A stretch of 64,000 bases of DNA from Bacteriovoracaceae bacterium (GTDB lineage: Bacteria > Bdellovibrionota > Bacteriovoracia > Bacteriovoracales > Bacteriovoracaceae): NCBI GenBank assembly GCA_023701435.1, contig JAMPXB010000003.1:186001-250000 (forward strand), given 5' to 3'. This document shows positions 1 through 64,000 of this stretch, piece after piece (within the stretch, counting starts at the first letter, position 1; every line of letters starts with the position of its first letter). Both the position numbers and the translations under genes were made by a program. The notes under the pieces are model-generated. The model did no database searches. It worked only from the letters and a program-made list of their open reading frames with translations, and had not been told where the DNA came from.

Positions 1-2
1 AG

Positions 3-2057
3 GTTTCCGGAGTAGTTGAAGAAGACTCATCCATGGGACTTCGCGGTTTCTCCCTCGCCCCACGGATTTATTTACCACTATCTAAACTATTAACCACCGG
101 GCTTCTCAAACCGGGGGCGACCGGTGGCTTTGCCTATCATTTTAAATTAAACGATTTAACTCTGGAAAAAGTTCAGAGAATCAAAACCTCAATCTATAAA
201 GTTATTAAAGACTCGGCCGTCAGAATCACTTTGCCTGAGGATAGCTCTGAGCAAACCGGCCGGGTGATCAATACTCTGACTAACTTTATGGCGCTTTCGG
301 CGCTGATTGGTCTAATCCTTTCTTTAGTGGGAGTTTTTTATCTCTATCAGTCTCATCTTTTGGCCCGCTTGAAGGATTTGTGTCTTTTAAATCTTCATGG
401 TCTTACTAAAAGAGAAATTATTGTCGGCATCATCGCTCAATTCAGTTTCATCTTCTTTTTGGTGGTAGTCGTTGAGCTGCTGTTTATTATTCCTTTATAC
501 AAAACCCTGGCCCCAGTCCTCTCCACCAATTTGGGCATTGAGCTAAGTCCGGAAGTGAATGTTGCTTCTGCGTTGACGGAAATTCCGTTCTTGTTTGGAC
601 TCTCATTATTTATCCTGGTGCCATTACTGCTGGGATTAATGCGCACACCAATGGGACTTCAGTTAAAGGCTTCTAAATTATCCATGGGGCGCTTCCGCTT
701 CTGGGATTTTATGCCTTTTATTGTTTCACTTTGGCTTTTTTCTTGTTACCTCGGCCATTCATTTAGAAATGGAAGCCTCTTTTTTATTTCGCTTTTAATG
801 GTCTTTCTCCTCTCAACCCTGGTAGTCAGGGGTGGACAATGGATCCTTAGGAAATTCATTAAAAATAAGGGGCTGCTGCTTCCAACAATTGAAAATGGTA
901 TTGCTCTTCGCAGCTTGTCCCGCTCAGGTCATAAACTGACTTTAAGTTTTTTGTCGCTGGCGATGGGAGCGACTCTTATTTCACTTATTCTTCAACTTGA
1001 TAAAATGATTTTGAAGGAATTCGCTCTGGATGAGAATAAGCCCTCGCTCTTTATTTTTGATATTCAAGAAGAGCAAATGGAACCATTGGTGAGTCATGCG
1101 CGGGAACAAGGTGCCCCTTTGGCCTATATCACACCTATGATTCGCGCCCGTTTGGAAAAAGTGAATGATAAAAAGTTTGTCAGAAAAAAACGCTCCTATG
1201 ATTTTAGATCCAGGGAAGATGATGAGGAGAATCGCTTTCGTAGCAACACTTTGAATCTGACCTATCGTGATTATTTGACTGGCTCCGAAAAAATCATCAG
1301 TGGTAAGCCTTTTCCTCAAGGTGGTGCTCCGGATGATCGACTACCTTATGTTTCACTGGAAAAACGTTGGGCCCAGCGAATGGATCTTGAAATTGGGGAT
1401 AAGCTCACTTTTGATATCCAGGGAGTTGAATTCGAAGGGCAGGTCCATAATATACGTGAAGTGAAGTGGACTACTTTTTATCCCAATTTCTTTGTCACCA
1501 TTGAACCAAGCCTGATTGAAGCCGCTCCAAAAACTTTTTTAGCTGTTCTGCCGGCAGGACCTAAAGAGACTAAACTCACCTTTCAGCGCTCGACAGTAGA
1601 GAAGTTTCCCAATATATCTTTTATTGATGTGGAGGAGCTGATAGGAAAGCTTTCAGGACTATTTGTCAGGGCCCGCCAGGCAATAGAAGTTATTTCCTGG
1701 CTTTCCTTAGCCGTGGGACTAGTGATTCTTTATGGACTCTCTCATGATCAGGTCTATCGCCGTTACTATGATCTGGCCTTAATGAAGAGTCTGGGATTTT
1801 CTTCCACGCGCCTCAGATTAAATCTTCTTTATGAGTTCGGGGTCCTTTTTCTATCGGCCATGACCTTGGGATTATTTCTAGGTTGGATGATTGCTCAAAT
1901 CGTGGGGAGGGAAGTTTTTAAGCTGGCACTAAGCGTAGACTGGGACAGGCTGTTATACCCGGCAGGGCTTTTAACAATCCTTTGTTTAGTCACGATTATG
2001 GCCTCTTCGTGGCGCGCAGTGAGGGCCCGACCAAGAGAGCTTTTATCGGACTCTTAA
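3..2057 (+). CDS. FtsX-type ABC transporter permease, 5'-truncated by window edge
   Basis: The reading frame is open to the left edge, so the protein starts upstream of the window; about 685 residues are visible. Hydrophobic blocks near the start, in the middle and at the C-terminus flank a soluble periplasmic region, the two-bundle layout of large FtsX/YbbP-like permeases (about 800 residues in the family). The C-terminal bundle contains a 'LMKSLGFSSTRLR' stretch typical of FtsX domains. Such permeases work with an ATPase, usually encoded directly upstream, in exporting or extracting lipids, lipoproteins or small molecules at the inner membrane. The ATPase would lie outside the window, so the substrate cannot be named. 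Confidence 0.8.
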   Translation, partial: VSGVVEEDSSMGLRGFSLAPRIYLPLSKLLTTGLLKPGATGGFAYHFKLNDLTLEKVQRIKTSIYKVIKDSAVRITLPEDSSEQTGRVINTLTNFMALSALIGLILSLVGVFYLYQSHLLARLKDLCLLNLHGLTKREIIVGIIAQFSFIFFLVVVVELLFIIPLYKTLAPVLSTNLGIELSPEVNVASALTEIPFLFGLSLFILVPLLLGLMRTPMGLQLKASKLSMGRFRFWDFMPFIVSLWLFSCYLGHSFRNGSLFFISLLMVFLLSTLVVRGGQWILRKFIKNKGLLLPTIENGIALRSLSRSGHKLTLSFLSLAMGATLISLILQLDKMILKEFALDENKPSLFIFDIQEEQMEPLVSHAREQGAPLAYITPMIRARLEKVNDKKFVRKKRSYDFRSREDDEENRFRSNTLNLTYRDYLTGSEKIISGKPFPQGGAPDDRLPYVSLEKRWAQRMDLEIGDKLTFDIQGVEFEGQVHNIREVKWTTFYPNFFVTIEPSLIEAAPKTFLAVLPAGPKETKLTFQRSTVEKFPNISFIDVEELIGKLSGLFVRARQAIEVISWLSLAVGLVILYGLSHDQVYRRYYDLALMKSLGFSSTRLRLNLLYEFGVLFLSAMTLGLFLGWMIAQIVGREVFKLALSVDWDRLLYPAGLLTILCLVTIMASSWRAVRARPRELLSDS

Positions 2058-2105
2058 TGGGCCTTTTTCCTTTCCTTATAAGACTGGAGTCATTAAAATT
2101 GCACC

Positions 2106-2780
2106 ATGTTCGACATTGAATTCAGCCATAACGCTTTGATGGCCTTCTTTTCACAATATGCCTATCAGCCAGCCTACGTGTATGGATTCATCACCTTGTT
2201 CATGTTTGCCAGTTCCTTTGGATTACCTGTTCCAGAAGAATTAGTTCTGGTAACAGCAGGGCTTGTGGCCTACATGGCCCATAACCCCGATAAATTCCCA
2301 CCTCCTTATGACGGAGCCGAAGGGGTTAATGTTCTTACTCTCGCGGTCGTTTGTTTCCTGGCGGTCTTTCTCAGTGATTTCATTGTTTATCTCATAGGTA
2401 AATTTTTTGGCGGCAAGATTATCAAAACCAAGTTCTTTCAAAAACAAGTAGCAGGAAAAGGTTTTGATAGGATTAACTCTTGGTTTCAAAAATACGGTGG
2501 ATGGGCCTGCGGCATTTTCCGTTTCACCCCAGGTCTAAGATTTCCCGGGCATATGAGTTGCGGTTTATTAGGCATTCCTCTCTGGAAGTTTGCGTTAGTC
2601 GACGGTCTTGCAGCAATAATCTCTGTGCCCACTCAGGTTTATTTCGTGGCCACTTATGGCGAAATCATTCTAAACAAGATTGCTGAATTTAAAATTATTG
2701 CAGTGTCGGTACTAGGAGCGGTTTTGGTTATTTGGCTGATTCGCAAAATCTATCTAAAAAACGTCCGTAAAAACGCCTAA
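2106..2780 (+). CDS. DedA family (VTT domain) inner-membrane protein
   Basis: This 224-residue membrane protein carries the DedA signatures: a 'GLPVPEE' segment near residue 40 and the arginine motif 'FRFTPGLRFPG' near residues 138-148, followed by C-terminal membrane segments. DedA proteins are proton-motive-force-dependent membrane proteins, some of which flip undecaprenyl phosphate or phospholipids. It starts 48 bases after the FtsX gene. No clear ribosome binding site lies directly before the ATG (a GGAG is about 13 bases upstream). Its stop overlaps by four bases the stop of the convergent gene at 2777. Which lipid it handles cannot be told from sequence. Confidence 0.85.
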   Translation: MFDIEFSHNALMAFFSQYAYQPAYVYGFITLFMFASSFGLPVPEELVLVTAGLVAYMAHNPDKFPPPYDGAEGVNVLTLAVVCFLAVFLSDFIVYLIGKFFGGKIIKTKFFQKQVAGKGFDRINSWFQKYGGWACGIFRFTPGLRFPGHMSCGLLGIPLWKFALVDGLAAIISVPTQVYFVATYGEIILNKIAEFKIIAVSVLGAVLVIWLIRKIYLKNVRKNA

Positions 2781-3271
2781 ATAAAAATCTCACAGGCTTC
2801 TTCTAGCTTAAGTGCCAGTTCTTTTCTAAATTGGGCCAGGTCGTTGTACTCAAACTTTACAGTTTTGCTTAAGCGGCGATTTTCGTCTTCAAAATCAGGC
2901 CAGCCCCAATTGATAACGGCCACAATTTCAAGCTTTCCGTGATCAGGGGTGAGTTCTTCAACATTGCACAGGAGTTCATAATTAACGGCCGGCCCCTGGG
3001 ATTTAGGCACAGCTTTAGCGAGCTCAATAATGCCTTTTTTGGCAACGGGGTTCTGGATCTTAAGAGCGTCCACCATAGAAAGTTCAGAGGATTTGGCACC
3101 CCAGAGGTGGGGGGCCAGGGAGATGGTTTTCAGATTCTTGTCGGTGGTGGTTTCAATATAGCGGTAATAAAAATTATCCATTGTTTGAAACAGGTACTCA
3201 AAGAGTTTTGCTTCATCACCAAAGCTTGAGCGGATTTTTTCCTGCCACTCTTGAATCTGATTATCACTCAT
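2777..3271 (-). CDS. hypothetical protein of 164 residues, downstream of prenyl synthase
   Basis: I do not recognise this family. It is a soluble, acidic, mixed alpha/beta-looking protein with no signal peptide or membrane segment. A good ribosome binding site (AGAGGAAA) precedes the ATG, which is 14 bases after the stop of the prenyl diphosphate synthase gene, so the two are almost certainly co-transcribed. A conserved-looking patch is 'VINWGWPDFEDENRR' near residues 120-134. The last four bases overlap the end of the convergent DedA gene. Context suggests a housekeeping role linked to isoprenoid synthesis, but this is only guilt by association. Confidence 0.65.
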   Translation of the reverse strand: MSDNQIQEWQEKIRSSFGDEAKLFEYLFQTMDNFYYRYIETTTDKNLKTISLAPHLWGAKSSELSMVDALKIQNPVAKKGIIELAKAVPKSQGPAVNYELLCNVEELTPDHGKLEIVAVINWGWPDFEDENRRLSKTVKFEYNDLAQFRKELALKLEEACEIFI

Positions 3272-3285
3272 GATTTTCCTCTCGA

Positions 3286-4233
3286 TTAAAGAGACAGGAG
3301 GCCAGTGTAATTGGATTGGATTTTATTCAGAGTCAGCTCAAAAAACGGAATTAATTCTTCCTGGTTTTTTTTATGACAAAGGTCGCTGAAAATAGAAATC
3401 AATTTATCTTTTTCAAAATTAATTGTTTCATGAACGGCCTTGATGGCATTTAAATACTGCTCATCATTCCAAGGAAGTTCTTTGGTCTCACCATTTTTCA
3501 AGGCATAGATCGGACGATAGAGATTGGGGTAAAGCTCTATAAGTTTTAAGGTGACGTAATTGAGCTGGCCGTTGATGATGTCCTGGAAAGGCGGTCTTCC
3601 ACTTTGTGTGAAGCCGTCGACGATATCATCGGCCATCTGAAAAATGAGACCAATTCTTTCGCCCATGGTGGCCATGGTTTTAATATCAGTATAGCCTGCG
3701 AGTTTGGCCGGTGTGGTACAACAGTAGCGGATGAGGCTGCCTGTTTTTTTGATACAAATCTGTTCCAGGTCTTCAAATCGCACTTGGGATTTGGATTTTA
3801 GTTCATATTGGAGCCATTCGCCATCGGCCAGGTCCTGAATGCAAACAGTAAGATCGATAAGAAGCTCACTGTTATTATTTCGGGCCAGTTCGCCCATGAT
3901 GGTGGCCAGAACATAGTCACCAGCAAGGATCGCCGTGGTGTTATCTCTTATTGAATTTAATGTAGGATGGTTTCTTCTCTTATCAGAATCATCAATGACA
4001 TCATCATGAATTAAGCTCGCCAAGTGGGTGAGTTCCACGGCGCGGGCATAAGTGGTCAGTTCATTGTGAGGAAGGCCAAAGACCTTTCCCATAAGAAACA
4101 AGAGAGCAGGTCTGAATTTCTTCCCGCCGGCACCAATCAAATCGTTCAGCTCTTCGGTTAAAGCGCTGACAGTTTTATCAGTCATTCCTAACTGTAAATC
4201 GTCCAGATTGTGTTTGAGCTCTTGGAGTGTCAT
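3286..4233 (-). CDS. polyprenyl diphosphate synthase (trans-isoprenyl, IspB-like)
   Basis: A 315-residue E-type prenyltransferase that elongates farnesyl or geranyl diphosphate with isopentenyl diphosphate units, giving the side chain of quinones. The first aspartate-rich motif is 'HDDVIDDSDKRR' near residues 75-86 and the second is 'ADDIVDG' around residue 200. A 'GGKKFRPAL' basic substrate-binding motif lies near residue 37. The ATG at 4233 is chosen over an upstream TTG because AAGGAA lies nine bases before it. It heads a minus-strand operon with the small gene at 2777. Product chain length cannot be predicted reliably. Confidence 0.88.
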   Translation of the reverse strand: MTLQELKHNLDDLQLGMTDKTVSALTEELNDLIGAGGKKFRPALLFLMGKVFGLPHNELTTYARAVELTHLASLIHDDVIDDSDKRRNHPTLNSIRDNTTAILAGDYVLATIMGELARNNNSELLIDLTVCIQDLADGEWLQYELKSKSQVRFEDLEQICIKKTGSLIRYCCTTPAKLAGYTDIKTMATMGERIGLIFQMADDIVDGFTQSGRPPFQDIINGQLNYVTLKLIELYPNLYRPIYALKNGETKELPWNDEQYLNAIKAVHETINFEKDKLISIFSDLCHKKNQEELIPFFELTLNKIQSNYTGLLSL

Positions 4234-4327
4234 GGTCAAGTTTCCTTAAGTTTCAGGATAGTAAGTGAATTTATGGCCTTAGGCAAGAAAACCCCTCATA
4301 ATGAATGGATAAAATCAGGAGGACTGC

Positions 4328-4861
4328 ATGAAGCTTTTAATGTTTTTAATCATGACACTTGCGAGCACTGCTTTTGGACAGGAAATTTACAAGATCAGCG
4401 AGAAGAGTATTAAGGGTGAGGATTTTAAGATGGAAAGCCTCAAAGGGAAGGCCGTTTTAATCGTCAATATTGCGTCAAAATGTGGGTACACTTATCAACT
4501 TGAAGGTCTTGAGGGTCTCTACAAAAAATATAAAGACAAAGGTTTTGTGGTGTTAGGAGTTCCTACCAATGATTTTGGCGGACAGACACCGCAGGATGAC
4601 CAGGGTATGCTGGAGTTTTGTCAGAAAAATTATGATGTTACTTTTCCTATTCTGACTAAGAAAACAGTTTCCGGGGACGAGAAGCGCGAGCTTTATAAGT
4701 ACCTCACAGAAAAAACTCCTAAGCAGTATCAGGGAAAGGTTGATTGGAATTTTGAAAAATTTCTGGTGAATAAAGAAGGTGCTGTCGTTGGTCGCTACAA
4801 GTCAGCAATTCATCTGGATGACGAAACATTAATCAAAAAAATCGAAGAGACCCTGAAATAA
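4328..4861 (+). CDS. periplasmic glutathione peroxidase family protein
   Basis: This 177-residue thioredoxin-fold peroxidase has an N-terminal hydrophobic signal peptide ending near 'STAFGQ', so it is probably exported. The peroxidatic cysteine sits in 'NIASKCGYT', followed by the family segments 'GVPTNDFGGQ' and 'WNFEKFLVN', the latter holding the catalytic Trp-Asn pair. It is a cysteine (not selenocysteine) form and lacks tetramerisation insertions, so the likely reductant is a thioredoxin-like protein rather than glutathione. An AGGAG ribosome binding site precedes the ATG. It is a single-gene unit between a divergent prenyl synthase and the TonB operon. Confidence 0.92.
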   Translation: MKLLMFLIMTLASTAFGQEIYKISEKSIKGEDFKMESLKGKAVLIVNIASKCGYTYQLEGLEGLYKKYKDKGFVVLGVPTNDFGGQTPQDDQGMLEFCQKNYDVTFPILTKKTVSGDEKRELYKYLTEKTPKQYQGKVDWNFEKFLVNKEGAVVGRYKSAIHLDDETLIKKIEETLK

Positions 4862-4955
4862 CCTGTTTCCCGGAGTCTTCTATTGACCCCGAAAACTTGA
4901 AATTCTGGGCACTTAAAAAACCAGTAATTTTGCCATGGGGCATGGACTTTACAGG

Positions 4956-4980
4956 GTGTTTGGTATATAAAACACTCCTA
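4956..4980 (+). promoter_or_regulatory. extended -10 promoter and small dyad directly before tonB-like gene
   Basis: The sequence TGGTATATA at 4961-4969 is an extended -10 element (TGnTATAAT type). It is flanked by a dyad GTGTTT (4956-4961) and AAACAC (4970-4975). The start codon at 4980 is only about 10 bases beyond the -10 element and has no Shine-Dalgarno sequence, so the transcript may be leaderless or nearly so. The dyad could be an operator. Confidence 0.45.
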
Positions 4981-5588
4981 TGACAAAGAGTTATTTCACA
5001 CACCTTAGTACAATCTTTCTGATCCATGGTTTGTTCTTTCTGGGGACGTGGCAGATTTCAAATAATGATTATGTCCGTGCTAGCCTCTCTAAAATTGGTA
5101 CTGGAGTCTTAAAACTTCAGATTGCCTCAGCAGTGATGACCCCAGTTGTTCCTAAGAAAGTTCAAAAAGTTCTCCCAAGAAATCCTAATAAACCTAAAGT
5201 TGCACCAATTGTCCCCCAAGAAGTACCTGCTGCATCACAGCCTACAGAATCTGTGGCCCAGGGGTCAGAGTTTGGAACAAGTTCCAAAGGTAAGTCTGAC
5301 ATTATTTCAATTTATAAGGCAGAGCTTCGGGCAAGAATTGACCAGAACAAATACTATCCATCTCTGAGCCGACGATTGGGCCAGACTGGAACTGTTATCG
5401 TCGCCTTTACGTTACTTCACGACGGTAATATCATTAACGTCAGAATTGATAGACCATCCCGTTATGAGCGTTTGAATGATTCGGCCTTAAATGCTGTAAA
5501 AAAAGTCGAACGTTTCAAGCCGATTCCAAAAGAGTTGGGCGAAGGAAAGATGGATATTAAAGTTCCTGTAAAATTTGTTACCATTTAG
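4980..5588 (+). CDS. TonB-family energy transducer
   Basis: A 202-residue protein with the TonB plan: an N-terminal membrane anchor (residues 8-25), a proline/lysine-rich periplasmic spacer (about residues 53-85) and a C-terminal TonB domain with 'KYYPSLSRRLGQTGTVIVAF' and 'ALNAVKKVERFKPIP'. It would carry proton-motive-force energy from ExbB/ExbD to outer-membrane receptors. The two following genes encode ExbB and ExbD, completing the complex. The spacer is short, as in many non-enteric TonB proteins. No TonB-dependent receptor is encoded nearby, so the cargo is unknown. Confidence 0.88.
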   Translation: MTKSYFTHLSTIFLIHGLFFLGTWQISNNDYVRASLSKIGTGVLKLQIASAVMTPVVPKKVQKVLPRNPNKPKVAPIVPQEVPAASQPTESVAQGSEFGTSSKGKSDIISIYKAELRARIDQNKYYPSLSRRLGQTGTVIVAFTLLHDGNIINVRIDRPSRYERLNDSALNAVKKVERFKPIPKELGEGKMDIKVPVKFVTI

Positions 5589-5608
5589 TCTTTTATAAAA
5601 GGAATTTT

Positions 5609-6133
5609 ATGCGCTTGATTGATTTCATCAATGCTGGTGGGTCGATTACCTGGATCCTCGTTGCTATGAACATTTTAGGTCTTTCATTAATCTTGTGGAG
5701 GCTGTTCATTTTTAAGGATTTCAAAAGTCGAATTCTGGATGAGGCCAAGCTCGTGGCCGGTGAGATGAAAACTAAGTTTGAAACAACGAAGCTGATTGAT
5801 CACTTAGATTTAGTCAAAGATGCTATTTCACAGCGAGTGCATGAGCTGGAATTTGGCATGACAACGATTAAAGTTATCGCCACTACGGCACCTCTCTTGG
5901 GACTTCTGGGAACCGTTATCGGGATCTATGAAGCTTTCCAGGTAATTTCTTCCACTGGATTATCTGACCCCGGGCAGTTTGCTTCCGGGATTTCATTGGC
6001 ACTTATCACTACTATCGTTGGTCTGATTGTCGCGATTCCTCATTATATCGCTCACAATTATCTGTCAGGTGAATTGGATTCACTTGAAATCAAGATGGAA
6101 AAACACATCGGCCCGATGTTAAAAGGCGAGTAG
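5609..6133 (+). CDS. exbB: ExbB/TolQ/MotA-family proton channel subunit
   Basis: This 174-residue inner-membrane protein has an N-terminal membrane helix and a C-terminal pair of helices with the family core 'TTAPLLGLLGTVIGIYEAF' (about residues 92-110) and 'GISLALITTIVGLIVAIP'. With ExbD it forms the proton channel that energises TonB. An AAAGGAA site precedes the ATG, 20 bases after tonB, and exbD starts three bases after its stop. It could equally be called TolQ, but the TonB-type upstream partner and absence of TolA/TolB favour ExbB. Confidence 0.9.
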   Translation: MRLIDFINAGGSITWILVAMNILGLSLILWRLFIFKDFKSRILDEAKLVAGEMKTKFETTKLIDHLDLVKDAISQRVHELEFGMTTIKVIATTAPLLGLLGTVIGIYEAFQVISSTGLSDPGQFASGISLALITTIVGLIVAIPHYIAHNYLSGELDSLEIKMEKHIGPMLKGE

Positions 6134-6136
6134 ATC

Positions 6137-6532
6137 ATGGGACGCAGACAACGCCGGGAATCCCTGGCCATGGATCTCACTCCACTTATCGATATGGTGT
6201 TTCTTCTTCTCGTTTTCTTCCTGGTAACATCCACCTTTAAGAAAGACGAGCTGGCGCTGCTTTTGAAATTACCAAAAGTGGAGGAAGGTACAGGAACTGA
6301 AAAGAAAGTTGAGCAATTAACCATTGAACTTTCCAGTGACCAAATTGCCGTTAACGGCAAGAAGTCTTCGATCGAAGAGTTACCGGCCACCTTTGCCAAG
6401 ACTAATAAAGAAACGCTAGTTAATTTAAGAGTTGATGGGGAAGTGAAGTATACCCGGCTGGTTAAAGTTCTGGATCTTCTTCAGGCCAATAAGCTTGAAA
6501 ACATTTCTCTGATCACTGACAAAGACAAATAA
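6137..6532 (+). CDS. exbD: ExbD/TolR-family biopolymer transport protein
   Basis: A 131-residue protein with one N-terminal membrane segment carrying the proton-accepting aspartate in 'DLTPLIDMVFLLLVFFLV' (about residues 13-30), then a periplasmic domain. It is the third gene of the tonB-exbB-exbD operon and is followed by a strong terminator. It pairs with the ExbB protein encoded just upstream. Confidence 0.92.
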   Translation: MGRRQRRESLAMDLTPLIDMVFLLLVFFLVTSTFKKDELALLLKLPKVEEGTGTEKKVEQLTIELSSDQIAVNGKKSSIEELPATFAKTNKETLVNLRVDGEVKYTRLVKVLDLLQANKLENISLITDKDK

Positions 6533-6542
6533 ATCCCTCCCG

Positions 6543-6575
6543 CCGGCCGGGTTTTTCCTGGCCGGTTCTTTTTTT
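6543..6575 (+). terminator. Rho-independent terminator after exbD
   Basis: A nine-base-pair GC-rich stem (6543-6551 with 6557-6565, one G-T wobble) with a five-T loop is followed by TTCTTTTTTT. It ends the tonB-exbB-exbD transcript. Confidence 0.9.
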
Positions 6576-6664
6576 AAAATCCCTATTGTCATAAATCGCT
6601 TCATTAAGATAAGTTTCCCTATATTTAAACAACTGCTTAAAACACTTGTATATCGGGAATTGCC

Positions 6665-8158
6665 ATGCTTAAGTTCTTGAAATTATTATTCGTTCTTCCA
6701 TTTATCCTTACATCTCAAATAGCTGCTGCCACTTTTAAGCTTTCCGAGGAAAGTTTAGATCAGGTGGCCCTTAAGGGTTCTCCACAAATTGATCAGATAG
6801 AAGCGGCTTTTTATAATGCTGCGGTTGAAGAAGGGGAAGAGTCTCAGAAATACTCGCCTGAGCTTTTTGGCCAGGCCTCATACTCACAAACAGAGGAAAG
6901 ATCGCTCATTTTATTCCAACCTGTATTCACTCCGATTAAGCAGGCACGTCTGGGTGTGCAGAAAAAATTTAAAGAAGGCCTTGATACCAGTGCTTATGTC
7001 ATGACTGATCAAAGATCTGCTCAATCTGCTTTTGTTGGAAAGCTGGCCGATGCCACAATGACGACGTTGGCCTTCACCGTCCAGATGGATCTTTGGAAAA
7101 ATATTTTAGGAAGGCTCAGCAAAGCTGAACTTGAGTCGGCGGCACTTGAAAAGAAAAGGGCCCAGATTGAAAAAGATATTCAGTTAAAAGCATTCAAAAT
7201 TTCTCTCAGAAGAGTTTATTGGTCTTTGGTCGCCAATAATGAAGCGACCAAGATTTCTAGAGAACTTTTAAAAACGGCCAAGTCACAGTTGGAGGAATCT
7301 AAGCTGCGACTAAAAAACGCCGTGGCAGAAGCTGATGAGGTTGCCAGGTATGAGGCCCAGGTGGCATCCCGCGAGGGAACTCTCTTGTATCTGGAATATC
7401 AGCGAGAGCTTTTTTTGAAGCAGTTACGAAATCTCTTACCAGAACTTGCCGCTCACGAAATAGAACTTGAGAAGTATGATCTGCAAAAAAATATAACTGA
7501 AGTCATTGCCTGTACTGCCACTATTGCCCAACAGCGAAAAGTTCCCTATCAGTACACTCATTACGATGAATCGGTCGCACTCCTTAGACAAATTAAGAGT
7601 AACAATGCCTTGATTAACTCTCGCTACGCTGATGCTGATGTGAAACTTTTTGGAACACTCAAGTCCACCGGTATTGGTTCAGAAACCATTAACGATCGCC
7701 TGACTCGCGGAAGTTATGGGGAATCAATAAGTGATCAACTGGAAAATAATAGAACGGGATTTGAAGTCGGAGTGAACTTTGTTTTGCCTTTAGGAGAGGT
7801 GAAGGAAGGGACCCAGAAAGTTAAAGAACTCTATGATGAGAAGAGACTGCTTAATTTGATTAATGGAACCAATGTCCAGGTAGAGACGACGCATCTTCAG
7901 TTATCCAGGTCCGTCATGCTTTTAGCTGATGTTATCCGTACCCAGAAAGTAAGTTCGGAGCAGCTTTCAAAAAGACTAAAACTCATGCGCCGAAAATATG
8001 AGCAGGCAAGAGTCGGTGTTGATGAAATCGTTTTTGATCAGGACGCCTTACTGAATTCCGAACTGAACACCATTGATACCCAATTGCAGATTCTTAATAC
8101 GTTATTTGACTATCTGGTCATTTTTACTGAAACACCTTGTTCGTTTAACAGGAACTAA
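6665..8158 (+). CDS. TolC-family outer-membrane efflux channel
   Basis: This 497-residue protein has a signal peptide ending near 'SQIAAA' and long heptad-rich helices ('KSQLEESKLRLKNAVAEADEV', and a matching second repeat near residues 435-475), the helical-hairpin design of TolC proteins. It forms the outer-membrane exit duct of a tripartite pump. The RND transporter gene begins three bases after its stop and a TetR regulator follows. No periplasmic adaptor gene is present in the operon, which is unusual. The ribosome binding site is weak. Confidence 0.85.
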   Translation: MLKFLKLLFVLPFILTSQIAAATFKLSEESLDQVALKGSPQIDQIEAAFYNAAVEEGEESQKYSPELFGQASYSQTEERSLILFQPVFTPIKQARLGVQKKFKEGLDTSAYVMTDQRSAQSAFVGKLADATMTTLAFTVQMDLWKNILGRLSKAELESAALEKKRAQIEKDIQLKAFKISLRRVYWSLVANNEATKISRELLKTAKSQLEESKLRLKNAVAEADEVARYEAQVASREGTLLYLEYQRELFLKQLRNLLPELAAHEIELEKYDLQKNITEVIACTATIAQQRKVPYQYTHYDESVALLRQIKSNNALINSRYADADVKLFGTLKSTGIGSETINDRLTRGSYGESISDQLENNRTGFEVGVNFVLPLGEVKEGTQKVKELYDEKRLLNLINGTNVQVETTHLQLSRSVMLLADVIRTQKVSSEQLSKRLKLMRRKYEQARVGVDEIVFDQDALLNSELNTIDTQLQILNTLFDYLVIFTETPCSFNRN

Positions 8159-8161
8159 TAT

Positions 8162-11100
8162 ATGAGAAACTTAGCTCATTTTTTTATCACCAATCCCAAG
8201 CTCACTTTCGTTGTGACAATCTTTCTTTTTATCTTCGGACTGGTAGGTATAAAGAAAATGAATGCAGAATCTTTTCCTTCGGTAGATTTTGCAACCGCCC
8301 TGATTGAGACAGAATATTATGGGGCCACTCCTGAAGATATTGAGATTAAGATCACCAAGCCGATAGAAGATGAAATCCGCACAGTCTCAGGACTAAAGGA
8401 TGTGCGTTCTGTTTCTCAGGCGGGACGAAGTAAAATTGTCGTCCGGGTAGACATGGATAATCCCAAAGTCATTGTTAAAGACGTGATGTCTGATCTCCAG
8501 AAGGCGATTGATCGGGCCAAAGATCTTCCACTGGATCTTAGAGAAAAACCAAAATTCACAGAAATAAAATCAGAAGAATTCGCGGCCCTCGAAATTGCAG
8601 TTGTCGGATCCAATACTAACCGTCAACGGGATCTCATCGCCGATGCTCTCAAGGAAGACATTGAAGATGACAAGAATGTGAAGGCGGTAGTCCTGGAAGG
8701 ATATCGGGAGCGTGAATTTGAAATCGAATTATCGGCAAAGAAACTAGATGCCTTTCATATTGGTGTGGATGAGGTTTTAAGAAAAATTCAGGCCCGCAAC
8801 ACCAATACTCCTGGTGGGGAGCTTGAGGATCAAAACCTTCAAAGACTGGTTAAGGTCGATGGAAAAATAAAAAATGCAAAGGAATTGGCGGCAACTCCAA
8901 TCAGATCATCCTTTTCAGGTCAGATGATTCATCTTCACGATGTGGCCATTGTTAAGGATGGCCAGGAAGAACCGAGGAATCTGACTCGCTATATGGGAGA
9001 AGAGGCAACCCTTCTGACTGTTCAGAAAAAAGGCGGAGCCGATACTCTGAAGCTCGTAAATAATATTCGTCCGCTCCTTAAGCGTTATGAAGAAAAGCAT
9101 CAGGGAAAATTTAAATTCGTCATTTTTAACGATGAAGGTGTAAGAGTTGAGGCCAAGCTCAGTACTTTATCATCCAATGCTATTTCCGGTTTAATTGTAG
9201 TCGTTTCGGTTCTTTTATTTTTTATGCCAGGACGAATTGGAATGATGGTGGCCCTGTCTTTACCGGTTTCCCTGATGGCGACTCTGGGGCTCATGCCTAC
9301 TTTTGGCCTCACGCTAAATTCGATCACCATTCTTGCCCTGATTATCGCCATGGGAATGCTGGTTGATAACAGTGTGGTTGTTTCCGAAGAATACATCAGG
9401 AGGAGGCAATTAGGTGCCAATTCTCTGGATGCCATGGTGGAAACTGTTCATAGTATGTGGATTCCCATCTCTGCTACTGCCTTCACCACCATTGCAGCCT
9501 TTCTTCCGATGCTGGTCACTACAGGAGTCATGGGACGCTTCATTTATGCAATTCCGGTGGTTGTGACGGTAGCTCTACTCTTTTGCTTGCTGGAATGTTT
9601 TTTCCTGCTTCCGATGCGTCTTCATCTGGTGGCCGGGAGAATGGATGTCGGTCATCATGAAGCTAAAAAAAGTGGCTGGTTTGAGAAAGTCGCAAGTAAG
9701 TTTGAGAGTTTTATGGCCTGGGCCATTGATCACCGTTACATCGTTGCCTTGGGTGGTCTCATTGTTATTGTTTTTTCAGTGGTCATGATAGGTGTTTTTA
9801 ATAAATTCATTCTTTTTCCTCCGGAGCAGACGGAATTTTATCTGGCCCGAATGGAAATGCCGGCCAACACTAAGGTTGAGCGAACTTATGAAGTGACCAG
9901 AGAGCTTGAAGAGAAAATTAAGAAAGCCCTGGGTGATAAGATTCTAAAGCATTCGATCTCACTTGCCGGAACCTCGATGGCCAATCCATCGGACATTAAG
10001 GGACAGTTTGGTGACAATGTCGGACTGGTCAGAATGTTTGCCACTGATTATGCAAAAAATAATCTGCCTCATTACGAGGTCCTGAATAAATTGTCGGATA
10101 TTAAAATCCCGGAAGCTGTTGAACTGACTTTTGAAGAGCAGGTGAATGGTCCTCCTGTCGGCTCTCCAGTGACAGTGACCTTCAGATCCAATAACGGGGA
10201 AAGCCTGGATTCACTTATTGGCAAGATTGCGACCAAACTTAAAAATGTGACAGGCGTCTATGATGTTAAAGTGGATGATGTTTATGGACCGGATGAGGTT
10301 AAGGTCTTGCTTGACTATGAGAAGCTCGACCGTCTGGGGTTAACGACGGCCGCAGTTGGTAATACCGTTCGAACGGCCCTCACGGGAACTTTTGTTTCGG
10401 ATGTGACCTTGAATAATAAGGAAGCCGAGCTGAAGGTTAAGTTTGGTGATGTTTCCAAAAAGAACATTGCAGATCTGGGACAAGTAAAGATCATGGATGC
10501 CCGTGGAAATCTGGTTCCTTTATCTCTTTTGGCCAAGTTTGAAGTCTCTCGTGGAACTCCTCAAGTGAAGCGTTATGATTATAAGCGTGCCAAAACAATA
10601 ACGGCCAATGTGAAGACAGACACTATTACTTCTGTCCAGGCCAATACCATTGTTAAAAATACTTTCGAAAATATCTCGGCGGCCCATCCGGATGTCACTA
10701 TGGTTTTTGGAGGTCAGCAAGAGAGTACCAATGAATCATTGGCCTCACTGGCAAATGCCATGATTCTTGCCCTGATTGGAATTTATGCCATCATGGTTTA
10801 TATCTTCCGCTCCTACCTGGCGCCGGGACTTATCATGACAACAATTCCTCTCGGTCTTCTGGGAGTATCAGTTTCATTTGCGGCCCATGGGAGACCGGTT
10901 AGCTTCCTCTCAATGATCGGGGTTATTGGTCTGGCAGGGATCATCGTGAATAACGGAATCATTCTGATTGATTTCATTAATCAGATGAAAGATGAGGGCA
11001 AGCTCTCCATAAGGGACATCCTAATTCAGGCACCGGCCATTCGTTTGAAACCCGTCATGGCAACCTCTCTTACCACAATGGGTGGTCTTTTTCCGACAGC

Positions 11101-11284
11101 TTATGGAGTAGGTGGTTCAGATGCCATGCTCATTCCTATGACTATGGCCATGGCCTGGGGATTAACGACAGGAACTATTTTGACCTTGGTCTGGATTCCC
11201 TGCGGTTATGCCATCATTGAAGACATGATGAAGCTCGTTTATAAAATTCCTTTTATTGCCAAGCGGGCCCAGCATGGACATTGA
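8162..11284 (+). CDS. RND efflux transporter, HAE1-type (AcrB-like)
   Basis: At 1040 residues it has the normal length of an AcrB-class pump: one N-terminal helix, a large periplasmic loop, a helix bundle, a second loop and a second bundle. Helix 4 has 'GMLVDNSVVVSEEY', with one proton-relay aspartate kept and the second replaced by asparagine. Helix 10 has 'GIIVNNGIILIDF' in place of the AcrB lysine. This D-N / N-N pattern is common in HAE1 branches outside the enteric AcrB group. It is translationally close to TolC and overlaps the TetR gene. The substrate is unknown. Confidence 0.9.
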   Translation: MRNLAHFFITNPKLTFVVTIFLFIFGLVGIKKMNAESFPSVDFATALIETEYYGATPEDIEIKITKPIEDEIRTVSGLKDVRSVSQAGRSKIVVRVDMDNPKVIVKDVMSDLQKAIDRAKDLPLDLREKPKFTEIKSEEFAALEIAVVGSNTNRQRDLIADALKEDIEDDKNVKAVVLEGYREREFEIELSAKKLDAFHIGVDEVLRKIQARNTNTPGGELEDQNLQRLVKVDGKIKNAKELAATPIRSSFSGQMIHLHDVAIVKDGQEEPRNLTRYMGEEATLLTVQKKGGADTLKLVNNIRPLLKRYEEKHQGKFKFVIFNDEGVRVEAKLSTLSSNAISGLIVVVSVLLFFMPGRIGMMVALSLPVSLMATLGLMPTFGLTLNSITILALIIAMGMLVDNSVVVSEEYIRRRQLGANSLDAMVETVHSMWIPISATAFTTIAAFLPMLVTTGVMGRFIYAIPVVVTVALLFCLLECFFLLPMRLHLVAGRMDVGHHEAKKSGWFEKVASKFESFMAWAIDHRYIVALGGLIVIVFSVVMIGVFNKFILFPPEQTEFYLARMEMPANTKVERTYEVTRELEEKIKKALGDKILKHSISLAGTSMANPSDIKGQFGDNVGLVRMFATDYAKNNLPHYEVLNKLSDIKIPEAVELTFEEQVNGPPVGSPVTVTFRSNNGESLDSLIGKIATKLKNVTGVYDVKVDDVYGPDEVKVLLDYEKLDRLGLTTAAVGNTVRTALTGTFVSDVTLNNKEAELKVKFGDVSKKNIADLGQVKIMDARGNLVPLSLLAKFEVSRGTPQVKRYDYKRAKTITANVKTDTITSVQANTIVKNTFENISAAHPDVTMVFGGQQESTNESLASLANAMILALIGIYAIMVYIFRSYLAPGLIMTTIPLGLLGVSVSFAAHGRPVSFLSMIGVIGLAGIIVNNGIILIDFINQMKDEGKLSIRDILIQAPAIRLKPVMATSLTTMGGLFPTAYGVGGSDAMLIPMTMAMAWGLTTGTILTLVWIPCGYAIIEDMMKLVYKIPFIAKRAQHGH

Positions 11285-11879
11285 TACTAAAACCAAAATT
11301 ATGGAAGCAGCGAGAATCCTTTTTGCTGATCGCGGATTCGAGGGAACTTCCGTCAGAGAGATTGCCAAGGCTGCTGAGGTCAACGTCGCCTCACTTAATT
11401 ATCATTTCTCCAGTAAGGAAAAGCTTTTTCTGGAAATTCTTCAGGAGGGTTATACGGAATGCGCCCTGGAACTGAGGTCCTTTTATAATAAAAACGATGG
11501 AGATCTGGAGCAGACGCTGCTTAATCTGTTTCGTTATTTTTTGGAAAACTCACCTGACTTGATTTCACATTTTAAAATGATGATGTCCTCCCAGCATTCT
11601 CATCACCTGATGTCTCACGGCTCATCCGAAGACAGTTTGTATGGCCCCCCGGGGGGAACTCTTATTGCTGAAGCCTTAAGAAAATTGGTGCCGACTGTCT
11701 CAGATGAAAATCTGCATTGGGGTCTGCGAACTATCTTTAGCCATATTACCCATATAGCCCTCATTCATAACTGCTGTATGAAAATGAACAATCAGATTGC
11801 CTATTCTACCCAGCAGGATCTTGAGAGGGGAATTATCAAACTCATAAGACTCGTCCTGGGGAGCTTAAAAGCTAACTAA
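11274..11879 (+). CDS. TetR/AcrR-family transcriptional regulator
   Basis: A 201-residue regulator with an N-terminal helix-turn-helix: 'AARILFADRGFEGTSVREIA' followed by 'VNVASLNYHFSSKEKLF', the classic TetR fold in which the last helix enters the major groove. The C-terminal ligand-binding part is rich in His and Met. The ATG at 11274 lies inside the end of the RND gene (11-base overlap); a TTG further upstream is in frame but less likely. As the last gene of the efflux operon it probably represses the tolC-like promoter at about 6600, which is inference. Confidence 0.9.
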   Translation: MDIDTKTKIMEAARILFADRGFEGTSVREIAKAAEVNVASLNYHFSSKEKLFLEILQEGYTECALELRSFYNKNDGDLEQTLLNLFRYFLENSPDLISHFKMMMSSQHSHHLMSHGSSEDSLYGPPGGTLIAEALRKLVPTVSDENLHWGLRTIFSHITHIALIHNCCMKMNNQIAYSTQQDLERGIIKLIRLVLGSLKAN

Positions 11880-11994
11880 TGGAAATTCCGATCTGAAGGC
11901 TTTCTAAAGATAAAATTAAACCTTTCTTTTTTACCCACTCTCTAGGTTCTGACATGGCCCGATGTTAGGTTGTCCTAAATATCCAAGGACTTCC

Positions 11995-13269
11995 ATGCGT
12001 GTTTTAATCATGGGCCTATTGCTGATGGCCCTCCCAGTTTTGGCAGATACTGTGAGTTTCCGAAACGATCGGGAAGGTGAGACCTATTATTCATCAAAGT
12101 CTCAAAAGCGCTCACTCAATAAGGCCGTGAGTAAACTGGGCGAGAACGTTATCTCCGATGCCTATAACGATGTTTTAAGGCAAACCCAAAGGAAAGACCT
12201 TTGCTCCTACGACTTCAATCAGGCCCTTCTCAGTAAACTAAAAGATCAGAATAAAAAGTTCGACGAATATGAAGGCGCTCTTTTTTACTTAAGAAGCCAG
12301 AATGAAATTGATGATGTGGTCGTTCGAATTCTACTTGAGGCCCATGAGACTGTATCTACCAGAGTCTATTCTAAGAACGAAGATCAGCTTTTTCTTCCGG
12401 CCAATGATAAGATCCATGAAATACTTCCACTCATCGGAAGTTTCGAGGGACGATTTTTACGCAATAAATGTTTTGATGATGCTTACCGGAGTCTTTTTGG
12501 CGAAATCCGTAGTGTCGATAACAAAATAACAAATTCCCAGTTAGAAGCCGTCTTGTATGAGGCCTATAAGCAGGAGCTTATCAACAAGTCCGTCTATGAG
12601 AGACTGGAGCAGGCGCGGATTAATCAACTGGAAACAAAAGGCCTAAGCCTTAAGTCTTACTATCAAAAAATTACCAGCCTCAGAACTCAGTACCCTCTGA
12701 GAGACCCCGAAGAAAAATCTAATTACGTCACTGAAAAAGTGACCAAGATGAAATTGAGTCGCCGCCAGTTTCTGCTGGAAAATTACACTGACATTCAGAT
12801 TGTTTTCATGGGTAACATCATTAAAAAATTACGTACCCGTCTGGAGTCACCCAAAGCTGAGATCTTGATCTATGACCGCAATCAGGGAGTGGAAACCATT
12901 ACCCTTGAACCGATGGAGCGCTTTCGGCTTGCGATTAAACTTCTTCGTAAAGAGATGGCCCACTTGTCTCTTAACACATTCTTTTATGGCGGCTCTCCAA
13001 GCTATCTGGATCTGATGACCGCTGCCTATGAAATAGGAATCATTCCCGCATCTGAACTCGATGAATTGGTCACTCTTCAGGAGATCTGGAACCCTAAGAA
13101 AACCTTCTGGCAAAAAGCTCGCGTATGGGTTCAAACCATGGGGACAGTGGCAACGATTATGATTCCTCCGCCGTATGGTTTTATTCCGGCACTGGCGATT
13201 GTGGTGATTGAATTTACCGCTGGCAATCAGAACAACTCAAATGAGGAAGACCCTACAAGTCTATTTTAA
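11995..13269 (+). CDS. exported protein of unknown function, partner of the HEXXH protease
   Basis: I do not recognise this 424-residue protein. The ATG at 11995 is preferred to an in-frame ATG 33 bases upstream because it has an AAGGA site and starts a clean signal peptide ending 'LPVLA'. The mature part is helical and charged, with two cysteines near the N-terminus. A hydrophobic segment near the C-terminus ('VATIMIPPPYGFIPALAIVVI') could be a membrane anchor. The protease gene begins one base after its stop, so both are made from one message and may act together, for example as protease and inhibitor, chaperone or substrate. Confidence 0.7.
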   Translation: MRVLIMGLLLMALPVLADTVSFRNDREGETYYSSKSQKRSLNKAVSKLGENVISDAYNDVLRQTQRKDLCSYDFNQALLSKLKDQNKKFDEYEGALFYLRSQNEIDDVVVRILLEAHETVSTRVYSKNEDQLFLPANDKIHEILPLIGSFEGRFLRNKCFDDAYRSLFGEIRSVDNKITNSQLEAVLYEAYKQELINKSVYERLEQARINQLETKGLSLKSYYQKITSLRTQYPLRDPEEKSNYVTEKVTKMKLSRRQFLLENYTDIQIVFMGNIIKKLRTRLESPKAEILIYDRNQGVETITLEPMERFRLAIKLLRKEMAHLSLNTFFYGGSPSYLDLMTAAYEIGIIPASELDELVTLQEIWNPKKTFWQKARVWVQTMGTVATIMIPPPYGFIPALAIVVIEFTAGNQNNSNEEDPTSLF

Positions 13270-13270
13270 T

Positions 13271-14485
13271 ATGAAAACAAAACTATTTCTTATTACCTTC
13301 TTTTTGACCAACCTGACTATCGCCCATGCCTTTGAGCATCGGGCAGAGGTGGTGACTCGAAATGAGAAAAATAAACCGATGGTAGAAGTTGTGGTACTGA
13401 CTGACCTCGTGTCGAAGGAAAGTTTTGACGGGGAATATTTTAAAATAGTTAAAGGTAAATCAGATGAGGCCATTCGTTTTGATGATCCAGAGGAACTTTC
13501 CTTCCGAGCGGCCACTAGCTATTACCACTTAATGCGGGCCCGTTCTTATTTTGTAAATAATATAAAATCTCAATATGCGGCGACTTTGCCGAAGATGACC
13601 ATCAGAATTGACCACACCAATCAGTTCTCGGAATTAGGGCACTTCGCTCATGACAACCTGGAGCCGCAATTTAATAATGCCCTTACCATTCCTGCGGGAA
13701 AGGGTCTTGCATCCAAGGGAGTTAAACCATGGGGAATGGAAATCTGGTTCCGTCCCATGAAGCGTGTTCACCTAAGAGACCTTAAGACCAATGACCTGGG
13801 CAATGCCGAGTTTCAGGTCCTGATGATGAAGTTCAGAAACCAAATCCATATGCAGACTCTGCAGCGCTTTATCACTCAGGTCGTTATTGCTGTAACGGCT
13901 TCAGGATCGGATTCACTTTCAACGGATTCTCTTATCAGAACTGTTGGTTCCAGTGTCATCATGGAGGCCGGTTATCAATTCTATGAGCCTATCAGCAAGT
14001 TCTTTAGCAGAAAATGGTACTGGCTGGATTCAGCACTGGTTCCGGAAATAATTTACCACGAGTATGCTCACGCTGCTCTTTCTGATCATCTGGTGTTGTC
14101 TCATTCAACGGCGACCATCGAAGGCATGGCCGATTTTTTTGCCGGCCAAATTGCTGATTCTCCAACCCTGGCCAAGAAAATTAAAAAGTACAATACCTTT
14201 AACGGTAAGGACGCCACGAAGAAGCAGGACTACATGCTACAGTTTGAAGCAACTGCTTATGCCAATACTGATTTTGTTTTTGGAATGCTTTGGGAGATTA
14301 AGAACATTTTAGGCGAAGAGCAGGGCGAAGCATTCATGTTTGAACTCAGGAAAAAAATTAATACAAATTCGAATGTGAGAGTACAGCTGGTTGAAGGCAT
14401 TCTTACCACTTGTGATGAAATATGCGTGAGCCCATTTGTGGATAAGCTCCGCATACTTAAAGCACTAAACCTTAGGGGAATCTAA
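13271..14485 (+). CDS. exported zinc metalloprotease-like protein (HEXXH, gluzincin type)
   Basis: This 404-residue protein has a signal peptide ending 'TIAHA' and the zinc motif 'IIYHEYAHAAL' about two thirds along, followed about 20 residues later by 'TIEGMADFFAG'. HEXXH plus a downstream E in an 'EGxAD' setting is typical of gluzincin peptidases, where the two His and the second Glu bind zinc. The preceding N-terminal half shows no recognisable family. It starts one base after the upstream exported protein. The ATG at 13271 is chosen because it begins the signal peptide. Substrate unknown; secretion or periplasmic action is inferred from the signal. Confidence 0.72.
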   Translation: MKTKLFLITFFLTNLTIAHAFEHRAEVVTRNEKNKPMVEVVVLTDLVSKESFDGEYFKIVKGKSDEAIRFDDPEELSFRAATSYYHLMRARSYFVNNIKSQYAATLPKMTIRIDHTNQFSELGHFAHDNLEPQFNNALTIPAGKGLASKGVKPWGMEIWFRPMKRVHLRDLKTNDLGNAEFQVLMMKFRNQIHMQTLQRFITQVVIAVTASGSDSLSTDSLIRTVGSSVIMEAGYQFYEPISKFFSRKWYWLDSALVPEIIYHEYAHAALSDHLVLSHSTATIEGMADFFAGQIADSPTLAKKIKKYNTFNGKDATKKQDYMLQFEATAYANTDFVFGMLWEIKNILGEEQGEAFMFELRKKINTNSNVRVQLVEGILTTCDEICVSPFVDKLRILKALNLRGI

Positions 14486-14624
14486 AGTTTGGTGCCACTT
14501 CGTCACTACGTAGAACTGTAAGAAAGTTAAAAAGTTTTACATTGCAATATTTAATCTTGTTTAACGTCTGCATATCAAAGTATGAAGACTATAAATTTGA
14601 GAAACAACACCTTAGGAGGTCCTT

Positions 14625-15227
14625 GTGTTCAGAAAATTATTCGCACTTATGATGGTTTTTTCCATCTTTACTGTCCAGGCCCATGCAACTTCGCAATCAG
14701 GTTTAAAGCAGGCCTTCGATGAACTTAACTATGCTTTAACGGTTGAGTGGAATCAGAAAGACAAAGATTTTCACAACGAGCAAATGAAGAAGTTCTACGG
14801 AACTCTTCGCGATCTTCAGACCAAAGGTCTGACCAATGCTGAGCTACTTGATTTCATCAAGACAGAAGTAAAAGATGAGAAAGTTGCCCGTGACGTTGAA
14901 ACTGCTTTCAATATGATCCAGATCAATAAAATGTCTTCTGATGAAGCTTCAAACTATATGATCGAAACAATGAGAAAGTCGTACAGCGCTGGTGCAAGCT
15001 TCAATGGTGAAATCTTTCTTTATCTTGGTATCGGTCTTTTGATCGTTGTTGCTGCTGTTGCTCTTAGCGGTTCTTCTTCAAGCTCATCATCATCTTCTTC
15101 AGGTGGTGGTTATACTTGTTATGATGACTGTTACCCTCAGTACTATAACTGCGGTGGTTACTACTCAAATGGCTACTGGTATGACTATACTTGTTCAGAA
15201 ACAGTTTGTGACACTTACTGCTACTAA
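14625..15227 (+). CDS. exported membrane-anchored protein with Ser-linker and Cys/Tyr-rich tail
   Basis: The GTG start is set by a strong TAGGAGG site. The 200-residue product has a signal peptide ending 'VQAHA', an acidic helical domain (about residues 25-125), a membrane segment (about 130-147), a run of ten serines (150-159), glycine, and a 40-residue tail with six cysteines and many tyrosines. The tail's 'CYDDC...C' and 'CSETVCDTYCY' spacing suggests disulphides or metal binding. I know no family for it. Topology would place the globular domain and the tail on opposite sides of a membrane, or the hydrophobic segment may be a surface anchor. A terminator follows, so it is monocistronic. 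Confidence 0.7.
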   Translation: MFRKLFALMMVFSIFTVQAHATSQSGLKQAFDELNYALTVEWNQKDKDFHNEQMKKFYGTLRDLQTKGLTNAELLDFIKTEVKDEKVARDVETAFNMIQINKMSSDEASNYMIETMRKSYSAGASFNGEIFLYLGIGLLIVVAAVALSGSSSSSSSSSSGGGYTCYDDCYPQYYNCGGYYSNGYWYDYTCSETVCDTYCY

Positions 15228-15239
15228 GTGATAAGTTCT

Positions 15240-15269
15240 AAGGGAGGCCTTTGTGCCTCCCTTTTTTTT
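15240..15269 (+). terminator. Rho-independent terminator after the Cys/Tyr-rich protein gene
   Basis: A nine-base-pair stem formed by AAGGGAGGC and GCCTCCCTT around a short loop runs into eight T residues ending at 15269. Confidence 0.9.
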
Positions 15270-16065
15270 ATGTCTTCTTATTTCTAATTTCGGTTGAAGA
15301 GACGTTCTCGAATTCGTGTTTACCTAAAAAAACCACATTCAAGTCAGGGGCCAAAGCATGGGCCTCATCCAGAGCAAGATGGCGCTCTCCATCTTCTTCC
15401 AAACGAGAAACCACGTAAATGGTGTGAAGCAGAGGCAGGAGATCGGGACTTCTGGTCCAGCTTTTTATTTCAGAAAAGCTATCAAAGCCCATGAGAAGCG
15501 AAATCTTTTGAGTCGGAAATTCTTCTTTTAATTTTTCCACCCAATTAACGGTAGGATTTTTTTTCTGTTCCAAAAGAAAGGTTGGTACCAGAAACTGATT
15601 TTTCTTGAAACGACCCTTGGTGCTGAGTTCCAGTATGGTTGATACCGGATTGATCTCACGCAGGTCTTTATAAGGATTGCGATCAGGTAAAATCAGGCAG
15701 CATTTATCCTCTGGCATGAGTGTCAGGCAGGCCTGATGACCCTGGTGCCAGGGATTAAAGGAGCCACCGAAGAAGACCCATTCATCACTTGGATTTTTGA
15801 AAACAATGTCAGGGCATTTTTCTTTTAAACTGTGATAGTTGCTGGAGAGAGGATAACGGGCGCTGACTAATTCCACCAAGGCCCTGGCATATTCTGCTTC
15901 AAGATCAGGTAAGAGCGAAGTCCAGGTTATAGTAAAGTCACCACTCTGGGTGATGATAAATTCCAATTTCTTTTGCCACTCACATGAGTTTGTAAAGGAG
16001 TCCTCTGGATAGGCCTGTCTTACCTTTAATATCCGGTCTTTGATGTAGAAGACGAGTTTAAGCAA
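15268..16065 (-). CDS. NadD-like nicotinate-nucleotide adenylyltransferase with N-terminal extension
   Basis: The C-terminal two thirds of this 265-residue protein match nucleotidyltransferases of the NadD type: 'FFGGSFNPWHQGHQ' (HxGH motif near residue 108), 'LLMGFDSFSEIKSW' and the closing 'SSTEIR'. NadD joins AMP to nicotinate mononucleotide in NAD synthesis. About 90 N-terminal residues have no match I recognise, and several NadD positions look diverged, so another nucleotidyl transfer is possible. The TTG start at 16065 has GGAG eight bases upstream and lies three bases after the sfsA stop. Confidence 0.72.
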   Translation of the reverse strand: MLKLVFYIKDRILKVRQAYPEDSFTNSCEWQKKLEFIITQSGDFTITWTSLLPDLEAEYARALVELVSARYPLSSNYHSLKEKCPDIVFKNPSDEWVFFGGSFNPWHQGHQACLTLMPEDKCCLILPDRNPYKDLREINPVSTILELSTKGRFKKNQFLVPTFLLEQKKNPTVNWVEKLKEEFPTQKISLLMGFDSFSEIKSWTRSPDLLPLLHTIYVVSRLEEDGERHLALDEAHALAPDLNVVFLGKHEFENVSSTEIRNKKT

Positions 16066-16067
16066 TG

Positions 16068-16766
16068 TTACTCCAGGTTAAAAGGAAGCAATTTTCCAAA
16101 ACCTATTTCATTGATATCTATTCTACATTGATAAACAAAAATTTCCACTCCCGCTGCATAGGCCTCTTTAAGAAGTTCGCCATATCGCTTATCAATAGAG
16201 TGAGCAGGGCGCATTTCACTAACATCTTCTCTTTGAACGATATAAAGCATAGCGGCCCGGTGACCTTGTTTTTTGAGTTCCATAAGCTCCAGGAGGTGCT
16301 TTTGCCCCCTTTCAGAGACTGAATCCGGGAATTGTGCCACACCTTGATGTTTGAGGGTGACACTTTTAACTTCGACATAGCAAGAGGGAAGATGGTGATG
16401 ACCTTCCAGATAAAAATCAATACGACTATTGCCGATCTTTTTTTCCGGTTGAATGACCGAATATCCGCTGAGTCCCTCTATTAATCCATTTTTAATCCAA
16501 ATTTGGGCCAGTTTGTTGGCATTGGCAGTGTTCACCCCAATCCAGGTTTCGCCATTATGAGTAAGTTCTAAGGTATGGGGCATTTTGCGGTTGGGATTAT
16601 CAGATTTTGAGAGAGCGCAGCGCCACTCGGGTGCCCAACAGGAAGTCATGCTGCCAGTATTGGGCACGTGAACAGTAAAAGTTTCGTCATTGAGGGAAAC
16701 GTCTGCCAGAAATCTTTTATAGCGCTTAATGAGGATGGCCTCAGTTAAGGGGAGGGTCCACTTCAC
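16068..16766 (-). CDS. sfsA: SfsA family protein (sugar fermentation stimulation protein)
   Basis: The 232-residue protein shows SfsA landmarks: 'VPNTGSM' near residue 34, 'GVNTANANKL', 'SRIDFYL', 'CYVEVKSVTL' and 'FPDSVSERGQKHL'. The D...EVK core resembles PD-(D/E)XK nucleases, and the family has been described as DNA-binding, but its biological function is unsettled. The start is GTG, five bases after the end of the upstream exported-protein gene. It is the middle gene of a tight three-gene minus-strand operon. Confidence 0.9.
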   Translation of the reverse strand: MKWTLPLTEAILIKRYKRFLADVSLNDETFTVHVPNTGSMTSCWAPEWRCALSKSDNPNRKMPHTLELTHNGETWIGVNTANANKLAQIWIKNGLIEGLSGYSVIQPEKKIGNSRIDFYLEGHHHLPSCYVEVKSVTLKHQGVAQFPDSVSERGQKHLLELMELKKQGHRAAMLYIVQREDVSEMRPAHSIDKRYGELLKEAYAAGVEIFVYQCRIDINEIGFGKLLPFNLE

Positions 16767-16770
16767 TCTA

Positions 16771-17478
16771 TTAAAACTCTATCTCGAGGGTCTCCAGTTC
16801 AATCAACCCTGATGAAACAGAGCGAATTTGCAGGTCTCTGAACGGTAGCGGTCTCATTAATTGGATTCGGGGTCTCATAGGTGAGTGAGAAACATAGATG
16901 CTTCCAATGACTTCTCCCCAACGGGTGGTGAGTTGAAGCTGACCTGGAGAATATCGAGTATAGGCCTCAATAGTGATGGCCGTTACAAAACGGTTTTCAT
17001 AGGGCCTGAGGGGTCCCAAATCCAGAAATGAATAAGGGGCCAAGTCCTGGCGGAGGTAAATCCTCTCAGGGTGTTGACCATAGGTACGGCGGACTTCGGC
17101 CCTGATGGTTTCAATATAGAGGTCACCACGGGTGGTGAGAAGCAGGTCATCAATCATGGTTCGAGGGGGAAGAGGCAGGCGTAGCTCAGTGGTTTGCATG
17201 CCGAAGAGGCCGCCCAGAAGGACGCGGCCATTTTGCAGGACTTGAAGCTGCGTGCGACCTTGAAAGCCCCGGGCCGTGATGCTGAGGGAGACAATCTCCA
17301 TCTGACGGGATTCTTCTGGGAAGAGGCGGAATAGGTGGGTCAGTTTCAAGTGCTCCTGGGCTCTAACCTGGCGATAAATATTTTCTGACAGGACAGTCCT
17401 TTCCTGAGCAAATGTTGGAAATGATACTAGTAGTGAGGCAAAGGCAAAAATAAGTAATGAGGACCAGGCCCGATTCAT
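16771..17478 (-). CDS. exported protein of unknown function
   Basis: A 235-residue protein with a signal peptide ending 'SFPTFAQ'. The start at 17478 is fixed by an AAAGGAGA site; the frame continues 30 codons upstream but without a better start. The mature part is rich in Arg, Leu and beta-strand-like stretches ('IVSLSITARGFQGRTQLQVL') and may be a periplasmic beta-sandwich. No family recognised. It is the first gene of the operon with sfsA and the NadD-like gene and stands behind an unusual hairpin at 17540-17591. Confidence 0.72.
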   Translation of the reverse strand: MNRAWSSLLIFAFASLLVSFPTFAQERTVLSENIYRQVRAQEHLKLTHLFRLFPEESRQMEIVSLSITARGFQGRTQLQVLQNGRVLLGGLFGMQTTELRLPLPPRTMIDDLLLTTRGDLYIETIRAEVRRTYGQHPERIYLRQDLAPYSFLDLGPLRPYENRFVTAITIEAYTRYSPGQLQLTTRWGEVIGSIYVSHSPMRPRIQLMRPLPFRDLQIRSVSSGLIELETLEIEF

Positions 17479-17539
17479 ACTGTCTCCTTTAAAAACTTGA
17501 GCAATTAACTGCGAATACCTGAAAAATATCATCCTATAG

Positions 17540-17591
17540 TTTAATTCTAGTGAGAAGATGCGCCGCATACGCGGCTTGCATTAGAATTAAA
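17540..17591. other. nested long inverted repeat between exported-protein gene and gltA
   Basis: An outer perfect ten-base repeat (17540-17549 with 17582-17591) encloses an inner GC stem GCCGC/GCGGC (17562-17566 with 17571-17575) extended by ATGC/GCAT. A seven-T run follows on the plus strand (17596-17602). On the minus strand it would lie in the 5' leader of the exported-protein operon. It may be a structured leader, small RNA or protein-binding site. Confidence 0.6.
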
Positions 17592-17669
17592 ATAGTTTTT
17601 TTGGCACCAGTTCTTTAAGAGTTATTCAACTTTTGTCACCATTTTCCGATGAGTAAGGCACAAGACAGC

Positions 17670-17699
17670 TTAGACAGATTGATGCAAATTCGCTAATAT
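17670..17699 (+). promoter_or_regulatory. candidate sigma-70 promoter of gltA
   Basis: TTAGAC (17670-17675) and TAATAT (17694-17699) are separated by 18 bases, ending 55 bases before the gltA start codon. Confidence 0.5.
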
Positions 17700-17754
17700 A
17701 CGAGGCATTCAACCTTCTATTTTATTCTATCCCTTCTTTCTTAAGGAGTTCCTC

Positions 17755-19020
17755 ATGTCTGATAAGGCAAAACTTATTCTTGGTGATAAAACTTTCGAGC
17801 TTCCTGTGTTCACAGGTACAGAGGGTGAAAAGGCCATAGATATTACAAAACTGAGAGCTGAAACCGGCTACGTCACGCTCGATTCTGGTTACATGAACAC
17901 TGGTGCTTGCACGAGTGCCATTACCTTTCTTGATGGAGAGCAGGGTATCTTGAAGTACCGTGGTTATTCTATTGAAGAGATTGCTGAGAAGTCATCTTTC
18001 CTGGAAGCATCATACCTCGTTTTCTACGGCAAGTTGCCAACAGCTGCAGAGCTGAAAGCCTTCGAAGAAAGAATTGCTTCTTTTGATGATGTGCCTGAAG
18101 GCATCAAGGCGATGATTAAGGCCTTTCCTAAAGACGCTCATCCAATGGCGATTCTTTCATCCAACATGGTTTCACTTTCTGCTTTCTACCACGATCTTTG
18201 CGCGCAAGACTTAACTGCTGCACAAAAAGATACGGCCATCGCTCAACTCATGGGTCAGATCAAAGTGATGAGTGCCTACGCTTTCCGTCACTCTCAAGGA
18301 AAAGACTTTGTTAAGTCTGATAAATCTTTAGACTACTGCTCTGACTTCATTCACATGATGACTGGAAATAAGAACGTAGATAAAGAAGTGGCCAAGGCCC
18401 TTGATATTCTTTTAATTCTTCACGTTGATCATGAGCAGAACTGCTCAACTTCTTCGGTGAGAATGGTTGGTTCATCTAAGGCCAACATCTTCGCCACCAT
18501 TTCTGCTGGTGTTGACGCTCTTTGGGGCCCACTCCATGGCGGTGCTAACCAGGCCGTGCTTGAGATGCTGGAAGAAATTAAAAACTCTGGCAAAGACTAC
18601 AAACATTTCCTAGCAGAAGTAAAAGACAAGAACTCTGGTTCACGTCTCATGGGTTTTGGTCACCGTGTGTATAAGAATTTTGATCCACGTGCAAAAATTA
18701 TTAAAGTTGCTTGTGACTCAGTTCTGGCAAAACTTGGTGTTCAGGATCCGCTTCTTGATATTGCCAAAGGTCTGGAAGAAGTTGCTCTGAAAGATGAGTA
18801 TTTCGTCTCTCGTAAACTTTATCCAAACGTCGATTTCTATTCAGGAATCATTTACCGTGCTCTTGGTATTCCAACCAATATGTTCACCGTGATGTTTGCC
18901 ATTGGTCGTCTTCCAGGTTGGATGGCGCAGTGGAAGGAAATGACTGAACAGGCCGGATTCAAAATTTGTCGTCCGCGCCAAATTTACACTGGTGACACTT
19001 CAAATACTCTTAAGAAATAA
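17755..19020 (+). CDS. gltA: citrate synthase
   Basis: At 421 residues this is a type II (hexameric-type) citrate synthase joining oxaloacetate and acetyl-CoA in the TCA cycle. The catalytic residues are visible: the His in 'GPLHGGANQ', the His in 'FGHRVYKNFDPRA' and the Asp in 'NVDFYSGI'. The N-terminal domain 'GYMNTGACTSAITFLDGEQG' is typical of Gram-negative enzymes. TAAGGAG precedes the ATG. It is a single-gene transcript with its own promoter candidate and a strong terminator. Confidence 0.97.
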   Translation: MSDKAKLILGDKTFELPVFTGTEGEKAIDITKLRAETGYVTLDSGYMNTGACTSAITFLDGEQGILKYRGYSIEEIAEKSSFLEASYLVFYGKLPTAAELKAFEERIASFDDVPEGIKAMIKAFPKDAHPMAILSSNMVSLSAFYHDLCAQDLTAAQKDTAIAQLMGQIKVMSAYAFRHSQGKDFVKSDKSLDYCSDFIHMMTGNKNVDKEVAKALDILLILHVDHEQNCSTSSVRMVGSSKANIFATISAGVDALWGPLHGGANQAVLEMLEEIKNSGKDYKHFLAEVKDKNSGSRLMGFGHRVYKNFDPRAKIIKVACDSVLAKLGVQDPLLDIAKGLEEVALKDEYFVSRKLYPNVDFYSGIIYRALGIPTNMFTVMFAIGRLPGWMAQWKEMTEQAGFKICRPRQIYTGDTSNTLKK

Positions 19021-19026
19021 TTCTTT

Positions 19027-19051
19027 AAGGCCCCGAAAGGGGCCTTTTTTT
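19027..19051 (+). terminator. Rho-independent terminator after gltA
   Basis: AAGGCCCC and GGGGCCTT form an eight-base-pair stem with a GAAA tetraloop and a run of seven T. Confidence 0.95.
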
Positions 19052-19120
19052 GTGACTCAAAGACCCCTTACACATTGAGGCATCTGGATTAACGTGAAAA
19101 TGATTTCAAGGGGAGGATCC

Positions 19121-19780
19121 ATGAAACTTTTCATCGTGCTCTTTTGTCTCTCAACTCTTGCCCATAGTGCCACCTGTAAAAAACTTCAGGAATGCGTGGA
19201 GCTCTCCGACCAACTGACCGGTCAAAAAACCATCTTTGATAAAAAAATCCTGCCTTTTACTTTTGAACTCAATCGTCCGCTGGAGATGAATAAAGAGAAT
19301 GCTGAAAAAAATGTCTCTGAAGCCTTGAGTATTTTTGGACTGGCAAAAATCCCCACCCCATTGCCGGAGACCTCTAAATTAATTGAAGCACGGGACATTC
19401 GTTTTCACTCTGATTTTCCATCCTTTGAGGCGTCCAAAAATAAAACCCCGAGAGTTCCTGATACCAGTAATCCTATCCTCATCACATACAAGGGTGTGAA
19501 GGGAGCAGATATGGAAATCATAGCTGAACAGGTAAGACCGCTTCTTTCCCGCTATGGCAGGGCCGTTCCCATGCGCGATGGATCCCTGGTGATCGTGGAT
19601 CAGGCCACTCACGCCAAAAAAGTCATGCAACTGGTGCAAAAGCAGGATTTTCCGCTGACGAGTGAAGAAAAGGCAGAACTGGCGTTGGAAAAAAAACGGG
19701 CCCATGATTTAGAGATGGCCCGTTTAAAATCAGGGGAAATGCATGAGATAGGGCCTAAGGCCAAGCCCCATAAGCACTAG
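19121..19780 (+). CDS. exported protein with secretin N-domain-like region
   Basis: The ATG at 19121 follows a GGGGAGG site and opens a signal peptide ending 'LAHSA'; the product has 219 residues. Residues about 130-185 ('ITYKGVKGADMEIIAEQV', then 'GRAVPMRDGSLVIVD' and 'KKVMQLVQ') follow the beta-alpha-beta pattern of secretin N1-type domains found in GspD and PilQ, but no secretin pore domain is present. The C-terminus is a charged helix. It could be a stand-alone periplasmic assembly factor. Its stop overlaps by four bases that of the convergent K+ channel gene. Confidence 0.65.
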   Translation: MKLFIVLFCLSTLAHSATCKKLQECVELSDQLTGQKTIFDKKILPFTFELNRPLEMNKENAEKNVSEALSIFGLAKIPTPLPETSKLIEARDIRFHSDFPSFEASKNKTPRVPDTSNPILITYKGVKGADMEIIAEQVRPLLSRYGRAVPMRDGSLVIVDQATHAKKVMQLVQKQDFPLTSEEKAELALEKKRAHDLEMARLKSGEMHEIGPKAKPHKH

Positions 19781-20145
19781 TGATGTTCTTTGTGTCGATA
19801 CTGCTTTCTGAATTCGAGAATGGCCTCGGTAAAAAAGGCGGTATACATGGAAAACAGAGCAAGCCCCACCAGCATCAGTAGAATGCTTAATACCTTACCT
19901 CCGTCAGTTGACGGTGTGATGTCCCCATAGCCAGTGGTAGTGGCGGTGGCAAAACTCCACCATAGAGCATCCATATATCTGGTGACTTGGGGATTGGACC
20001 CTTCTTCCAGCAAATAGAAAATATACCCGCAAAAACAGATAAGGCCATTGCCAGCGATGGTCAGAACCCAAAAAGGCAATGAGGTCAGTAGCAGTTTGAT
20101 CTCTTTTAAGAAAAAACCGAAGTGGTTAACCGTTAGTTTCATCAT
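19777..20145 (-). CDS. two-helix potassium channel
   Basis: This 122-residue protein has two hydrophobic helices (about residues 22-47 and 83-107) around a pore loop with the K+ selectivity filter 'TATTTGYGD' near residues 67-75. It lacks a regulatory RCK domain, so it is a minimal KcsA/Ion_trans_2-type channel in the inner membrane. It is a single gene convergent with the upstream exported protein. Confidence 0.9.
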   Translation of the reverse strand: MMKLTVNHFGFFLKEIKLLLTSLPFWVLTIAGNGLICFCGYIFYLLEEGSNPQVTRYMDALWWSFATATTTGYGDITPSTDGGKVLSILLMLVGLALFSMYTAFFTEAILEFRKQYRHKEHH

Positions 20146-20181
20146 TTAAAGTTACCATGGAAGGCAGATTTGAAAACCGTC

Positions 20182-20227
20182 AGGGGGTGAGAAAAATTTT
20201 CCCCCTCTAGACTGGAGACCCGGGTCT
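20182..20227. other. two dyads in the gap before the small Cys-containing gene
   Basis: AGGGGG/CCCCCT arms (20182-20187 and 20201-20206) and a perfect 12-base palindrome AGACCCGGGTCT (20216-20227) lie between the divergent K+ channel gene and the small exported protein gene. Either could be an operator or a weak hairpin. Confidence 0.35.
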
Positions 20228-20273
20228 TACCTTCAGCTCAGAAAGCTCCGATGAGAATTCATTGGAGAACATT

Positions 20274-20594
20274 ATGAAATACCTTTTAGGTCTGGTCCTG
20301 AGTCTTAGCTCCCTCAATTCTTATGCTGCTGAAATACGTGTTAAAAGAATGCATCAAGACGGTGAGCTTGAGCGCAGTTTTGTTTTAAGCACCAATCTTC
20401 CGGATAAAGTTGTTTTGGATTGCCAGAGTTTTATCCAGGGACTCCGCATTGGTGAAAAAGAAAACGCCATCATCTATATGCTGGATCCTTATGAATGTGA
20501 AAGTGTTCAGGAGCGGGTAAGAAAAAGTTTACGTCGACTTCAAAATCATTGTATTGATGTGGAAGAAGATATCCGTGCCGATTATAGCTGCTAA
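20274..20594 (+). CDS. small exported protein with four cysteines, unknown function
   Basis: A 106-residue product with a signal peptide ending 'SLNSYAA'. The ATG at 20274 is used because GGAGA stands seven bases before it; the in-frame TTG upstream is unlikely. The mature part of about 86 residues has four cysteines, consistent with two disulphides in the periplasm. No family recognised. The methyltransferase gene starts six bases after its stop. Confidence 0.65.
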   Translation: MKYLLGLVLSLSSLNSYAAEIRVKRMHQDGELERSFVLSTNLPDKVVLDCQSFIQGLRIGEKENAIIYMLDPYECESVQERVRKSLRRLQNHCIDVEEDIRADYSC

Positions 20595-20600
20595 GGGAAT

Positions 20601-21608
20601 ATGAAATTAAGTCTCATCCTGCCTCATCTCATTTATAAATTTAAGTCTGAAGCTGATCTCTTAAAGGCGATTGAAGAGATCTCCCTTAAGTTCACTAAGG
20701 AAAGAGACAAGATTGGGGACTATCTTAAAGATCCAAGGCTGGTTGCCGCTTATACTGCTTTTTATCTCTTGACCAATATTCCCAAATTAGAAGAAGTCCT
20801 GAAATGGATGCCTCTTGAGTGGACCTCACTTTTAAAGGAGTGTGACTTCATTGATCTGGGGGCAGGGCCAGGTACATTCAGTCTGGCCTGGAAGAACTTG
20901 GGAGAGATCCGAGGTGACTTCTATCAGATTGAACAGTCGGCCACCATGCGTGAGCAGGGACTTATGCTATGGAAAGGATTTCATCAGGAAAAACTTTTTC
21001 AGAGTGCAAAGTGGGATTGGAAAAATGAGCGTCCTAAGTTTCTCTTGTTCGGCCACTCGGCCAATGAAATGGGAAATGATCAGGCGATACAGTACATTGA
21101 AAAAATTAATCCAGAGCATGTGCTGTTTATTGAGCCGGGAACAAAAGAATTTTTTCCGCAAATGCTCAAGATCAGAGACCACCTGTTAAATCGTCAGTAT
21201 GCAGTTCTTTATCCATGTCCTCATGGGGGCAATTGTCCGATGCACCAGAAGGATGATTGGTGTCATCAATTTATTCAGGTGGAGCAGGATGCAGAAATTG
21301 AGCGCATCTCCCAGATGGCCCGGAAAGACCGCAAGCTCTTGCCTCTTACTGTTCATGCCTATTCCCGGACCTTTAAGACCACAAATCCCTCAGAGAGGCT
21401 TGTGAGGGTCTTTCCAGAGACGAAATTCAGCTTTGAATGGGAGATCTGTCATCAAAACCAGCTGGAACGGTATCAGATCATGAAAAGAGATCTCAGTAAA
21501 AGCGAAGTGAAGGAATTAGGGTCAGTTCTGGCCGGCGCGTCGCTGGAAAGTGAGCTTTTAAAAGAACTTGATCAATATAAGAGAGTAAAAATAATCAAAA
21601 TAAAATAA
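20601..21608 (+). CDS. Rsm22-family ribosomal methyltransferase-like protein
   Basis: This 335-residue protein has an S-adenosylmethionine-binding loop 'DLGAGPGT' at residues 85-92 and the family's cysteine cluster 'CPHGGNCPMHQKDDWCHQ' near residue 205, which in Rsm22 proteins is thought to hold an iron-sulphur cluster or metal. Rsm22/METTL17 proteins act in small ribosomal subunit assembly; methyl transfer by bacterial members is not well shown. AAGGGAAT precedes the ATG, and it sits in an operon with the small exported protein gene. Confidence 0.82.
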   Translation: MKLSLILPHLIYKFKSEADLLKAIEEISLKFTKERDKIGDYLKDPRLVAAYTAFYLLTNIPKLEEVLKWMPLEWTSLLKECDFIDLGAGPGTFSLAWKNLGEIRGDFYQIEQSATMREQGLMLWKGFHQEKLFQSAKWDWKNERPKFLLFGHSANEMGNDQAIQYIEKINPEHVLFIEPGTKEFFPQMLKIRDHLLNRQYAVLYPCPHGGNCPMHQKDDWCHQFIQVEQDAEIERISQMARKDRKLLPLTVHAYSRTFKTTNPSERLVRVFPETKFSFEWEICHQNQLERYQIMKRDLSKSEVKELGSVLAGASLESELLKELDQYKRVKIIKIK

Positions 21609-21623
21609 TCTTTTCGCCTAACA

Positions 21624-21651
21624 CTTGACGACGTTTATTTCACTCCCATCT
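21624..21651 (+). promoter_or_regulatory. candidate heat-shock (sigma-32/RpoH) promoter of clpB-like gene
   Basis: CTTGACG (21624-21630) and CCCATCT (21645-21651) with a 14-base spacer match the sigma-32 pattern CTTGAAA / CCCATNT. It ends 33 bases before the start codon of an AAA+ disaggregase, a classical heat-shock gene. Confidence 0.7.
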
Positions 21652-21684
21652 TATTATTAATAAGATAACGAAAAGGAGTGATAT

Positions 21685-24072
21685 ATGAATAAATTTGATC
21701 AAGTGGTTTTAGGATCTTTGGATATCGCTCAATCTGAAGCCTTAAAGCACAAAAATACAGAACTTTTCCCAGAACATTTGCTCTTAGGGCTTATTCTGAA
21801 TAAATCTTCTTATGCTTCCAAATCAATGAAGAACAATCAGAAGGAAGTGGAAGGGCTGATCGAAAAGCTTCCACGCACTTCCGGCCAGGTCTCAATTGAT
21901 AATATTAGAATGTCTTCCAAGCTTCAGGAATGGATTACTGTGGCATCAGGGGATGCAGTTCAACAAGGGAAACAGGAAGTTTCCGAAAAACATCTATTAA
22001 AATTTTTACCTCAAATCTTCCCAACGTTAAAAGTAGACTACAGTAAGTTTGCTGATGCTGCTGAAGATGTGGAGGTTCCCAGTTTTCTCATTAACCTCAA
22101 TGAAATGGCCGAAAAAGGAAAACTTGATCCCGTCATTGGCCGAACCAAGGAAATCCGATCGGTCATTGAAATATTGGGCAGAAGGTCCAAAAACAATCCA
22201 GTTCTCGTGGGCCCCGCTGGAGTTGGTAAGACAGCAATCGTGGAAGGACTCGCCGAACAGATCGTAAAAGGTCAGGTTCCGGATGTACTGAAAGGGAAGA
22301 CTGTTTATTCTTTGGAGATGGGCTCTCTTATGGCCGGTACCAAGTACCGCGGGGACTTTGAAGAAAGAATTCAGAATCTTTTAAAGTTTGTTAAATCAAA
22401 GTCTGGTGAAGTGGTTCTCTTCATCGATGAAATTCACCAGCTCGTCGGTGCAGGACGTACTGATGGTGCCATGGATGCGGCCAACCTGTTAAAACCTGCT
22501 CTGGCCCGCGGTGAGCTTCACTGTATCGGTGCCACCACTTTTGATGAATATCAAAAGTATATTTTAAATGACCCGGCCCTGGAACGTCGATTCCGCTCAG
22601 TACCGGTGCATGAGCCAACTAAGGAAGACTCGGTAGAAATTCTCATGGGTGTGCGTTCAAAGATGGAAGCTCACCACGGTGTGAAAATTTCTGATGATGC
22701 CATCTATAATGCAGTTTTCCTTTCGGATCAGTACATCACTGACAAGAACCTTCCGGATAAGGCGATTGACCTTCTGGATGAGGCTTCCAGTGCCCTAAAA
22801 CTCTCTGCCGAGGCGATGCCGGCGAAACTGGTTGAGCTTGAAGCGGAACTGCGCTCTAAGAAAATTTATGCCCAGATGGAAAAAGACAATACTGATCTAA
22901 AAAAAGAGATCGAAATGCTGGAGCAGAAATTCAATGAAGGCAAACAAAGTTGGGAAAAAGAGATTTCTTCTTTGAAGAAAGTCTCGGAAATCAAAAACCG
23001 TCTGGAACGCCTGCAGTTTGAGTTGGAGAATGCTGAACGTAATCAAAATTACGAAGAAGCTTCCAAGATCAAATATATGCTGTTCCCTCAGACGGAAAAA
23101 GAACTAACAAGCTTTCAGCATGAATGGATCCTTGGTAAAAAACATATAGCCCAGGTGATCTCTCGTCAGACAGGTATTCCACTGGAGAAGATTTTAAAGT
23201 CCAAGCAGGACTCAATTCTTCATCTGGAAGAGTTTTTAAACCGTCGGGTCTTTGGTCAGGAAGAAGCCGTGCATGAGATTGCTGAAACACTGATTGCCAG
23301 TTATGCGGGACTTTCAGATGAGACCAGACCTCTGGGATCGTTCCTTCTTTTAGGTCCGACCGGAGTTGGTAAAACTGAAACGGCCAAGGCGCTCACTCAA
23401 TATCTTTTTGATAATGAGGATAATATTGTGCGCTTTGATTTATCTGAATACTCAGAAAAGCATTCAGTGGCGAAACTCATTGGTGCTCCCGCCGGTTACG
23501 TGGGATATGAAGAAGGTGGTGTTTTAACTGAGGCGATCAGAAGAAAACCTTACTCAGTGGTGCTCTTTGATGAAATTGAAAAGGCCCATCCGGACTTTGC
23601 GGATATTCTGTTGCAGATCCTTGATGATGGCCGCCTGACTGACAATAAGGGCAGAACTGTTAACTTTAAGAACACCATTGTTCTTATGACATCAAACTCA
23701 AAAAATCCGAAAGAGGATTTTAAGCCAGAGGTGATGGGACGACTTGATGCTGTGTTAACTTACCACGGTCTTGATAAGCGCATTATGAGGCAGTTGGTTG
23801 ACAAGCAGCTTCGACTCTTGAATGAGCGTCTTAAGTCGAAGAAGGTCACTCTGAAGCTTGATAAGAAGGCCTATGAGACTCTTGAAGAGCAGGGTTTTGA
23901 CTTCCAGTACGGGGCGCGTCCACTCAATAGCGTCTTCCAGCGTCTGGTGACAAGACCTTTGTCGAAAAAGATTCTTGAGGGTAATCTAAATAGCGGAGAG
24001 CTCTTGATGTCCTGGAATGGACATGAAATGGAAGTCCATCAGGTCACCGAAACCCAAGAGGAATTACACTAA
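21685..24072 (+). CDS. ClpB-like AAA+ disaggregase (shortened N and middle domains)
   Basis: The 795-residue protein has a Clp N-domain (about 1-120), a first AAA+ module with Walker A 'GPAGVGKT' (176-183) and Walker B 'LFIDEI', a coiled middle domain (about 380-505), and a second module with 'GPTGVGKT' (557-564), 'LFDEIE' and 'GARPL'. Pore loops 'YRGDF' and 'GYVGY' are present. The distance between the two Walker A motifs is near that of ClpB and longer than in ClpA or ClpC. No IGF/IGL-type loop for ClpP docking follows 'VLMTSN'. It probably remodels aggregates with DnaK rather than feeding ClpP. Heat-shock control is supported by the promoter. Confidence 0.85.
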   Translation: MNKFDQVVLGSLDIAQSEALKHKNTELFPEHLLLGLILNKSSYASKSMKNNQKEVEGLIEKLPRTSGQVSIDNIRMSSKLQEWITVASGDAVQQGKQEVSEKHLLKFLPQIFPTLKVDYSKFADAAEDVEVPSFLINLNEMAEKGKLDPVIGRTKEIRSVIEILGRRSKNNPVLVGPAGVGKTAIVEGLAEQIVKGQVPDVLKGKTVYSLEMGSLMAGTKYRGDFEERIQNLLKFVKSKSGEVVLFIDEIHQLVGAGRTDGAMDAANLLKPALARGELHCIGATTFDEYQKYILNDPALERRFRSVPVHEPTKEDSVEILMGVRSKMEAHHGVKISDDAIYNAVFLSDQYITDKNLPDKAIDLLDEASSALKLSAEAMPAKLVELEAELRSKKIYAQMEKDNTDLKKEIEMLEQKFNEGKQSWEKEISSLKKVSEIKNRLERLQFELENAERNQNYEEASKIKYMLFPQTEKELTSFQHEWILGKKHIAQVISRQTGIPLEKILKSKQDSILHLEEFLNRRVFGQEEAVHEIAETLIASYAGLSDETRPLGSFLLLGPTGVGKTETAKALTQYLFDNEDNIVRFDLSEYSEKHSVAKLIGAPAGYVGYEEGGVLTEAIRRKPYSVVLFDEIEKAHPDFADILLQILDDGRLTDNKGRTVNFKNTIVLMTSNSKNPKEDFKPEVMGRLDAVLTYHGLDKRIMRQLVDKQLRLLNERLKSKKVTLKLDKKAYETLEEQGFDFQYGARPLNSVFQRLVTRPLSKKILEGNLNSGELLMSWNGHEMEVHQVTETQEELH

Positions 24073-24080
24073 CTAATCAG

Positions 24081-24108
24081 GGCCTCTCTTCGGAGAGGCC
24101 TTTTTTTT
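24081..24108 (+). terminator. Rho-independent terminator after clpB-like gene
   Basis: GGCCTCTC and GAGAGGCC form an eight-base-pair stem with a TTCG tetraloop, followed by eight T residues. Confidence 0.95.
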
Positions 24109-24118
24109 CAGGATAAGA

Positions 24119-25108
24119 ATGTTCAAACTTCTGCTTTTATTTTTTCCCTTACTGGCCTTTAGTTATCCTGAATCAGATCATTTCAATGGTAAGAAATTTT
24201 TTAACCCTGGCCCTGATGAATTAAAATCATTCTGGCAGGTTTTAAAGTGGCAAATTATCGGTAATAAGGAAGAGTGGCCGCAGTCCGTGCCTAATAAGAA
24301 CTATCCTTTAAGACCGTTGGGTGGTTCGGAAAAGGTTAGTGCCACCTTTATTAACCATTCAAGTTTTTTGATGCAGCTGCCGGGTCTTAATGTGCTGACG
24401 GATCCAGTTTATTCAGAGCGGGTGAGTCCCATCACCTGGATTGGACCCAAAAGAGTCCGCGCTCCGGGAATTCCCTTTGAACTTTTACCTCAAATTGATG
24501 TGGTGATCATTTCTCATAATCACTATGACCACCTGGATCTGGAAACGCTTAAGATGTTGGATGCCAAATATCATCCGCTTTTCTTGGTACCCTTGGGAGA
24601 TGAAAAGCATTTAGGTAAGGCAGGAATTCAGAACGTCAAGGCCCTGGACTGGTGGGAAGAAGTAAGGGTTAAGGATAACCGTTTCATCTTCACTCCTTCC
24701 AAGCATTGGTCGGCCCGTCACCTGTGGGACAAGAATGAATGTCTATGGGGAAGCTTTGTGATTGATAATGGCACTAGTAAAATTTATTTTGCCGGAGACA
24801 CCGGTTACTCTTCGCATTTTCTGGACATTAAAAGACGCCTGGGAGTTCCAGATTTGGCCTTTCTGCCGATCGGGGCCTATGAGCCACAATGGTTTATGAA
24901 GGCCTATCATATGAATCCAGAAGAGGCCGTGTTGGCCCATAAAGATCTGGAAGCAGTCAAATCGATCGCCATTCATTTTGGAACTTTTCAATTATCTGAT
25001 GAAGCTATTGATGGGCCGGTTAAGGGTCTGAAAGAGGCGATGGAAAAGCATCAAATTCCGAAAAATGATTTTATCATTCTGGATCAGGGCCAGGCCCTGG
25101 TTTACTAG
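24119..25108 (+). CDS. exported metallo-beta-lactamase-fold hydrolase (NAPE-PLD/UlaG-like)
   Basis: A 329-residue enzyme with a signal peptide ending near 'LLAFSYP'. The metal site is 'HNHYDHLD' at residues 133-140, followed by 'PSKHWSARH' and 'FAGDTGYS', and a late His in 'IAIHFGTF'. 'WIGPKRVRAPGIPFELLPQIDVVIIS' type spacing and the overall length resemble N-acyl-phosphatidylethanolamine phospholipase D-like proteins, suggesting a phosphodiester substrate, possibly lipid. AGGA precedes the ATG, only 10 bases after the preceding terminator. Confidence 0.85.
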   Translation: MFKLLLLFFPLLAFSYPESDHFNGKKFFNPGPDELKSFWQVLKWQIIGNKEEWPQSVPNKNYPLRPLGGSEKVSATFINHSSFLMQLPGLNVLTDPVYSERVSPITWIGPKRVRAPGIPFELLPQIDVVIISHNHYDHLDLETLKMLDAKYHPLFLVPLGDEKHLGKAGIQNVKALDWWEEVRVKDNRFIFTPSKHWSARHLWDKNECLWGSFVIDNGTSKIYFAGDTGYSSHFLDIKRRLGVPDLAFLPIGAYEPQWFMKAYHMNPEEAVLAHKDLEAVKSIAIHFGTFQLSDEAIDGPVKGLKEAMEKHQIPKNDFIILDQGQALVY

Positions 25109-25109
25109 C

Positions 25110-25658
25110 CTAGTTGACCCAAATATTGAATTCTCGGTGGATTCGCGCCTTCTCTTCTTCAGAAAAGTCGTTTAAGTCACAAGAGAGGTGGGAGAGACTC
25201 CTCATCTTCTTAATCATGTCAGGGAAAAGGCTGAACTGGTTATGGTCTAGATTAAGACGTTTTAAATATATTAAGTCGGTAAAAGAGAAAGGCAGCGACT
25301 TAAGCTGGTTTCCGGAAAGATTCATGTCCGTTAATCGACTCAACACGGAGATCTCTTCGGGAAGCTCCTTAAGACTTGAGTCTTTAATAGTAAGGGACTT
25401 TAAAGGAGCTACAGCGTGGCCCAGTGGAAGATAAAAAGTAGTAAGGGGTGTTTCAATAATTTTAAGATTCACCAGATGGGGAAGATTAAAAAGAGCTGAG
25501 AGGTCACCGGTAAAATCAGGGGCCCGAAAAGAGAGTTCCTGGAGTTTTGGAAAATGTAAAAGATCTTCTGGAAACTCTTTTCCTTTTAGAGTGATCATCA
25601 AGTATTGAACATCCTCTCGGGCCTTAAGAGCTTTTCCTAAATCTTTATAAATTTTCAT
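25110..25658 (-). CDS. leucine-rich-repeat protein
   Basis: This 182-residue protein consists mainly of leucine-rich repeats of about 23 residues, clearest in 'LTDMNLSGNQLKSLPFSF' and 'LKRLNLDHNQFSLFPDMI'. It has no signal peptide, so it is probably cytoplasmic and binds a protein partner. Its ATG overlaps the serB stop by four bases, as the last gene of the pgsA-serB-LRR operon, which implies translational coupling. Partner unknown. Confidence 0.82.
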   Translation of the reverse strand: MKIYKDLGKALKAREDVQYLMITLKGKEFPEDLLHFPKLQELSFRAPDFTGDLSALFNLPHLVNLKIIETPLTTFYLPLGHAVAPLKSLTIKDSSLKELPEEISVLSRLTDMNLSGNQLKSLPFSFTDLIYLKRLNLDHNQFSLFPDMIKKMRSLSHLSCDLNDFSEEEKARIHREFNIWVN

Positions 25659-26563
25659 TCAAAGTGATTCCCGGGAATTCCTAAGAAATAAAGAATGGAT
25701 GTCATGGGCCCATGACTCATTTGATGACGGGCCAGGCGTTTGACTTTTTCTTTGGCGTGAAAAGCAATGCCCAGTCCTGCCTTGGAGAGCATAAGGAGAT
25801 CATTGGCACCATCACCTACGGCCACCACTTGCTCCAGAGTGAGCCCTTCTTTTTTGGCGAGCTCTTCCAGAATATGGGCCTTCTCTTGGGCATTAATTAT
25901 TTTACCCAAAACTTTTCCACTCAGGACATTGCCATCCCATTCCAGGTCATTGGCAAAAGCATAATCAATGCCCAGTTGAGTTTTGAATTTTTCGGCAAAG
26001 TATTTAAAGCCACCGGAGATGATGGCAGTTTTATAGCCTTTCTTTTTTACTTCTTCGATGAGCTTCCTGGCCCCTGGAGTGAGCTTTAGGCGAGACATGA
26101 TAAGTTCCATCTCACTGCGGGGAAAACCCTTGAGGAGTGAGACGCGCTCAATGAGGGCTTCGTTGAAGTTTAGTTCACCATTCATCGCTCGTTCGGTAAT
26201 GAGTTTGACTTTCTCGCCAATTCCAAAAGCTGCCGCCATCTCATCGATGACTTCATGTTGAATCAGAGTGGAGTCCATGTCAAAAACAATCAGACGGCGA
26301 TTCGTGCGGGAGTCATCCAGGGGGATGAAGGCCGTGTCTATTTGGTAGTGGTTAGATAGATCCATCAGATCGAATTTTAGTTTTTCTTCATCTTTTAATT
26401 CCGAAAGACTGATAACGATATCGATCGCCTTAAACTTTTCTTCGTGAAGATCAATTGTCTTTTCAACTGTTGCACCAATGGAGGCAAAGAGGTCATTTAT
26501 CTTTTTGAGAAAAGATTCCTTGATAGAAGTTTCGGCGACACAACAGAGAACAAATCTCTTCAC
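25655..26563 (-). CDS. serB: phosphoserine phosphatase
   Basis: A 302-residue HAD-superfamily enzyme releasing serine from O-phosphoserine, the last step of serine synthesis. The nucleophile motif is 'FDMDSTLIQHEVIDE' with Asp95 and Asp97; motif II is 'IISGGF' and the metal motif is 'VGDGANDLLML'. The N-terminal 90 residues form an ACT-like regulatory domain as in long SerB proteins. It overlaps the pgsA stop and the LRR start by four bases each. Confidence 0.95.
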   Translation of the reverse strand: MKRFVLCCVAETSIKESFLKKINDLFASIGATVEKTIDLHEEKFKAIDIVISLSELKDEEKLKFDLMDLSNHYQIDTAFIPLDDSRTNRRLIVFDMDSTLIQHEVIDEMAAAFGIGEKVKLITERAMNGELNFNEALIERVSLLKGFPRSEMELIMSRLKLTPGARKLIEEVKKKGYKTAIISGGFKYFAEKFKTQLGIDYAFANDLEWDGNVLSGKVLGKIINAQEKAHILEELAKKEGLTLEQVVAVGDGANDLLMLSKAGLGIAFHAKEKVKRLARHQMSHGPMTSILYFLGIPGNHFE

Positions 26564-27204
26564 GTCGAGACCTTCAGTTTCTGTTCTTTCTTGATTTTTC
26601 TTTTCTCAGAGCGCTTTTCCTGAAGTTTTCTGATCATGGAGATTGAATATTTCAAGGCCGACCAAAGGGAAAGCAGGGCCGCAACGTATATCAGCGCTGT
26701 TCCGATGACGGGCAGATTGAGTCCCAAAAAGTCATCATAGATCATAAGCATTGGGGTTGCCACCATTTGGGCCGTGGTTTTCCATTTACCCATATTGCTC
26801 ACTGGTACATCAACGTCTTCAGACATCGCCAGTAAGCGCAGGGACGTCATGTACATTTCTCTTAACACCAGAATAATCACCACAATTGGATGAACCCGGT
26901 CTAGTCCCATGAGCATAATCAATGCGGAAACCACCAGAAACTTATCGGCGATAGGATCCAGGAATGAGCCGAAAACGGTCACAATATTTCTTTTTCGAGC
27001 AATATAACCGTCAAGAAAATCGGTAATAGAGGCGATAACAAAGACCCAGCAAGCAATATGGCCCAGCCAATGGGCGTAAGGAATCAGCCACAGTGGAGTT
27101 TCTTCAGTAAAGTAGAGGGCGAGAACCACGACAGGGATCATCAACATCCGGAAGAATGTGAGTCGGTTAGGCAGGTTATCTATCTCGAGATCGTTTTTTT
27201 CCAT
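26560..27204 (-). CDS. pgsA: CDP-diacylglycerol-glycerol-3-phosphate phosphatidyltransferase
   Basis: This 214-residue membrane enzyme makes phosphatidylglycerol phosphate. The CDP-alcohol phosphotransferase motif is seen as 'DFLDGYIARKRN' with 'GSFLDPIADK' just after, giving the D-G-A-R...G...D...D pattern. 'NLPNRLTFFRM' at the N-terminus is typical of PgsA. The C-terminus is a long lysine/glutamate-rich tail. The ATG at 27204 is preferred to a TTG 18 bases upstream because no ATG lies further out. It is the first gene of the operon with serB. Confidence 0.92.
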   Translation of the reverse strand: MEKNDLEIDNLPNRLTFFRMLMIPVVVLALYFTEETPLWLIPYAHWLGHIACWVFVIASITDFLDGYIARKRNIVTVFGSFLDPIADKFLVVSALIMLMGLDRVHPIVVIILVLREMYMTSLRLLAMSEDVDVPVSNMGKWKTTAQMVATPMLMIYDDFLGLNLPVIGTALIYVAALLSLWSALKYSISMIRKLQEKRSEKRKIKKEQKLKVST

Positions 27205-27309
27205 GTAAGTCCAATTTAGCAAAGGGGTTGGAGTGTTGCAAAAAGAAAGCTTTACCTAGCTTGGGTTATATTACTGAAACACCTACAATAAGAGAACAAT
27301 GAGGTGAAA

Positions 27310-28026
27310 ATGGAAAGACGTTTTAATTTGATCAAGAGTGATTTTGAAAAGCATGAGAAGCGGGTTCTGCCCCGGTTTCCTTTCTGCTACCTGACTTTTA
27401 AATCCGAGAATACTTCTCGGGTTTATGAGATCAAAGATATCTCTCATACCGGGATGCAGCTGTCTTTAAAAGACGGTAACCATGATTTTAAAGAAGACGC
27501 CGCCCTCCGAGGTCATATCCACTGGCTGGGAAAAAACCTGGATATTTCGGGTACGGTCAAATGGCAGACTCCTCACCGTCTGGGGGTGGAATTTGTTAAA
27601 AAAAGAGATGTGCTGGAAAAGGTTCAAACCTTTTTAAATATTGAGGAAATGGTTAAAAGACTCAAGCCTCTGCACAAGGTTGATGGGGGACTGGAGATTC
27701 CGGCCCGCCTTAAATACTGGCTACGCTCTGATGGCCCGGTTGAGGTTTTCGTCTGGGTCCATGGTCATGGGGAAATTGCCAAGTGCCAGTTTTTGTTCCT
27801 GGAAACTTTTGTGGAGTGGGAAGATGGGGCAGGTCTTAAAACTGGACGAATTTTGTCAAAAAGAAATGTGGATTCACCGCTTCTGACTGAAGACGAGTGG
27901 GTGTTTAAAATGGATCAAGAAATTGATGTGGAAAAACTCGAAAAAGTTAAAACCCTGATTGAGCACATCACCGAAGATCTTCTACCTTCCGAAGTGAAGA
28001 CATTTATGGCGCGTCAATTGAGTTAA
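27310..28026 (+). CDS. PilZ-domain protein (candidate c-di-GMP receptor)
   Basis: The N-terminal half is a PilZ domain: 'KRVLPRF' supplies the RxxxR element and 'DISHTGMQL' the DxSxxG element that together bind cyclic di-GMP. The remaining 130 residues resemble no family I know. The ATG at 27310 has GAGGTG just upstream; a GTG two codons earlier is also possible. Length is about 238 residues. It may link c-di-GMP levels to motility or envelope functions, but no effector partner is encoded beside it. Confidence 0.85.
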   Translation: MERRFNLIKSDFEKHEKRVLPRFPFCYLTFKSENTSRVYEIKDISHTGMQLSLKDGNHDFKEDAALRGHIHWLGKNLDISGTVKWQTPHRLGVEFVKKRDVLEKVQTFLNIEEMVKRLKPLHKVDGGLEIPARLKYWLRSDGPVEVFVWVHGHGEIAKCQFLFLETFVEWEDGAGLKTGRILSKRNVDSPLLTEDEWVFKMDQEIDVEKLEKVKTLIEHITEDLLPSEVKTFMARQLS

Positions 28027-28093
28027 ATCTTCATAGATTCCGTCAAAGGGAGTATGATTCATTCGTAAAACTCTTCAAAAAGGGAAGTTAGGA

Positions 28094-29047
28094 ATGAATC
28101 GTAACCTTGCAATGGAATTTGTCCGAGTCACAGAAATGGCCGCTATCGCCTCAGCACGACTGATGGGTCGTGGAGATGAAAAGGCAGCCGATCAAGCCGC
28201 TGTAGATGCTATGCGGGCAATGTTAGATTCAATTGAATGTGATGCCACTGTCGTTATTGGTGAAGGTGAGCGAGATGAAGCACCAATGCTTTATATCGGC
28301 GAGAAAGTAGGGACTGGAACAGGCATTAAGCTTGAGATTGCTCTCGATCCTCTGGAAGGAACCACTGTTTGTGCTCACGGTGGACCAAATTCTATTTCCG
28401 TTATGGCCATTGGTGAGGCCGGCGGACTTCTCCATGCCCCTGATACATATATGCTTAAACTTGCCGCAGGCCCAGAGGCCAAAGGCAAATTAGATATTCG
28501 TCAATCTCCCACAGAAAACTTAAAGCGACTGGCCGATATTAAAAAATGCCGAGTCGCAGATTTAACTGCCATTGTTCTGGATCGTCCTCGTCATAAAGAG
28601 CTAATTGAAGAAATCCGTGCCGCTGGTGCCCGTATTAATTTAATTGGTGACGGTGATGTGGCCGCTGCCATTTCTACGGCCACTCCAAATTCTGGGATCG
28701 ATATCCTTTTTGGTATCGGTGGTGCTCCTGAAGGCGTTATTGCCGCTGCTGCTCTTCAGTGTCTTAATGGAGAGTTCCAGGGAATTCTTAAGCCACGAAA
28801 CCCAGGTGAAATTGAACGCGCCCGTCAGATGGGAGTGGAAGATATCAACCGTGTTTTCAAAATTGATGACCTTGCGAAAGGGAATCTTATGTTCGCGGCC
28901 ACTGGTGTGACTTCCGGTAATTTCCTGGATGGTGTTATTTTCAAATCATGGGGATGCTTCACGCACTCTCTTGTGATGCGCTCTGAATCTGGTACTATTA
29001 GACATATTCGAGCTGAACACCATTTTGATAAGAAACCTAGATACTAG
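28094..29047 (+). CDS. glpX: class II fructose-1,6-bisphosphatase
   Basis: At 317 residues this is a normal-sized GlpX enzyme hydrolysing fructose 1,6-bisphosphate in gluconeogenesis. Metal and substrate motifs are 'VIGEGERDEAPML', 'ALDPLEGTT' and 'LIGDGDVAAAI'. TTAGGA precedes the ATG. It leads a plus-strand series with the SRPBCC, phasin-like and YggS genes separated by 0-14 bases, so it is likely the first gene of an operon. Confidence 0.95.
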   Translation: MNRNLAMEFVRVTEMAAIASARLMGRGDEKAADQAAVDAMRAMLDSIECDATVVIGEGERDEAPMLYIGEKVGTGTGIKLEIALDPLEGTTVCAHGGPNSISVMAIGEAGGLLHAPDTYMLKLAAGPEAKGKLDIRQSPTENLKRLADIKKCRVADLTAIVLDRPRHKELIEEIRAAGARINLIGDGDVAAAISTATPNSGIDILFGIGGAPEGVIAAAALQCLNGEFQGILKPRNPGEIERARQMGVEDINRVFKIDDLAKGNLMFAATGVTSGNFLDGVIFKSWGCFTHSLVMRSESGTIRHIRAEHHFDKKPRY

Positions 29048-29061
29048 AAAAAGGAAGAACA

Positions 29062-29493
29062 ATGGCCCGCGCTGAAAGAACAGAAGTTTTTGATGTCCCT
29101 TTGGATAAGTTTTACCAGGCAATTATTGATTACAAGTCTTATCCAAAATTTGTGGATGGAGTTGACTCAACAGAAGTCTCTAACGAGACGGCCGATGGTG
29201 CAACAGTGACTATGAATTTGAATCTGATTAAGAAAATTGCTTACACCATTAAGCTTAACCATAAAAAGAATCAAGAAGTGAACTGGAGCCTTGTGTCCGG
29301 TGACATGATGAAGGTTAACAATGGCCGCTGGACTTTAAAAGATCTGGGTCAGGCACGAACTGAAGTGACTTATTCTCTGGAAGTGGAACTTAAAGGTTTC
29401 TTACCGGGTCTAGGCATGATTGAGAAAACTTTGGTAAACACTAATCTTCCTTTAACCATGAAAGCTTTTGCTAAAAAAGCAGCGAGTTTATAA
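29062..29493 (+). CDS. SRPBCC (START-like, Coq10/RatA-type) protein
   Basis: A 143-residue cytoplasmic protein with the helix-grip fold pattern: 'VFDVPLDKFYQAIIDYKSYPKFVDGVDSTEV' is typical of Coq10/RatA-like SRPBCC proteins. They bind hydrophobic ligands such as quinones; some bind ribosomes. AAAAGGAAG precedes the ATG. The next gene starts directly after its stop. The ligand is unknown. Confidence 0.8.
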   Translation: MARAERTEVFDVPLDKFYQAIIDYKSYPKFVDGVDSTEVSNETADGATVTMNLNLIKKIAYTIKLNHKKNQEVNWSLVSGDMMKVNNGRWTLKDLGQARTEVTYSLEVELKGFLPGLGMIEKTLVNTNLPLTMKAFAKKAASL

Positions 29494-29835
29494 ATGAGTG
29501 AAGACCGCGATAAAGATGGAAAGCTAGGGGATCTCTTTAAAAAAGTACTCACCACTGGGGTGACTGCGGCCTTCATGACTGAAGAAAGTGTCCGCACTCT
29601 TTTAAAGGATGTTCCACTTCCTAAAGATATCGTGGGCGGTCTTCTGGAAAATGCCAAGAATACCAAAACCGAATTCGTATCCAGTGTAAAAAATGAGCTC
29701 AAGTCATACTTGGAGAAAATTGATCTTTCTAAAGAGATGGATAAAATTTTTGACAAGTATGACTTTGAAATCAAGGCCACTGTCAGCTTAAAAAAAAAGC
29801 CCGAAGCCCAGAAGCTAGAGAGTCCGGAGGAGTAG
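29494..29835 (+). CDS. small helical protein, phasin-like, unknown function
   Basis: This 113-residue charged protein begins right at the stop of the SRPBCC gene. It has an amphipathic helical middle ('VKNELKSYLEKIDLSKEMDKIF') and no signal or membrane segment. The pattern is reminiscent of small phasin-like or coiled-coil proteins, but I cannot assign a family. Its neighbours (SRPBCC and YggS) suggest a housekeeping role. Confidence 0.6.
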   Translation: MSEDRDKDGKLGDLFKKVLTTGVTAAFMTEESVRTLLKDVPLPKDIVGGLLENAKNTKTEFVSSVKNELKSYLEKIDLSKEMDKIFDKYDFEIKATVSLKKKPEAQKLESPEE

Positions 29836-29838
29836 ACC

Positions 29839-30513
29839 TTGACTCAAAAAGAGCTGTTCGCAAAAAAGTTAAGCGAGATAAAAGCCCAGCTCCCTGAGGG
29901 ATCGTCGCTCTTGGTGGTTTCTAAAACCCGGAGCGTGGAAGAAATCAAAACCTATTATGAACTAGGACTGCGGGACTTTGGTGAAAACCGGGTGCAGGAA
30001 CTTAGTGATAAGGCCCAGGCCCTTCAGGATGAATGTCCCGAAATTCGCTGGCACATGATTGGTCACCTTCAAACCAATAAAGTAAATGCTCTTTTTAAAA
30101 TTCCTCATTTGTATGCCATTCATTCTGTCCATGACTTGAATCTGGTCCAGAAACTTCTTAAGTCTCAGGATCTTCTCGATCACTCGCTCCAGATTTTTCT
30201 GCAGTTTAATACCTCCAAAGAAGAAGAAAAATCTGGCTTTGAGGACTATGCGGATTTAAGTGCGGCCGCTGAACTGTTGCTGTCCTCACCTAAACTTAAC
30301 TTAGCAGGTCTTATGACCATGGGTACGCTAAGGACTGAGAATTTCGAAGGCGAAGCCGCCCGATGTTTCCAGGAGTTAAATAAAGTGAAGGAAAAATTAC
30401 AGGACAATTTGCAAGTTAACCTGAAAACATCTATGGGTATGAGCCAGGATTATAAAATCGCCCTCCAGGAAAAATCTGGTTGGGTCAGGCTCGGCACCAT
30501 GATGTTTGTATGA
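29839..30513 (+). CDS. yggS: YggS-family PLP homeostasis protein
   Basis: A 224-residue TIM-barrel pyridoxal-phosphate-binding protein. The PLP lysine lies in 'LLVVSKTRSVEEI', and 'FGENRVQEL', 'WHMIGHLQTNKV' and 'SMGMSQDYKIAL' are family hallmarks. YggS/PLPBP controls free PLP and amino acid homeostasis without known catalysis. The start is TTG with a GGAGGAG site. The next gene overlaps its stop by four bases. Confidence 0.93.
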   Translation: MTQKELFAKKLSEIKAQLPEGSSLLVVSKTRSVEEIKTYYELGLRDFGENRVQELSDKAQALQDECPEIRWHMIGHLQTNKVNALFKIPHLYAIHSVHDLNLVQKLLKSQDLLDHSLQIFLQFNTSKEEEKSGFEDYADLSAAAELLLSSPKLNLAGLMTMGTLRTENFEGEAARCFQELNKVKEKLQDNLQVNLKTSMGMSQDYKIALQEKSGWVRLGTMMFV

Positions 30514-31250
30514 AAAAACTTTGCTTCTTATTAATTCTGTTATCAATGGAAGCTTTCGCCGGGATTTATCCGGTGATTGATAGCGGTGAAGTTAAGATCA
30601 ACTATCCCTGCGGTATTCTGAATTTGATTCCTAAAGACAAAGAAGAAAAAGAGATCATCACTTTTTTTGAAAAAAGTGGGGATAGCTTTCATCACCAGGG
30701 TTTCATTCTCCGTAAGCGCTCTGGAGAGGAAGAGGATTTTACCGTTAAATACAGGGCAACCGAAGCCTTTGTCTTGGATGACTATCTCTATGGAAGATTA
30801 TCAAATTCGGCTGCCGGGGAAATGAAATGCGAGTTTGATAGTAATTATCATCTTTCGAGGTTTCACACTTCGAGGTCGTGTTCCTTTAAGACTCTTTCTA
30901 ATGATCTTCTGCCCGAGCATTTGGAATTCATTGAAATGATCAAAAGACCACTGAGTGGTTTTTCTGGCTCGCTCACAGGATTAAGAACGGTGGAGATTGC
31001 CTCCACTAGCTGGAAACTGGTTCTTCCCACAGGGACCAAGAATCCCTTTATTAAGAAGCCTTCTGTGGAGAGGTGGGAATTAAAAGGTCACTGCCTTTTG
31101 GAGGTCTCCGGAAAGTACCAGGCCTCATCATCCTCACCGGACGTTATCCAGGCCCATATTAAAGAAGGACTGGTCTTTCTTCAGCAAGTGATCAAAAGTG
31201 CACCTGATTCTCACCAGGGTGGTAAAATCAGCTGGGCCCTGGGTCTGTAA
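30510..31250 (+). CDS. exported protein of unknown function
   Basis: The 246-residue product has a signal peptide ending 'SMEAFA'. The ATG at 30510 overlaps the yggS stop as ATGA, which decides the start. The mature protein has four cysteines and mixed strand/helix character; no family recognised. It is the end of the glpX-yggS series. Confidence 0.65.
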   Translation: MKKLCFLLILLSMEAFAGIYPVIDSGEVKINYPCGILNLIPKDKEEKEIITFFEKSGDSFHHQGFILRKRSGEEEDFTVKYRATEAFVLDDYLYGRLSNSAAGEMKCEFDSNYHLSRFHTSRSCSFKTLSNDLLPEHLEFIEMIKRPLSGFSGSLTGLRTVEIASTSWKLVLPTGTKNPFIKKPSVERWELKGHCLLEVSGKYQASSSSPDVIQAHIKEGLVFLQQVIKSAPDSHQGGKISWALGL

Positions 31251-31253
31251 CGT

Positions 31254-31268
31254 ATTAGTTTAACTAAT
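31254..31268. other. 15-base palindrome upstream of the oxygenase gene
   Basis: ATTAGTT (31254-31260) and AACTAAT (31262-31268) are perfect inverted arms with a one-base centre. The dyad sits just after the exported-protein gene and about 56 bases upstream of the oxygenase promoter -35 box. It could be an operator. Confidence 0.4.
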
Positions 31269-31324
31269 AATTACCTGTAATTTTTCTATGGTATTTTCTC
31301 GCTAACGGCCATCTAATTTTTTGC

Positions 31325-31352
31325 TTAGACTTCCTAAGTCATTCAGTATTAT
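31325..31352 (+). promoter_or_regulatory. candidate sigma-70 promoter of the oxygenase gene
   Basis: TTAGAC (31325-31330) and TATTAT (31347-31352) are separated by 16 bases. The start codon lies 34 bases further on. The -35 box overlaps a small dyad CTTAG/CTAAG. Confidence 0.55.
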
Positions 31353-31386
31353 TTAGATACATCTAAAACTTTAAAGGGGGGACGTC

Positions 31387-32346
31387 ATGGACGCCATTCG
31401 TAAGGTACCTGAGCTTAGTTTGATGAGTTTTGTGAATGGAACTAATAACGACAAAGTTAAGTTCACAAATGATCTCTTTCGCGGTCTGAAGGATTATGGC
31501 TTTATCGTTCTAGTAGATCATCCGGTTGATAATAAACTGACGGCCAAGGCCTATGATCTGATTCATGAGTTCTTCCAGCTTCCCGATGAAACAAAAAAGA
31601 AATATGTTTGCAAAGAGGGCGGCGGTCAGCGCGGCTACACGGCCTTTGGTGTTGAGCATGCTAAAAACTCTCAGTACCCGGACTTAAAAGAGTTCTGGCA
31701 CGTGGGTCGTGAGGCACTGGTTAATCCGGAAAAATTCGGAAAGTACTTTCCGGAAAACATCTGGCCTTCTGAGATTGCTGAATTCAAAGATACCTTTTTA
31801 AAACTCTATAATGGTCTTGATATGACATCTGCTATCGTGCTTGATTCTCTAGGCATGGCACTGGATGTTCCTCAGACTTACTTCCGCAATATGCTCGAGG
31901 ATGGTAACTCTATTCTTCGTCCGATTCATTACCCGCCTCTTGGACCTGCAGCTCCTAAAAATGCTGTTCGTTCTGCGGCCCATGAAGACATTAACCTCAT
32001 CACGGTGATGGTTGGTGCTACTTCTTCTGGTCTGGAGCTTTTAGATCGTGATGGTCAGTGGCTTAAGGTTGTGACCAATGATAAGCAACTGGTGGTGGAT
32101 TCAGGGGACATGTTGTCTCGTCTGACTAACGATTTGATCCCGGCAACGACTCACCGAGTGGTTAACCCGGACGATGCAACTTCAAACCGTTACTCGATGC
32201 CGTTTTTCACTCATCCTAATCCGGATACGATGCTTACTTGCATCCCTTCTTGTCGTGGAACAGGGGAGAAGTATGAACCGATTAACTCTCACGAGTGGCT
32301 GATGATCCGTTTGAAAGAAATTGGTCTGGTTAAAGAACAGAAGTAA
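31387..32346 (+). CDS. isopenicillin N synthase-family 2-oxoglutarate/Fe(II) oxygenase
   Basis: A 319-residue member of the non-haem iron oxygenase family. The iron-binding triad is His199-x-Asp201 in 'AHEDIN' and His256 in 'TTHRVV'; the co-substrate-binding R-x-S is 'NRYSMPF' (Arg268, Ser270). The N-terminal DIOX_N part 'GFIVLVDHPV' and 'RGYTAFGVE' also fit. The presence of R-x-S suggests use of 2-oxoglutarate rather than an IPNS-type reaction. No biosynthetic partners lie nearby, so the substrate is unknown. AAAGGGGGG precedes the ATG. Confidence 0.9.
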   Translation: MDAIRKVPELSLMSFVNGTNNDKVKFTNDLFRGLKDYGFIVLVDHPVDNKLTAKAYDLIHEFFQLPDETKKKYVCKEGGGQRGYTAFGVEHAKNSQYPDLKEFWHVGREALVNPEKFGKYFPENIWPSEIAEFKDTFLKLYNGLDMTSAIVLDSLGMALDVPQTYFRNMLEDGNSILRPIHYPPLGPAAPKNAVRSAAHEDINLITVMVGATSSGLELLDRDGQWLKVVTNDKQLVVDSGDMLSRLTNDLIPATTHRVVNPDDATSNRYSMPFFTHPNPDTMLTCIPSCRGTGEKYEPINSHEWLMIRLKEIGLVKEQK

Positions 32347-33234
32347 TTAAAAAAACCGGCGGAGTCCAAACCCAGCTTTGAAATTTGTCTGGGTTGTGGT
32401 TTGGATTCTGCCTGATTCTTGCTCTTCGCGGGTGCTTAAGCTTTCAAAGGCACCATCAAATACAAATTCCCAGGTATCATTAAAAGGCAGACTTGCTCCG
32501 ATTTTCACTGTTGGCAGGAGTGATACCGGACCTGATTGGGAGAGTCCTACGGTTTCTGTGTTGGAGAGTCCATAACCGAGACCGGCCGCCAGATAAAAGC
32601 GTCCACCGGCAATATAATCCCGAAATGAACTGAAGTAGTAGATCACATCAGCAATGGCGAGGCTTCGGCGGGTCACTAGTGAAGCCCCTTCGTAGTTAAT
32701 CACTTCGCGCTCATAACGAAGACCCACATCAAAGGCCAGGTTCTCATAAAAATCTTTTTCAAAATAAACTTCACCCATATAACCACCCCGGCGAGAGGTA
32801 TTGGCCGGAGCATCTGAAACTGATTCAGACAGGCCGCGGGTGAGGGCACCTTTAAAGACAAAAGATTTTCGTATTTGGGCCCGTTCAGTTTTGATGTATT
32901 TCTTTCTTTCGGCCTCTGGTGCCAGCGCCCAGATGTATTCCGTGGCCGGGTAATAGGTCACGATGGTGCCTTTTTCAAAGGGCACGATGGCATCAGTATT
33001 AATGATCTGCCATTGGGCGAAGTTACTCTTTACATTAATGGCCTTGGCAAGAATCGAGACGTTTTCAGCAGTGAAGGTGGCAGTCATTCCTGGCTGCAGT
33101 CCCTGACGTTTTCCGTTGCGGGTAATGAAAGTTCGTTTGGTCTCGGAGACCGCTTGAATCATGATGAGCTCGAAGGCCTGAGCGCTAAAGCTTAAGCATA
33201 GGAGTACAAACAAAATGGTATGACGAAGATACAT
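32347..33234 (-). CDS. putative outer-membrane beta-barrel protein
   Basis: The 295-residue protein has a signal peptide ending 'FSAQAFE'. The C-terminal 160 residues alternate hydrophobic and polar residues with aromatic girdles and end in 'FGLRRFF', typical of outer-membrane beta-barrels of about eight strands ending in phenylalanine. The N-terminal 110 residues resemble a periplasmic or surface domain. Its start codon sits in the loop of a 20-base-pair hairpin formed by its own leader and first codons, and it lies 31 bases after a 1443-residue lipoprotein gene on the same strand. Confidence 0.72.
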   Translation of the reverse strand: MYLRHTILFVLLCLSFSAQAFELIMIQAVSETKRTFITRNGKRQGLQPGMTATFTAENVSILAKAINVKSNFAQWQIINTDAIVPFEKGTIVTYYPATEYIWALAPEAERKKYIKTERAQIRKSFVFKGALTRGLSESVSDAPANTSRRGGYMGEVYFEKDFYENLAFDVGLRYEREVINYEGASLVTRRSLAIADVIYYFSSFRDYIAGGRFYLAAGLGYGLSNTETVGLSQSGPVSLLPTVKIGASLPFNDTWEFVFDGAFESLSTREEQESGRIQTTTQTNFKAGFGLRRFF

Positions 33235-33253
33235 ATCTTCATCATACCATTTT
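33212..33253 (-). promoter_or_regulatory. 20-bp near-perfect hairpin holding the beta-barrel gene's start codon
   Basis: Arms 33212-33231 and 33234-33253 are complementary over 20 bases with one mismatch (33224/33241) and a two-base centre. In the minus-strand message the ATG occupies the centre and the first six codons pair with the leader. The stem is followed on the minus strand by TTTTGTTTGT, so it also resembles a terminator for the upstream lipoprotein gene. Confidence 0.75.
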
Positions 33254-33265
33254 AATTAAAATTTC

Positions 33266-36200
33266 CTACTGATCTAATACGAAAGGTGGACGCCACAGAC
33301 CGGTGCTGTCGACAGTATTTGACTGAATAGCTTCAGTACGTACGTTGATGATGCCGAGATAAGGCAAATAAACGGCAGGGGCGCCGGTGGTATTAAGCTG
33401 GAAGCCAGTAAAGACCACATCTTTGATGTTTTCGGAAGCTGTTGAGCCGGCCGCACCTAGAGTAATCGAAGGAGCAAGCTGTGAAACTCCAATTTTTGAA
33501 GTGGAGAGGATTGCCTGTGTTCCGGTTAAAGAACTACAAGTTCCGCAGCTGATGAGGTCATCACTCTTCCAGCGGGCAACCCGTGGATAAGGAGTGGCAC
33601 CTGTTCCCACTGAGTGGAAGAAGATCCGCGCTTCCTGAACGTTTGGTACGGAGACTACGACTGGTGCCTTAAACTTAGTATCACTTATGACATCATCAGT
33701 AGAATCAGCTGTGGTGATTCTGTTGGTGAGTAAGTACTCAAGCGGAGTGACCGCAGTATCGAGTCCTGGGTTGTAGCGGCCAAGATGATAAGCTCCACCA
33801 TCGATCGCTCTTTCACGGGCCACCACATAGAGGTGGTTGTTGCCGGTTTTATCAGTGGCAAGTTTTACATACTCAAAGTTGAGCAGACCAAAGATATCCT
33901 GTGAGGCCTGTTCTGAGCCGCCTGGGATGACCGGAACCCAAGTTGTGCCGGAGAGAGTATAGCGGAATATTTTCATATGACCTGCATCGGAGATATCTCC
34001 AGAAATGCGGGCAAAGATCAGTTCGCCGCCCTGGCCCAGTGCTGAGTCAAAAGCTGCCACTTCGCCCATTTCATTTAAAATGTTGGCGGTATCAATTGGA
34101 AGTGAAGCTCTCATATGCTGACTGGCGGGACCAGAGAGGACTACGACCTTATTGCCGACGATATCAATCATAGGAAGATTCCAGCGTGCTCCATTGATAA
34201 AGATTTTACCCATGCCATTACTTGGTACAGCAAATCCTGGAACCAGACCGATTGATCCGTCAAAATCTAAGTAGTCATCATGATACTGGCCATAGAGTTC
34301 AACAATGGCGCCATTCGCTTTGGCAGTGATACCTTGCAAGGCCGCAGCTGTTGAATTATTGATTTTACTTGCGACGTTGGTTGCAAGAGAGGCCACGGTT
34401 GTACAAACTGTTCCATCGCAAATTTGATTTTCTGCTGATGGAGTTGCACTTGCCGTAAAGGTGTAGCCATTGATGATTAAAGTATTACCACTTGCCAGGG
34501 TTCCGGTGAACTCTACCGAAGCGAAGCCACCGATTCCATTTCCGGCGGTGAAGATAACTTGAGCACAGGCAACGCCAGCACAGTCACTGGTTCCATCATA
34601 GTGATCGTAATTAAATCCGTAAGGGGTTGGGTGACCAAGAGCAAATTTTTCTCTCACTCCTGATTCAAAACTCTTATCCATGCGGCGGATTCTTGGAATC
34701 ATAATAGTTGGAGAGCCACTGGTGCTCGCCAGATAAGCAATATAGATACTGTCGGCATTTCCGGTAATGGAAAGATTCGTCACAGCACCGCTGGCGGTAG
34801 AAGTCTGAAGCGGGTAGAAGCTCACGGTGGTGGTCTTCACAATGTCACCAGCCGAATTTTTAATGGTTTTTTCTACATAGACTTTGTTATCAAAACCATC
34901 GTTGGCGACATAAGCGGTATAAATGGTTTGAGTACCAGCAAAGACTAAAGGATTGGTGTCATCATACCAGACAGCAATTTCATCGCCAGAAAGAGTCGTT
35001 CCTGTAGCGGTTAAGTTTTCAAGGAATTTTTTAGGCGTTACTGTCCAGGTTCCAGAGCAAGCACCGGTTGAAGAAGCAGGGTTGGCCGCAGCCCGGTCAC
35101 CGACACAAAGTTTAAGATCAATATTGGTGGTGATATTTCCCGGAGTATAACGAAGAACTTTGGCTGTGGCTCCCGAGATTGCGGTCCATGCACCGGCACC
35201 AGTTTTTGCATACCACTGATAAACAATGCTGGTTTCTGAAGCAGGACCTGTATCAGTCACTGTTCCTGGGCTAATCGTAAACGGATAACCTGAATAAACC
35301 ACTGATGTTGTTCCTACTGCCGGTGAAGCAGAGGCGGTATCAATGACTGGAGCAGGGTTTTTGTTTCGAACATAAATCTGATAGATTCGTGAATGAGTGG
35401 TTGGAGTAGTTGCAAGGACACTTGGAACGTCGCTTACTTCAACTTTAAAATAAACTAACTGCGGCGTTGTGGTGTTTACATCGAGCTGAGGAGATACCTG
35501 CAGGAGCAGATCTTCCGGAAGCTGATAGGCCAGAGCGCCGATTTGAACTGGATTTAAATCTGGATCAGATTGAATGGATCTTACAAAGTCAATCCAACTT
35601 GGACTGGTAATGGCCGTTGAAGTCGGACAGGCCAAGGTATTAGTCGTACAAAGGGATACTTTATATTTAAAGTTATCAATTTCAGAGTCTGAAATATTCA
35701 GTCTGAATGTTACGGTATCAAGTTCTGTCGCATAACTTGCGCTATTAAGCGGGTCAAGCGGCACAAGACCTAAAGCGACGTGAGAATCAAGGGCGTTTGC
35801 CGTCTGAGCATTAAGAGCGATATTGGTTGGATTGGTTTCAGTCACCACCAGGTTCCAGTTAAGACTTTGCGAGGTAAGGCCTGCACCGCCAACTGGTGAA
35901 CCATTATCCTCCATCGTTGCCACCACGGAGTAGGAACCGGAAGAAGGATCAAGCGGGCCGCTGGAAGTGTAATGAGGAACAGCTAATGTACAAGTCCACT
36001 GAGTACCATATGGACCAGAGCCGACCGGAGTGGTCGCCGCGGTACCAAAGAGTTTTGAACAGACCGTCTGGGAACCAGGAACGTCCACGCCGTTTAGTTT
36101 TAGATTCACATTCCATTGAAACTGGGCCGGATCAATGGCCGGATTATAGAAGTCATCAGTCACTTTAAAGCTGACTGTGAAATTTTGATTTTGATTAACC

Positions 36201-37597
36201 AGGCAATTGGCCTTGGTATAAGAGCCGAAGGAAGTACAACCAGTTGGTTGAGTTGTTCCAAATGTCATTTGCGGAGCAGTGTTAACTGGTTTTACCAACA
36301 CATTCCATTCAATCGGATAAGAGCCGTTTGAAGGAGTCACATTAGAGCGTTCAAATTCCTGAGAGGTCGCTTCATCAAAAAGGCGAGCGGTGATCTTATG
36401 TAATTGATCAACGCTGGAACTGGAGTTGGCAAATTTTAAGATCGAGGGATCAAAGGCGATAGGTACGCCGCCGGTTTGGCAAAGATTGGCATCGTTCAAA
36501 CAAATGGTTTGAGAACCTCCGCCGATATTGTCGTCTGTGACCTTGGTACAGACATCGCCGCCCAGACTATTGAGATAAAATTTTACCTGAATGCCTAGGC
36601 CATCTGAAGCATAAGTTCCGTCGGCATCATTGACGGTAACACAGAAGTCAGGTTGCACACCTGAACTGTCAATCCAGCTTAGAGTCGGATATTGAGAGTA
36701 GTTAATGTTGTTGTGGGCAGTGATGGTCACACCTGGTGCCGGCTCGGCAATGTTGGTGACTTTCGCCAGATCAGGTTGTTTTACAATGACGTTCCAGTAC
36801 TGCTCATCAACGATTTCGCCGGGAACATCGTTTTGAACTGAAGCGCGGATGGAATATGTTCCCACGCCGAAGGTTCCGGGGTTAAAGGCGGGAGTTCCGC
36901 CGGCCCCTAAGTAGGCAGAGTTGGTGCCGGAAGAGGTATAGTTAGAAAATGAATCAATTTCAGTTAGGTAAGCAGAACCGTTTTTCAAGACAGTCCAAAC
37001 AGTGCGGTAATTATCAGAAGCCGAAATCGCCGCGCCATTGTTTCTGATGGTGAAAGAGAATTGGATTCTAGGCTCAGTTGGGAAAACAGTTAAATTAAGA
37101 GTGTCAGGAGTTACCGGAGAATTGATCACTGGCTTTGGAAGCTCATTAATTTTTAATTCAAAGCTATGAGAATCCACCACGGCGCCATTGCTGTCTTTGA
37201 TTTTTGCAGTCAGGATGTGAGTTCCCACTTCACCTAAAGTTGTTCCAAGGAACGAAGCGGGGAATGAACAAGTAAGTGAGTTGGAGCACATATAAGTGGG
37301 GCCGGCATTGAAGACGCGTTCCCATTCAACGGAATATGATTGGTTGTAAGGGTTAGAAACAGCAATCGTAAATGAGAGCATCGACTGATCATCTTTAGAA
37401 CGGGTCTGGGTGAACTGTGGAGTGAAGCTCGAGATGTTAATAAATGATGATGCGCCCGATACAATCGGCACACAACTTCTAAGAGCAGCATTGAATGCTT
37501 GATTAGAGGAACACTCTGTTTGTTTGGTTTGAGGCACACAGGCCGCAAACAAAAAGAGTGCACTTATTAATATCCACAAAGTTTTTAAACCAACCAT
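33266..37597 (-). CDS. large lipoprotein with repeated Ig-like domains
   Basis: A 1443-residue protein with a lipoprotein signal: hydrophobic helix then lipobox 'LFAAC'. The N-terminal two thirds hold several beta-sandwich-like repeats with recurring 'SVEW', 'QYWNVIV', 'IEWNVLV' and 'LNWNLVV' strands, suggesting tandem Ig/cadherin-like domains each ending in a 'W-N-L/V-V' strand. The C-terminal third looks like a beta-propeller ('DNKVYVEK', 'KVVVLSGPA', 'NNHLYVVARE'). It is probably displayed at the outer membrane and might act in adhesion. AAGGAA precedes the ATG, and a FliA-like promoter motif lies just upstream. Confidence 0.8.
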   Translation of the reverse strand: MVGLKTLWILISALFLFAACVPQTKQTECSSNQAFNAALRSCVPIVSGASSFINISSFTPQFTQTRSKDDQSMLSFTIAVSNPYNQSYSVEWERVFNAGPTYMCSNSLTCSFPASFLGTTLGEVGTHILTAKIKDSNGAVVDSHSFELKINELPKPVINSPVTPDTLNLTVFPTEPRIQFSFTIRNNGAAISASDNYRTVWTVLKNGSAYLTEIDSFSNYTSSGTNSAYLGAGGTPAFNPGTFGVGTYSIRASVQNDVPGEIVDEQYWNVIVKQPDLAKVTNIAEPAPGVTITAHNNINYSQYPTLSWIDSSGVQPDFCVTVNDADGTYASDGLGIQVKFYLNSLGGDVCTKVTDDNIGGGSQTICLNDANLCQTGGVPIAFDPSILKFANSSSSVDQLHKITARLFDEATSQEFERSNVTPSNGSYPIEWNVLVKPVNTAPQMTFGTTQPTGCTSFGSYTKANCLVNQNQNFTVSFKVTDDFYNPAIDPAQFQWNVNLKLNGVDVPGSQTVCSKLFGTAATTPVGSGPYGTQWTCTLAVPHYTSSGPLDPSSGSYSVVATMEDNGSPVGGAGLTSQSLNWNLVVTETNPTNIALNAQTANALDSHVALGLVPLDPLNSASYATELDTVTFRLNISDSEIDNFKYKVSLCTTNTLACPTSTAITSPSWIDFVRSIQSDPDLNPVQIGALAYQLPEDLLLQVSPQLDVNTTTPQLVYFKVEVSDVPSVLATTPTTHSRIYQIYVRNKNPAPVIDTASASPAVGTTSVVYSGYPFTISPGTVTDTGPASETSIVYQWYAKTGAGAWTAISGATAKVLRYTPGNITTNIDLKLCVGDRAAANPASSTGACSGTWTVTPKKFLENLTATGTTLSGDEIAVWYDDTNPLVFAGTQTIYTAYVANDGFDNKVYVEKTIKNSAGDIVKTTTVSFYPLQTSTASGAVTNLSITGNADSIYIAYLASTSGSPTIMIPRIRRMDKSFESGVREKFALGHPTPYGFNYDHYDGTSDCAGVACAQVIFTAGNGIGGFASVEFTGTLASGNTLIINGYTFTASATPSAENQICDGTVCTTVASLATNVASKINNSTAAALQGITAKANGAIVELYGQYHDDYLDFDGSIGLVPGFAVPSNGMGKIFINGARWNLPMIDIVGNKVVVLSGPASQHMRASLPIDTANILNEMGEVAAFDSALGQGGELIFARISGDISDAGHMKIFRYTLSGTTWVPVIPGGSEQASQDIFGLLNFEYVKLATDKTGNNHLYVVARERAIDGGAYHLGRYNPGLDTAVTPLEYLLTNRITTADSTDDVISDTKFKAPVVVSVPNVQEARIFFHSVGTGATPYPRVARWKSDDLISCGTCSSLTGTQAILSTSKIGVSQLAPSITLGAAGSTASENIKDVVFTGFQLNTTGAPAVYLPYLGIINVRTEAIQSNTVDSTGLWRPPFVLDQ

Positions 37598-37628
37598 GGT
37601 CCGTTCCTTTTCGATCCGTCTCGATGTT

Positions 37629-37656
37629 TTATCGGGACAATTCTTAAAATTCCTTA
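37629..37656 (-). promoter_or_regulatory. candidate FliA-like (sigma-28) promoter of the 1443-residue lipoprotein gene
   Basis: Reading the minus strand, TAAGGAAT (37656-37649), a 12-base spacer and CCCGATAA (37636-37629) resemble the sigma-28 pattern TAAAGTTT-N11-GCCGATAA. It ends 32 bases before the start codon. Confidence 0.5.
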
Positions 37657-37838
37657 GACTTGGATACGCTTAAACAATTTTAATTAGTGCTATTGTCTCA
37701 TTTTTCATATTGAAGTAGTCGGGATTGAAGGGGTAACTCTTAAGAATCCGAGGGTTTACAAAGGCCACTGGGAGGAGCACAATTTTAGGGGAATCTGATT
37801 ATTGACCAGATTTGTTGGCATTTAAAGGAGTTCTTAGC

Positions 37839-38693
37839 ATGTTTTCTTTTTTTAAATCTAATCAGGAAACTTCTACGCCTGCCGGCCGAGTGATTGCCTT
37901 GATGAATCAGAAAGGTGGAGTGGGGAAAACCACTATGGCCTTTAATCTTGCCCATGCTCATGCTCATCAGGGCAAAAAAGTACTTTGCATTGATATGGAC
38001 CCGCAGTCCAATTTTAGCTCGCTGTTTAATCTGCCTGAATCCGCTGATCGAAAAAATATCCATCATTTGCTCATTAACTCTATTAAAGAGTTAAAGGCCT
38101 TGCATACTCCGACATTTTTAAATGATGTGGTGATCAAGTCTGCTGAGGGAATTGACCTTATTCCATCAGGGCAGGAGCTTTCTGGCTTTGAACTGACAGT
38201 GGCGGGTATTAGTGCTCCTAGACAGTTGATCCTAAAAAAGTTTATTGAAAAGTTTGAACTGCGCTCCCTATATGACGTGATCATCATTGATGGCCCGCCG
38301 ACATTGGGTCTTTTAGTGGTGAATATTCTCTGTGCCACTGATGGAGTCCTTTATCCTTTCGTCCCTGATCGCTTTTCAGAGCAGGGTCTTAAGAATATTC
38401 TCCAGGTGGTGTCTGACATTGAGGAAATGGAGATCACTTCAGTTCCTAAAAACTTGGGTTATATACCGAATCTCTTTGATACAAGACGAAAGCAAGCAGG
38501 AACTGATCTGGAGCAGATTAAGCAAACTCTGGGACAGGCGACCATGCACGAGGCTTTTACGAATAAGGTGCAGTTTGGTAAATCTCTAGCTCAGGGGAAA
38601 TCAGTTTTCCACTATAAGTCCGGTGAGTACAAGGATCTGCAGCGACAGTTTACCGCCATGGCGGACACTGTTCACAAGGAGTTACATTCATGA
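37839..38693 (+). CDS. ParA/Soj-family ATPase, orphan
   Basis: A 284-residue ParA-like ATPase with deviant Walker A 'KGGVGKTT' near residue 26, 'DMDPQSN' and 'IIDGPPTLG'. Such proteins position chromosomes, plasmids or large complexes such as chemoreceptor arrays or flagella. A good AAAGGAG site fixes the ATG at 37839. No parB gene or parS-like repeat is nearby; instead an 80-residue gene overlaps its stop. A role in placing some cargo other than the chromosome is plausible. Confidence 0.88.
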   Translation: MFSFFKSNQETSTPAGRVIALMNQKGGVGKTTMAFNLAHAHAHQGKKVLCIDMDPQSNFSSLFNLPESADRKNIHHLLINSIKELKALHTPTFLNDVVIKSAEGIDLIPSGQELSGFELTVAGISAPRQLILKKFIEKFELRSLYDVIIIDGPPTLGLLVVNILCATDGVLYPFVPDRFSEQGLKNILQVVSDIEEMEITSVPKNLGYIPNLFDTRRKQAGTDLEQIKQTLGQATMHEAFTNKVQFGKSLAQGKSVFHYKSGEYKDLQRQFTAMADTVHKELHS

Positions 38694-38932
38694 AGAATAA
38701 AAATCCATTGTATGTTGTGAAAGGAAAGGATGTGCTGGAAGCAAATTCATTTTTTGATTTAATGATTAAGAAGTTCAATCTAGGTCCGGCCATCAATATT
38801 CTGCAGAACATTTTTCATTTGCTCTTAGAGCAGGTGGAAAACTTTGCCATGTTTAAAGTGGTTAAGGAATTCATGGATCAGATGCTGCAGAAAATTCAGG
38901 ATCTGGGAAAACGATTCGGAGTTTTGACTTAA
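38690..38932 (+). CDS. small protein coupled to ParA-like gene
   Basis: An 80-residue, mainly helical protein whose ATG overlaps the ParA stop as ATGA, indicating translational coupling. Hydrophobic positions repeat with helical spacing in 'INILQNIFHLLLEQVENF' and there is a basic C-terminus. No family recognised. It may be the partner or cargo adaptor of the ParA-like ATPase. It overlaps by four bases the end of the convergent gene. Confidence 0.6.
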   Translation: MKNKNPLYVVKGKDVLEANSFFDLMIKKFNLGPAINILQNIFHLLLEQVENFAMFKVVKEFMDQMLQKIQDLGKRFGVLT

Positions 38933-39204
38933 AAGCTTCGGCGCTTAGGTCCGGCCGTTCTGGTGCTCACTTCATCTTCTTCCACATCATTGAAATAGGT
39001 CTTCTCCAGACTTTCTTCGTTTAGTGCGCGGTCTCTGGGAAGAGCGGTATTGTTGGTATCAATGGCCATTGATTGGACGTTATTAATCGAGTCTTCAAGG
39101 AATTGGAGTTCTTGATTGAGAATAATAGCCTCTTCGGCAGCTGATTGGCCAAGCACCACGCCTGAGAGGGTGAGCAGGCCTAAAATAAGAAATTTTCTCA
39201 TCAT
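38929..39204 (-). CDS. small exported protein, unknown function
   Basis: The 91-residue product starts with a signal peptide ending 'GVVLGQS'. The mature 70 residues are acidic then basic at the end ('AGPKRRSF'). An ATAGGAGA site precedes the double ATG. No family recognised. It is divergent from queA and convergent with the ParA operon. Confidence 0.6.
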   Translation of the reverse strand: MMRKFLILGLLTLSGVVLGQSAAEEAIILNQELQFLEDSINNVQSMAIDTNNTALPRDRALNEESLEKTYFNDVEEDEVSTRTAGPKRRSF

Positions 39205-39265
39205 AACTATTCTCCTATAATGATCCTACTGATTTATAAGAACTTTTCCAAGAGTGATTGAAAAA

Positions 39266-40321
39266 ATGACTGATCTAGAGCTCTCTAGCTACAACTTTGA
39301 CCTTCCCCGGGAGCTGATTGCTGATCGGCCGGTTCCTGATCGCCATTCCTCCAGGCTGCTGGTTTATGATGAGGAGAAGGATTCCATCGTTCATTCGACT
39401 TATGCGGAGATTGCTAAGTTTTTACCTGCACATTCAACTCTGGTATTTAACCGCTCCCGGGTCTTTCCTTGCCGACTGATCGGAAAGAAGCCCTCGGGTG
39501 GCGAAGCAGAGGTTTTTGTTCTTTCGCTCCTTCATGACAATGGCGTTTATCCAGCGATGGTTCGCGCCTCGGGGAAAAGAAAGGTTGATGACACATTTCT
39601 TTTTGGGGAGCTTGAAGCGCGGATAAAAACGGTGGTGGGGGATGGCACTTTTGGAGTGGTCTTTAATCAATCTCATGGAGAACTTCTGAAGAGCTTAGAA
39701 GAGATCGGAAAAATTCCGATTCCTCCTTATATCCGTAATGGTGAATCTGACGAGGAAGACAAGAGGACGTATCAGACTGTTTATGCTGCTGAGACGGGGT
39801 CGGTGGCCGCACCAACGGCGGGGCTCCATTTTTCCCAAGAACTGTTGGAGAAATTAAAAAAGAGTGGTCATGATCTGGCCACATTGACCCTCCATGTGGG
39901 AGCAGGGACCTTTGCGCCGGTTAAGACCCAGAATATTTTAGAACACAAAATGCATGAAGAGTTTTTCACTATTGATGAAGAGAATCTGAAAAAAATCCAG
40001 AATGCCAAATTTAGAATTGCGGTGGGGACGACGACACTCAGAACGCTGGAGAGCTCCTATAAGGACGGCAATATTCGTTTTGATAAACCGGGAACTTTAA
40101 ACTCCACTTCCATATTTTTGTATCCAGGAAAAAAAGTCGAATCAATCGATGCTCTGGTGACAAATTTTCATTTACCGGAATCTTCACTGATCATGCTGGT
40201 GAGTTCATTGATTGGCAGAGAGAAGACCCTGGAGATTTATAAAATTGCTATCCAGAATAAATACCGCTTCTTCTCTTACGGAGATGGCATGCTGATTCTA
40301 AGGAAAGGAAGAAAAGTATGA
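39266..40321 (+). CDS. queA: S-adenosylmethionine:tRNA ribosyltransferase-isomerase
   Basis: At about 351 residues this is a full-length QueA, which transfers and rearranges the ribosyl part of SAM onto preQ1-tRNA to give epoxyqueuosine. Typical segments are 'YNFDLPRELIADRP', 'FNRSRVFPCRL', 'GSVAAPTAGLHF' and 'LHVGAGTF'. The ATG at 39266 matches the family start better than a GTG four codons upstream. A FecR-like gene overlaps its stop, and tgt lies just beyond, so two queuosine genes are in one neighbourhood. Confidence 0.95.
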   Translation: MTDLELSSYNFDLPRELIADRPVPDRHSSRLLVYDEEKDSIVHSTYAEIAKFLPAHSTLVFNRSRVFPCRLIGKKPSGGEAEVFVLSLLHDNGVYPAMVRASGKRKVDDTFLFGELEARIKTVVGDGTFGVVFNQSHGELLKSLEEIGKIPIPPYIRNGESDEEDKRTYQTVYAAETGSVAAPTAGLHFSQELLEKLKKSGHDLATLTLHVGAGTFAPVKTQNILEHKMHEEFFTIDEENLKKIQNAKFRIAVGTTTLRTLESSYKDGNIRFDKPGTLNSTSIFLYPGKKVESIDALVTNFHLPESSLIMLVSSLIGREKTLEIYKIAIQNKYRFFSYGDGMLILRKGRKV

Positions 40322-40902
40322 TGAAGTTCTTGCTTGGTCTCATTTGCCTTTTGAGTTTTTCTTTGTGCTGGGCCAAGGGATCGGCAAAAGTCGTTTTGTT
40401 AAAAGGTGAAGCGACTTTTGGGGGAAAGGCATTAACTAAGAACAGTACTCTTCAGGGAACTGGTGAAATTAAGGTGGGGGATAAGTCCTATTTAAAGTTA
40501 CATCTGAGCGAGTCTGGAACGATCATTGCTATCGGTGCCAATAGCCTGTCGAAATTGAATATCTCTGCTCCGGCAGACAAGCAGGAGCTTAATCTGATAA
40601 AGGGCATTGCGAGATGGGTGAGCGGGGACAAAAAGGGTCTTGGGGTAAGAACACCCAATGGCAGCATGGGGGTGCGGGGAACTGATTTCTTTGCTTCCTA
40701 TAATCCACTGCTAGGTGAAACCGAACTTATTTGTTTTGACGGCATTGTTGAAATGACAAACCTGAAAGATCCCGAAGACTCAAAGCTTGTGAAAAAGAAT
40801 CAGTGGGGAGGAATAGGAGGAAGATTTGGAAACAAGCTCTCTCAAATTCTGGACCTAACCCCTGAACTTATCAAAATGTTTGATGCTAATCTGCCGAAAT
40901 GA
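40318..40902 (+). CDS. exported FecR-domain protein
   Basis: A 194-residue protein with a signal peptide ending 'LCWAKG'. The mature region has the FecR fold: 'GEIKVGDKSYLKLHLSESG', 'LSKLNI', 'GIARWV' and 'VRTPNGSMGVRGTDF'. Classical FecR proteins are anti-sigma factors, but this one has no cytoplasmic segment and no sigma factor nearby, so it is of the stand-alone exported type. Its ATGATG start overlaps the queA stop and uses an AAGGAAG site inside queA. Confidence 0.82.
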   Translation: MMKFLLGLICLLSFSLCWAKGSAKVVLLKGEATFGGKALTKNSTLQGTGEIKVGDKSYLKLHLSESGTIIAIGANSLSKLNISAPADKQELNLIKGIARWVSGDKKGLGVRTPNGSMGVRGTDFFASYNPLLGETELICFDGIVEMTNLKDPEDSKLVKKNQWGGIGGRFGNKLSQILDLTPELIKMFDANLPK

Positions 40903-40914
40903 TGCACCGTTTTT

Positions 40915-40928
40915 TTTCTGCGCAGAAA
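40915..40928. other. 14-base perfect palindrome between FecR-like gene and tgt
   Basis: TTTCTGCGCAGAAA reads the same on both strands and follows a run of T. It lies in the only gap of the queA-tgt-secF region, so it may be an operator or the base of a weak hairpin. Confidence 0.35.
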
Positions 40929-41029
40929 GTGAATGAAAGAGCTGAAATTAAAAGCTTTTTTAAAATCATAAATTCAATAGTGAACTAAAATCGTTAGACT
41001 AAAAGATGAGTCTCCTGTATTTTGGCGCC

Positions 41030-42142
41030 ATGTCTTTTTTTCAATTAGAAGCTTCTTCTGGTGAGGCCCGAGCCGGCCGCATCTATACCTCTCATGGAGT
41101 GATCGAAACGCCGATATTTATGCCGGTGGGAACTCGCGCGTCTGTCAAGACCCTGTGGCAAGAAGACCTTGAGCGCCTAAATGCCCAAATCATTCTTGGT
41201 AACACTTACCATTTGTTCCTTCGCCCAGGTCATGAGCTGATTGAAAAAATGGGGGGCCTCCATAAGTTTATGAGTTGGAATCGTCCCATTCTAACTGACT
41301 CTGGCGGTTATCAAGTCTTCTCACTTTCAGATATCAATAAACTTACTGAAGAGGGTGTAACCTTTCAGTCCCATATCGATGGTAAAAAGCATCTCATCAC
41401 TCCTGAGAAATCCATGGAGATCCAACGGGCCCTGGGCTCGGATATCGTCATGGCCTTTGATGAATGCCCGAAACTCCCGGCGACCAAGGAAACCCTTCGG
41501 ACCAGTATGGAGCTCACTCATCGCTGGGCCCGTCGCTGTAAATCAGTTGAACTCAAGCCTCACCAACATCTTTTTGGCATCATTCAAGGTGGTCTTCATT
41601 ACGATCTGCGTATGGAGAGCATGGAAGGTCTTAAGGAGCTTGATTTCGATGGATACGCCCTGGGCGGTTTGTCAGTCGGTGAAAAGAATGAAGAGATGGT
41701 CGAATTTTGCAAAAAGTTCGTTCCTGCTATGCCAAAGGATAAGCCTCGCTACTTGATGGGGGTAGGCAAGCCACTGGATGTTTTAAACGGCATCAAAGCT
41801 GGTCTTGATATGTTTGACTGTGTGCTCCCGACCAGAAATGCACGAAATGGTCAGTTCCTTACGACTCACGGACCCCTCAATATTAAGAAGGCCAGATTCC
41901 TGGAAGACGAACTTCCCCCTGATCCGGAATGTTCCTGCCAGGTTTGTTCTCGCTACTCACGAAGTTATGTGCGTCATTTGTTTAATGTTGGAGAGTATCT
42001 GGCGGGGCAGCTCATCAGTTATCACAACATTCACTTCTATCTGCAAATGGTTAAGCGTGCTCGCGAAGCCATTTTCCAAGGGACGTTTGACGATTATTAC
42101 CAGACATTTTATAACAATTACTCAACTAACCGTTGGGAATAA
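41030..42142 (+). CDS. tgt: tRNA-guanine transglycosylase
   Basis: This approximately 370-residue TIM-barrel enzyme exchanges guanine 34 of certain tRNAs for preQ1. Visible are 'DSGGYQVFS' with the general-acid Asp, 'FDCVLPTRNARNG' with the nucleophile Asp, and the zinc site 'CSCQVC' with a His about 20 residues on. The family N-terminus matches the ATG at 41030 ('MSFFQLEASSGEARAGRI'); an ATG eight codons upstream is also possible, and neither has a strong ribosome site. yajC starts 12 bases after its stop, the usual tgt-yajC order. Confidence 0.95.
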   Translation: MSFFQLEASSGEARAGRIYTSHGVIETPIFMPVGTRASVKTLWQEDLERLNAQIILGNTYHLFLRPGHELIEKMGGLHKFMSWNRPILTDSGGYQVFSLSDINKLTEEGVTFQSHIDGKKHLITPEKSMEIQRALGSDIVMAFDECPKLPATKETLRTSMELTHRWARRCKSVELKPHQHLFGIIQGGLHYDLRMESMEGLKELDFDGYALGGLSVGEKNEEMVEFCKKFVPAMPKDKPRYLMGVGKPLDVLNGIKAGLDMFDCVLPTRNARNGQFLTTHGPLNIKKARFLEDELPPDPECSCQVCSRYSRSYVRHLFNVGEYLAGQLISYHNIHFYLQMVKRAREAIFQGTFDDYYQTFYNNYSTNRWE

Positions 42143-42154
42143 AAAAGGATGGCC

Positions 42155-42493
42155 ATGTTCGATTTATTTATTTCAACTGCTCACGCTCAAGCTGCCAACG
42201 CTGCTCCAGCACAACCGGCTTGGATGTCATTTGTTCCATTCGTACTAATCTTCGTTGTTATGTACTTCCTGATGATTCGTCCTCAGAAAAAGCGTATGGA
42301 AGAAGAGCAAAATTTTATCAACAAACTTTCTCACGGTGACGAAATCTTCACAAAGTCAGGGATCCTTGGAAAAGTAACCGGCATTGCAGAAAAAGTCGTA
42401 ACTATCGAGCTTGAAGGCGGATCGAAAATGAAGGTTTTAAAATCTCATATCGGTGGATCTGCAACTGCTCTTTTCTCTGAAGCCAAGAAGTAA
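42155..42493 (+). CDS. yajC: YajC, Sec translocon accessory subunit
   Basis: A 112-residue protein with one membrane helix ('FVPFVLIFVVMYFLMIRPQKKR', residues about 24-45) and the family segment 'GDEIFTKSGILGKV'. YajC associates with SecDF. AAGGA is six bases before the ATG at 42155, while the ATG two codons earlier is too close. It is followed two bases later by tatA. Confidence 0.93.
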   Translation: MFDLFISTAHAQAANAAPAQPAWMSFVPFVLIFVVMYFLMIRPQKKRMEEEQNFINKLSHGDEIFTKSGILGKVTGIAEKVVTIELEGGSKMKVLKSHIGGSATALFSEAKK

Positions 42494-42495
42494 TT

Positions 42496-42759
42496 ATGTT
42501 TGGTCTTGGTTTTGGCGAATTAATTTTAATTTTCTTAATCGCCCTGATTTTCATCGGACCAAAAAAACTACCAGAACTTGCCAAGGGTCTTGGTAAGGGG
42601 ATCCGTGATTTTCAGAACGCAGCAAAAGGTTTTGGTGACGAACTTAAGGAAGACATAAATTCTGAGCCACCAAAGAAAATTGCCGACGCTTCACAGCAAG
42701 AAGAAGCAGCTAAGCCTGCTGCTGACTCAACCGAAAAGAAAGAAACCAATCAAACTTAA
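42496..42759 (+). CDS. tatA: TatA/TatE-type twin-arginine translocase subunit
   Basis: The 87-residue protein has the TatA plan: membrane helix 'GELILIFLIALIFIGPKKLPEL', a hinge, an amphipathic helix ('KGLGKGIRDFQNAAKGFGDEL') and an acidic tail. TatA forms the variable pore for folded proteins. TatB is similar in form, but this length and hinge favour TatA. It lies between yajC and secD, so Sec and Tat genes share a transcript region. No tatC is in the window. Confidence 0.9.
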   Translation: MFGLGFGELILIFLIALIFIGPKKLPELAKGLGKGIRDFQNAAKGFGDELKEDINSEPPKKIADASQQEEAAKPAADSTEKKETNQT

Positions 42760-42760
42760 A

Positions 42761-42787
42761 AATAGAAGGGCCCAAAGCCCTTCTATT
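42761..42787 (+). terminator. hairpin after tatA (terminator-like)
   Basis: A perfect 11-base-pair stem (42761-42771 with 42777-42787) with a five-base loop starts just after the tatA stop. There is no long T-run, so it may be a weak terminator, processing site or attenuator before secD. Confidence 0.6.
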
Positions 42788-42868
42788 CATTGCCCTACCT
42801 CTTGAAATTGTTTAACATTTCCTAGTCTATATATTCGAAGAAAACCCTTTTTAAAGAGTGGAGTTTAC

Positions 42869-44575
42869 ATGGCCAAGGGATGGTGGTTTCGTTTTAGTCT
42901 TTTAGCGGTTTTGGTGATTGCTGCGGTAATGGCCACAACCCCAACTTTTTTCAATCTCAAAGAAGACAGTGCTTTTCCAGTCAAGACAAAGATCAACTTG
43001 GGGCTAGACCTTCAGGGTGGACTTTATATGGTTCTGGGAATTGACTTCAACAAGGTTTATCGCGATGAGATTATCGGGTATGCCAGAAAGGCCCAGGCCA
43101 CGTTGAAGGACATCGGTATTGATTCTTCTGTTGGAACACTTGATGCTTCCAATGTGGAAGATCCTAAGCACTCAATCATTCTTACTAAAGAGAGCGATCG
43201 TGATGCGGCCAAGGCCAAGCTTCGGGATTTCTATGGTTATCCACTTCGTTTAACGAAGGATGAGGGAACAACTCTTCAATACGGCCTAGGTCGTGATTAT
43301 ATCCGTGAAATTGAGGACACAGCTCTTTCAAAATCAATTGAAGTTATCCGCAACCGAATTGATGAATTTGGTGTGACTGAGCCGGAGATCGTCTCTCAAG
43401 GTGCTGAACGCATTGTTGTTCAGCTTCCAGGGGTGAAAGATATTACTCGCGCTAAAGATCTGATCGGTCGTACAGCTAAGCTTGAATTCAAATTTGTTAA
43501 CGATGAAATTCCTCCAATGGCCCTTAATGAGTGGCTTGAAAAAGTTAAGAAGGCCGGCATTGAGTATAAGAAAGGGGAGCGATTCTCTGACTATGTAAAT
43601 GCAATCAACGCTCATCTTGTTAATGACCTTCCAAAAGGCTTTGAAATTGCTTTTGGTAGAACGATCAACAAGAGCACCAATGAAGTGACTAGCATGGAGC
43701 CTTACTTGGTGGAAAGTGGAACAAGCCTGACAGGTGACTCCCTCCAAGAAGCCATCGTTAGAATTGATCCTCAACAAAACCGTCCGTATGTAGGTCTGGA
43801 ATTTAAACCAAATGGTGCCAAAATCTTCGAAGAAATCACTGGTGCCAATATTGGTAAGCGCTTGGCGATCGTTCTCGATGGTAACGTTTATTCCGCTCCA
43901 GTTATTCAAGGTCGTATTGCCGGTGGTTCTGCTCAGATTACTTTGGGAACAGGGGACTACAATGCTTCAATGATGGAGGCCCGCGATCTGGCCCTGGTGC
44001 TTCGTGCAGGTGCTCTTCCGGTTGAACTTATTTTTGAAGAGCAGCGTGTAGTTGGACCATCTCTTGGTGCTGACGCCATTGATAAGGCACAAGTGGCCGC
44101 GATGATTGGTTCGTTCCTGGTTCTGGCCTTTATGTGCTTCTACTATAAGCTTTCAGGGGTTATTGCTACTGCAACCATTCTTCTGAACGTTCTTTTCACC
44201 CTCTCAATTTTAATTGCTGTCGGTGCTACTCTTTCTCTTCCTGGGATTGCCGGTATTGCCCTGACTGTAGGTATGGCCGTTGATGGTAACATCCTTATTT
44301 ATGAACGTATCCGTGAAGAATTAAGAGCAGGCATGACTCCATATGAAGCTGTTCGTACCGGCTTTGCCAAGGCCTTCTGGGCGATTGCCGATGCCAACAT
44401 CACTACTGCCCTTGCAGGTCTGTGCCTTTTAAACTTCGGAACAGGTCCTGTTCGTGGTTTCGCTGTGACTCTTTTAATTGGTATCACAACAACAGTTTAT
44501 ACTTCTTACTTCGTGTCTAAAGTCCTCTTTGAGTTGTACGTAGGCCGAGGAACTAAGAAGTCTTTAAGCATTTAA
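42869..44575 (+). CDS. secD: protein translocase subunit SecD
   Basis: A 568-residue inner-membrane protein with the first periplasmic domain 'LGLDLQGGLYMVLGI', the conserved 'VIRNRIDEFGVTEP' and the C-terminal six-helix region with 'DGNILIYERIREELRAG'. SecD with SecF uses the proton gradient to finish pre-protein export. GTGGAG precedes the ATG, and secF follows after 17 bases. Confidence 0.97.
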   Translation: MAKGWWFRFSLLAVLVIAAVMATTPTFFNLKEDSAFPVKTKINLGLDLQGGLYMVLGIDFNKVYRDEIIGYARKAQATLKDIGIDSSVGTLDASNVEDPKHSIILTKESDRDAAKAKLRDFYGYPLRLTKDEGTTLQYGLGRDYIREIEDTALSKSIEVIRNRIDEFGVTEPEIVSQGAERIVVQLPGVKDITRAKDLIGRTAKLEFKFVNDEIPPMALNEWLEKVKKAGIEYKKGERFSDYVNAINAHLVNDLPKGFEIAFGRTINKSTNEVTSMEPYLVESGTSLTGDSLQEAIVRIDPQQNRPYVGLEFKPNGAKIFEEITGANIGKRLAIVLDGNVYSAPVIQGRIAGGSAQITLGTGDYNASMMEARDLALVLRAGALPVELIFEEQRVVGPSLGADAIDKAQVAAMIGSFLVLAFMCFYYKLSGVIATATILLNVLFTLSILIAVGATLSLPGIAGIALTVGMAVDGNILIYERIREELRAGMTPYEAVRTGFAKAFWAIADANITTALAGLCLLNFGTGPVRGFAVTLLIGITTTVYTSYFVSKVLFELYVGRGTKKSLSI

Positions 44576-44592
44576 TCGAAGGATTGATCTAT

Positions 44593-45492
44593 ATGAGTAC
44601 AACAAGAAACGTTGATTATGTTGGAATGTTTAAAATCGCAGGTATTCTCTCAGTACTTTTAGTTCTGGGAAGTATCACTGGTCTGTTCACTAAAGGCCTT
44701 AACTACGGAGTTGATTTCCGTGGTGGGGTTGAAGTGCAGGTTAAGTTTTCCAATAAGGTTGAACTAGGGGAGCTTCGTAGTTACCTGGATGAAAAAAATG
44801 TCCCGGTTTCTCAAATGCAGAGTATCGGCGATGACGCTCAAAATGAATTTCTTTTTAAACTTGAGACTGATGAAGGCGCTGATTTAAACGCCATTTCAAA
44901 TCAGGTTCAAACAGTTCTTGCTGAGAAGTACGGTGCTGATAAGTTTGAAATCTTAAAGAATGATATTGTGGGTCCTAAGGCCGGTGCTGAACTTAGAACA
45001 TCTGCTTTTAAGGCAGTGATCTGGGCGATCCTGGCGATTATGATTTACCTCGCTCTTCGATTTGATTACAAGTTTGCTCCGGGTGCGATTGCCGCCCTTC
45101 TCCATGATGTTATCATCATCGTAGGAGCTTTTATTTTTACCCAAAAAGAATTCTCTCTGCAAATTGTAGCAGCACTTTTGGCCATCATTGGTTATTCAGT
45201 AAACGATACCGTTGTTATTTATGACCGTGTTCGTGAAATTGAAGCGGCCAATCCAACAATGCCTACCATTCAGGTCATTAACCGTGCCATCAATGAAACC
45301 ATGTCTCGAACTATTATCACTTCGGCCACTGTTCTAGGCGTATCGCTTGTGATGCTTTTCTGGGGTGGAGCGGTTATTCATGATTTCTTCTTTGCGATGA
45401 CTATCGGTGTAATTCTTGGTGTTTATTCAACCATCTTTATTGCTGTTCCAATGACTGTCGTTTTTGAAAAGTTGACAGCCAAGAAAGCATGA
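44593..45492 (+). CDS. secF: protein translocase subunit SecF
   Basis: A 299-residue membrane protein with 'LNYGVDFRGGVEVQVKF', 'GPKAGAELR' and 'DTVVIYDRVRE', all SecF hallmarks. The ATG at 44593 with AAGGA about ten bases upstream is preferred to a TTG nine bases earlier. Its stop overlaps the next gene as ATGA. Confidence 0.96.
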   Translation: MSTTRNVDYVGMFKIAGILSVLLVLGSITGLFTKGLNYGVDFRGGVEVQVKFSNKVELGELRSYLDEKNVPVSQMQSIGDDAQNEFLFKLETDEGADLNAISNQVQTVLAEKYGADKFEILKNDIVGPKAGAELRTSAFKAVIWAILAIMIYLALRFDYKFAPGAIAALLHDVIIIVGAFIFTQKEFSLQIVAALLAIIGYSVNDTVVIYDRVREIEAANPTMPTIQVINRAINETMSRTIITSATVLGVSLVMLFWGGAVIHDFFFAMTIGVILGVYSTIFIAVPMTVVFEKLTAKKA

Positions 45493-46115
45493 AATCCCTT
45501 TTTCTCATTTTATTTTTTCTCACGAGTCTTCCTGGTTTTTGCCAGGAGGACTCTGAATTAGAAGACAAGAGAGAAGTCACCAAAACTATCGTAGCTCCCG
45601 AATTTAATGCTGCCGTCGAATTACAAAAACTCGGTTATGATTCCATTAATGCCCAGGCCCTCACGGATAAAAGAGTGATTCTTCTCATCAAGCGCATGCT
45701 GGAGCACAGCCGTATTGATGAGGTTTCCCCGGAAGTGGTGAAGGGTCTTATTAATGAGAAATTGAAGGACTCTTTATTAGGCAGTTTCCTTAAATCAAAT
45801 CCGAGAATCTTCAGTCTTCTGGTGGATATAATGAGGGACAAGCGCGCCCTGGTTGGACTGGTCGATATTCTCATCCGTCGAGATGATCTGAAGTCTTATC
45901 TCCATTTCTGGATCGCTTTCTTGATAGCCGCCTGGCTCTTAAAGAAGGCCACTTTTAAGAAGGGCTGGGGCCCTTATCGGACCTTGGCGATGGGTATGCT
46001 GGTGAGTTTGATAATTACCAGTGTCTCAGTGACTGTCTTCTACAATACCTTTCATAAAGAGCTTTCTCCCACATTAGAGCTCATTTCCCGTCACTGGAAT
46101 CAAAAAAAATCTTAG
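45489..46115 (+). CDS. exported/membrane protein coupled to secF, unknown function
   Basis: A 208-residue protein whose ATG overlaps the secF stop. It has a signal peptide ending 'LPGFCQ', a helical acidic middle and two membrane segments near the C-terminus ('FWIAFLIAAWLL', and 'GMLVSLIITSVSVTVFY'). No family recognised. Coupling to secF suggests a role in export or envelope assembly, but that is only context. Its end overlaps the convergent lipoprotein gene by four bases. Confidence 0.65.
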   Translation: MKSLFLILFFLTSLPGFCQEDSELEDKREVTKTIVAPEFNAAVELQKLGYDSINAQALTDKRVILLIKRMLEHSRIDEVSPEVVKGLINEKLKDSLLGSFLKSNPRIFSLLVDIMRDKRALVGLVDILIRRDDLKSYLHFWIAFLIAAWLLKKATFKKGWGPYRTLAMGMLVSLIITSVSVTVFYNTFHKELSPTLELISRHWNQKKS

Positions 46116-47707
46116 AACTTAGGAACACATCCAATTTTACGGTCATGGGGTGGAAAGGTAGATAAAGATCCATCCGGTGATGTACTGCTGGAGCCGCCGC
46201 TTGAGCCGTTTAGCTCTTGAGCACTTCGTACCCGGTAAATTCTCTGAGTAGAAGTTTTTACAAACGGTGAGGCCTTATTCAGTGGGTAATAGAAGTAAAC
46301 AGCGTGATTGGCCACATTATCCTCAGTAGGTGCTGTAGGAACTCCCGAACTAAGATAAAACCATACGGCCTTTAAATCAGTTTCCCGGATCAGGATGAGG
46401 TCTTTAAGGCCTGCAATGGTACCATCAGTTCCACTGATGGATTCAGCGGCTTTTTCACCCACATAGATACCTTCAGTGTCTACGCCGATGATATCTCTCA
46501 TCGCTTTATAGAGGGCATTGTCACTATTGTAATGAGTAGAGCTCAGGCAATAAGACTTGAAAGAAGTCTGATCAATCCATGGGGCCATATAGTAGCCCAG
46601 GGATTTAGGTGCCGAAGCTTCACTGTCGGTACTGCCGTCTTCATCTTCAATGGCCGGGGCCATTTGCCAGACGAAAGGAGTGAAGAATTTACTGTCGGCA
46701 GGAATGCTTCCACCAAAGTTTTTTGTTTTTTGAACAATGGCATCGTTCACATCGAGGGCGCCGTTACCATTGTTATCATAAAAGCGCGGGTCAGTGTCAT
46801 CCCATAAGTTAAATATGCCAGGGATGGTTTCCAGACGTGGATAAAGCGGATCATCTACCATTCCGTATAATGGATTAAAGATATCATGGCAGACAATTCC
46901 ATCGGTTCCTGGCGGAAGAGGATCAGGAGGAAGTCTTGGCATGAAATAAAAATGCTGACGGTAGGCGGTATTGTAATAAGCATCGTTGGTATTGGAATCA
47001 TATTCAGCAGGTCTGATCAGACAGGTATACTGTGAGATCGGGATATTCTTCAAAGGTCCCAGAACGGGAAGCGGAAGCTCACTTGAGTATTTCACAAACT
47101 GAATAGAATCTGATTTCGCTCCGGTGCTCTTTTCAACCAAAGTCAGAACGTAGGCCTTATCATAGGATAACTTATCCTGAATGTTTGCCTGCAAAGAATT
47201 GGAGTTGGCCGGAATGATCACTTCAATATAAGAAATATTTCCCTGTTCATCACGTGCTTCAATTTCACATTCCGGGTTTTGTTCATCACCGGGTAAGTTT
47301 ACCTTACACCAGGCATACATATTGCCCAGACCACCTAGAGAGATCGCCTCTGTGACTCTGAAATTGGCAAATAAGGTTTCAGCACCACCGGTGTTTCTAC
47401 CGGCGCAGGTTGCAGAGCAGTTTCCATAGCTCACGGGTTTTGAATCTTTACAGGCACAGAAGTCTGTTTTCCAGAAAACAGCACCAGTAGGGCGAGTGGG
47501 AGGGATATCCTGGCAATTTTCAAGGACCTCACCATCTACGGTTTCAGAGACGACTTCCTGGCCTTCAGGGCATACTAATTCATCATCAGCTGCCGAGCTC
47601 TTGGTAATGGTTTGTCGATTGGGTAACGTGTCCTGACAGGCCACTGAGAGGCCCAAAAGACAGGTCACCAAAAAGGTCCTAGAAATATAAGTAAATCGCG
47701 AGTTCAT
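46112..47707 (-). CDS. large lipoprotein of unknown function
   Basis: The 531-residue product has a lipobox 'LSVAC' after a basic start and hydrophobic helix. The mature protein has many cysteines near its N-terminus ('CPEGQEVV', 'CACKDSKPVSYGNCSATC'), suggesting disulphides, and a long part rich in Asp, Asn and Pro. No catalytic motif is evident. The ATG at 47707 has AAGGA just upstream; a TTG 15 bases earlier is unlikely. A FliA-like motif lies before it. Confidence 0.72.
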   Translation of the reverse strand: MNSRFTYISRTFLVTCLLGLSVACQDTLPNRQTITKSSAADDELVCPEGQEVVSETVDGEVLENCQDIPPTRPTGAVFWKTDFCACKDSKPVSYGNCSATCAGRNTGGAETLFANFRVTEAISLGGLGNMYAWCKVNLPGDEQNPECEIEARDEQGNISYIEVIIPANSNSLQANIQDKLSYDKAYVLTLVEKSTGAKSDSIQFVKYSSELPLPVLGPLKNIPISQYTCLIRPAEYDSNTNDAYYNTAYRQHFYFMPRLPPDPLPPGTDGIVCHDIFNPLYGMVDDPLYPRLETIPGIFNLWDDTDPRFYDNNGNGALDVNDAIVQKTKNFGGSIPADSKFFTPFVWQMAPAIEDEDGSTDSEASAPKSLGYYMAPWIDQTSFKSYCLSSTHYNSDNALYKAMRDIIGVDTEGIYVGEKAAESISGTDGTIAGLKDLILIRETDLKAVWFYLSSGVPTAPTEDNVANHAVYFYYPLNKASPFVKTSTQRIYRVRSAQELNGSSGGSSSTSPDGSLSTFPPHDRKIGCVPKF

Positions 47708-47726
47708 ATCCTTATTCCTCAACGAC

Positions 47727-47753
47727 TTATCGAGTCGATTAATAAAATTCTTA
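47727..47753 (-). promoter_or_regulatory. candidate FliA-like promoter of lipoprotein gene
   Basis: On the minus strand TAAGAATT (47753-47746), an 11-base spacer and CTCGATAA (47734-47727) fit the sigma-28 pattern apart from one base in the -10 box. It overlaps a small dyad CGACT/AGTCG (47723-47737). Confidence 0.45.
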
Positions 47754-47877
47754 ATTCATTGTAGGATTCTTCGGTCATCTGATAAAAAAATTGCAGGAGT
47801 GGAAGTAATTCCGGTAACATAGGGAATGTAAGGACATTTTATTTATTGGGGAGTTGCCGAAGCTTTGAGGCAAAAAC

Positions 47878-47904
47878 TAAATTAATATTTTAATTAACCG
47901 ATAA
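47878..47904 (+). promoter_or_regulatory. candidate FliA-like promoter of HU/IHF gene
   Basis: TAAATTAA (47878-47885), an 11-base spacer and ACCGATAA (47897-47904) are close to TAAAGTTT-N11-GCCGATAA. A weaker sigma-70 candidate, TTAACC (47894-47899) with TACAAT (47918-47923) at 18 bases, overlaps it. Confidence 0.45.
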
Positions 47905-47951
47905 GCTCTCAAAATCATACAATATGGATGTCCCGTCAACAGGAGTGGACC

Positions 47952-48257
47952 ATGACGAAAGCTGATCTAATTGCCGTAATAGAAAAACAAGCTAACCTTC
48001 CTCATCATCAAGCAGAGAAAATTGTGAACATCTGTTTTGATAGTATGATCCAGGCCCTCTTCGATGATGAACGCATCGAGATCAGAGGTTTTGGTTCATT
48101 CGCAAACAGAAATTATAAAGCGTATGAAGGACGTAACCCTAAGACAGGTAAAGTGGTGAAAGTGTCGCCTAAGAAAGTACCTTTCTTTAAAGTTGGTAAA
48201 GAACTTAAAGAAATGGTGGATGAAGGCAAAGACAAATACGTCATTCGCGAAGCCTAA
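47952..48257 (+). CDS. HU/IHF-family DNA-bending protein
   Basis: A 101-residue histone-like protein. The start 'MTKADLIAVIEKQ', the arm-tip 'GRNPKTGK' and 'IEIRGFGSFANRNY' place it with HU/IHF, and the 'RIEIRGFGSF' segment is closer to IHF-beta. It bends DNA and supports promoter architecture and nucleoid structure. CAGGAG fixes the ATG at 47952. It is a single gene with a strong terminator. Confidence 0.93.
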   Translation: MTKADLIAVIEKQANLPHHQAEKIVNICFDSMIQALFDDERIEIRGFGSFANRNYKAYEGRNPKTGKVVKVSPKKVPFFKVGKELKEMVDEGKDKYVIREA

Positions 48258-48272
48258 GAATTTTTGAACTTT

Positions 48273-48304
48273 AAAGGCCGGTTTTCAAACCGGCCTTTTT
48301 TTTA
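48273..48304 (+). terminator. Rho-independent terminator after HU/IHF gene
   Basis: AAAGGCCGGTTT and AAACCGGCCTTT can pair over 12 bases around a very short loop, followed by a long T-run. Confidence 0.95.
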
Positions 48305-48500
48305 TTTTTTTATTTTTAGTTGAGCAAAGAATTTTTTCGCTCTTAAATGGCGCTTCTCATTCCATAGTTATTAGAATCACGTAAAAAAACTTATTCTCCA
48401 TCCATAGTCATTCCACATACGAATATTTTGCCTACTTTGAGCACCAAAATGCTCTGTGTGAACATCCTTGCACTGAAACAAACCCAAGGATGGACCAACA

Positions 48501-49229
48501 ATGAATAAAATTTTCTCCTTACTTTTCTTATGCTTGTTCTTAGTGGCCTGTAATAAAGATGGATCATCGGGGACTGATTGCACGACCGGGACCCAGGCAC
48601 AGGAAGCTACCGGGACTGATTGTACAATCACCGCTGAACCTCCTCTTACAGATGGAACAACGGGCGGCACAACTGATGGATCAGATGATTCAAGTAATGA
48701 TGGAACCACTGATAATGATACCGGTCTTCCCAATGAAGCTTATACTTTTGATGTAAACATTAAATTTATCAATACCACTGCCACTCAACAGGCGAAGTTT
48801 GATAAGGCCATTGATCTGATTCAAAAAGTTGTTGCCACTGAAGAGTTCAGAAGCAAGGTTTTGAACCACACTTATGGCGGGAAAAAGACCTTTGTAGATA
48901 ACGGTGGTTATACAAATGCCGAGATCTATCAAAAGATTCTTGATGCCTCTGAAAGGCTTACTCCGGGTAACAACAACACCATGGAAATGGAAGTGGAGCT
49001 TTACTACGCCAACAACTCTACCGTCGGATATACCTATGCCAACAGTAAAAGAGTTTGGGTAAACCGAAAGTTCTTTGATGGAAATACGGTCGGAAAAGTT
49101 GCCGCTAACTTATTCCATGAATGGTTGCATAAAATTGGTTTTACTCACGCTGTTTCGTATTCAATTAGCCGTGATTATTCAGTCCCATACGCTGTCGGCA
49201 GAATGATGACTAGTGTCTCAGTAGATTAA
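48501..49229 (+). CDS. lipoprotein with metzincin zinc-protease signature
   Basis: A 242-residue lipoprotein: signal helix and lipobox 'LFLVAC', then a low-complexity Gly/Thr/Asp linker (about residues 20-75), then a folded domain. Near residue 210 is 'HEWLHKIGFTH', an exact HExxHxxGxxH zinc signature of the metzincin class. A Met a short way after ('GRMM') could be the Met-turn. The catalytic domain of about 165 residues is at the lower size limit for metzincins. It is probably a surface- or periplasm-facing protease. AAGGA precedes the ATG and a terminator follows. Confidence 0.75.
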   Translation: MNKIFSLLFLCLFLVACNKDGSSGTDCTTGTQAQEATGTDCTITAEPPLTDGTTGGTTDGSDDSSNDGTTDNDTGLPNEAYTFDVNIKFINTTATQQAKFDKAIDLIQKVVATEEFRSKVLNHTYGGKKTFVDNGGYTNAEIYQKILDASERLTPGNNNTMEMEVELYYANNSTVGYTYANSKRVWVNRKFFDGNTVGKVAANLFHEWLHKIGFTHAVSYSISRDYSVPYAVGRMMTSVSVD

Positions 49230-49244
49230 TAAATAAAAAATCAG

Positions 49245-49272
49245 AAAACCTCACCGAAATGGTGAGGTTTTT
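49245..49272 (+). terminator. Rho-independent terminator after metzincin lipoprotein gene
   Basis: AAAACCTCACC and GGTGAGGTTTT form an 11-base-pair stem with a GAAAT loop, ending in T residues. Confidence 0.93.
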
Positions 49273-49319
49273 ATATCTGCAAAATTTCCTAATATTTATC
49301 AGCAACCGCAAATTATCCT

Positions 49320-49346
49320 TAAGACGTCCACTTCGAAGTCCGAAAT
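49320..49346 (+). promoter_or_regulatory. candidate FliA-like promoter of cheR fusion gene
   Basis: TAAGACGT (49320-49327), an 11-base spacer and TCCGAAAT (49339-49346) resemble sigma-28 boxes. The -10 ends 29 bases before the start codon. A similar motif precedes cheA. Confidence 0.45.
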
Positions 49347-49375
49347 CATTATAAGATTTTGTAAGAGGATGTTGA

Positions 49376-51115
49376 ATGGATTCGGCCTTGAAATTAAATA
49401 CAGATTGGGACGTGCTGGTAAAAGAGGTGAGTGAAGTCATCACCAAGATTACCGGCAACGTCATGGAAGATAAGCAAAGACCAATGATTGAGTCTCGTTT
49501 AAAAAGACGCTGCCTTGATTTAAAGATGTCTTCTCCCATTGAGTACAAACAATTCTGGAAACGGCATCAGGATCAAGAAAATAAAATTCTGATCGGACTG
49601 CTTACCACTCACTTCACTTCTTTCTTTCGCGAATTTTCTCATTTTGAATGGCTGGCAAATGAACTTCCGGCCATTGTTCAGAATGTGCGTAAAGAGGGTC
49701 GTAAAACCATCACGATCTGGTCGGCAGCTTCTTCTAAAGGTCAGGAAATCTGGTCTTTATGCATGTGGCTTCAGCACTATCTGCCCAAAATTGACCCTTT
49801 CATGGATTTCCATGTCCTTGGAAGTGATATTGACAGTGTTTCAGTTAAAGAAGCTGAAAATGGTGTCTATCACCGACGTGAACTTGAGACGGCCCCCCGG
49901 CATTTATGGGAAGGGCATTGGGTTCGGGGAACAGGTGAGATTTCCGACTGGTATAAAATTAAATCAGATATGAGAAAGCACGCCAGTTTTAAGGTCATGA
50001 ACCTGCTGGATATTTCTTTAAGTAAAGATCAGGCCTTCGATATTATCCTTTGTCGAAATGTACTTATTTATTTTGATCGAAAGAACCAGGAGAAGATTGT
50101 TCTCTCTCTTTTGAAACACCTGAGTCCAATGGGTACTCTCATTACCGGTTTGAGTGAGTCTCTTGGCGGTTACGGTCTACCTGTTAAGGGTGTGGCCCCT
50201 TCAGTTTATAAACTTCAAAGTGCTCCGGTCATAGAGTTGCCTAAAAAGGTCCAGCCTCAGGTTGAGACTTTACCGGTGCCTTTGAAGGTTTTTTGTGTCG
50301 ATGATTCGGCCACCATTTTAAATATCCTTAAAAAAATCCTGAAAGCTCCTCAGTTTGAGGTCATCGGAACGGCCAGTAATGGTCTTGATGCCCTTGAAAA
50401 ATTAAAGGTCTTAAAACCAGATGTGATTACGCTGGATATTCATATGCCAGAAATGGATGGACCGACTTTCCTTAAAACTTCCGGAGTTGCCTACAGAACA
50501 CCGGTGATTGTCGTCAGTTCTGTCGGTCGCGATCATGAGCCGCTGATTAGTCCAATGAAAAGTCTTGGAGTGGTGGACTTTGTCGAAAAGCCCACGCTTA
50601 CCAACATAACGGAAATCGGGGAAGAGCTCGTACAGAAAATAAAAATGGGATGGTTAAATAGAAAGAATGTTGCCTCATCCAAATCTGTGGTCACTTCAGA
50701 TACCCAATCAAAAAAACGCCCATCGGGAATGGTTGTTTTTAATTTTGGTTCAGGTGATGAATTGAGATTATTGCGTGTCCTTGATGAACATGATTGGGAG
50801 AGTGATCATCTGGTCTTCCGATTCAATGGAGCGAGTTTCCCCGTGAGCTTTAAAGAAAGAATACAGCTACCACTGAAGAGAGCAGCAAAAATTGATCTTG
50901 TGTCCCTTAATGAGCGGACTCCTTTTTCCAGCGCTCCAGTGGTCTGGTTGTGTTTTAGAAGTGGGGATTTTCAACAGCTGAAGGATAAAAGAAAGAAACA
51001 TGAATTCATGGTGCTGGAAGAAGGATCGCCTGAATTTATCGTGACAGATGCCAGCGATATTTCTCCTGCCACTTCTTTTAATTATCTGGTTGATAAATTT
51101 TTCAGGGGAGAATAA
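49376..51115 (+). CDS. CheR methyltransferase fused to CheB-type receiver and degenerate esterase domain
   Basis: The 579-residue protein has a CheR domain (about 1-285: 'THFTSFFRE', 'DIILCRNVLIYFD'), a receiver (about 302-425: acidic pair Asp309/310, phospho-acceptor Asp354 in 'TLDIHMPEMDG', Lys405 in 'FVEKP') and a 130-residue tail. The receiver matches CheB receivers ('VVSSVG', 'VDFVEKP'). The tail aligns by pattern with the first half of a CheB esterase but lacks the catalytic Ser, His and Asp ('FGSGDE' where GSSTGGT is expected). The SAM loop 'SAASSKGQE' also departs from the CheR consensus. It would methylate chemoreceptor glutamates. An AGAGGA site precedes the ATG; cheB overlaps its stop. 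Confidence 0.85.
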   Translation: MDSALKLNTDWDVLVKEVSEVITKITGNVMEDKQRPMIESRLKRRCLDLKMSSPIEYKQFWKRHQDQENKILIGLLTTHFTSFFREFSHFEWLANELPAIVQNVRKEGRKTITIWSAASSKGQEIWSLCMWLQHYLPKIDPFMDFHVLGSDIDSVSVKEAENGVYHRRELETAPRHLWEGHWVRGTGEISDWYKIKSDMRKHASFKVMNLLDISLSKDQAFDIILCRNVLIYFDRKNQEKIVLSLLKHLSPMGTLITGLSESLGGYGLPVKGVAPSVYKLQSAPVIELPKKVQPQVETLPVPLKVFCVDDSATILNILKKILKAPQFEVIGTASNGLDALEKLKVLKPDVITLDIHMPEMDGPTFLKTSGVAYRTPVIVVSSVGRDHEPLISPMKSLGVVDFVEKPTLTNITEIGEELVQKIKMGWLNRKNVASSKSVVTSDTQSKKRPSGMVVFNFGSGDELRLLRVLDEHDWESDHLVFRFNGASFPVSFKERIQLPLKRAAKIDLVSLNERTPFSSAPVVWLCFRSGDFQQLKDKRKKHEFMVLEEGSPEFIVTDASDISPATSFNYLVDKFFRGE

Positions 51116-52467
51116 TGGAATTCTTTCTTGGTAAAATTATTCAAGGTCATACAGGTTTATTGCAGTTCACTCTTCCTGATAATGTTGTGCTTATCTGGAA
51201 AGATTGCTCCCCGGCAGAAGCCGTTATTTGTGAAACCCATGAAGATGTACCGCACAATTGGGCAAATCAAAAGAGTGTGCCCTGGAAAATTTTTGGAACA
51301 TTTGAACGCATTAAAAATATTTTTCCGCAGTTCTCAATTCCCACAGGCTCCAAAGTGATTGGTCTTGAGCCCGGTGCTTCGATTCAGATGGCTATTGAGA
51401 AAAATCTCATTCGTTTCATGGGAAAAAGAAAAAAGAGAGCGGTCATTGTTGATGACTCAGCTACTATCCGTAAACTTTTAAAACACATTATTTCTTCATT
51501 TGAAGGATGGGATGTGGTGGATGAAGTGGAGAGGGCCGAAGACATTTCGACCTCACTTAAAAATTATTATCCGGACCTTGTCACCTTGGATCTCCATATG
51601 GGAGAGATCAATGGGGTCGAGGCCATGAGGAAGTTTCTTGCTCCTCAAAAAATTCCTACACTCATCATTACCTCTCAGCCCAAACAATCTGGTTCTTTGG
51701 TTATGGATGCCATGGATGCCGGTGCCCTGGACTACCTTCAAAAGCCAGAGTCGGGAGGATGGGATCTTCTGAAAGATGATCTGTTACTTAAAATGGAAGC
51801 AGCACTTAAATCAAAGTGGCAGATGACCTCTACTACCAAGGCGGGTCTTCAGAATAAATCCTTTAATTTTAAACCAGAGGATTATCTGATTACTATCGGC
51901 TCTTCCACTGGCGGAACCCAGGCCTTGCAGCAAATCTTTACCAATATGCCTTCTATCATTCCGCCGATTCTTGTGGCCCAGCATATCCCTGCTGGATTTT
52001 CCAAGGCCCTGGCAGACCGCCTTAATAAGCTGTGTCCTTTTGAGATCAAAGAAGCCGAAGACGGGGATGAGCTCAGACCAAATAGAGTTCTCATTGCGCC
52101 CGGAAATCATCATATGGCCCTCAGTAAAAATGGAAAAACCGTTGAGGTGTTTCCAGGTGAACCAGTAAATCGCTTCAGGCCCTCAGTGGACGTTTTATTT
52201 AAATCAGTGGCCAAGCACTCAACTAAACACACTGTCGGTGTGATTTTAACCGGAATGGGTAAAGACGGGGCCAGTGGAATGGTGGATCTCCAGCGCATGG
52301 GTGCCTACACCATCGCTCAAGATGAAGCGAGTTGTGTCGTTTTTGGCATGCCCAAGGAAGCCATCAGACTTAAAGCAGTTGAAAAAGTTGCTCCATTAAG
52401 TGATGTGCCGGAGATTGTGATGAATCATTTAGTGAAAAAAAATACGCATTTTAAGAATGGAACTTAA
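51115..52467 (+). CDS. cheB: CheB methylesterase/deamidase with extra N-terminal domain
   Basis: A 450-residue protein. Residues about 108-230 are a receiver (Asp159 in 'TLDLHMGEING', where the usual proline is glycine; Lys210 in 'YLQKP'). Residues about 255-445 are a complete esterase with Ser264 ('GSSTGGT'), His290 ('AQHIPAGF') and Asp384 ('TGMGKDGASG'). The first 105 residues precede the receiver and belong to no domain I can name; the end, 'KVIGLEPGASIQM...KNLIRF', faintly recalls CheD. CheB removes methyl groups from receptors and is activated by CheA. Its ATG overlaps the cheR stop (TAATG). Confidence 0.93.
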   Translation: MEFFLGKIIQGHTGLLQFTLPDNVVLIWKDCSPAEAVICETHEDVPHNWANQKSVPWKIFGTFERIKNIFPQFSIPTGSKVIGLEPGASIQMAIEKNLIRFMGKRKKRAVIVDDSATIRKLLKHIISSFEGWDVVDEVERAEDISTSLKNYYPDLVTLDLHMGEINGVEAMRKFLAPQKIPTLIITSQPKQSGSLVMDAMDAGALDYLQKPESGGWDLLKDDLLLKMEAALKSKWQMTSTTKAGLQNKSFNFKPEDYLITIGSSTGGTQALQQIFTNMPSIIPPILVAQHIPAGFSKALADRLNKLCPFEIKEAEDGDELRPNRVLIAPGNHHMALSKNGKTVEVFPGEPVNRFRPSVDVLFKSVAKHSTKHTVGVILTGMGKDGASGMVDLQRMGAYTIAQDEASCVVFGMPKEAIRLKAVEKVAPLSDVPEIVMNHLVKKNTHFKNGT

Positions 52468-52475
52468 TTTTTACT

Positions 52476-52503
52476 TAAGGTCATTTTTCAAAAAAGCCGA
52501 AAT
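52476..52503 (+). promoter_or_regulatory. candidate FliA-like promoter of cheA
   Basis: TAAGGTCA (52476-52483), a 12-base spacer and GCCGAAAT (52496-52503) resemble sigma-28 boxes. It lies in the short gap between cheB and cheA. Confidence 0.4.
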
Positions 52504-52521
52504 GGATTCAAAGGACTGACT

Positions 52522-54258
52522 ATGGACGATTTTGAAATTGAATTAAAACATGACTTCTTACAAGAGGCCCGCGAGCTTCTTCAAAATACGGAGCAATCTT
52601 TTCTGGAGCTTGAGAAGGATCCTTCCAACAAGACCCTGATTGATGCCATCTTTCGCTTTGCCCATAATTTAAAGGGCACTTCAAGAGCAGTAGGTTTTGG
52701 CCAGATTGCTGAGCTCACTCACCGGGCAGAAAATCTTCTTTTGGAAATCAAGCAAGAGAAAATTTTTGCCACTGATCTCATTGTTTCAACTCTGCTTCTT
52801 TTTAACGATAAAGTTCGTGAGATGATTGACGGCCTTGAGGAAAACCTGGACGCCGTTTTTGATTGTGAGCAGTTGATGAAAGATCTCGATGCTATTATCG
52901 CCGGCGAAGCTGCTGCACCAGTTGCTACTCCTGCAGCCGCTTCATTTGAACCTGAAGTTGAGGTGGAAGTTGAAGCGAAGTCAGTAGAGTCTTTCGAGGA
53001 GCCACAAGTTGAAACAGTCGCTCAGGCGGTAGTCCATAAGTTGCCGGAGAAGAAAGAAGTTAAAAAAGAACCGCGAAAAGATGATGAAACCTTGAGAGTC
53101 TCCCTCAACAGACTTGAAGTGTTAAACAATCTGGTGGGTGAGCTGGTTATCATTCAGTCAGTGGTTGAAAGCGCTCTCGGTAAATCCGGTGAACTGAAAA
53201 CCGCCCGTTCTCTGGGGAAGCTCTGTAAGGACATTCAAGACCTTTCAATGTCACTGCGTATGGTTCCGGTAGGTCCTTCTTTCCAGAAACTTGCCAGAAT
53301 TGTGAGAGATACTTCTAAATTACTTAATAAGAAAGTGGATCTTCGTCTGATTGGTGAAGACACTGAAATTGATAAAACAGTCGCTGAAAGTTTAGGTGAT
53401 CCTCTGGTCCACATTATCCGTAATGCCATCGATCATGGACTAGAAACCCCAGCTGAAAGAATTGCCGCTGGGAAGCCTGAGGAAGGTGTTGTGGAAGTAA
53501 TGGCATTCCATGAAGGCAACTTCTTGGTCATCCAGATCACCGATGACGGCAAAGGCATTAATGGCTCGAAGCTCATCGAAAAGGCCCGTGCCAAAGGGAT
53601 CATTCCAGATTCCATGAACCTGACTGAACAGCAGGCCATCGAACTTATTTTTCACGCTGGATTCTCGACTAAAGAAGTGGTTTCTGAGGTTTCGGGAAGA
53701 GGCGTGGGAATGGATGTGGTTAAGACCAATATCGAGCAGCTCGGTGGTGAGGTTAAGGTCCGCTCTAAATTGGGAAGTGGCAGCTGTTTCCGACTGATGC
53801 TTCCACTGACTCTGGCCATTATTGATGGAATGCTCATTAAGGCCGGTGGACAGCAATTAGTGGTTCCGAAAGGGCAAGTGCAGGAAGTGATCAGACTTGA
53901 AGAAAATATGATCACTCAAATGACTGGCCGCAGACCTTATATGAATCTCAGAAACACCATTATTCCGGTGTTCTATCTGGAAGAGGATTGGGGAAGTGTT
54001 GCCACCGGTGAGAAGGCGAATATCGCCATGATTGTCAGACATAATGATCAGTCATTTGCCATCGGTATCACTGATATTATGAGACAGCAGCAAGTCGTGG
54101 TGAAGCCACCGACAAAAGAAATTCTTAACAAGCAGGGCGTGATGGGTACCACCATTTTAGGTGATGGTAAGCCTTCACTGATTATCGATCTCATAAATCT
54201 TTACTCTCGCAAGTTAAGACAAGAAATGAATAATGATTCTATGGTTCAAGCAGCCTAA
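52522..54258 (+). CDS. cheA: chemotaxis histidine kinase CheA (short form without P2)
   Basis: A 578-residue kinase: Hpt/P1 domain with phospho-His48 in 'RFAHNLKGTSRAVGF', an Ala/Glu/Val-rich linker (about 128-190), a dimerisation domain, the ATPase with 'HIIRNAIDHGLE', 'DDGKGI' and 'GRGVGMDVVKTNI', and a CheW-like P5 domain. No P2 response-regulator docking domain is seen between P1 and P3. It autophosphorylates in response to receptors and passes phosphate to CheY and CheB. AAAGGA precedes the ATG; cheW follows 18 bases later. Confidence 0.96.
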   Translation: MDDFEIELKHDFLQEARELLQNTEQSFLELEKDPSNKTLIDAIFRFAHNLKGTSRAVGFGQIAELTHRAENLLLEIKQEKIFATDLIVSTLLLFNDKVREMIDGLEENLDAVFDCEQLMKDLDAIIAGEAAAPVATPAAASFEPEVEVEVEAKSVESFEEPQVETVAQAVVHKLPEKKEVKKEPRKDDETLRVSLNRLEVLNNLVGELVIIQSVVESALGKSGELKTARSLGKLCKDIQDLSMSLRMVPVGPSFQKLARIVRDTSKLLNKKVDLRLIGEDTEIDKTVAESLGDPLVHIIRNAIDHGLETPAERIAAGKPEEGVVEVMAFHEGNFLVIQITDDGKGINGSKLIEKARAKGIIPDSMNLTEQQAIELIFHAGFSTKEVVSEVSGRGVGMDVVKTNIEQLGGEVKVRSKLGSGSCFRLMLPLTLAIIDGMLIKAGGQQLVVPKGQVQEVIRLEENMITQMTGRRPYMNLRNTIIPVFYLEEDWGSVATGEKANIAMIVRHNDQSFAIGITDIMRQQQVVVKPPTKEILNKQGVMGTTILGDGKPSLIIDLINLYSRKLRQEMNNDSMVQAA

Positions 54259-54276
54259 TAGAAAGAGGACCAAGAT

Positions 54277-54756
54277 ATGGATATGTTTAACAAAGATAAG
54301 AATTCTTCAAACATGGAAACGAAGAGATTTCTCGAGTTCAAGCTGGGTGATGAAAGCTACGCAGTGGGACTTTTGAAAGTCAGGGAGGTGATTACTCCTC
54401 CTGAAGTGACCGCCATTCCTAAGGCTCAGCCTTATGTTTGTGGTTTGATTAATTTACGTGGAACAGTTCTTACCGTCATTGATCTCAGAAAAAAACTGGG
54501 CATTCGTCCAGGTCAGGATGCTTCTCAGAATGCAGTAATCATCTTTGATCTGGATGAAAGATTAGTAGGTGTGGTGGTTGATTCCATTCAGAAGGTTCTT
54601 AATATTGACGAGACTAAAATTAAGCCTGTTCCTGATTCCGACGGTCAGGGCATGGCCCATATTTTAGGAATCCTTCACCATGAAGAAAAACTGACGATGT
54701 GGCTTGATCCCAAGTCCCTGCTTGATGGATCGGCCCCACTAAAAGTAGCAGCTTAA
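54277..54756 (+). CDS. cheW: chemotaxis coupling protein CheW
   Basis: A 159-residue protein with the CheW fold: 'RFLEFKLGDESYAVGLLKVREV', 'GLINLRGTVLTVIDLRKKLG' and 'LVGVVVDSIQKVL'. It couples CheA to receptor tips. AGAGGA precedes the ATG. It stands between cheA and cheY. Confidence 0.95.
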   Translation: MDMFNKDKNSSNMETKRFLEFKLGDESYAVGLLKVREVITPPEVTAIPKAQPYVCGLINLRGTVLTVIDLRKKLGIRPGQDASQNAVIIFDLDERLVGVVVDSIQKVLNIDETKIKPVPDSDGQGMAHILGILHHEEKLTMWLDPKSLLDGSAPLKVAA

Positions 54757-54795
54757 AATAAATATAAAAAAACAAACATAATAAAGGAAAATTGC

Positions 54796-55197
54796 ATGTT
54801 TAATCCAAATACTCCGGTTCTAGTCGTTGATGATATGTCTACCATGAGAAAGATTGTTGCTAAAATTCTTCGTGATCTTGGCTTTACCAATATTACAGAA
54901 GCTGCAGACGGCAACCAGGCCTGGGAAACCATCAATAAGGCCCCGGCACCTATCGGTCTGATTATTTCTGACTGGAACATGCCTAATTGCACGGGATTGG
55001 AACTTCTGAAGAGACTTCGCGGTGATAAAAATATCTCTCGTATTCCGTTTATTCTGGTAACAGCGGAAGCAGAACAGCATCAAGTTGCTGAAGCTGTTAA
55101 ATCAGGAGTGGATCAATACGTTGTGAAGCCTTTCAGTAAGGACGCCCTACAGGCAAAACTGGAAATGGTTCATAAGAAATACGCAGCAGCTGCCTAG
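54796..55197 (+). CDS. cheY: chemotaxis response regulator CheY
   Basis: A 133-residue single-domain receiver. The acidic pocket is Asp12/Asp13, the phospho-acceptor is Asp59 in 'IISDWNMP', and 'LVTAEA' and 'VVKPF' supply the conserved Thr and Lys. These match CheY rather than a DNA-binding regulator. Phospho-CheY binds the flagellar switch. AAAGGAA precedes the ATG. The gene directly after it is the decayed phosphatase gene. Confidence 0.95.
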   Translation: MFNPNTPVLVVDDMSTMRKIVAKILRDLGFTNITEAADGNQAWETINKAPAPIGLIISDWNMPNCTGLELLKRLRGDKNISRIPFILVTAEAEQHQVAEAVKSGVDQYVVKPFSKDALQAKLEMVHKKYAAAA

Positions 55198-55214
55198 TTG
55201 TTAATTGGTGACAG

Positions 55215-55983
55215 ATGAAAAAGAATTTTGAAATTACAACCACTGATGAGTACCTGGTACTTAAGTTGACTGGGGATTGTAATTCCAGCAATCTAAAAAA
55301 CTTCTAAGATGAGGTAATGGAGTATATTAAAAGTCCATTACCTCATGTCATAGTTGATTGCATAAATCTTTCATCTGTCGGCCGCGAATGGGTGAGGGAA
55401 CTTTTAAGGATCAATCTATTTCTCAGAAGCTTAAGCCGGCAGATGAGATTTATCAATGTGAGTGCTGGATTAAAACAAGATCTCAGGTCACAGGGAATGG
55501 ATGATGCTTTTAAGATTGCCCCCACCATACGTGATGCTTTGGTTGAATTGGGTCTGACTCCTAAAAGAACTCTGGATACAGAATTTATCAATCCTTTTTT
55601 AAATTCAACGTTACATGTCTTGAAAGTTCAGGCCAATATCGAATCCCATGCGGGAAGAGTCTATCTTAAAAAGAAAGATGAGAAGCTTTTAGGTGATGTC
55701 TCGGGAGTCATTGGTATCGTCAGTGATTCATTCTCCGGAGCAGTGGTCATCAGTTTTTCCGAAAAAACATTTCTTAAAGTCATGAGTGAGATGTTGGGAG
55801 AAGAGTAACGGAATTAAATAATGACATTAATGATGGCGCCGGTGAAATAACCAATATGATATTTGGCCAGGCAAAATTAGTGTTAAACGAAAAAGGCTAT
55901 GGCATTAAAAGGGCCCTTCCGTCATTGAACCCTTTGAAAGTACCGCCGGAAATTTCTTTGTAGAAATCTGTCTCTCTGAATAG
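55215..55983 (+). pseudogene. decayed STAS-CheX fusion gene
   Basis: Translating from the ATG at 55215 gives a STAS-like N-terminus that meets an in-frame TAA at 55305-55307 (codon 31). The same frame continues through a STAS domain ('VIVDCINLSSVGREWV') into a CheX domain ('FINPFLNSTLHVLKVQANIE', 'LGDVSGVIGIVSD') until TAA at 55806. CheX homology then resumes one frame over ('NDINDGAGEITNMIFGQAK', with the ExxN phosphatase motif) and later in the third frame ('PFESTAGNFFVEICLSE', stop at 55981-55983). A stretch of perhaps 15-20 codons seems lost between the last two pieces near 55928. CheX dephosphorylates CheY, so the phosphatase is probably inactive here. Confidence 0.85.
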
Positions 55984-55984
55984 A

Positions 55985-57961
55985 TCAGTTTTCAGACTTC
56001 CTTTTACGGAAAGCATATTTGAAAATGATCCTGAGGTATTTGGACTCAACATTCCGTGCTAAGGCGGCCATGCGAATGGCACAATAAAAACTCACAGAGA
56101 AATTCATTATCCCAATCATAATGATACTAAAGGCCATGTTAAGCATCGATGGCCAGTATTCTAAATTCCATTCCAGCGCATTGAAGGCCAGAGTCACAGT
56201 CCCGGCAGCAAGGGTTACGTGTCTGATGTCCAGAGGAAGAGCGGTGAATTTTCCGATGATTATAGGACTGGCAAGGAAAAAAGCGATGGAGAGATTTCCG
56301 GCAATCCCTCCCATCGTTCCTGCAAAATTATCAGCAATGGAGTTGATCTGTTTTTTATTCATGATCTTGTTTAAAAATGTATTGGCCCTGATTGCCTCAG
56401 GAATATCTCTGAACACCAGCCAGTTCTCCACCCAACCGGTGATGACACTGGAGAGCCAGAGAAAAATCCCGGTGAGGATAGCAAATGGTATGGTCAGACC
56501 AGTTAAAGGATTATGCTTTTTAATGACAGTTAAGGCCTCTACGCCGGTCATAAAATGAGAACCGGTAATGAAGAACCATATCCAGTCCAGAGCGATAACT
56601 GCTGGAATGACCCAGATCAGATTGCCAATAGTGGTAATGAATTGGGAGCTGACGATTCTTTTGGTCTCAAGAGAAATCTCTTCCAGGCTTTTAGTCTGTT
56701 TAAAGGCTTCAAATTTTCGTGACAAGGCCGAAGCTGTATAGGCCGGCTGCTTGCTTGAAAGGGCCATGTGCCACTTCTGCATAACAAGAAAACTCAGGGC
56801 ATAATTTAAGAAGAAGAAAAAGCCCTCAAAGAAGAGCGGCAAACTCATCAGAGCAATTAAGAATTTGAAGACTGCTGTAAAGGCGGTCAGCACTCCGGCC
56901 CAGGTGGCGGCGACAAAGAGCTCCTTCTTCTCTTCCGGGGTCGTGGCAATGTAATGCTCGCCTTTCTCTCCCGCCCGCTCAACAATTTTTCGAGTGAGCA
57001 TGTGCAGATTTTCTTTGATGTAGGTTTTCACCCCAAGGCTTTTAATCTCATCACGAATCAGGCGGCCAATGAACTGCCCAATAATAAGAGGCTTGGCCAC
57101 GTCTCCATAGTCTTTACCTAGATAGATCAACATCTCAATACGATCCAGGATTGAATCAATTTTCTCCAGCCTGAATATGAGATCCACCGAGACCCCGGAC
57201 GATTCAATATTGTCCCGGACGGACTTTAAATCCAGTCTTGCGTTGGAAATTTCCTGCAGGATCTTGTTGGTTGTGCCACCCGAATTGATGGCCATATTCA
57301 AACGAAGAAAGCTTGATTCGTTTAAACGCTTTCCTAGGAGCCTGCGCCTTATGTCCTTTGTCGTTCCAAGAGTTGCCACCTGGGCACCCAGAATGATCAT
57401 CGCTTCTTCCCGGTCTGACTTGAGACCTTCAAAGGAGAGAGACTGTTTGGCGATAAACTCTTCAATGAACGGAAGAATGTTTTTGAAAGATGATTCGATC
57501 CATAGGGCGTCCTCTTCTTCAGTGAAGAGAATTTTAAATATCTCTGAAAGGTCCTGTTCTGAATAAGCGTCAGGCAGGATCCTTTGGATCAGACGGTTAG
57601 AAACTTCATTAAAAAATCCCTGATTTTCTGAAATACCAGTCAGGCAGTAGAGACCGACGGCCCCGCCAGAGACAAGGAGTTCCTGGAGAGTCGAAGCAAG
57701 TCCGGCCGCTTGGTCCGGATGGCGATCTAGAAATTGAAAAAGGAATCTGAGTCTGATGTCACGTGACTGAATCGGATCGGGAAGAAGACCGGAAGATTGT
57801 ACCTTCACCGGTAGTCTTACCCAGTCCATAATCTGACCGAGGGTTGCTATTCTTTCATGATATGAGTTTTGAGGATCCAATGTTGCCAGAAGGGTTGCGA
57901 GATCTGCCTGGACCAGATCCGGATTGAGTGCATACTTTAAATTTTTGATGATCTTCAGCAT
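55985..57961 (-). CDS. Gcr-family ('site-specific recombinase') membrane protein
   Basis: About 658 residues, with an N-terminal helical soluble part and membrane segments in the C-terminal half. The region 'LLVSGGAVGLYCLTGISENQ' and 'FNEVSNRLIQRILPDAYSE' matches, by memory, proteins annotated as site-specific recombinase Gcr. No recombinase catalytic motif is visible and the membrane segments argue against such a role, so the family name is doubtful. The ATG at 57961 has AGAGA upstream; a GTG 87 bases earlier (58048) is also in frame. Its end lies one base from the decayed CheX gene. Confidence 0.65.
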   Translation of the reverse strand: MLKIIKNLKYALNPDLVQADLATLLATLDPQNSYHERIATLGQIMDWVRLPVKVQSSGLLPDPIQSRDIRLRFLFQFLDRHPDQAAGLASTLQELLVSGGAVGLYCLTGISENQGFFNEVSNRLIQRILPDAYSEQDLSEIFKILFTEEEDALWIESSFKNILPFIEEFIAKQSLSFEGLKSDREEAMIILGAQVATLGTTKDIRRRLLGKRLNESSFLRLNMAINSGGTTNKILQEISNARLDLKSVRDNIESSGVSVDLIFRLEKIDSILDRIEMLIYLGKDYGDVAKPLIIGQFIGRLIRDEIKSLGVKTYIKENLHMLTRKIVERAGEKGEHYIATTPEEKKELFVAATWAGVLTAFTAVFKFLIALMSLPLFFEGFFFFLNYALSFLVMQKWHMALSSKQPAYTASALSRKFEAFKQTKSLEEISLETKRIVSSQFITTIGNLIWVIPAVIALDWIWFFITGSHFMTGVEALTVIKKHNPLTGLTIPFAILTGIFLWLSSVITGWVENWLVFRDIPEAIRANTFLNKIMNKKQINSIADNFAGTMGGIAGNLSIAFFLASPIIIGKFTALPLDIRHVTLAAGTVTLAFNALEWNLEYWPSMLNMAFSIIMIGIMNFSVSFYCAIRMAALARNVESKYLRIIFKYAFRKRKSEN

Positions 57962-58125
57962 TAATCTCTGGCTTTTTTTATATTTGATTCCTTGAAACGT
58001 TCTTTTAGATGCTAACTTTTTAAGTATAAAAAGCCCAGTTTTCAGCACTAAGAAAACCTAAATTGCTGGCAAATCCTTGTATTTTGATCCATTTTTAGCA
58101 ATGATTAAGCACCTAAGGAGTTTTT

Positions 58126-59862
58126 ATGAAGTTATCATTCTTATTCGGCCTCTTGGCCCTCGGCCTTTTGGCTTTTTCTTGTACCAAACAGAAGGACATG
58201 ACGACCAAGGAATTACACCTTATGTCTCCTTCTAAAATTGCTGGTTACGATCCTATTCAGGCCTCTGATATGTATCAGACCCTGGAAATTGGTAAGGTCT
58301 ATGAAGGTCTTTTTGAGTTTCATCCTACCAAAAGACCTTATCAGCTTCATCCTAATCTGGCCGAAGGCATGCCTGAGATTAGTCAAGATGGTTTAACCTA
58401 TACTTTTAAAATTAGAAAAGGCGTTCTCTTTCATGATGACAAGGCCTTCCCTAATGGAAAGGGCAGAGAAGTAAAGGCCCAGGATTTTGTTTATTCATTC
58501 AAGCGTCTGGCCGATCCTAAACTCATGAGCAAAGGCTGGTGGTTATTTGATGATAAGCTCGCCGGTGTAAACGAGTGGCGTGAAAAATATGCTTCGGCGG
58601 AAAAAGTAAACTATGATGACGTGCTGGAAGGAATCAAGGCCATTGATGACTATACACTACAGATTAAACTGGCCAGGCCTTATCCTCAGCTGATGTACTC
58701 TCTGGCCATGCCTTATACTGTTGTCGTTCCTAAAGAAGCTGTTGAGTTTTATGGAACAGAGTTCCTGAATCATCCGGTGGGAACTGGGCCGTTTATTCTG
58801 CCAGATTTCAATCAGTCAAATACCATCACTTATTATAAGAATCCAAACTACCGCGAAAAATTCTTTCCTTCTGAAGATCCAAACTTGGCAAAGCAAAGAG
58901 TTCCAATGCTCGATAGCATTGTCGTTCACATCATGCTTGAGGCCCAACCGCGCTGGTTTAACTTCAATAAGGCCAAAGTGGACGTCCTGGAGCTTCCAAA
59001 AGATAACTTTGATCAGGCCCTTAATAAGGATGGAACATTGGCGAGTGATCTGGTTAGCAAAGGCGTTCAACTTGATGCTGAGCCAATGATGGATGTGACT
59101 TTCTACGCCTTTAACCATGACGATCCTCTTTTTAAAAATAACCTTAAACTTCGTCAGGCCATGTCTCTTGCCTATGACCGCAAGAAGTCCAATGAGCTTT
59201 TCTATGTGAATACAGGAACGATCGCTGATGGAGTTATCCCTCCAGGTCTTGGCGGTTATGATGAAAGTTATAAAAATCCTTACGTTGAGTATAATGTTGA
59301 AAAAGCTAAGCAGTTACTCAAAGAGGCCGGTTATCCGGAAGGGAAAGGCCTGCCTGAGATCACGGTGCAAACGACGGTTTCAACTGATTCCCGACTGATG
59401 CTTGAATTCTTCATTAAGTGTATGAGTGATATTGGTATCAAGGTAAAGCTTGGATCAAACTCATGGCCGGAACTGGTGAACAAAGTCACAAAAAGACAGC
59501 ATCAGATGTATACCATGGCCTGGCACGGAGACTATCCGGATGCCGAAAACTTCCTCTCATTATTGTATTGTCCTAACCAGTCTCCAGGTTCCAATGGTTC
59601 TAACTATTGTAATCCAAAGTTTGATGCTCTCTTCAAGAAGGCCACTCTTTTACAGGACACTCCAGAGCGTTCAAAACTCTATGCAGAAATCAACCAGATG
59701 GTTTCTGAGGATGTTCCATGGATCCTTGGGTTTCACAGACAGAAACAATATCTGAGTCAGGGTTGGATCAAGAATTTTGAGTACACAGAATACTTCCAGC
59801 ACCTGTTTCAGTATCTGGATGTTGATCTGGAGAAGAAAAAAGAACTGAGTTCTAAGTTTTAA
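58126..59862 (+). CDS. OppA-like peptide-binding lipoprotein (ABC transporter)
   Basis: A 578-residue SBP family 5 protein with lipobox 'LAFSC'. Typical segments are 'GLTYTFKIRKGVLFHDD', 'DFVYSFKRLADPK', 'HPVGTGPFIL' and 'NLKLRQAMSLAYDRKK'. It captures oligopeptides in the periplasm for an ABC permease. No permease or ATPase genes are beside it, so it must work with a system elsewhere. CTAAGGAG precedes the ATG and a bidirectional terminator follows. Confidence 0.93.
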   Translation: MKLSFLFGLLALGLLAFSCTKQKDMTTKELHLMSPSKIAGYDPIQASDMYQTLEIGKVYEGLFEFHPTKRPYQLHPNLAEGMPEISQDGLTYTFKIRKGVLFHDDKAFPNGKGREVKAQDFVYSFKRLADPKLMSKGWWLFDDKLAGVNEWREKYASAEKVNYDDVLEGIKAIDDYTLQIKLARPYPQLMYSLAMPYTVVVPKEAVEFYGTEFLNHPVGTGPFILPDFNQSNTITYYKNPNYREKFFPSEDPNLAKQRVPMLDSIVVHIMLEAQPRWFNFNKAKVDVLELPKDNFDQALNKDGTLASDLVSKGVQLDAEPMMDVTFYAFNHDDPLFKNNLKLRQAMSLAYDRKKSNELFYVNTGTIADGVIPPGLGGYDESYKNPYVEYNVEKAKQLLKEAGYPEGKGLPEITVQTTVSTDSRLMLEFFIKCMSDIGIKVKLGSNSWPELVNKVTKRQHQMYTMAWHGDYPDAENFLSLLYCPNQSPGSNGSNYCNPKFDALFKKATLLQDTPERSKLYAEINQMVSEDVPWILGFHRQKQYLSQGWIKNFEYTEYFQHLFQYLDVDLEKKKELSSKF

Positions 59863-59881
59863 TTTGTTGTAAATGATAAAA

Positions 59882-59910
59882 AAGGGGAAGCCGAAGCTTC
59901 CCCTTATTTT
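59882..59910. terminator. bidirectional terminator between convergent lipoprotein genes
   Basis: AAGGGGAAGC and GCTTCCCCTT form a ten-base-pair stem with a CGAA loop. T-runs lie on both sides (plus strand TTATTTTT, minus strand TTTTTT), so it can serve both genes. Confidence 0.88.
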
Positions 59911-59929
59911 TAGTTAAGATAATCTCTTC

Positions 59930-61963
59930 TTAGATCTGTGGACTTTCACAATTGACTTTTCTGACAAACTGACGATCAAATTCATCATTGGCCGAGAGAT
60001 ACAAGTGGCTGTAGTGGATCACATCACTTGAATCAAGAGAAGAAAAGCTTGGAGTAAACTGGCTACTTCTTAGAGTTAGGTCCCAGAAATCCTCTTTATC
60101 ACTTTCGTTACTCCACATGTTCTGACCACTGCTGAAGCTATGATGGATATTGACGTAACTAAGTGTTCCACTTGCCACCGAAAGATTTAGGGTCATGCCT
60201 GCGGCAGCATTTTCACAGAACAAGGGAGCTGACATTCCAAAACTTGGAATGTGAATAGGAGCATTGAAGGCGTTAACGATCAGAGGCTTCTTGATGGTGA
60301 ATTCATCAGCTAAAGAAATCGCTGCATTGGTCATCGAAATTCTTTCAATGCGGTTCATCTGAGCGATTTGACCTTCAGACAGAGATACTTTTTGAGCGAC
60401 ATCGTAGTCGAAATAACTTCCAGGACACCCGTTAGTACATGGATTGGCATTACTTGGACAAGCCTCAGCATAGCTCAAATAAGCAGTCGCCCCGGTACTT
60501 TGGTTAAAAGATTTATATGGTGTTAGAGTTGTCGATAAGGTCAAACCAACTGAGCACTGCTCATTGTCCCATTTCGGTGCTGTCACTACATAAAGTTTCA
60601 TCGATGCCGAGTCATTAGGGAAAATCTTATGAGTACTTACAGCTGTCAGGGTAATCTCTTGACCATCTGCTAAGGCCACTGACTTCTTATCATCCAAGTA
60701 GAAGTTTAAATTCACCGAGTAACTATCTACTGCCTCATTGCTAGTTTTGTTATAGCTAGTGCTATACAAGCTTTCGGTATCAATCCAATATTCAAAAGTC
60801 TTTTTATTACCGACTAGATCATATTTGGCCTCTTGTTCATCATATTTAAGAGCAATCTCTTCAGAGCCTCTCATCAGACCGTTTAGGTAAAAGTTAAAAC
60901 TGATCAGCGCCACTTTACTGACACTGTCATAGTTAATGAGGGTGATGTCTTTTAAAGCGACGTTTTCAAATTTTACCGATCCATTTTGACCGACACACTC
61001 CGCTCTAGTTTCAGCATCATCATCCTCACCGACACGACAAAACCATCCCCAGATACCAGCGTCCCGGGAATTGCCTTCTTCCTTGTAATCAGCATGGAAA
61101 AATGGTGCAAAAGCGGCAAAAAGATTATCGACGTCACAGGCACCGTCATCATCCTTAGGAACGCCATTACAGGCCACTTTACTGGAGTGGAGACTGGCCA
61201 GCGCATTCATTCGGGCACGGATCTGATCCAGCACACTCAGCTGCACTTTGGCCGCATCAAGGGCGGTCTGATCAATGGCAACGATAGCAGCGTCTGCCGC
61301 ATCAACTTTATCGATAAAAATTGGCGCTGATGCACCTTTTAAAGAGATTTGAATCCCCGCCGCCGCATCGGTATTAACCGAGATGACGTCCATCAAACCA
61401 TCCACACCGACACCCGAACCGGCAACAAATTCACCGTTTAATAAATCAAGATTGGCGGGGGCAATTTTACCTGAACCAAGAAGACCTGCCTGGACAAATT
61501 TTTGAACCAGCTCTTCTTTTTCTTGCTGCAGTTTGGTTTCAGAGAAATTGCTCGCTTCACTTTCAAAGTTGGCAAAAATCTCATCCCCATTGGCCTTACC
61601 AAAGACGTTGGCAACGATGGTGTGAGTCAGCGGAGTGACGTTGATCTTTTTTCCTTCCGCTAGAGCACTTTGGCTGGCGACGGAAATGTACTTCTCACCT
61701 GAAGGGGCAATAACCTGAACCAGGTATGGTTCGCTAAGACTTGCGACATCGGCGGAATAACTTCCGTCTGATTCAGTGGTGTCTTCAACCACTTCACCAT
61801 TAGAGCCTTTAATCTTTACTGCACCTCCGGAAATTGGAGCACCGGTGGCCGCAATACCACTCATGATATTGCCAGCGCCGCTGGTTGAGGATTTTTCACC
61901 GCAACTGACCAACTGCAGGAGGGCAGTGCCTAGAATTATTGAACGTACGTACCGCGTTTTCAT
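59930..61963 (-). CDS. large lipoprotein with N-terminal carboxypeptidase-regulatory-like domain
   Basis: A 677-residue lipoprotein with lipobox 'LVSC'. Residues about 35-85 ('GIAATGAPISGGAVKIKG', 'ESDGSYSADVASL') fit the carboxypeptidase regulatory-like / prealbumin-like fold often seen in surface proteins. The remainder has Cys-rich patches ('CPSNANPCTNGCPG') and no catalytic motif I can see. Probably an outer-membrane or surface lipoprotein. A CCGATAA-type -10 motif lies at 62001-62008 on the minus strand but without a good -35. Confidence 0.72.
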   Translation of the reverse strand: MKTRYVRSIILGTALLQLVSCGEKSSTSGAGNIMSGIAATGAPISGGAVKIKGSNGEVVEDTTESDGSYSADVASLSEPYLVQVIAPSGEKYISVASQSALAEGKKINVTPLTHTIVANVFGKANGDEIFANFESEASNFSETKLQQEKEELVQKFVQAGLLGSGKIAPANLDLLNGEFVAGSGVGVDGLMDVISVNTDAAAGIQISLKGASAPIFIDKVDAADAAIVAIDQTALDAAKVQLSVLDQIRARMNALASLHSSKVACNGVPKDDDGACDVDNLFAAFAPFFHADYKEEGNSRDAGIWGWFCRVGEDDDAETRAECVGQNGSVKFENVALKDITLINYDSVSKVALISFNFYLNGLMRGSEEIALKYDEQEAKYDLVGNKKTFEYWIDTESLYSTSYNKTSNEAVDSYSVNLNFYLDDKKSVALADGQEITLTAVSTHKIFPNDSASMKLYVVTAPKWDNEQCSVGLTLSTTLTPYKSFNQSTGATAYLSYAEACPSNANPCTNGCPGSYFDYDVAQKVSLSEGQIAQMNRIERISMTNAAISLADEFTIKKPLIVNAFNAPIHIPSFGMSAPLFCENAAAGMTLNLSVASGTLSYVNIHHSFSSGQNMWSNESDKEDFWDLTLRSSQFTPSFSSLDSSDVIHYSHLYLSANDEFDRQFVRKVNCESPQI

Positions 61964-62162
61964 TTCATACTCCCATGTGTGATTTGAAGCAACTCGATGA
62001 TTATCGGAAGAAACTCACAGGGGCCGAATGTGATATTTGGAAATAGATTGATTTGAAGGGGTTACTGAGGATATCCCTTGGTTTCTTAGGCCAAGGGGTT
62101 GGGTTATTTTGGCAATTAAATGAGGCGATAGTAGTTATTATGTGAAATGGAATAAGTAAACG

Positions 62163-63998
62163 TTATTTATTTTTGATTCCCCACTTCTGATAAATGTCAC
62201 TTTGTCTGAAATATTCCCGGTAGGTACAGGCACGCTTGGCCAGATCCTGCTTGAAGGTATCTGCACTCAAAGTCACTGTCTCAGGTCCCCCTGGCTCCAT
62301 AGCTTCCATTTTAAGACCACTGCAAAGTCTCAGGTCTACCCACTGCTCGACATTTTCGGCACCTAAAATCAGAAAGCACATGGAGGTGCGAAGGTCTCGA
62401 TAAGACTGAGCAACAGAGGGAGTGGCCTGGCGTTCAGAGTTGTATAACTTCTGCAGAGAGCGGTTGATGTTAAAACCAAAAATGCTCATGAAGCTTGAGA
62501 GGTTCATCATGGTGTAGGCCTTACCGCGCTTAATGTCTTCTTTTAAAATAGCGAAGCTCGATGTGCCACTCATGCGGCCAATGGATTCAAAAAATCGGTC
62601 TGCTGCCAGAAGTTGGGCAATCAGCACCTGATCTTCTTCCGGACTATTTTTAATGTATTCCAAAAGGGAGAGACGAACGATCATTTCAAGTCGTGCTTGC
62701 AGTACTACGATACCGTACTTAAGTTGGGCAGTTTCGTAAATTTCTTCAATCGGGGTGAGACCGCTCTCATTAAAACTAGAAGAGACATCTCCGGTGATGA
62801 TGGTAACGGCAATAGTATCGTGGATCTTTTTTAATTTCTCTAATGTGTCCCGATAAATGCGTGCAAAATCCTGCTGTCTCTCCCCTGGAGGATTTTTTTC
62901 CAGGAAGTCAGTGATGGTCTTAAGTGCATCAAGGGGAGTTACCATCCAGGGCTCAGCTTCAATATTGGCACTGGAGAGAGTTTGTAATGGATCGGGCTGT
63001 TGAACCTCCGTTAATTCGCGGTTCACGAGATTTGAGGCCCGGTCAACCCATTCTTTATATCTTGCTTTAACGGCATCTAAGGATACGATCACATCTTTGG
63101 GTTTATTCCATGAAGAAAAAGCATAGATACCATTTACTGAGCGGATACGTGGATCATCTTCGCGCAGACCGATTAGATAATAGGGCGAGTACATCGCCGC
63201 ATGGATATCATTTAAGGGATTCTTCACTTCCATGCTCTCCACATGTTGGGGGGCCAGCGAAGTAATGATCGATCTTAGAAACAGCCACTGCTGATCATCC
63301 GGTTTCCCTTCCAGGGAATCATAGGTGTTGCGATTTTGTTCAATTAAGCTCAGACCAAAGTCCGCTTGTGAGCGAACCATGAGCTCTCGACTTAGGACGA
63401 CTCTTCTTCTTTGCGCATCAGCAGTCGTTCGAGGAGAAACCCCGTTTCTTACTTTGTTTAACCAATCAAGAATCACTGGTATTTCACGGTCATTAAGGGA
63501 AATTGCCTTGGCAAAATCCTGGTTTCCGATTTCTGTTCGACGATTTTTTGCCTTGAAATTTAAAAATGATTCCGCGTCCTGCATCTGGCACCAACGGTCG
63601 GCCATGGATTCAAGAGCACAACTATAGGCCTCGAAGGTGACAGTGCTGTCAGAGATGTTTCGGATGGTGCGGGCGTAGCGATGGTTTCTGATTCCATCCA
63701 TGGCCACTTTGGCAAAGGTTGATCCGGCAGTCAGAGTCAGACCAATGGCCGGGTTAACGAGTGTCGCGGCCGAACCGACTCCCGCCATAATGGACGTGGC
63801 CGATTTAAGAAGAGTTGGATTTTTATCAACACATTTTTGATTAGCGGTGATTTGCGCAAAGGAAGAGTTCGCACTCTGGGCAACCTGGGCGAGGATTGTT
63901 ACTTTGTCCTCACCAGAGAGGCTCTCGCCAATCTTGTCTTTACTAAGTAAGCGGGCCCGCTTTATCTGCAGCTCCCGCAAGTTCTCGTTAATGTCATA
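62163..63998 (-). CDS. unidentified protein, 5'-truncated by window edge
   Basis: The frame is open to the right edge, so at least 612 residues are seen and the true start lies outside. A hydrophobic stretch ('AGVGSAATLVNPAIGLTLTAG') near residue 70 may be a membrane segment; the rest is helical and charged with several cysteines. No family recognised. Downstream (61964-62162) I see no gene and only a weak -10-like motif. Confidence 0.65.
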   Translation of the reverse strand, partial: YDINENLRELQIKRARLLSKDKIGESLSGEDKVTILAQVAQSANSSFAQITANQKCVDKNPTLLKSATSIMAGVGSAATLVNPAIGLTLTAGSTFAKVAMDGIRNHRYARTIRNISDSTVTFEAYSCALESMADRWCQMQDAESFLNFKAKNRRTEIGNQDFAKAISLNDREIPVILDWLNKVRNGVSPRTTADAQRRRVVLSRELMVRSQADFGLSLIEQNRNTYDSLEGKPDDQQWLFLRSIITSLAPQHVESMEVKNPLNDIHAAMYSPYYLIGLREDDPRIRSVNGIYAFSSWNKPKDVIVSLDAVKARYKEWVDRASNLVNRELTEVQQPDPLQTLSSANIEAEPWMVTPLDALKTITDFLEKNPPGERQQDFARIYRDTLEKLKKIHDTIAVTIITGDVSSSFNESGLTPIEEIYETAQLKYGIVVLQARLEMIVRLSLLEYIKNSPEEDQVLIAQLLAADRFFESIGRMSGTSSFAILKEDIKRGKAYTMMNLSSFMSIFGFNINRSLQKLYNSERQATPSVAQSYRDLRTSMCFLILGAENVEQWVDLRLCSGLKMEAMEPGGPETVTLSADTFKQDLAKRACTYREYFRQSDIYQKWGIKNK

Positions 63999-64000
63999 CA

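Follow-up and report, generated by a model that had tools for sequence, protein, structure and literature searches.

The locus

The window, by which we mean the whole stretch of 64,000 nucleotides that was analysed, is part of contig C14 of a 53-contig draft genome of 3.63 Mb with 93.6% completeness. It carries a che cluster in the order cheR-receiver, cheB, cheA, cheW, cheY and STAS-CheX; the last gene (55215-55983) is broken, and cheY lies directly upstream of it. The features are as follows (G, L and C numbers designate genomes, loci and contigs).

49376-51115, plus strand: cheR fused to a receiver domain, intact (Pfam; match to G003)
51115-52467, plus strand: cheB, intact (Pfam; relatives)
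52522-54258, plus strand: cheA, intact (Pfam; relatives)
54277-54756, plus strand: cheW, intact (Pfam; relatives)
54796-55197, plus strand: intact cheY, whose product the lost phosphatase presumably acted on (Pfam Response_reg)
55215-55983, plus strand: probable STAS-CheX pseudogene, whole extent; syntenic with the intact L046:4518-5342, L047 from 4518, and L058:4956-5783 (minus strand)
55215-55304, plus strand: first piece, STAS start, 30 codons up to an in-frame stop (identity 50% to G003, 57% to G018)
55305-55307, plus strand: first lesion, in-frame TAA (a sense codon there in three relatives)
55308-55805, plus strand: second piece, an open frame with the remaining STAS and the beginning of CheX (identity 69% to G003/G011, 60% to G018)
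55806-55808, plus strand: second lesion, frame change and stop of the upstream frame (frame reading; alignment with relatives)
55808-55924, plus strand: third piece, in another frame, bearing the CheX helix and its ExxN motif, DGAGEITN (frame reading)
55924-55928, plus strand: third lesion, deletion and frame change, located to within a few bases (alignment with relatives)
55930-55983, plus strand: fourth piece, CheX C-terminal end and TAG stop at 55981-55983 (frame reading; match to G003)
55984-55990, no strand: position at which relatives have an additional 3 kb or so, including porin and chemoreceptor genes (comparison with relatives)
55985-58048, minus strand: next gene (Pfam SpecificRecomb), convergent and abutting the pseudogene; the ortholog in G003, G011 and G018 is some 3 kb more distant

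Promoter and terminator scans stayed at chance level (7 found against 7.0 expected, and 4 against 3.2). In the tail of the CheR-receiver protein (49376-51115) some 170 residues have no Pfam match, and about 110 N-terminal residues of CheB (51115-52467) have none over the cut-off; both forms recur in G003, G011, G009, G010 and G006.

Three lesions in the STAS-CheX gene

The first-pass annotation, made from the letters alone, had described three lesions in this gene, and frame reading together with alignment to relatives bore it out, its coordinates being correct within a few bases. The ATG at 55215 opens 30 codons of STAS start that are closed by the TAA at 55305-55307, and the next stop is that at 55806-55808. 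The 40 codons that follow (55808-55927, the last one lying past the deletion) are 82% identical to G003, and the ExxN motif, which had been called still recognisable, can indeed be read in them as DGAGEITN. The deletion measures 55 nt against G003 and G011 and 58 nt against G018; placed on a model of the intact protein, the missing bases are those of the CheX core strands after the long helix. The last codons read PFESTAGNFFVEICLSE, in a further frame, and end with TAG.

When the intact G003 protein was aligned to the window it matched as three pieces, with 66% identity over residues 1-197 (one stop), 76% over 194-238 and 65% over 251-273. The E value of the set is 1e-97 and, judged by sequence similarity, the match to the pseudogene is far beyond chance. 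The domain profiles recover the copy only in part. The second piece (55308-55805) gives weak STAS and CheX matches that both stay below cut-off, the STAS profile (PF01740) reaching 19 bits against 22.6 on this longest piece alone; the CheX profile (PF13690, cut-off 27) gives 28.5 bits on the motif-bearing stretch and 21 bits on the part preceding it. The window copy, with 55-58 nt of core strands missing, does not hold a complete CheX fold, whereas the model of the intact relative does.

It could be supposed that programmed recoding, by stop readthrough and frameshifts, restores the full protein, since every piece is still recognisable. Three such events would be needed, however, and the 55-58 nt of conserved CheX core are absent from the DNA itself, which brings this idea close to refutation.

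Intact orthologs in close relatives

The gene is open throughout, at the same place, in three close Bacteriovoracaceae relatives (G003, G011 and G018), and the nearest intact genes come from metagenome bins named Bacteriovoracaceae, of the same genus as the window's genome. A disrupted frame is thus found here together with intact orthologs in synteny, as the pseudogene reading proposed by the first-pass annotation requires. That reading was said to fail if relatives encoded the pieces as separate working genes. This is not so in the three syntenic orthologs; G013 does have a separate CheX (165-aa frame) and STAS piece (114-aa frame) as neighbours, CheX first (L062 2012-2749, G013:C49).

As a synteny control, we tried the G003 frames of at least 120 codons against the window and left out matches of 45% identity or less. 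Twelve syntenic genes matched above this limit; 11 of them did so as a single match without a stop, and only STAS-CheX was broken. Nothing in this comparison suggests general assembly noise. An assembly or sequencing error, with the gene intact in the living cell, is judged very unlikely: a single gene has three lesions of different kinds, whereas 11 of the 12 syntenic genes that matched are clean, and the flanks are syntenic with relatives. On the other hand, the genome is an incomplete draft in which genes may be missing too, the conserved residues of the pseudogene are mostly kept, and a break in the cheA gene of G009 did prove to be an assembly gap.

The intact protein

The intact ortholog L046 scores 79.6 bits with the CheX profile PF13690 (cut-off 27) and 36 bits with the STAS profile PF01740 (cut-off 22.6). 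The structure predicted for an intact relative from 19 sequences (mean pLDDT 87.6, pTM 0.56) likewise consists of a STAS part and a CheX part. In a fold search, the first half found STAS antagonists, and the second found solved CheX structures with a best E of 1.4e-18; no STAS-CheX fusion was found by title among the best 50 of 899 structure matches.

The CheX domain of the intact relatives resembles the CheX family of CheY-P phosphatases (PF13690; 3iic, 6vpw, 3h2d, 1xko/1squ, 3hzh_B) in both sequence and fold, with TM-scores by target length of 0.83-0.94 in the first 13 rows and with E and N three apart on a long helix. These residues, E211 and N214, are invariant in the 13 intact rows and in the 19 rows, and the alignment and the model place them on the helix 203-226. 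A passage of PMC3641820 gives the catalytic ExxN residues of Borrelia CheX as E96 and N99. Unlike the solved members of the family, the proteins studied here have an N-terminal STAS domain, and the window copy is broken. CheC and FliY share a common fold with CheX. We consider it most likely that intact STAS-CheX dephosphorylates the CheY encoded just upstream.

The STAS half matches the anti-sigma factor antagonists (PF01740; SpoIIAA, TM1442) by sequence and fold over profile positions 6-117, but unlike the SpoIIAA-type antagonists it is fused to CheX. The column that we take to hold the switch serine of the antagonists varies among the 13 rows (Ser, Pro, Asn or Glu, for example), so that this half probably serves docking or dimerisation.

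The fusion of STAS to CheX had been put down as an unusual architecture, which does not hold for this lineage. A scan that requires one of two peptide patterns gave at least 55 loci in the genome set that encode a relative. In 18 of the 55 the match covers the whole fusion, starting no later than query residue 11 and reaching at least residue 272; two of the 18 share one bin. Two more intact fusions lie in the window's own genome. STAS-CheX is therefore a regular form in the lineage. Eight of the 18 full-length fusions are preceded on their strand by a cheY gene at a distance of up to 400 nt, L124 having no upstream sequence. In the open-licence papers searched we found no description of a STAS-CheX fusion. 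In the CheX relatives L156, L158-L161, L164, L166 and L168-L175 the match begins no earlier than query residue 114; their bins carry the labels Alphaproteobacteria, Micavibrio or uncultured proteobacterium.

Selection and the age of the decay

We compared the changes on the window and G003 branches, polarised with G018. In the long piece the window branch carries 38 changes at codon positions 1 and 2 and 18 at position 3, against 20 and 36 on the G003 branch (Fisher p 0.0012), a contrast that owes partly to the fewer position-3 changes on the window branch (18 vs 36). With all three pieces pooled, the counts are 50:30 on the window branch and 27:48 on the G003 branch (p 0.0013). No such shift between branches was seen for cheA, cheW and cheY pooled (p 0.65). 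A Tajima test on the long piece gave 26 residue changes on the window branch against 11 on that of G003 (chi2 6.08). Taken singly, the parts are weak or opposite: 7 vs 3 for the CheX part, 4 vs 2 for the third piece and 2 vs 5 for the first. The STAS part changed fastest on the window branch (19 vs 8 residues). The sequences thus indicate relaxed selection on the window branch for STAS-CheX, unlike cheA, cheW and cheY, with the qualification that synonymous sites are near saturation (pS about 0.7) and that the signal is concentrated in the long piece. Because of this saturation, and since the codon-position test was picked post hoc with the data already seen, we take the result as a contrast and not as a date.

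The shift to codon positions 1 and 2 in STAS-CheX, with none in cheA, cheW and cheY, is a further point against an assembly error. The rapid change of the STAS part also bears on the idea that a shortened product is in use, the frame 55317-55808 giving STAS and a CheX stub with a role other than dephosphorylation. This frame is open for 163 codons and has its own ATG, and the separate STAS piece and CheX of G013 indicate that the halves can exist apart. The product would, however, be without the ExxN helix and without the STAS start, and its STAS part is the very part that changes fastest; we regard such a use as highly improbable.

For the CheX part, the pairwise pN is 0.082 between the window and G003 (cheA: 0.080), 0.167 between the window and G018, and 0.134 between G003 and G018. 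Three of the 54 invariant columns covered are changed in the pseudogene, one of them at the deletion edge, and intact rows show 0-3 such changes (n = 13, leave-one-out). The low pN and the few invariant columns changed argue that the gene was constrained for most of the time since the split. Three lesions are present, yet the conserved positions are mostly kept, and so the decay must be young; the proposal that it was recent is supported by the retained motif and by these positions. The STAS-CheX feature is thus probably a true, fairly young pseudogene.

A porin-receptor segment is missing beside the broken gene

The window's cheY is 88-90% identical to those of G003, G011 and G018 (pN/pS about 0.1). 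In G003 and G018 a Porin_O_P gene comes after STAS-CheX, then a gene for a chemoreceptor with a 4HB sensor, then SpecificRecomb; G011 shows this order as well. The stops of STAS-CheX and SpecificRecomb lie about 3.1 kb (G003) and 3.0 kb (G018) apart, and in the window one base apart. What places the pseudogene at the cluster end is thus the absence of the porin and chemoreceptor genes that stand next in the three closest relatives. In the window's own genome, a 93.6% complete draft, the porin has no match and the receptor of the segment has none above 40%.

We compared the cluster with those of seven relatives, which are the best CheA matches within the genus (8-16 kb each, the G012 stretch ending inside the receptor gene), leaving out matches under 38%. 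A receptor match was found inside the orthologous cluster in all seven, although in G010, G006 and G012 it is only 39-44% and partial; among these relatives and the window's genome, only the latter is without a cluster receptor. The cheY and STAS-CheX genes are linked to the cluster in three of the seven (G003, G011 and G018). The 8-16 kb compared in each of the other four hold no cheY or STAS-CheX beside the orthologous cluster, and in G010, G006 and G012 the pair lies at another place. Since four of seven relatives do without a linked CheX, loss of the phosphatase may cost little or nothing, and the loss of the receptor is the more telling change.

The porin was found in five of the nine genomes searched (G003, G011, G018, G009 and G015) and is absent from G000, G010, G006 and G012. 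Matches to the MCP signalling domain number 6 in the window's own genome, 10 in G003, 10 in G011 and 8 in G018. The absence of both receptor and porin beside the pseudogene suggests that its decay is part of the erosion of a chemosensory unit of porin, receptor, kinase and phosphatase, in which cheA, cheW and cheY are still constrained; other genomes of the genus, however, are equal or lower in MCP matches (3 in G010, 5 in G006 and 5 in G012) and also have no porin match.

The cheA genes of two relatives appeared broken. That of G018 (L058 6740-8008, minus strand) has one in-frame TAA at a conserved place, which may be real or a draft error, and its STAS-CheX is intact. That of G009, considered as a second case of decay for an apparent deletion and frameshift, was rejected: unknown bases (N) stand at the break (L103, about 7397-7402), which is an assembly gap.

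Other CheX genes in the genome

The loss of CheX had been expected to change the lifetime of phospho-CheY unless another phosphatase exists. It is the reservation that applies here: a search of the genome, as had been advised, turned up three further intact CheX genes, namely two STAS-CheX fusions, on contigs C22 and C41, and a lone CheX on C31, which has a stretch with a chemoreceptor match some 0.3 kb away. The genome gave no match to CheC (PF04509, which we expect to detect FliY as well) or CheZ (PF04344). With three other intact genes, the loss of the che-linked CheX is probably buffered, and CheX function is probably not lost from the cell. FliM has two matches in the genome, so that flagella are likely.

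For the CheX alignment 36 loci were fetched and 28 used for making rows; L062 and L066 gave none by the motif used, and from L043 (G014) only the separate short CheX, not the fusion, gave a row. In a first tree of 27 rows, the CheX of C22 and of C31 group with genes of G003 and G011, while that of C41 has no such partner. The STAS half has a Pfam call in the C22 fusion and none in that of C41. The C41 gene (L048 4956-5777, minus strand) is an extra, fast-evolving STAS-CheX with a diverged STAS half, and lies beside a gene that, named by eye, is like valyl-tRNA synthetase.

The C41 gene might be a relocated daughter that took over the job and so freed the original to decay. Its nearest CheX domain among 24 others is that of the pseudogene (73% over 114 columns), and neither G003 nor G011, with three CheX matches each and the same set but for this gene, has a counterpart of it. 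A sister relationship to the pseudogene was, however, neither shown nor rejected (AU p 0.26, in a tree without L043_G014 and L056_G009C29), the STAS half is strongly diverged with no Pfam call, and there is no adjoining cheY. We thus consider a takeover by the C41 gene unlikely, if conceivable.

A second che cluster lies on contig C17 of the same genome (L101 4404-11670, minus strand), with a CheA that has a CheY-like end, CheW, a receptor, CheB and CheR; no CheX match was found on that contig.

Interpretation

The explanation that we favour, with a probability of about 0.85, is that the window holds a dead STAS-CheX copy which decayed with the loss of the adjoining porin and chemoreceptor genes and whose absence is covered by other CheX proteins. 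In the window lineage a stop, a frame change and the removal of 55-58 nt from the CheX core would have ended STAS-CheX function, and this loss would have accompanied that of the porin and chemoreceptor genes found next in relatives. We infer by parsimony that porin and receptor were lost in this lineage rather than never present; the order of the losses is also an inferred one. As cheR, cheB, cheA, cheW and cheY are intact, the remaining pathway, if working, probably now depends on receptors whose genes lie elsewhere, and dephosphorylation of CheY would fall to the other three CheX proteins (two STAS-CheX and one CheX alone).

A more far-reaching scenario, to which we give little credence, has the cluster in the middle of a rewiring: private receptor and porin gone, phosphatase dying, the kinase, adaptor and CheY adopted by receptors elsewhere, and the relocated, fast-evolving STAS-CheX of C41 replacing the phosphatase. 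On the favoured explanation of a dead and covered copy, the case is one of real but fairly ordinary gene decay.

The locus offers a natural loss of function, in the family Bacteriovoracaceae, of what is presumed to be a CheY phosphatase; on chemotaxis in this family few papers were found in the literature searched. The STAS-CheX fusion points to a conserved two-domain form of CheX in this phylum, and the pseudogene locus to a chemosensory unit with a porin beside its receptor. The porin placed between STAS-CheX and the chemoreceptor within the che cluster (L046 5368-8424; L058 2014-4870) merits attention.
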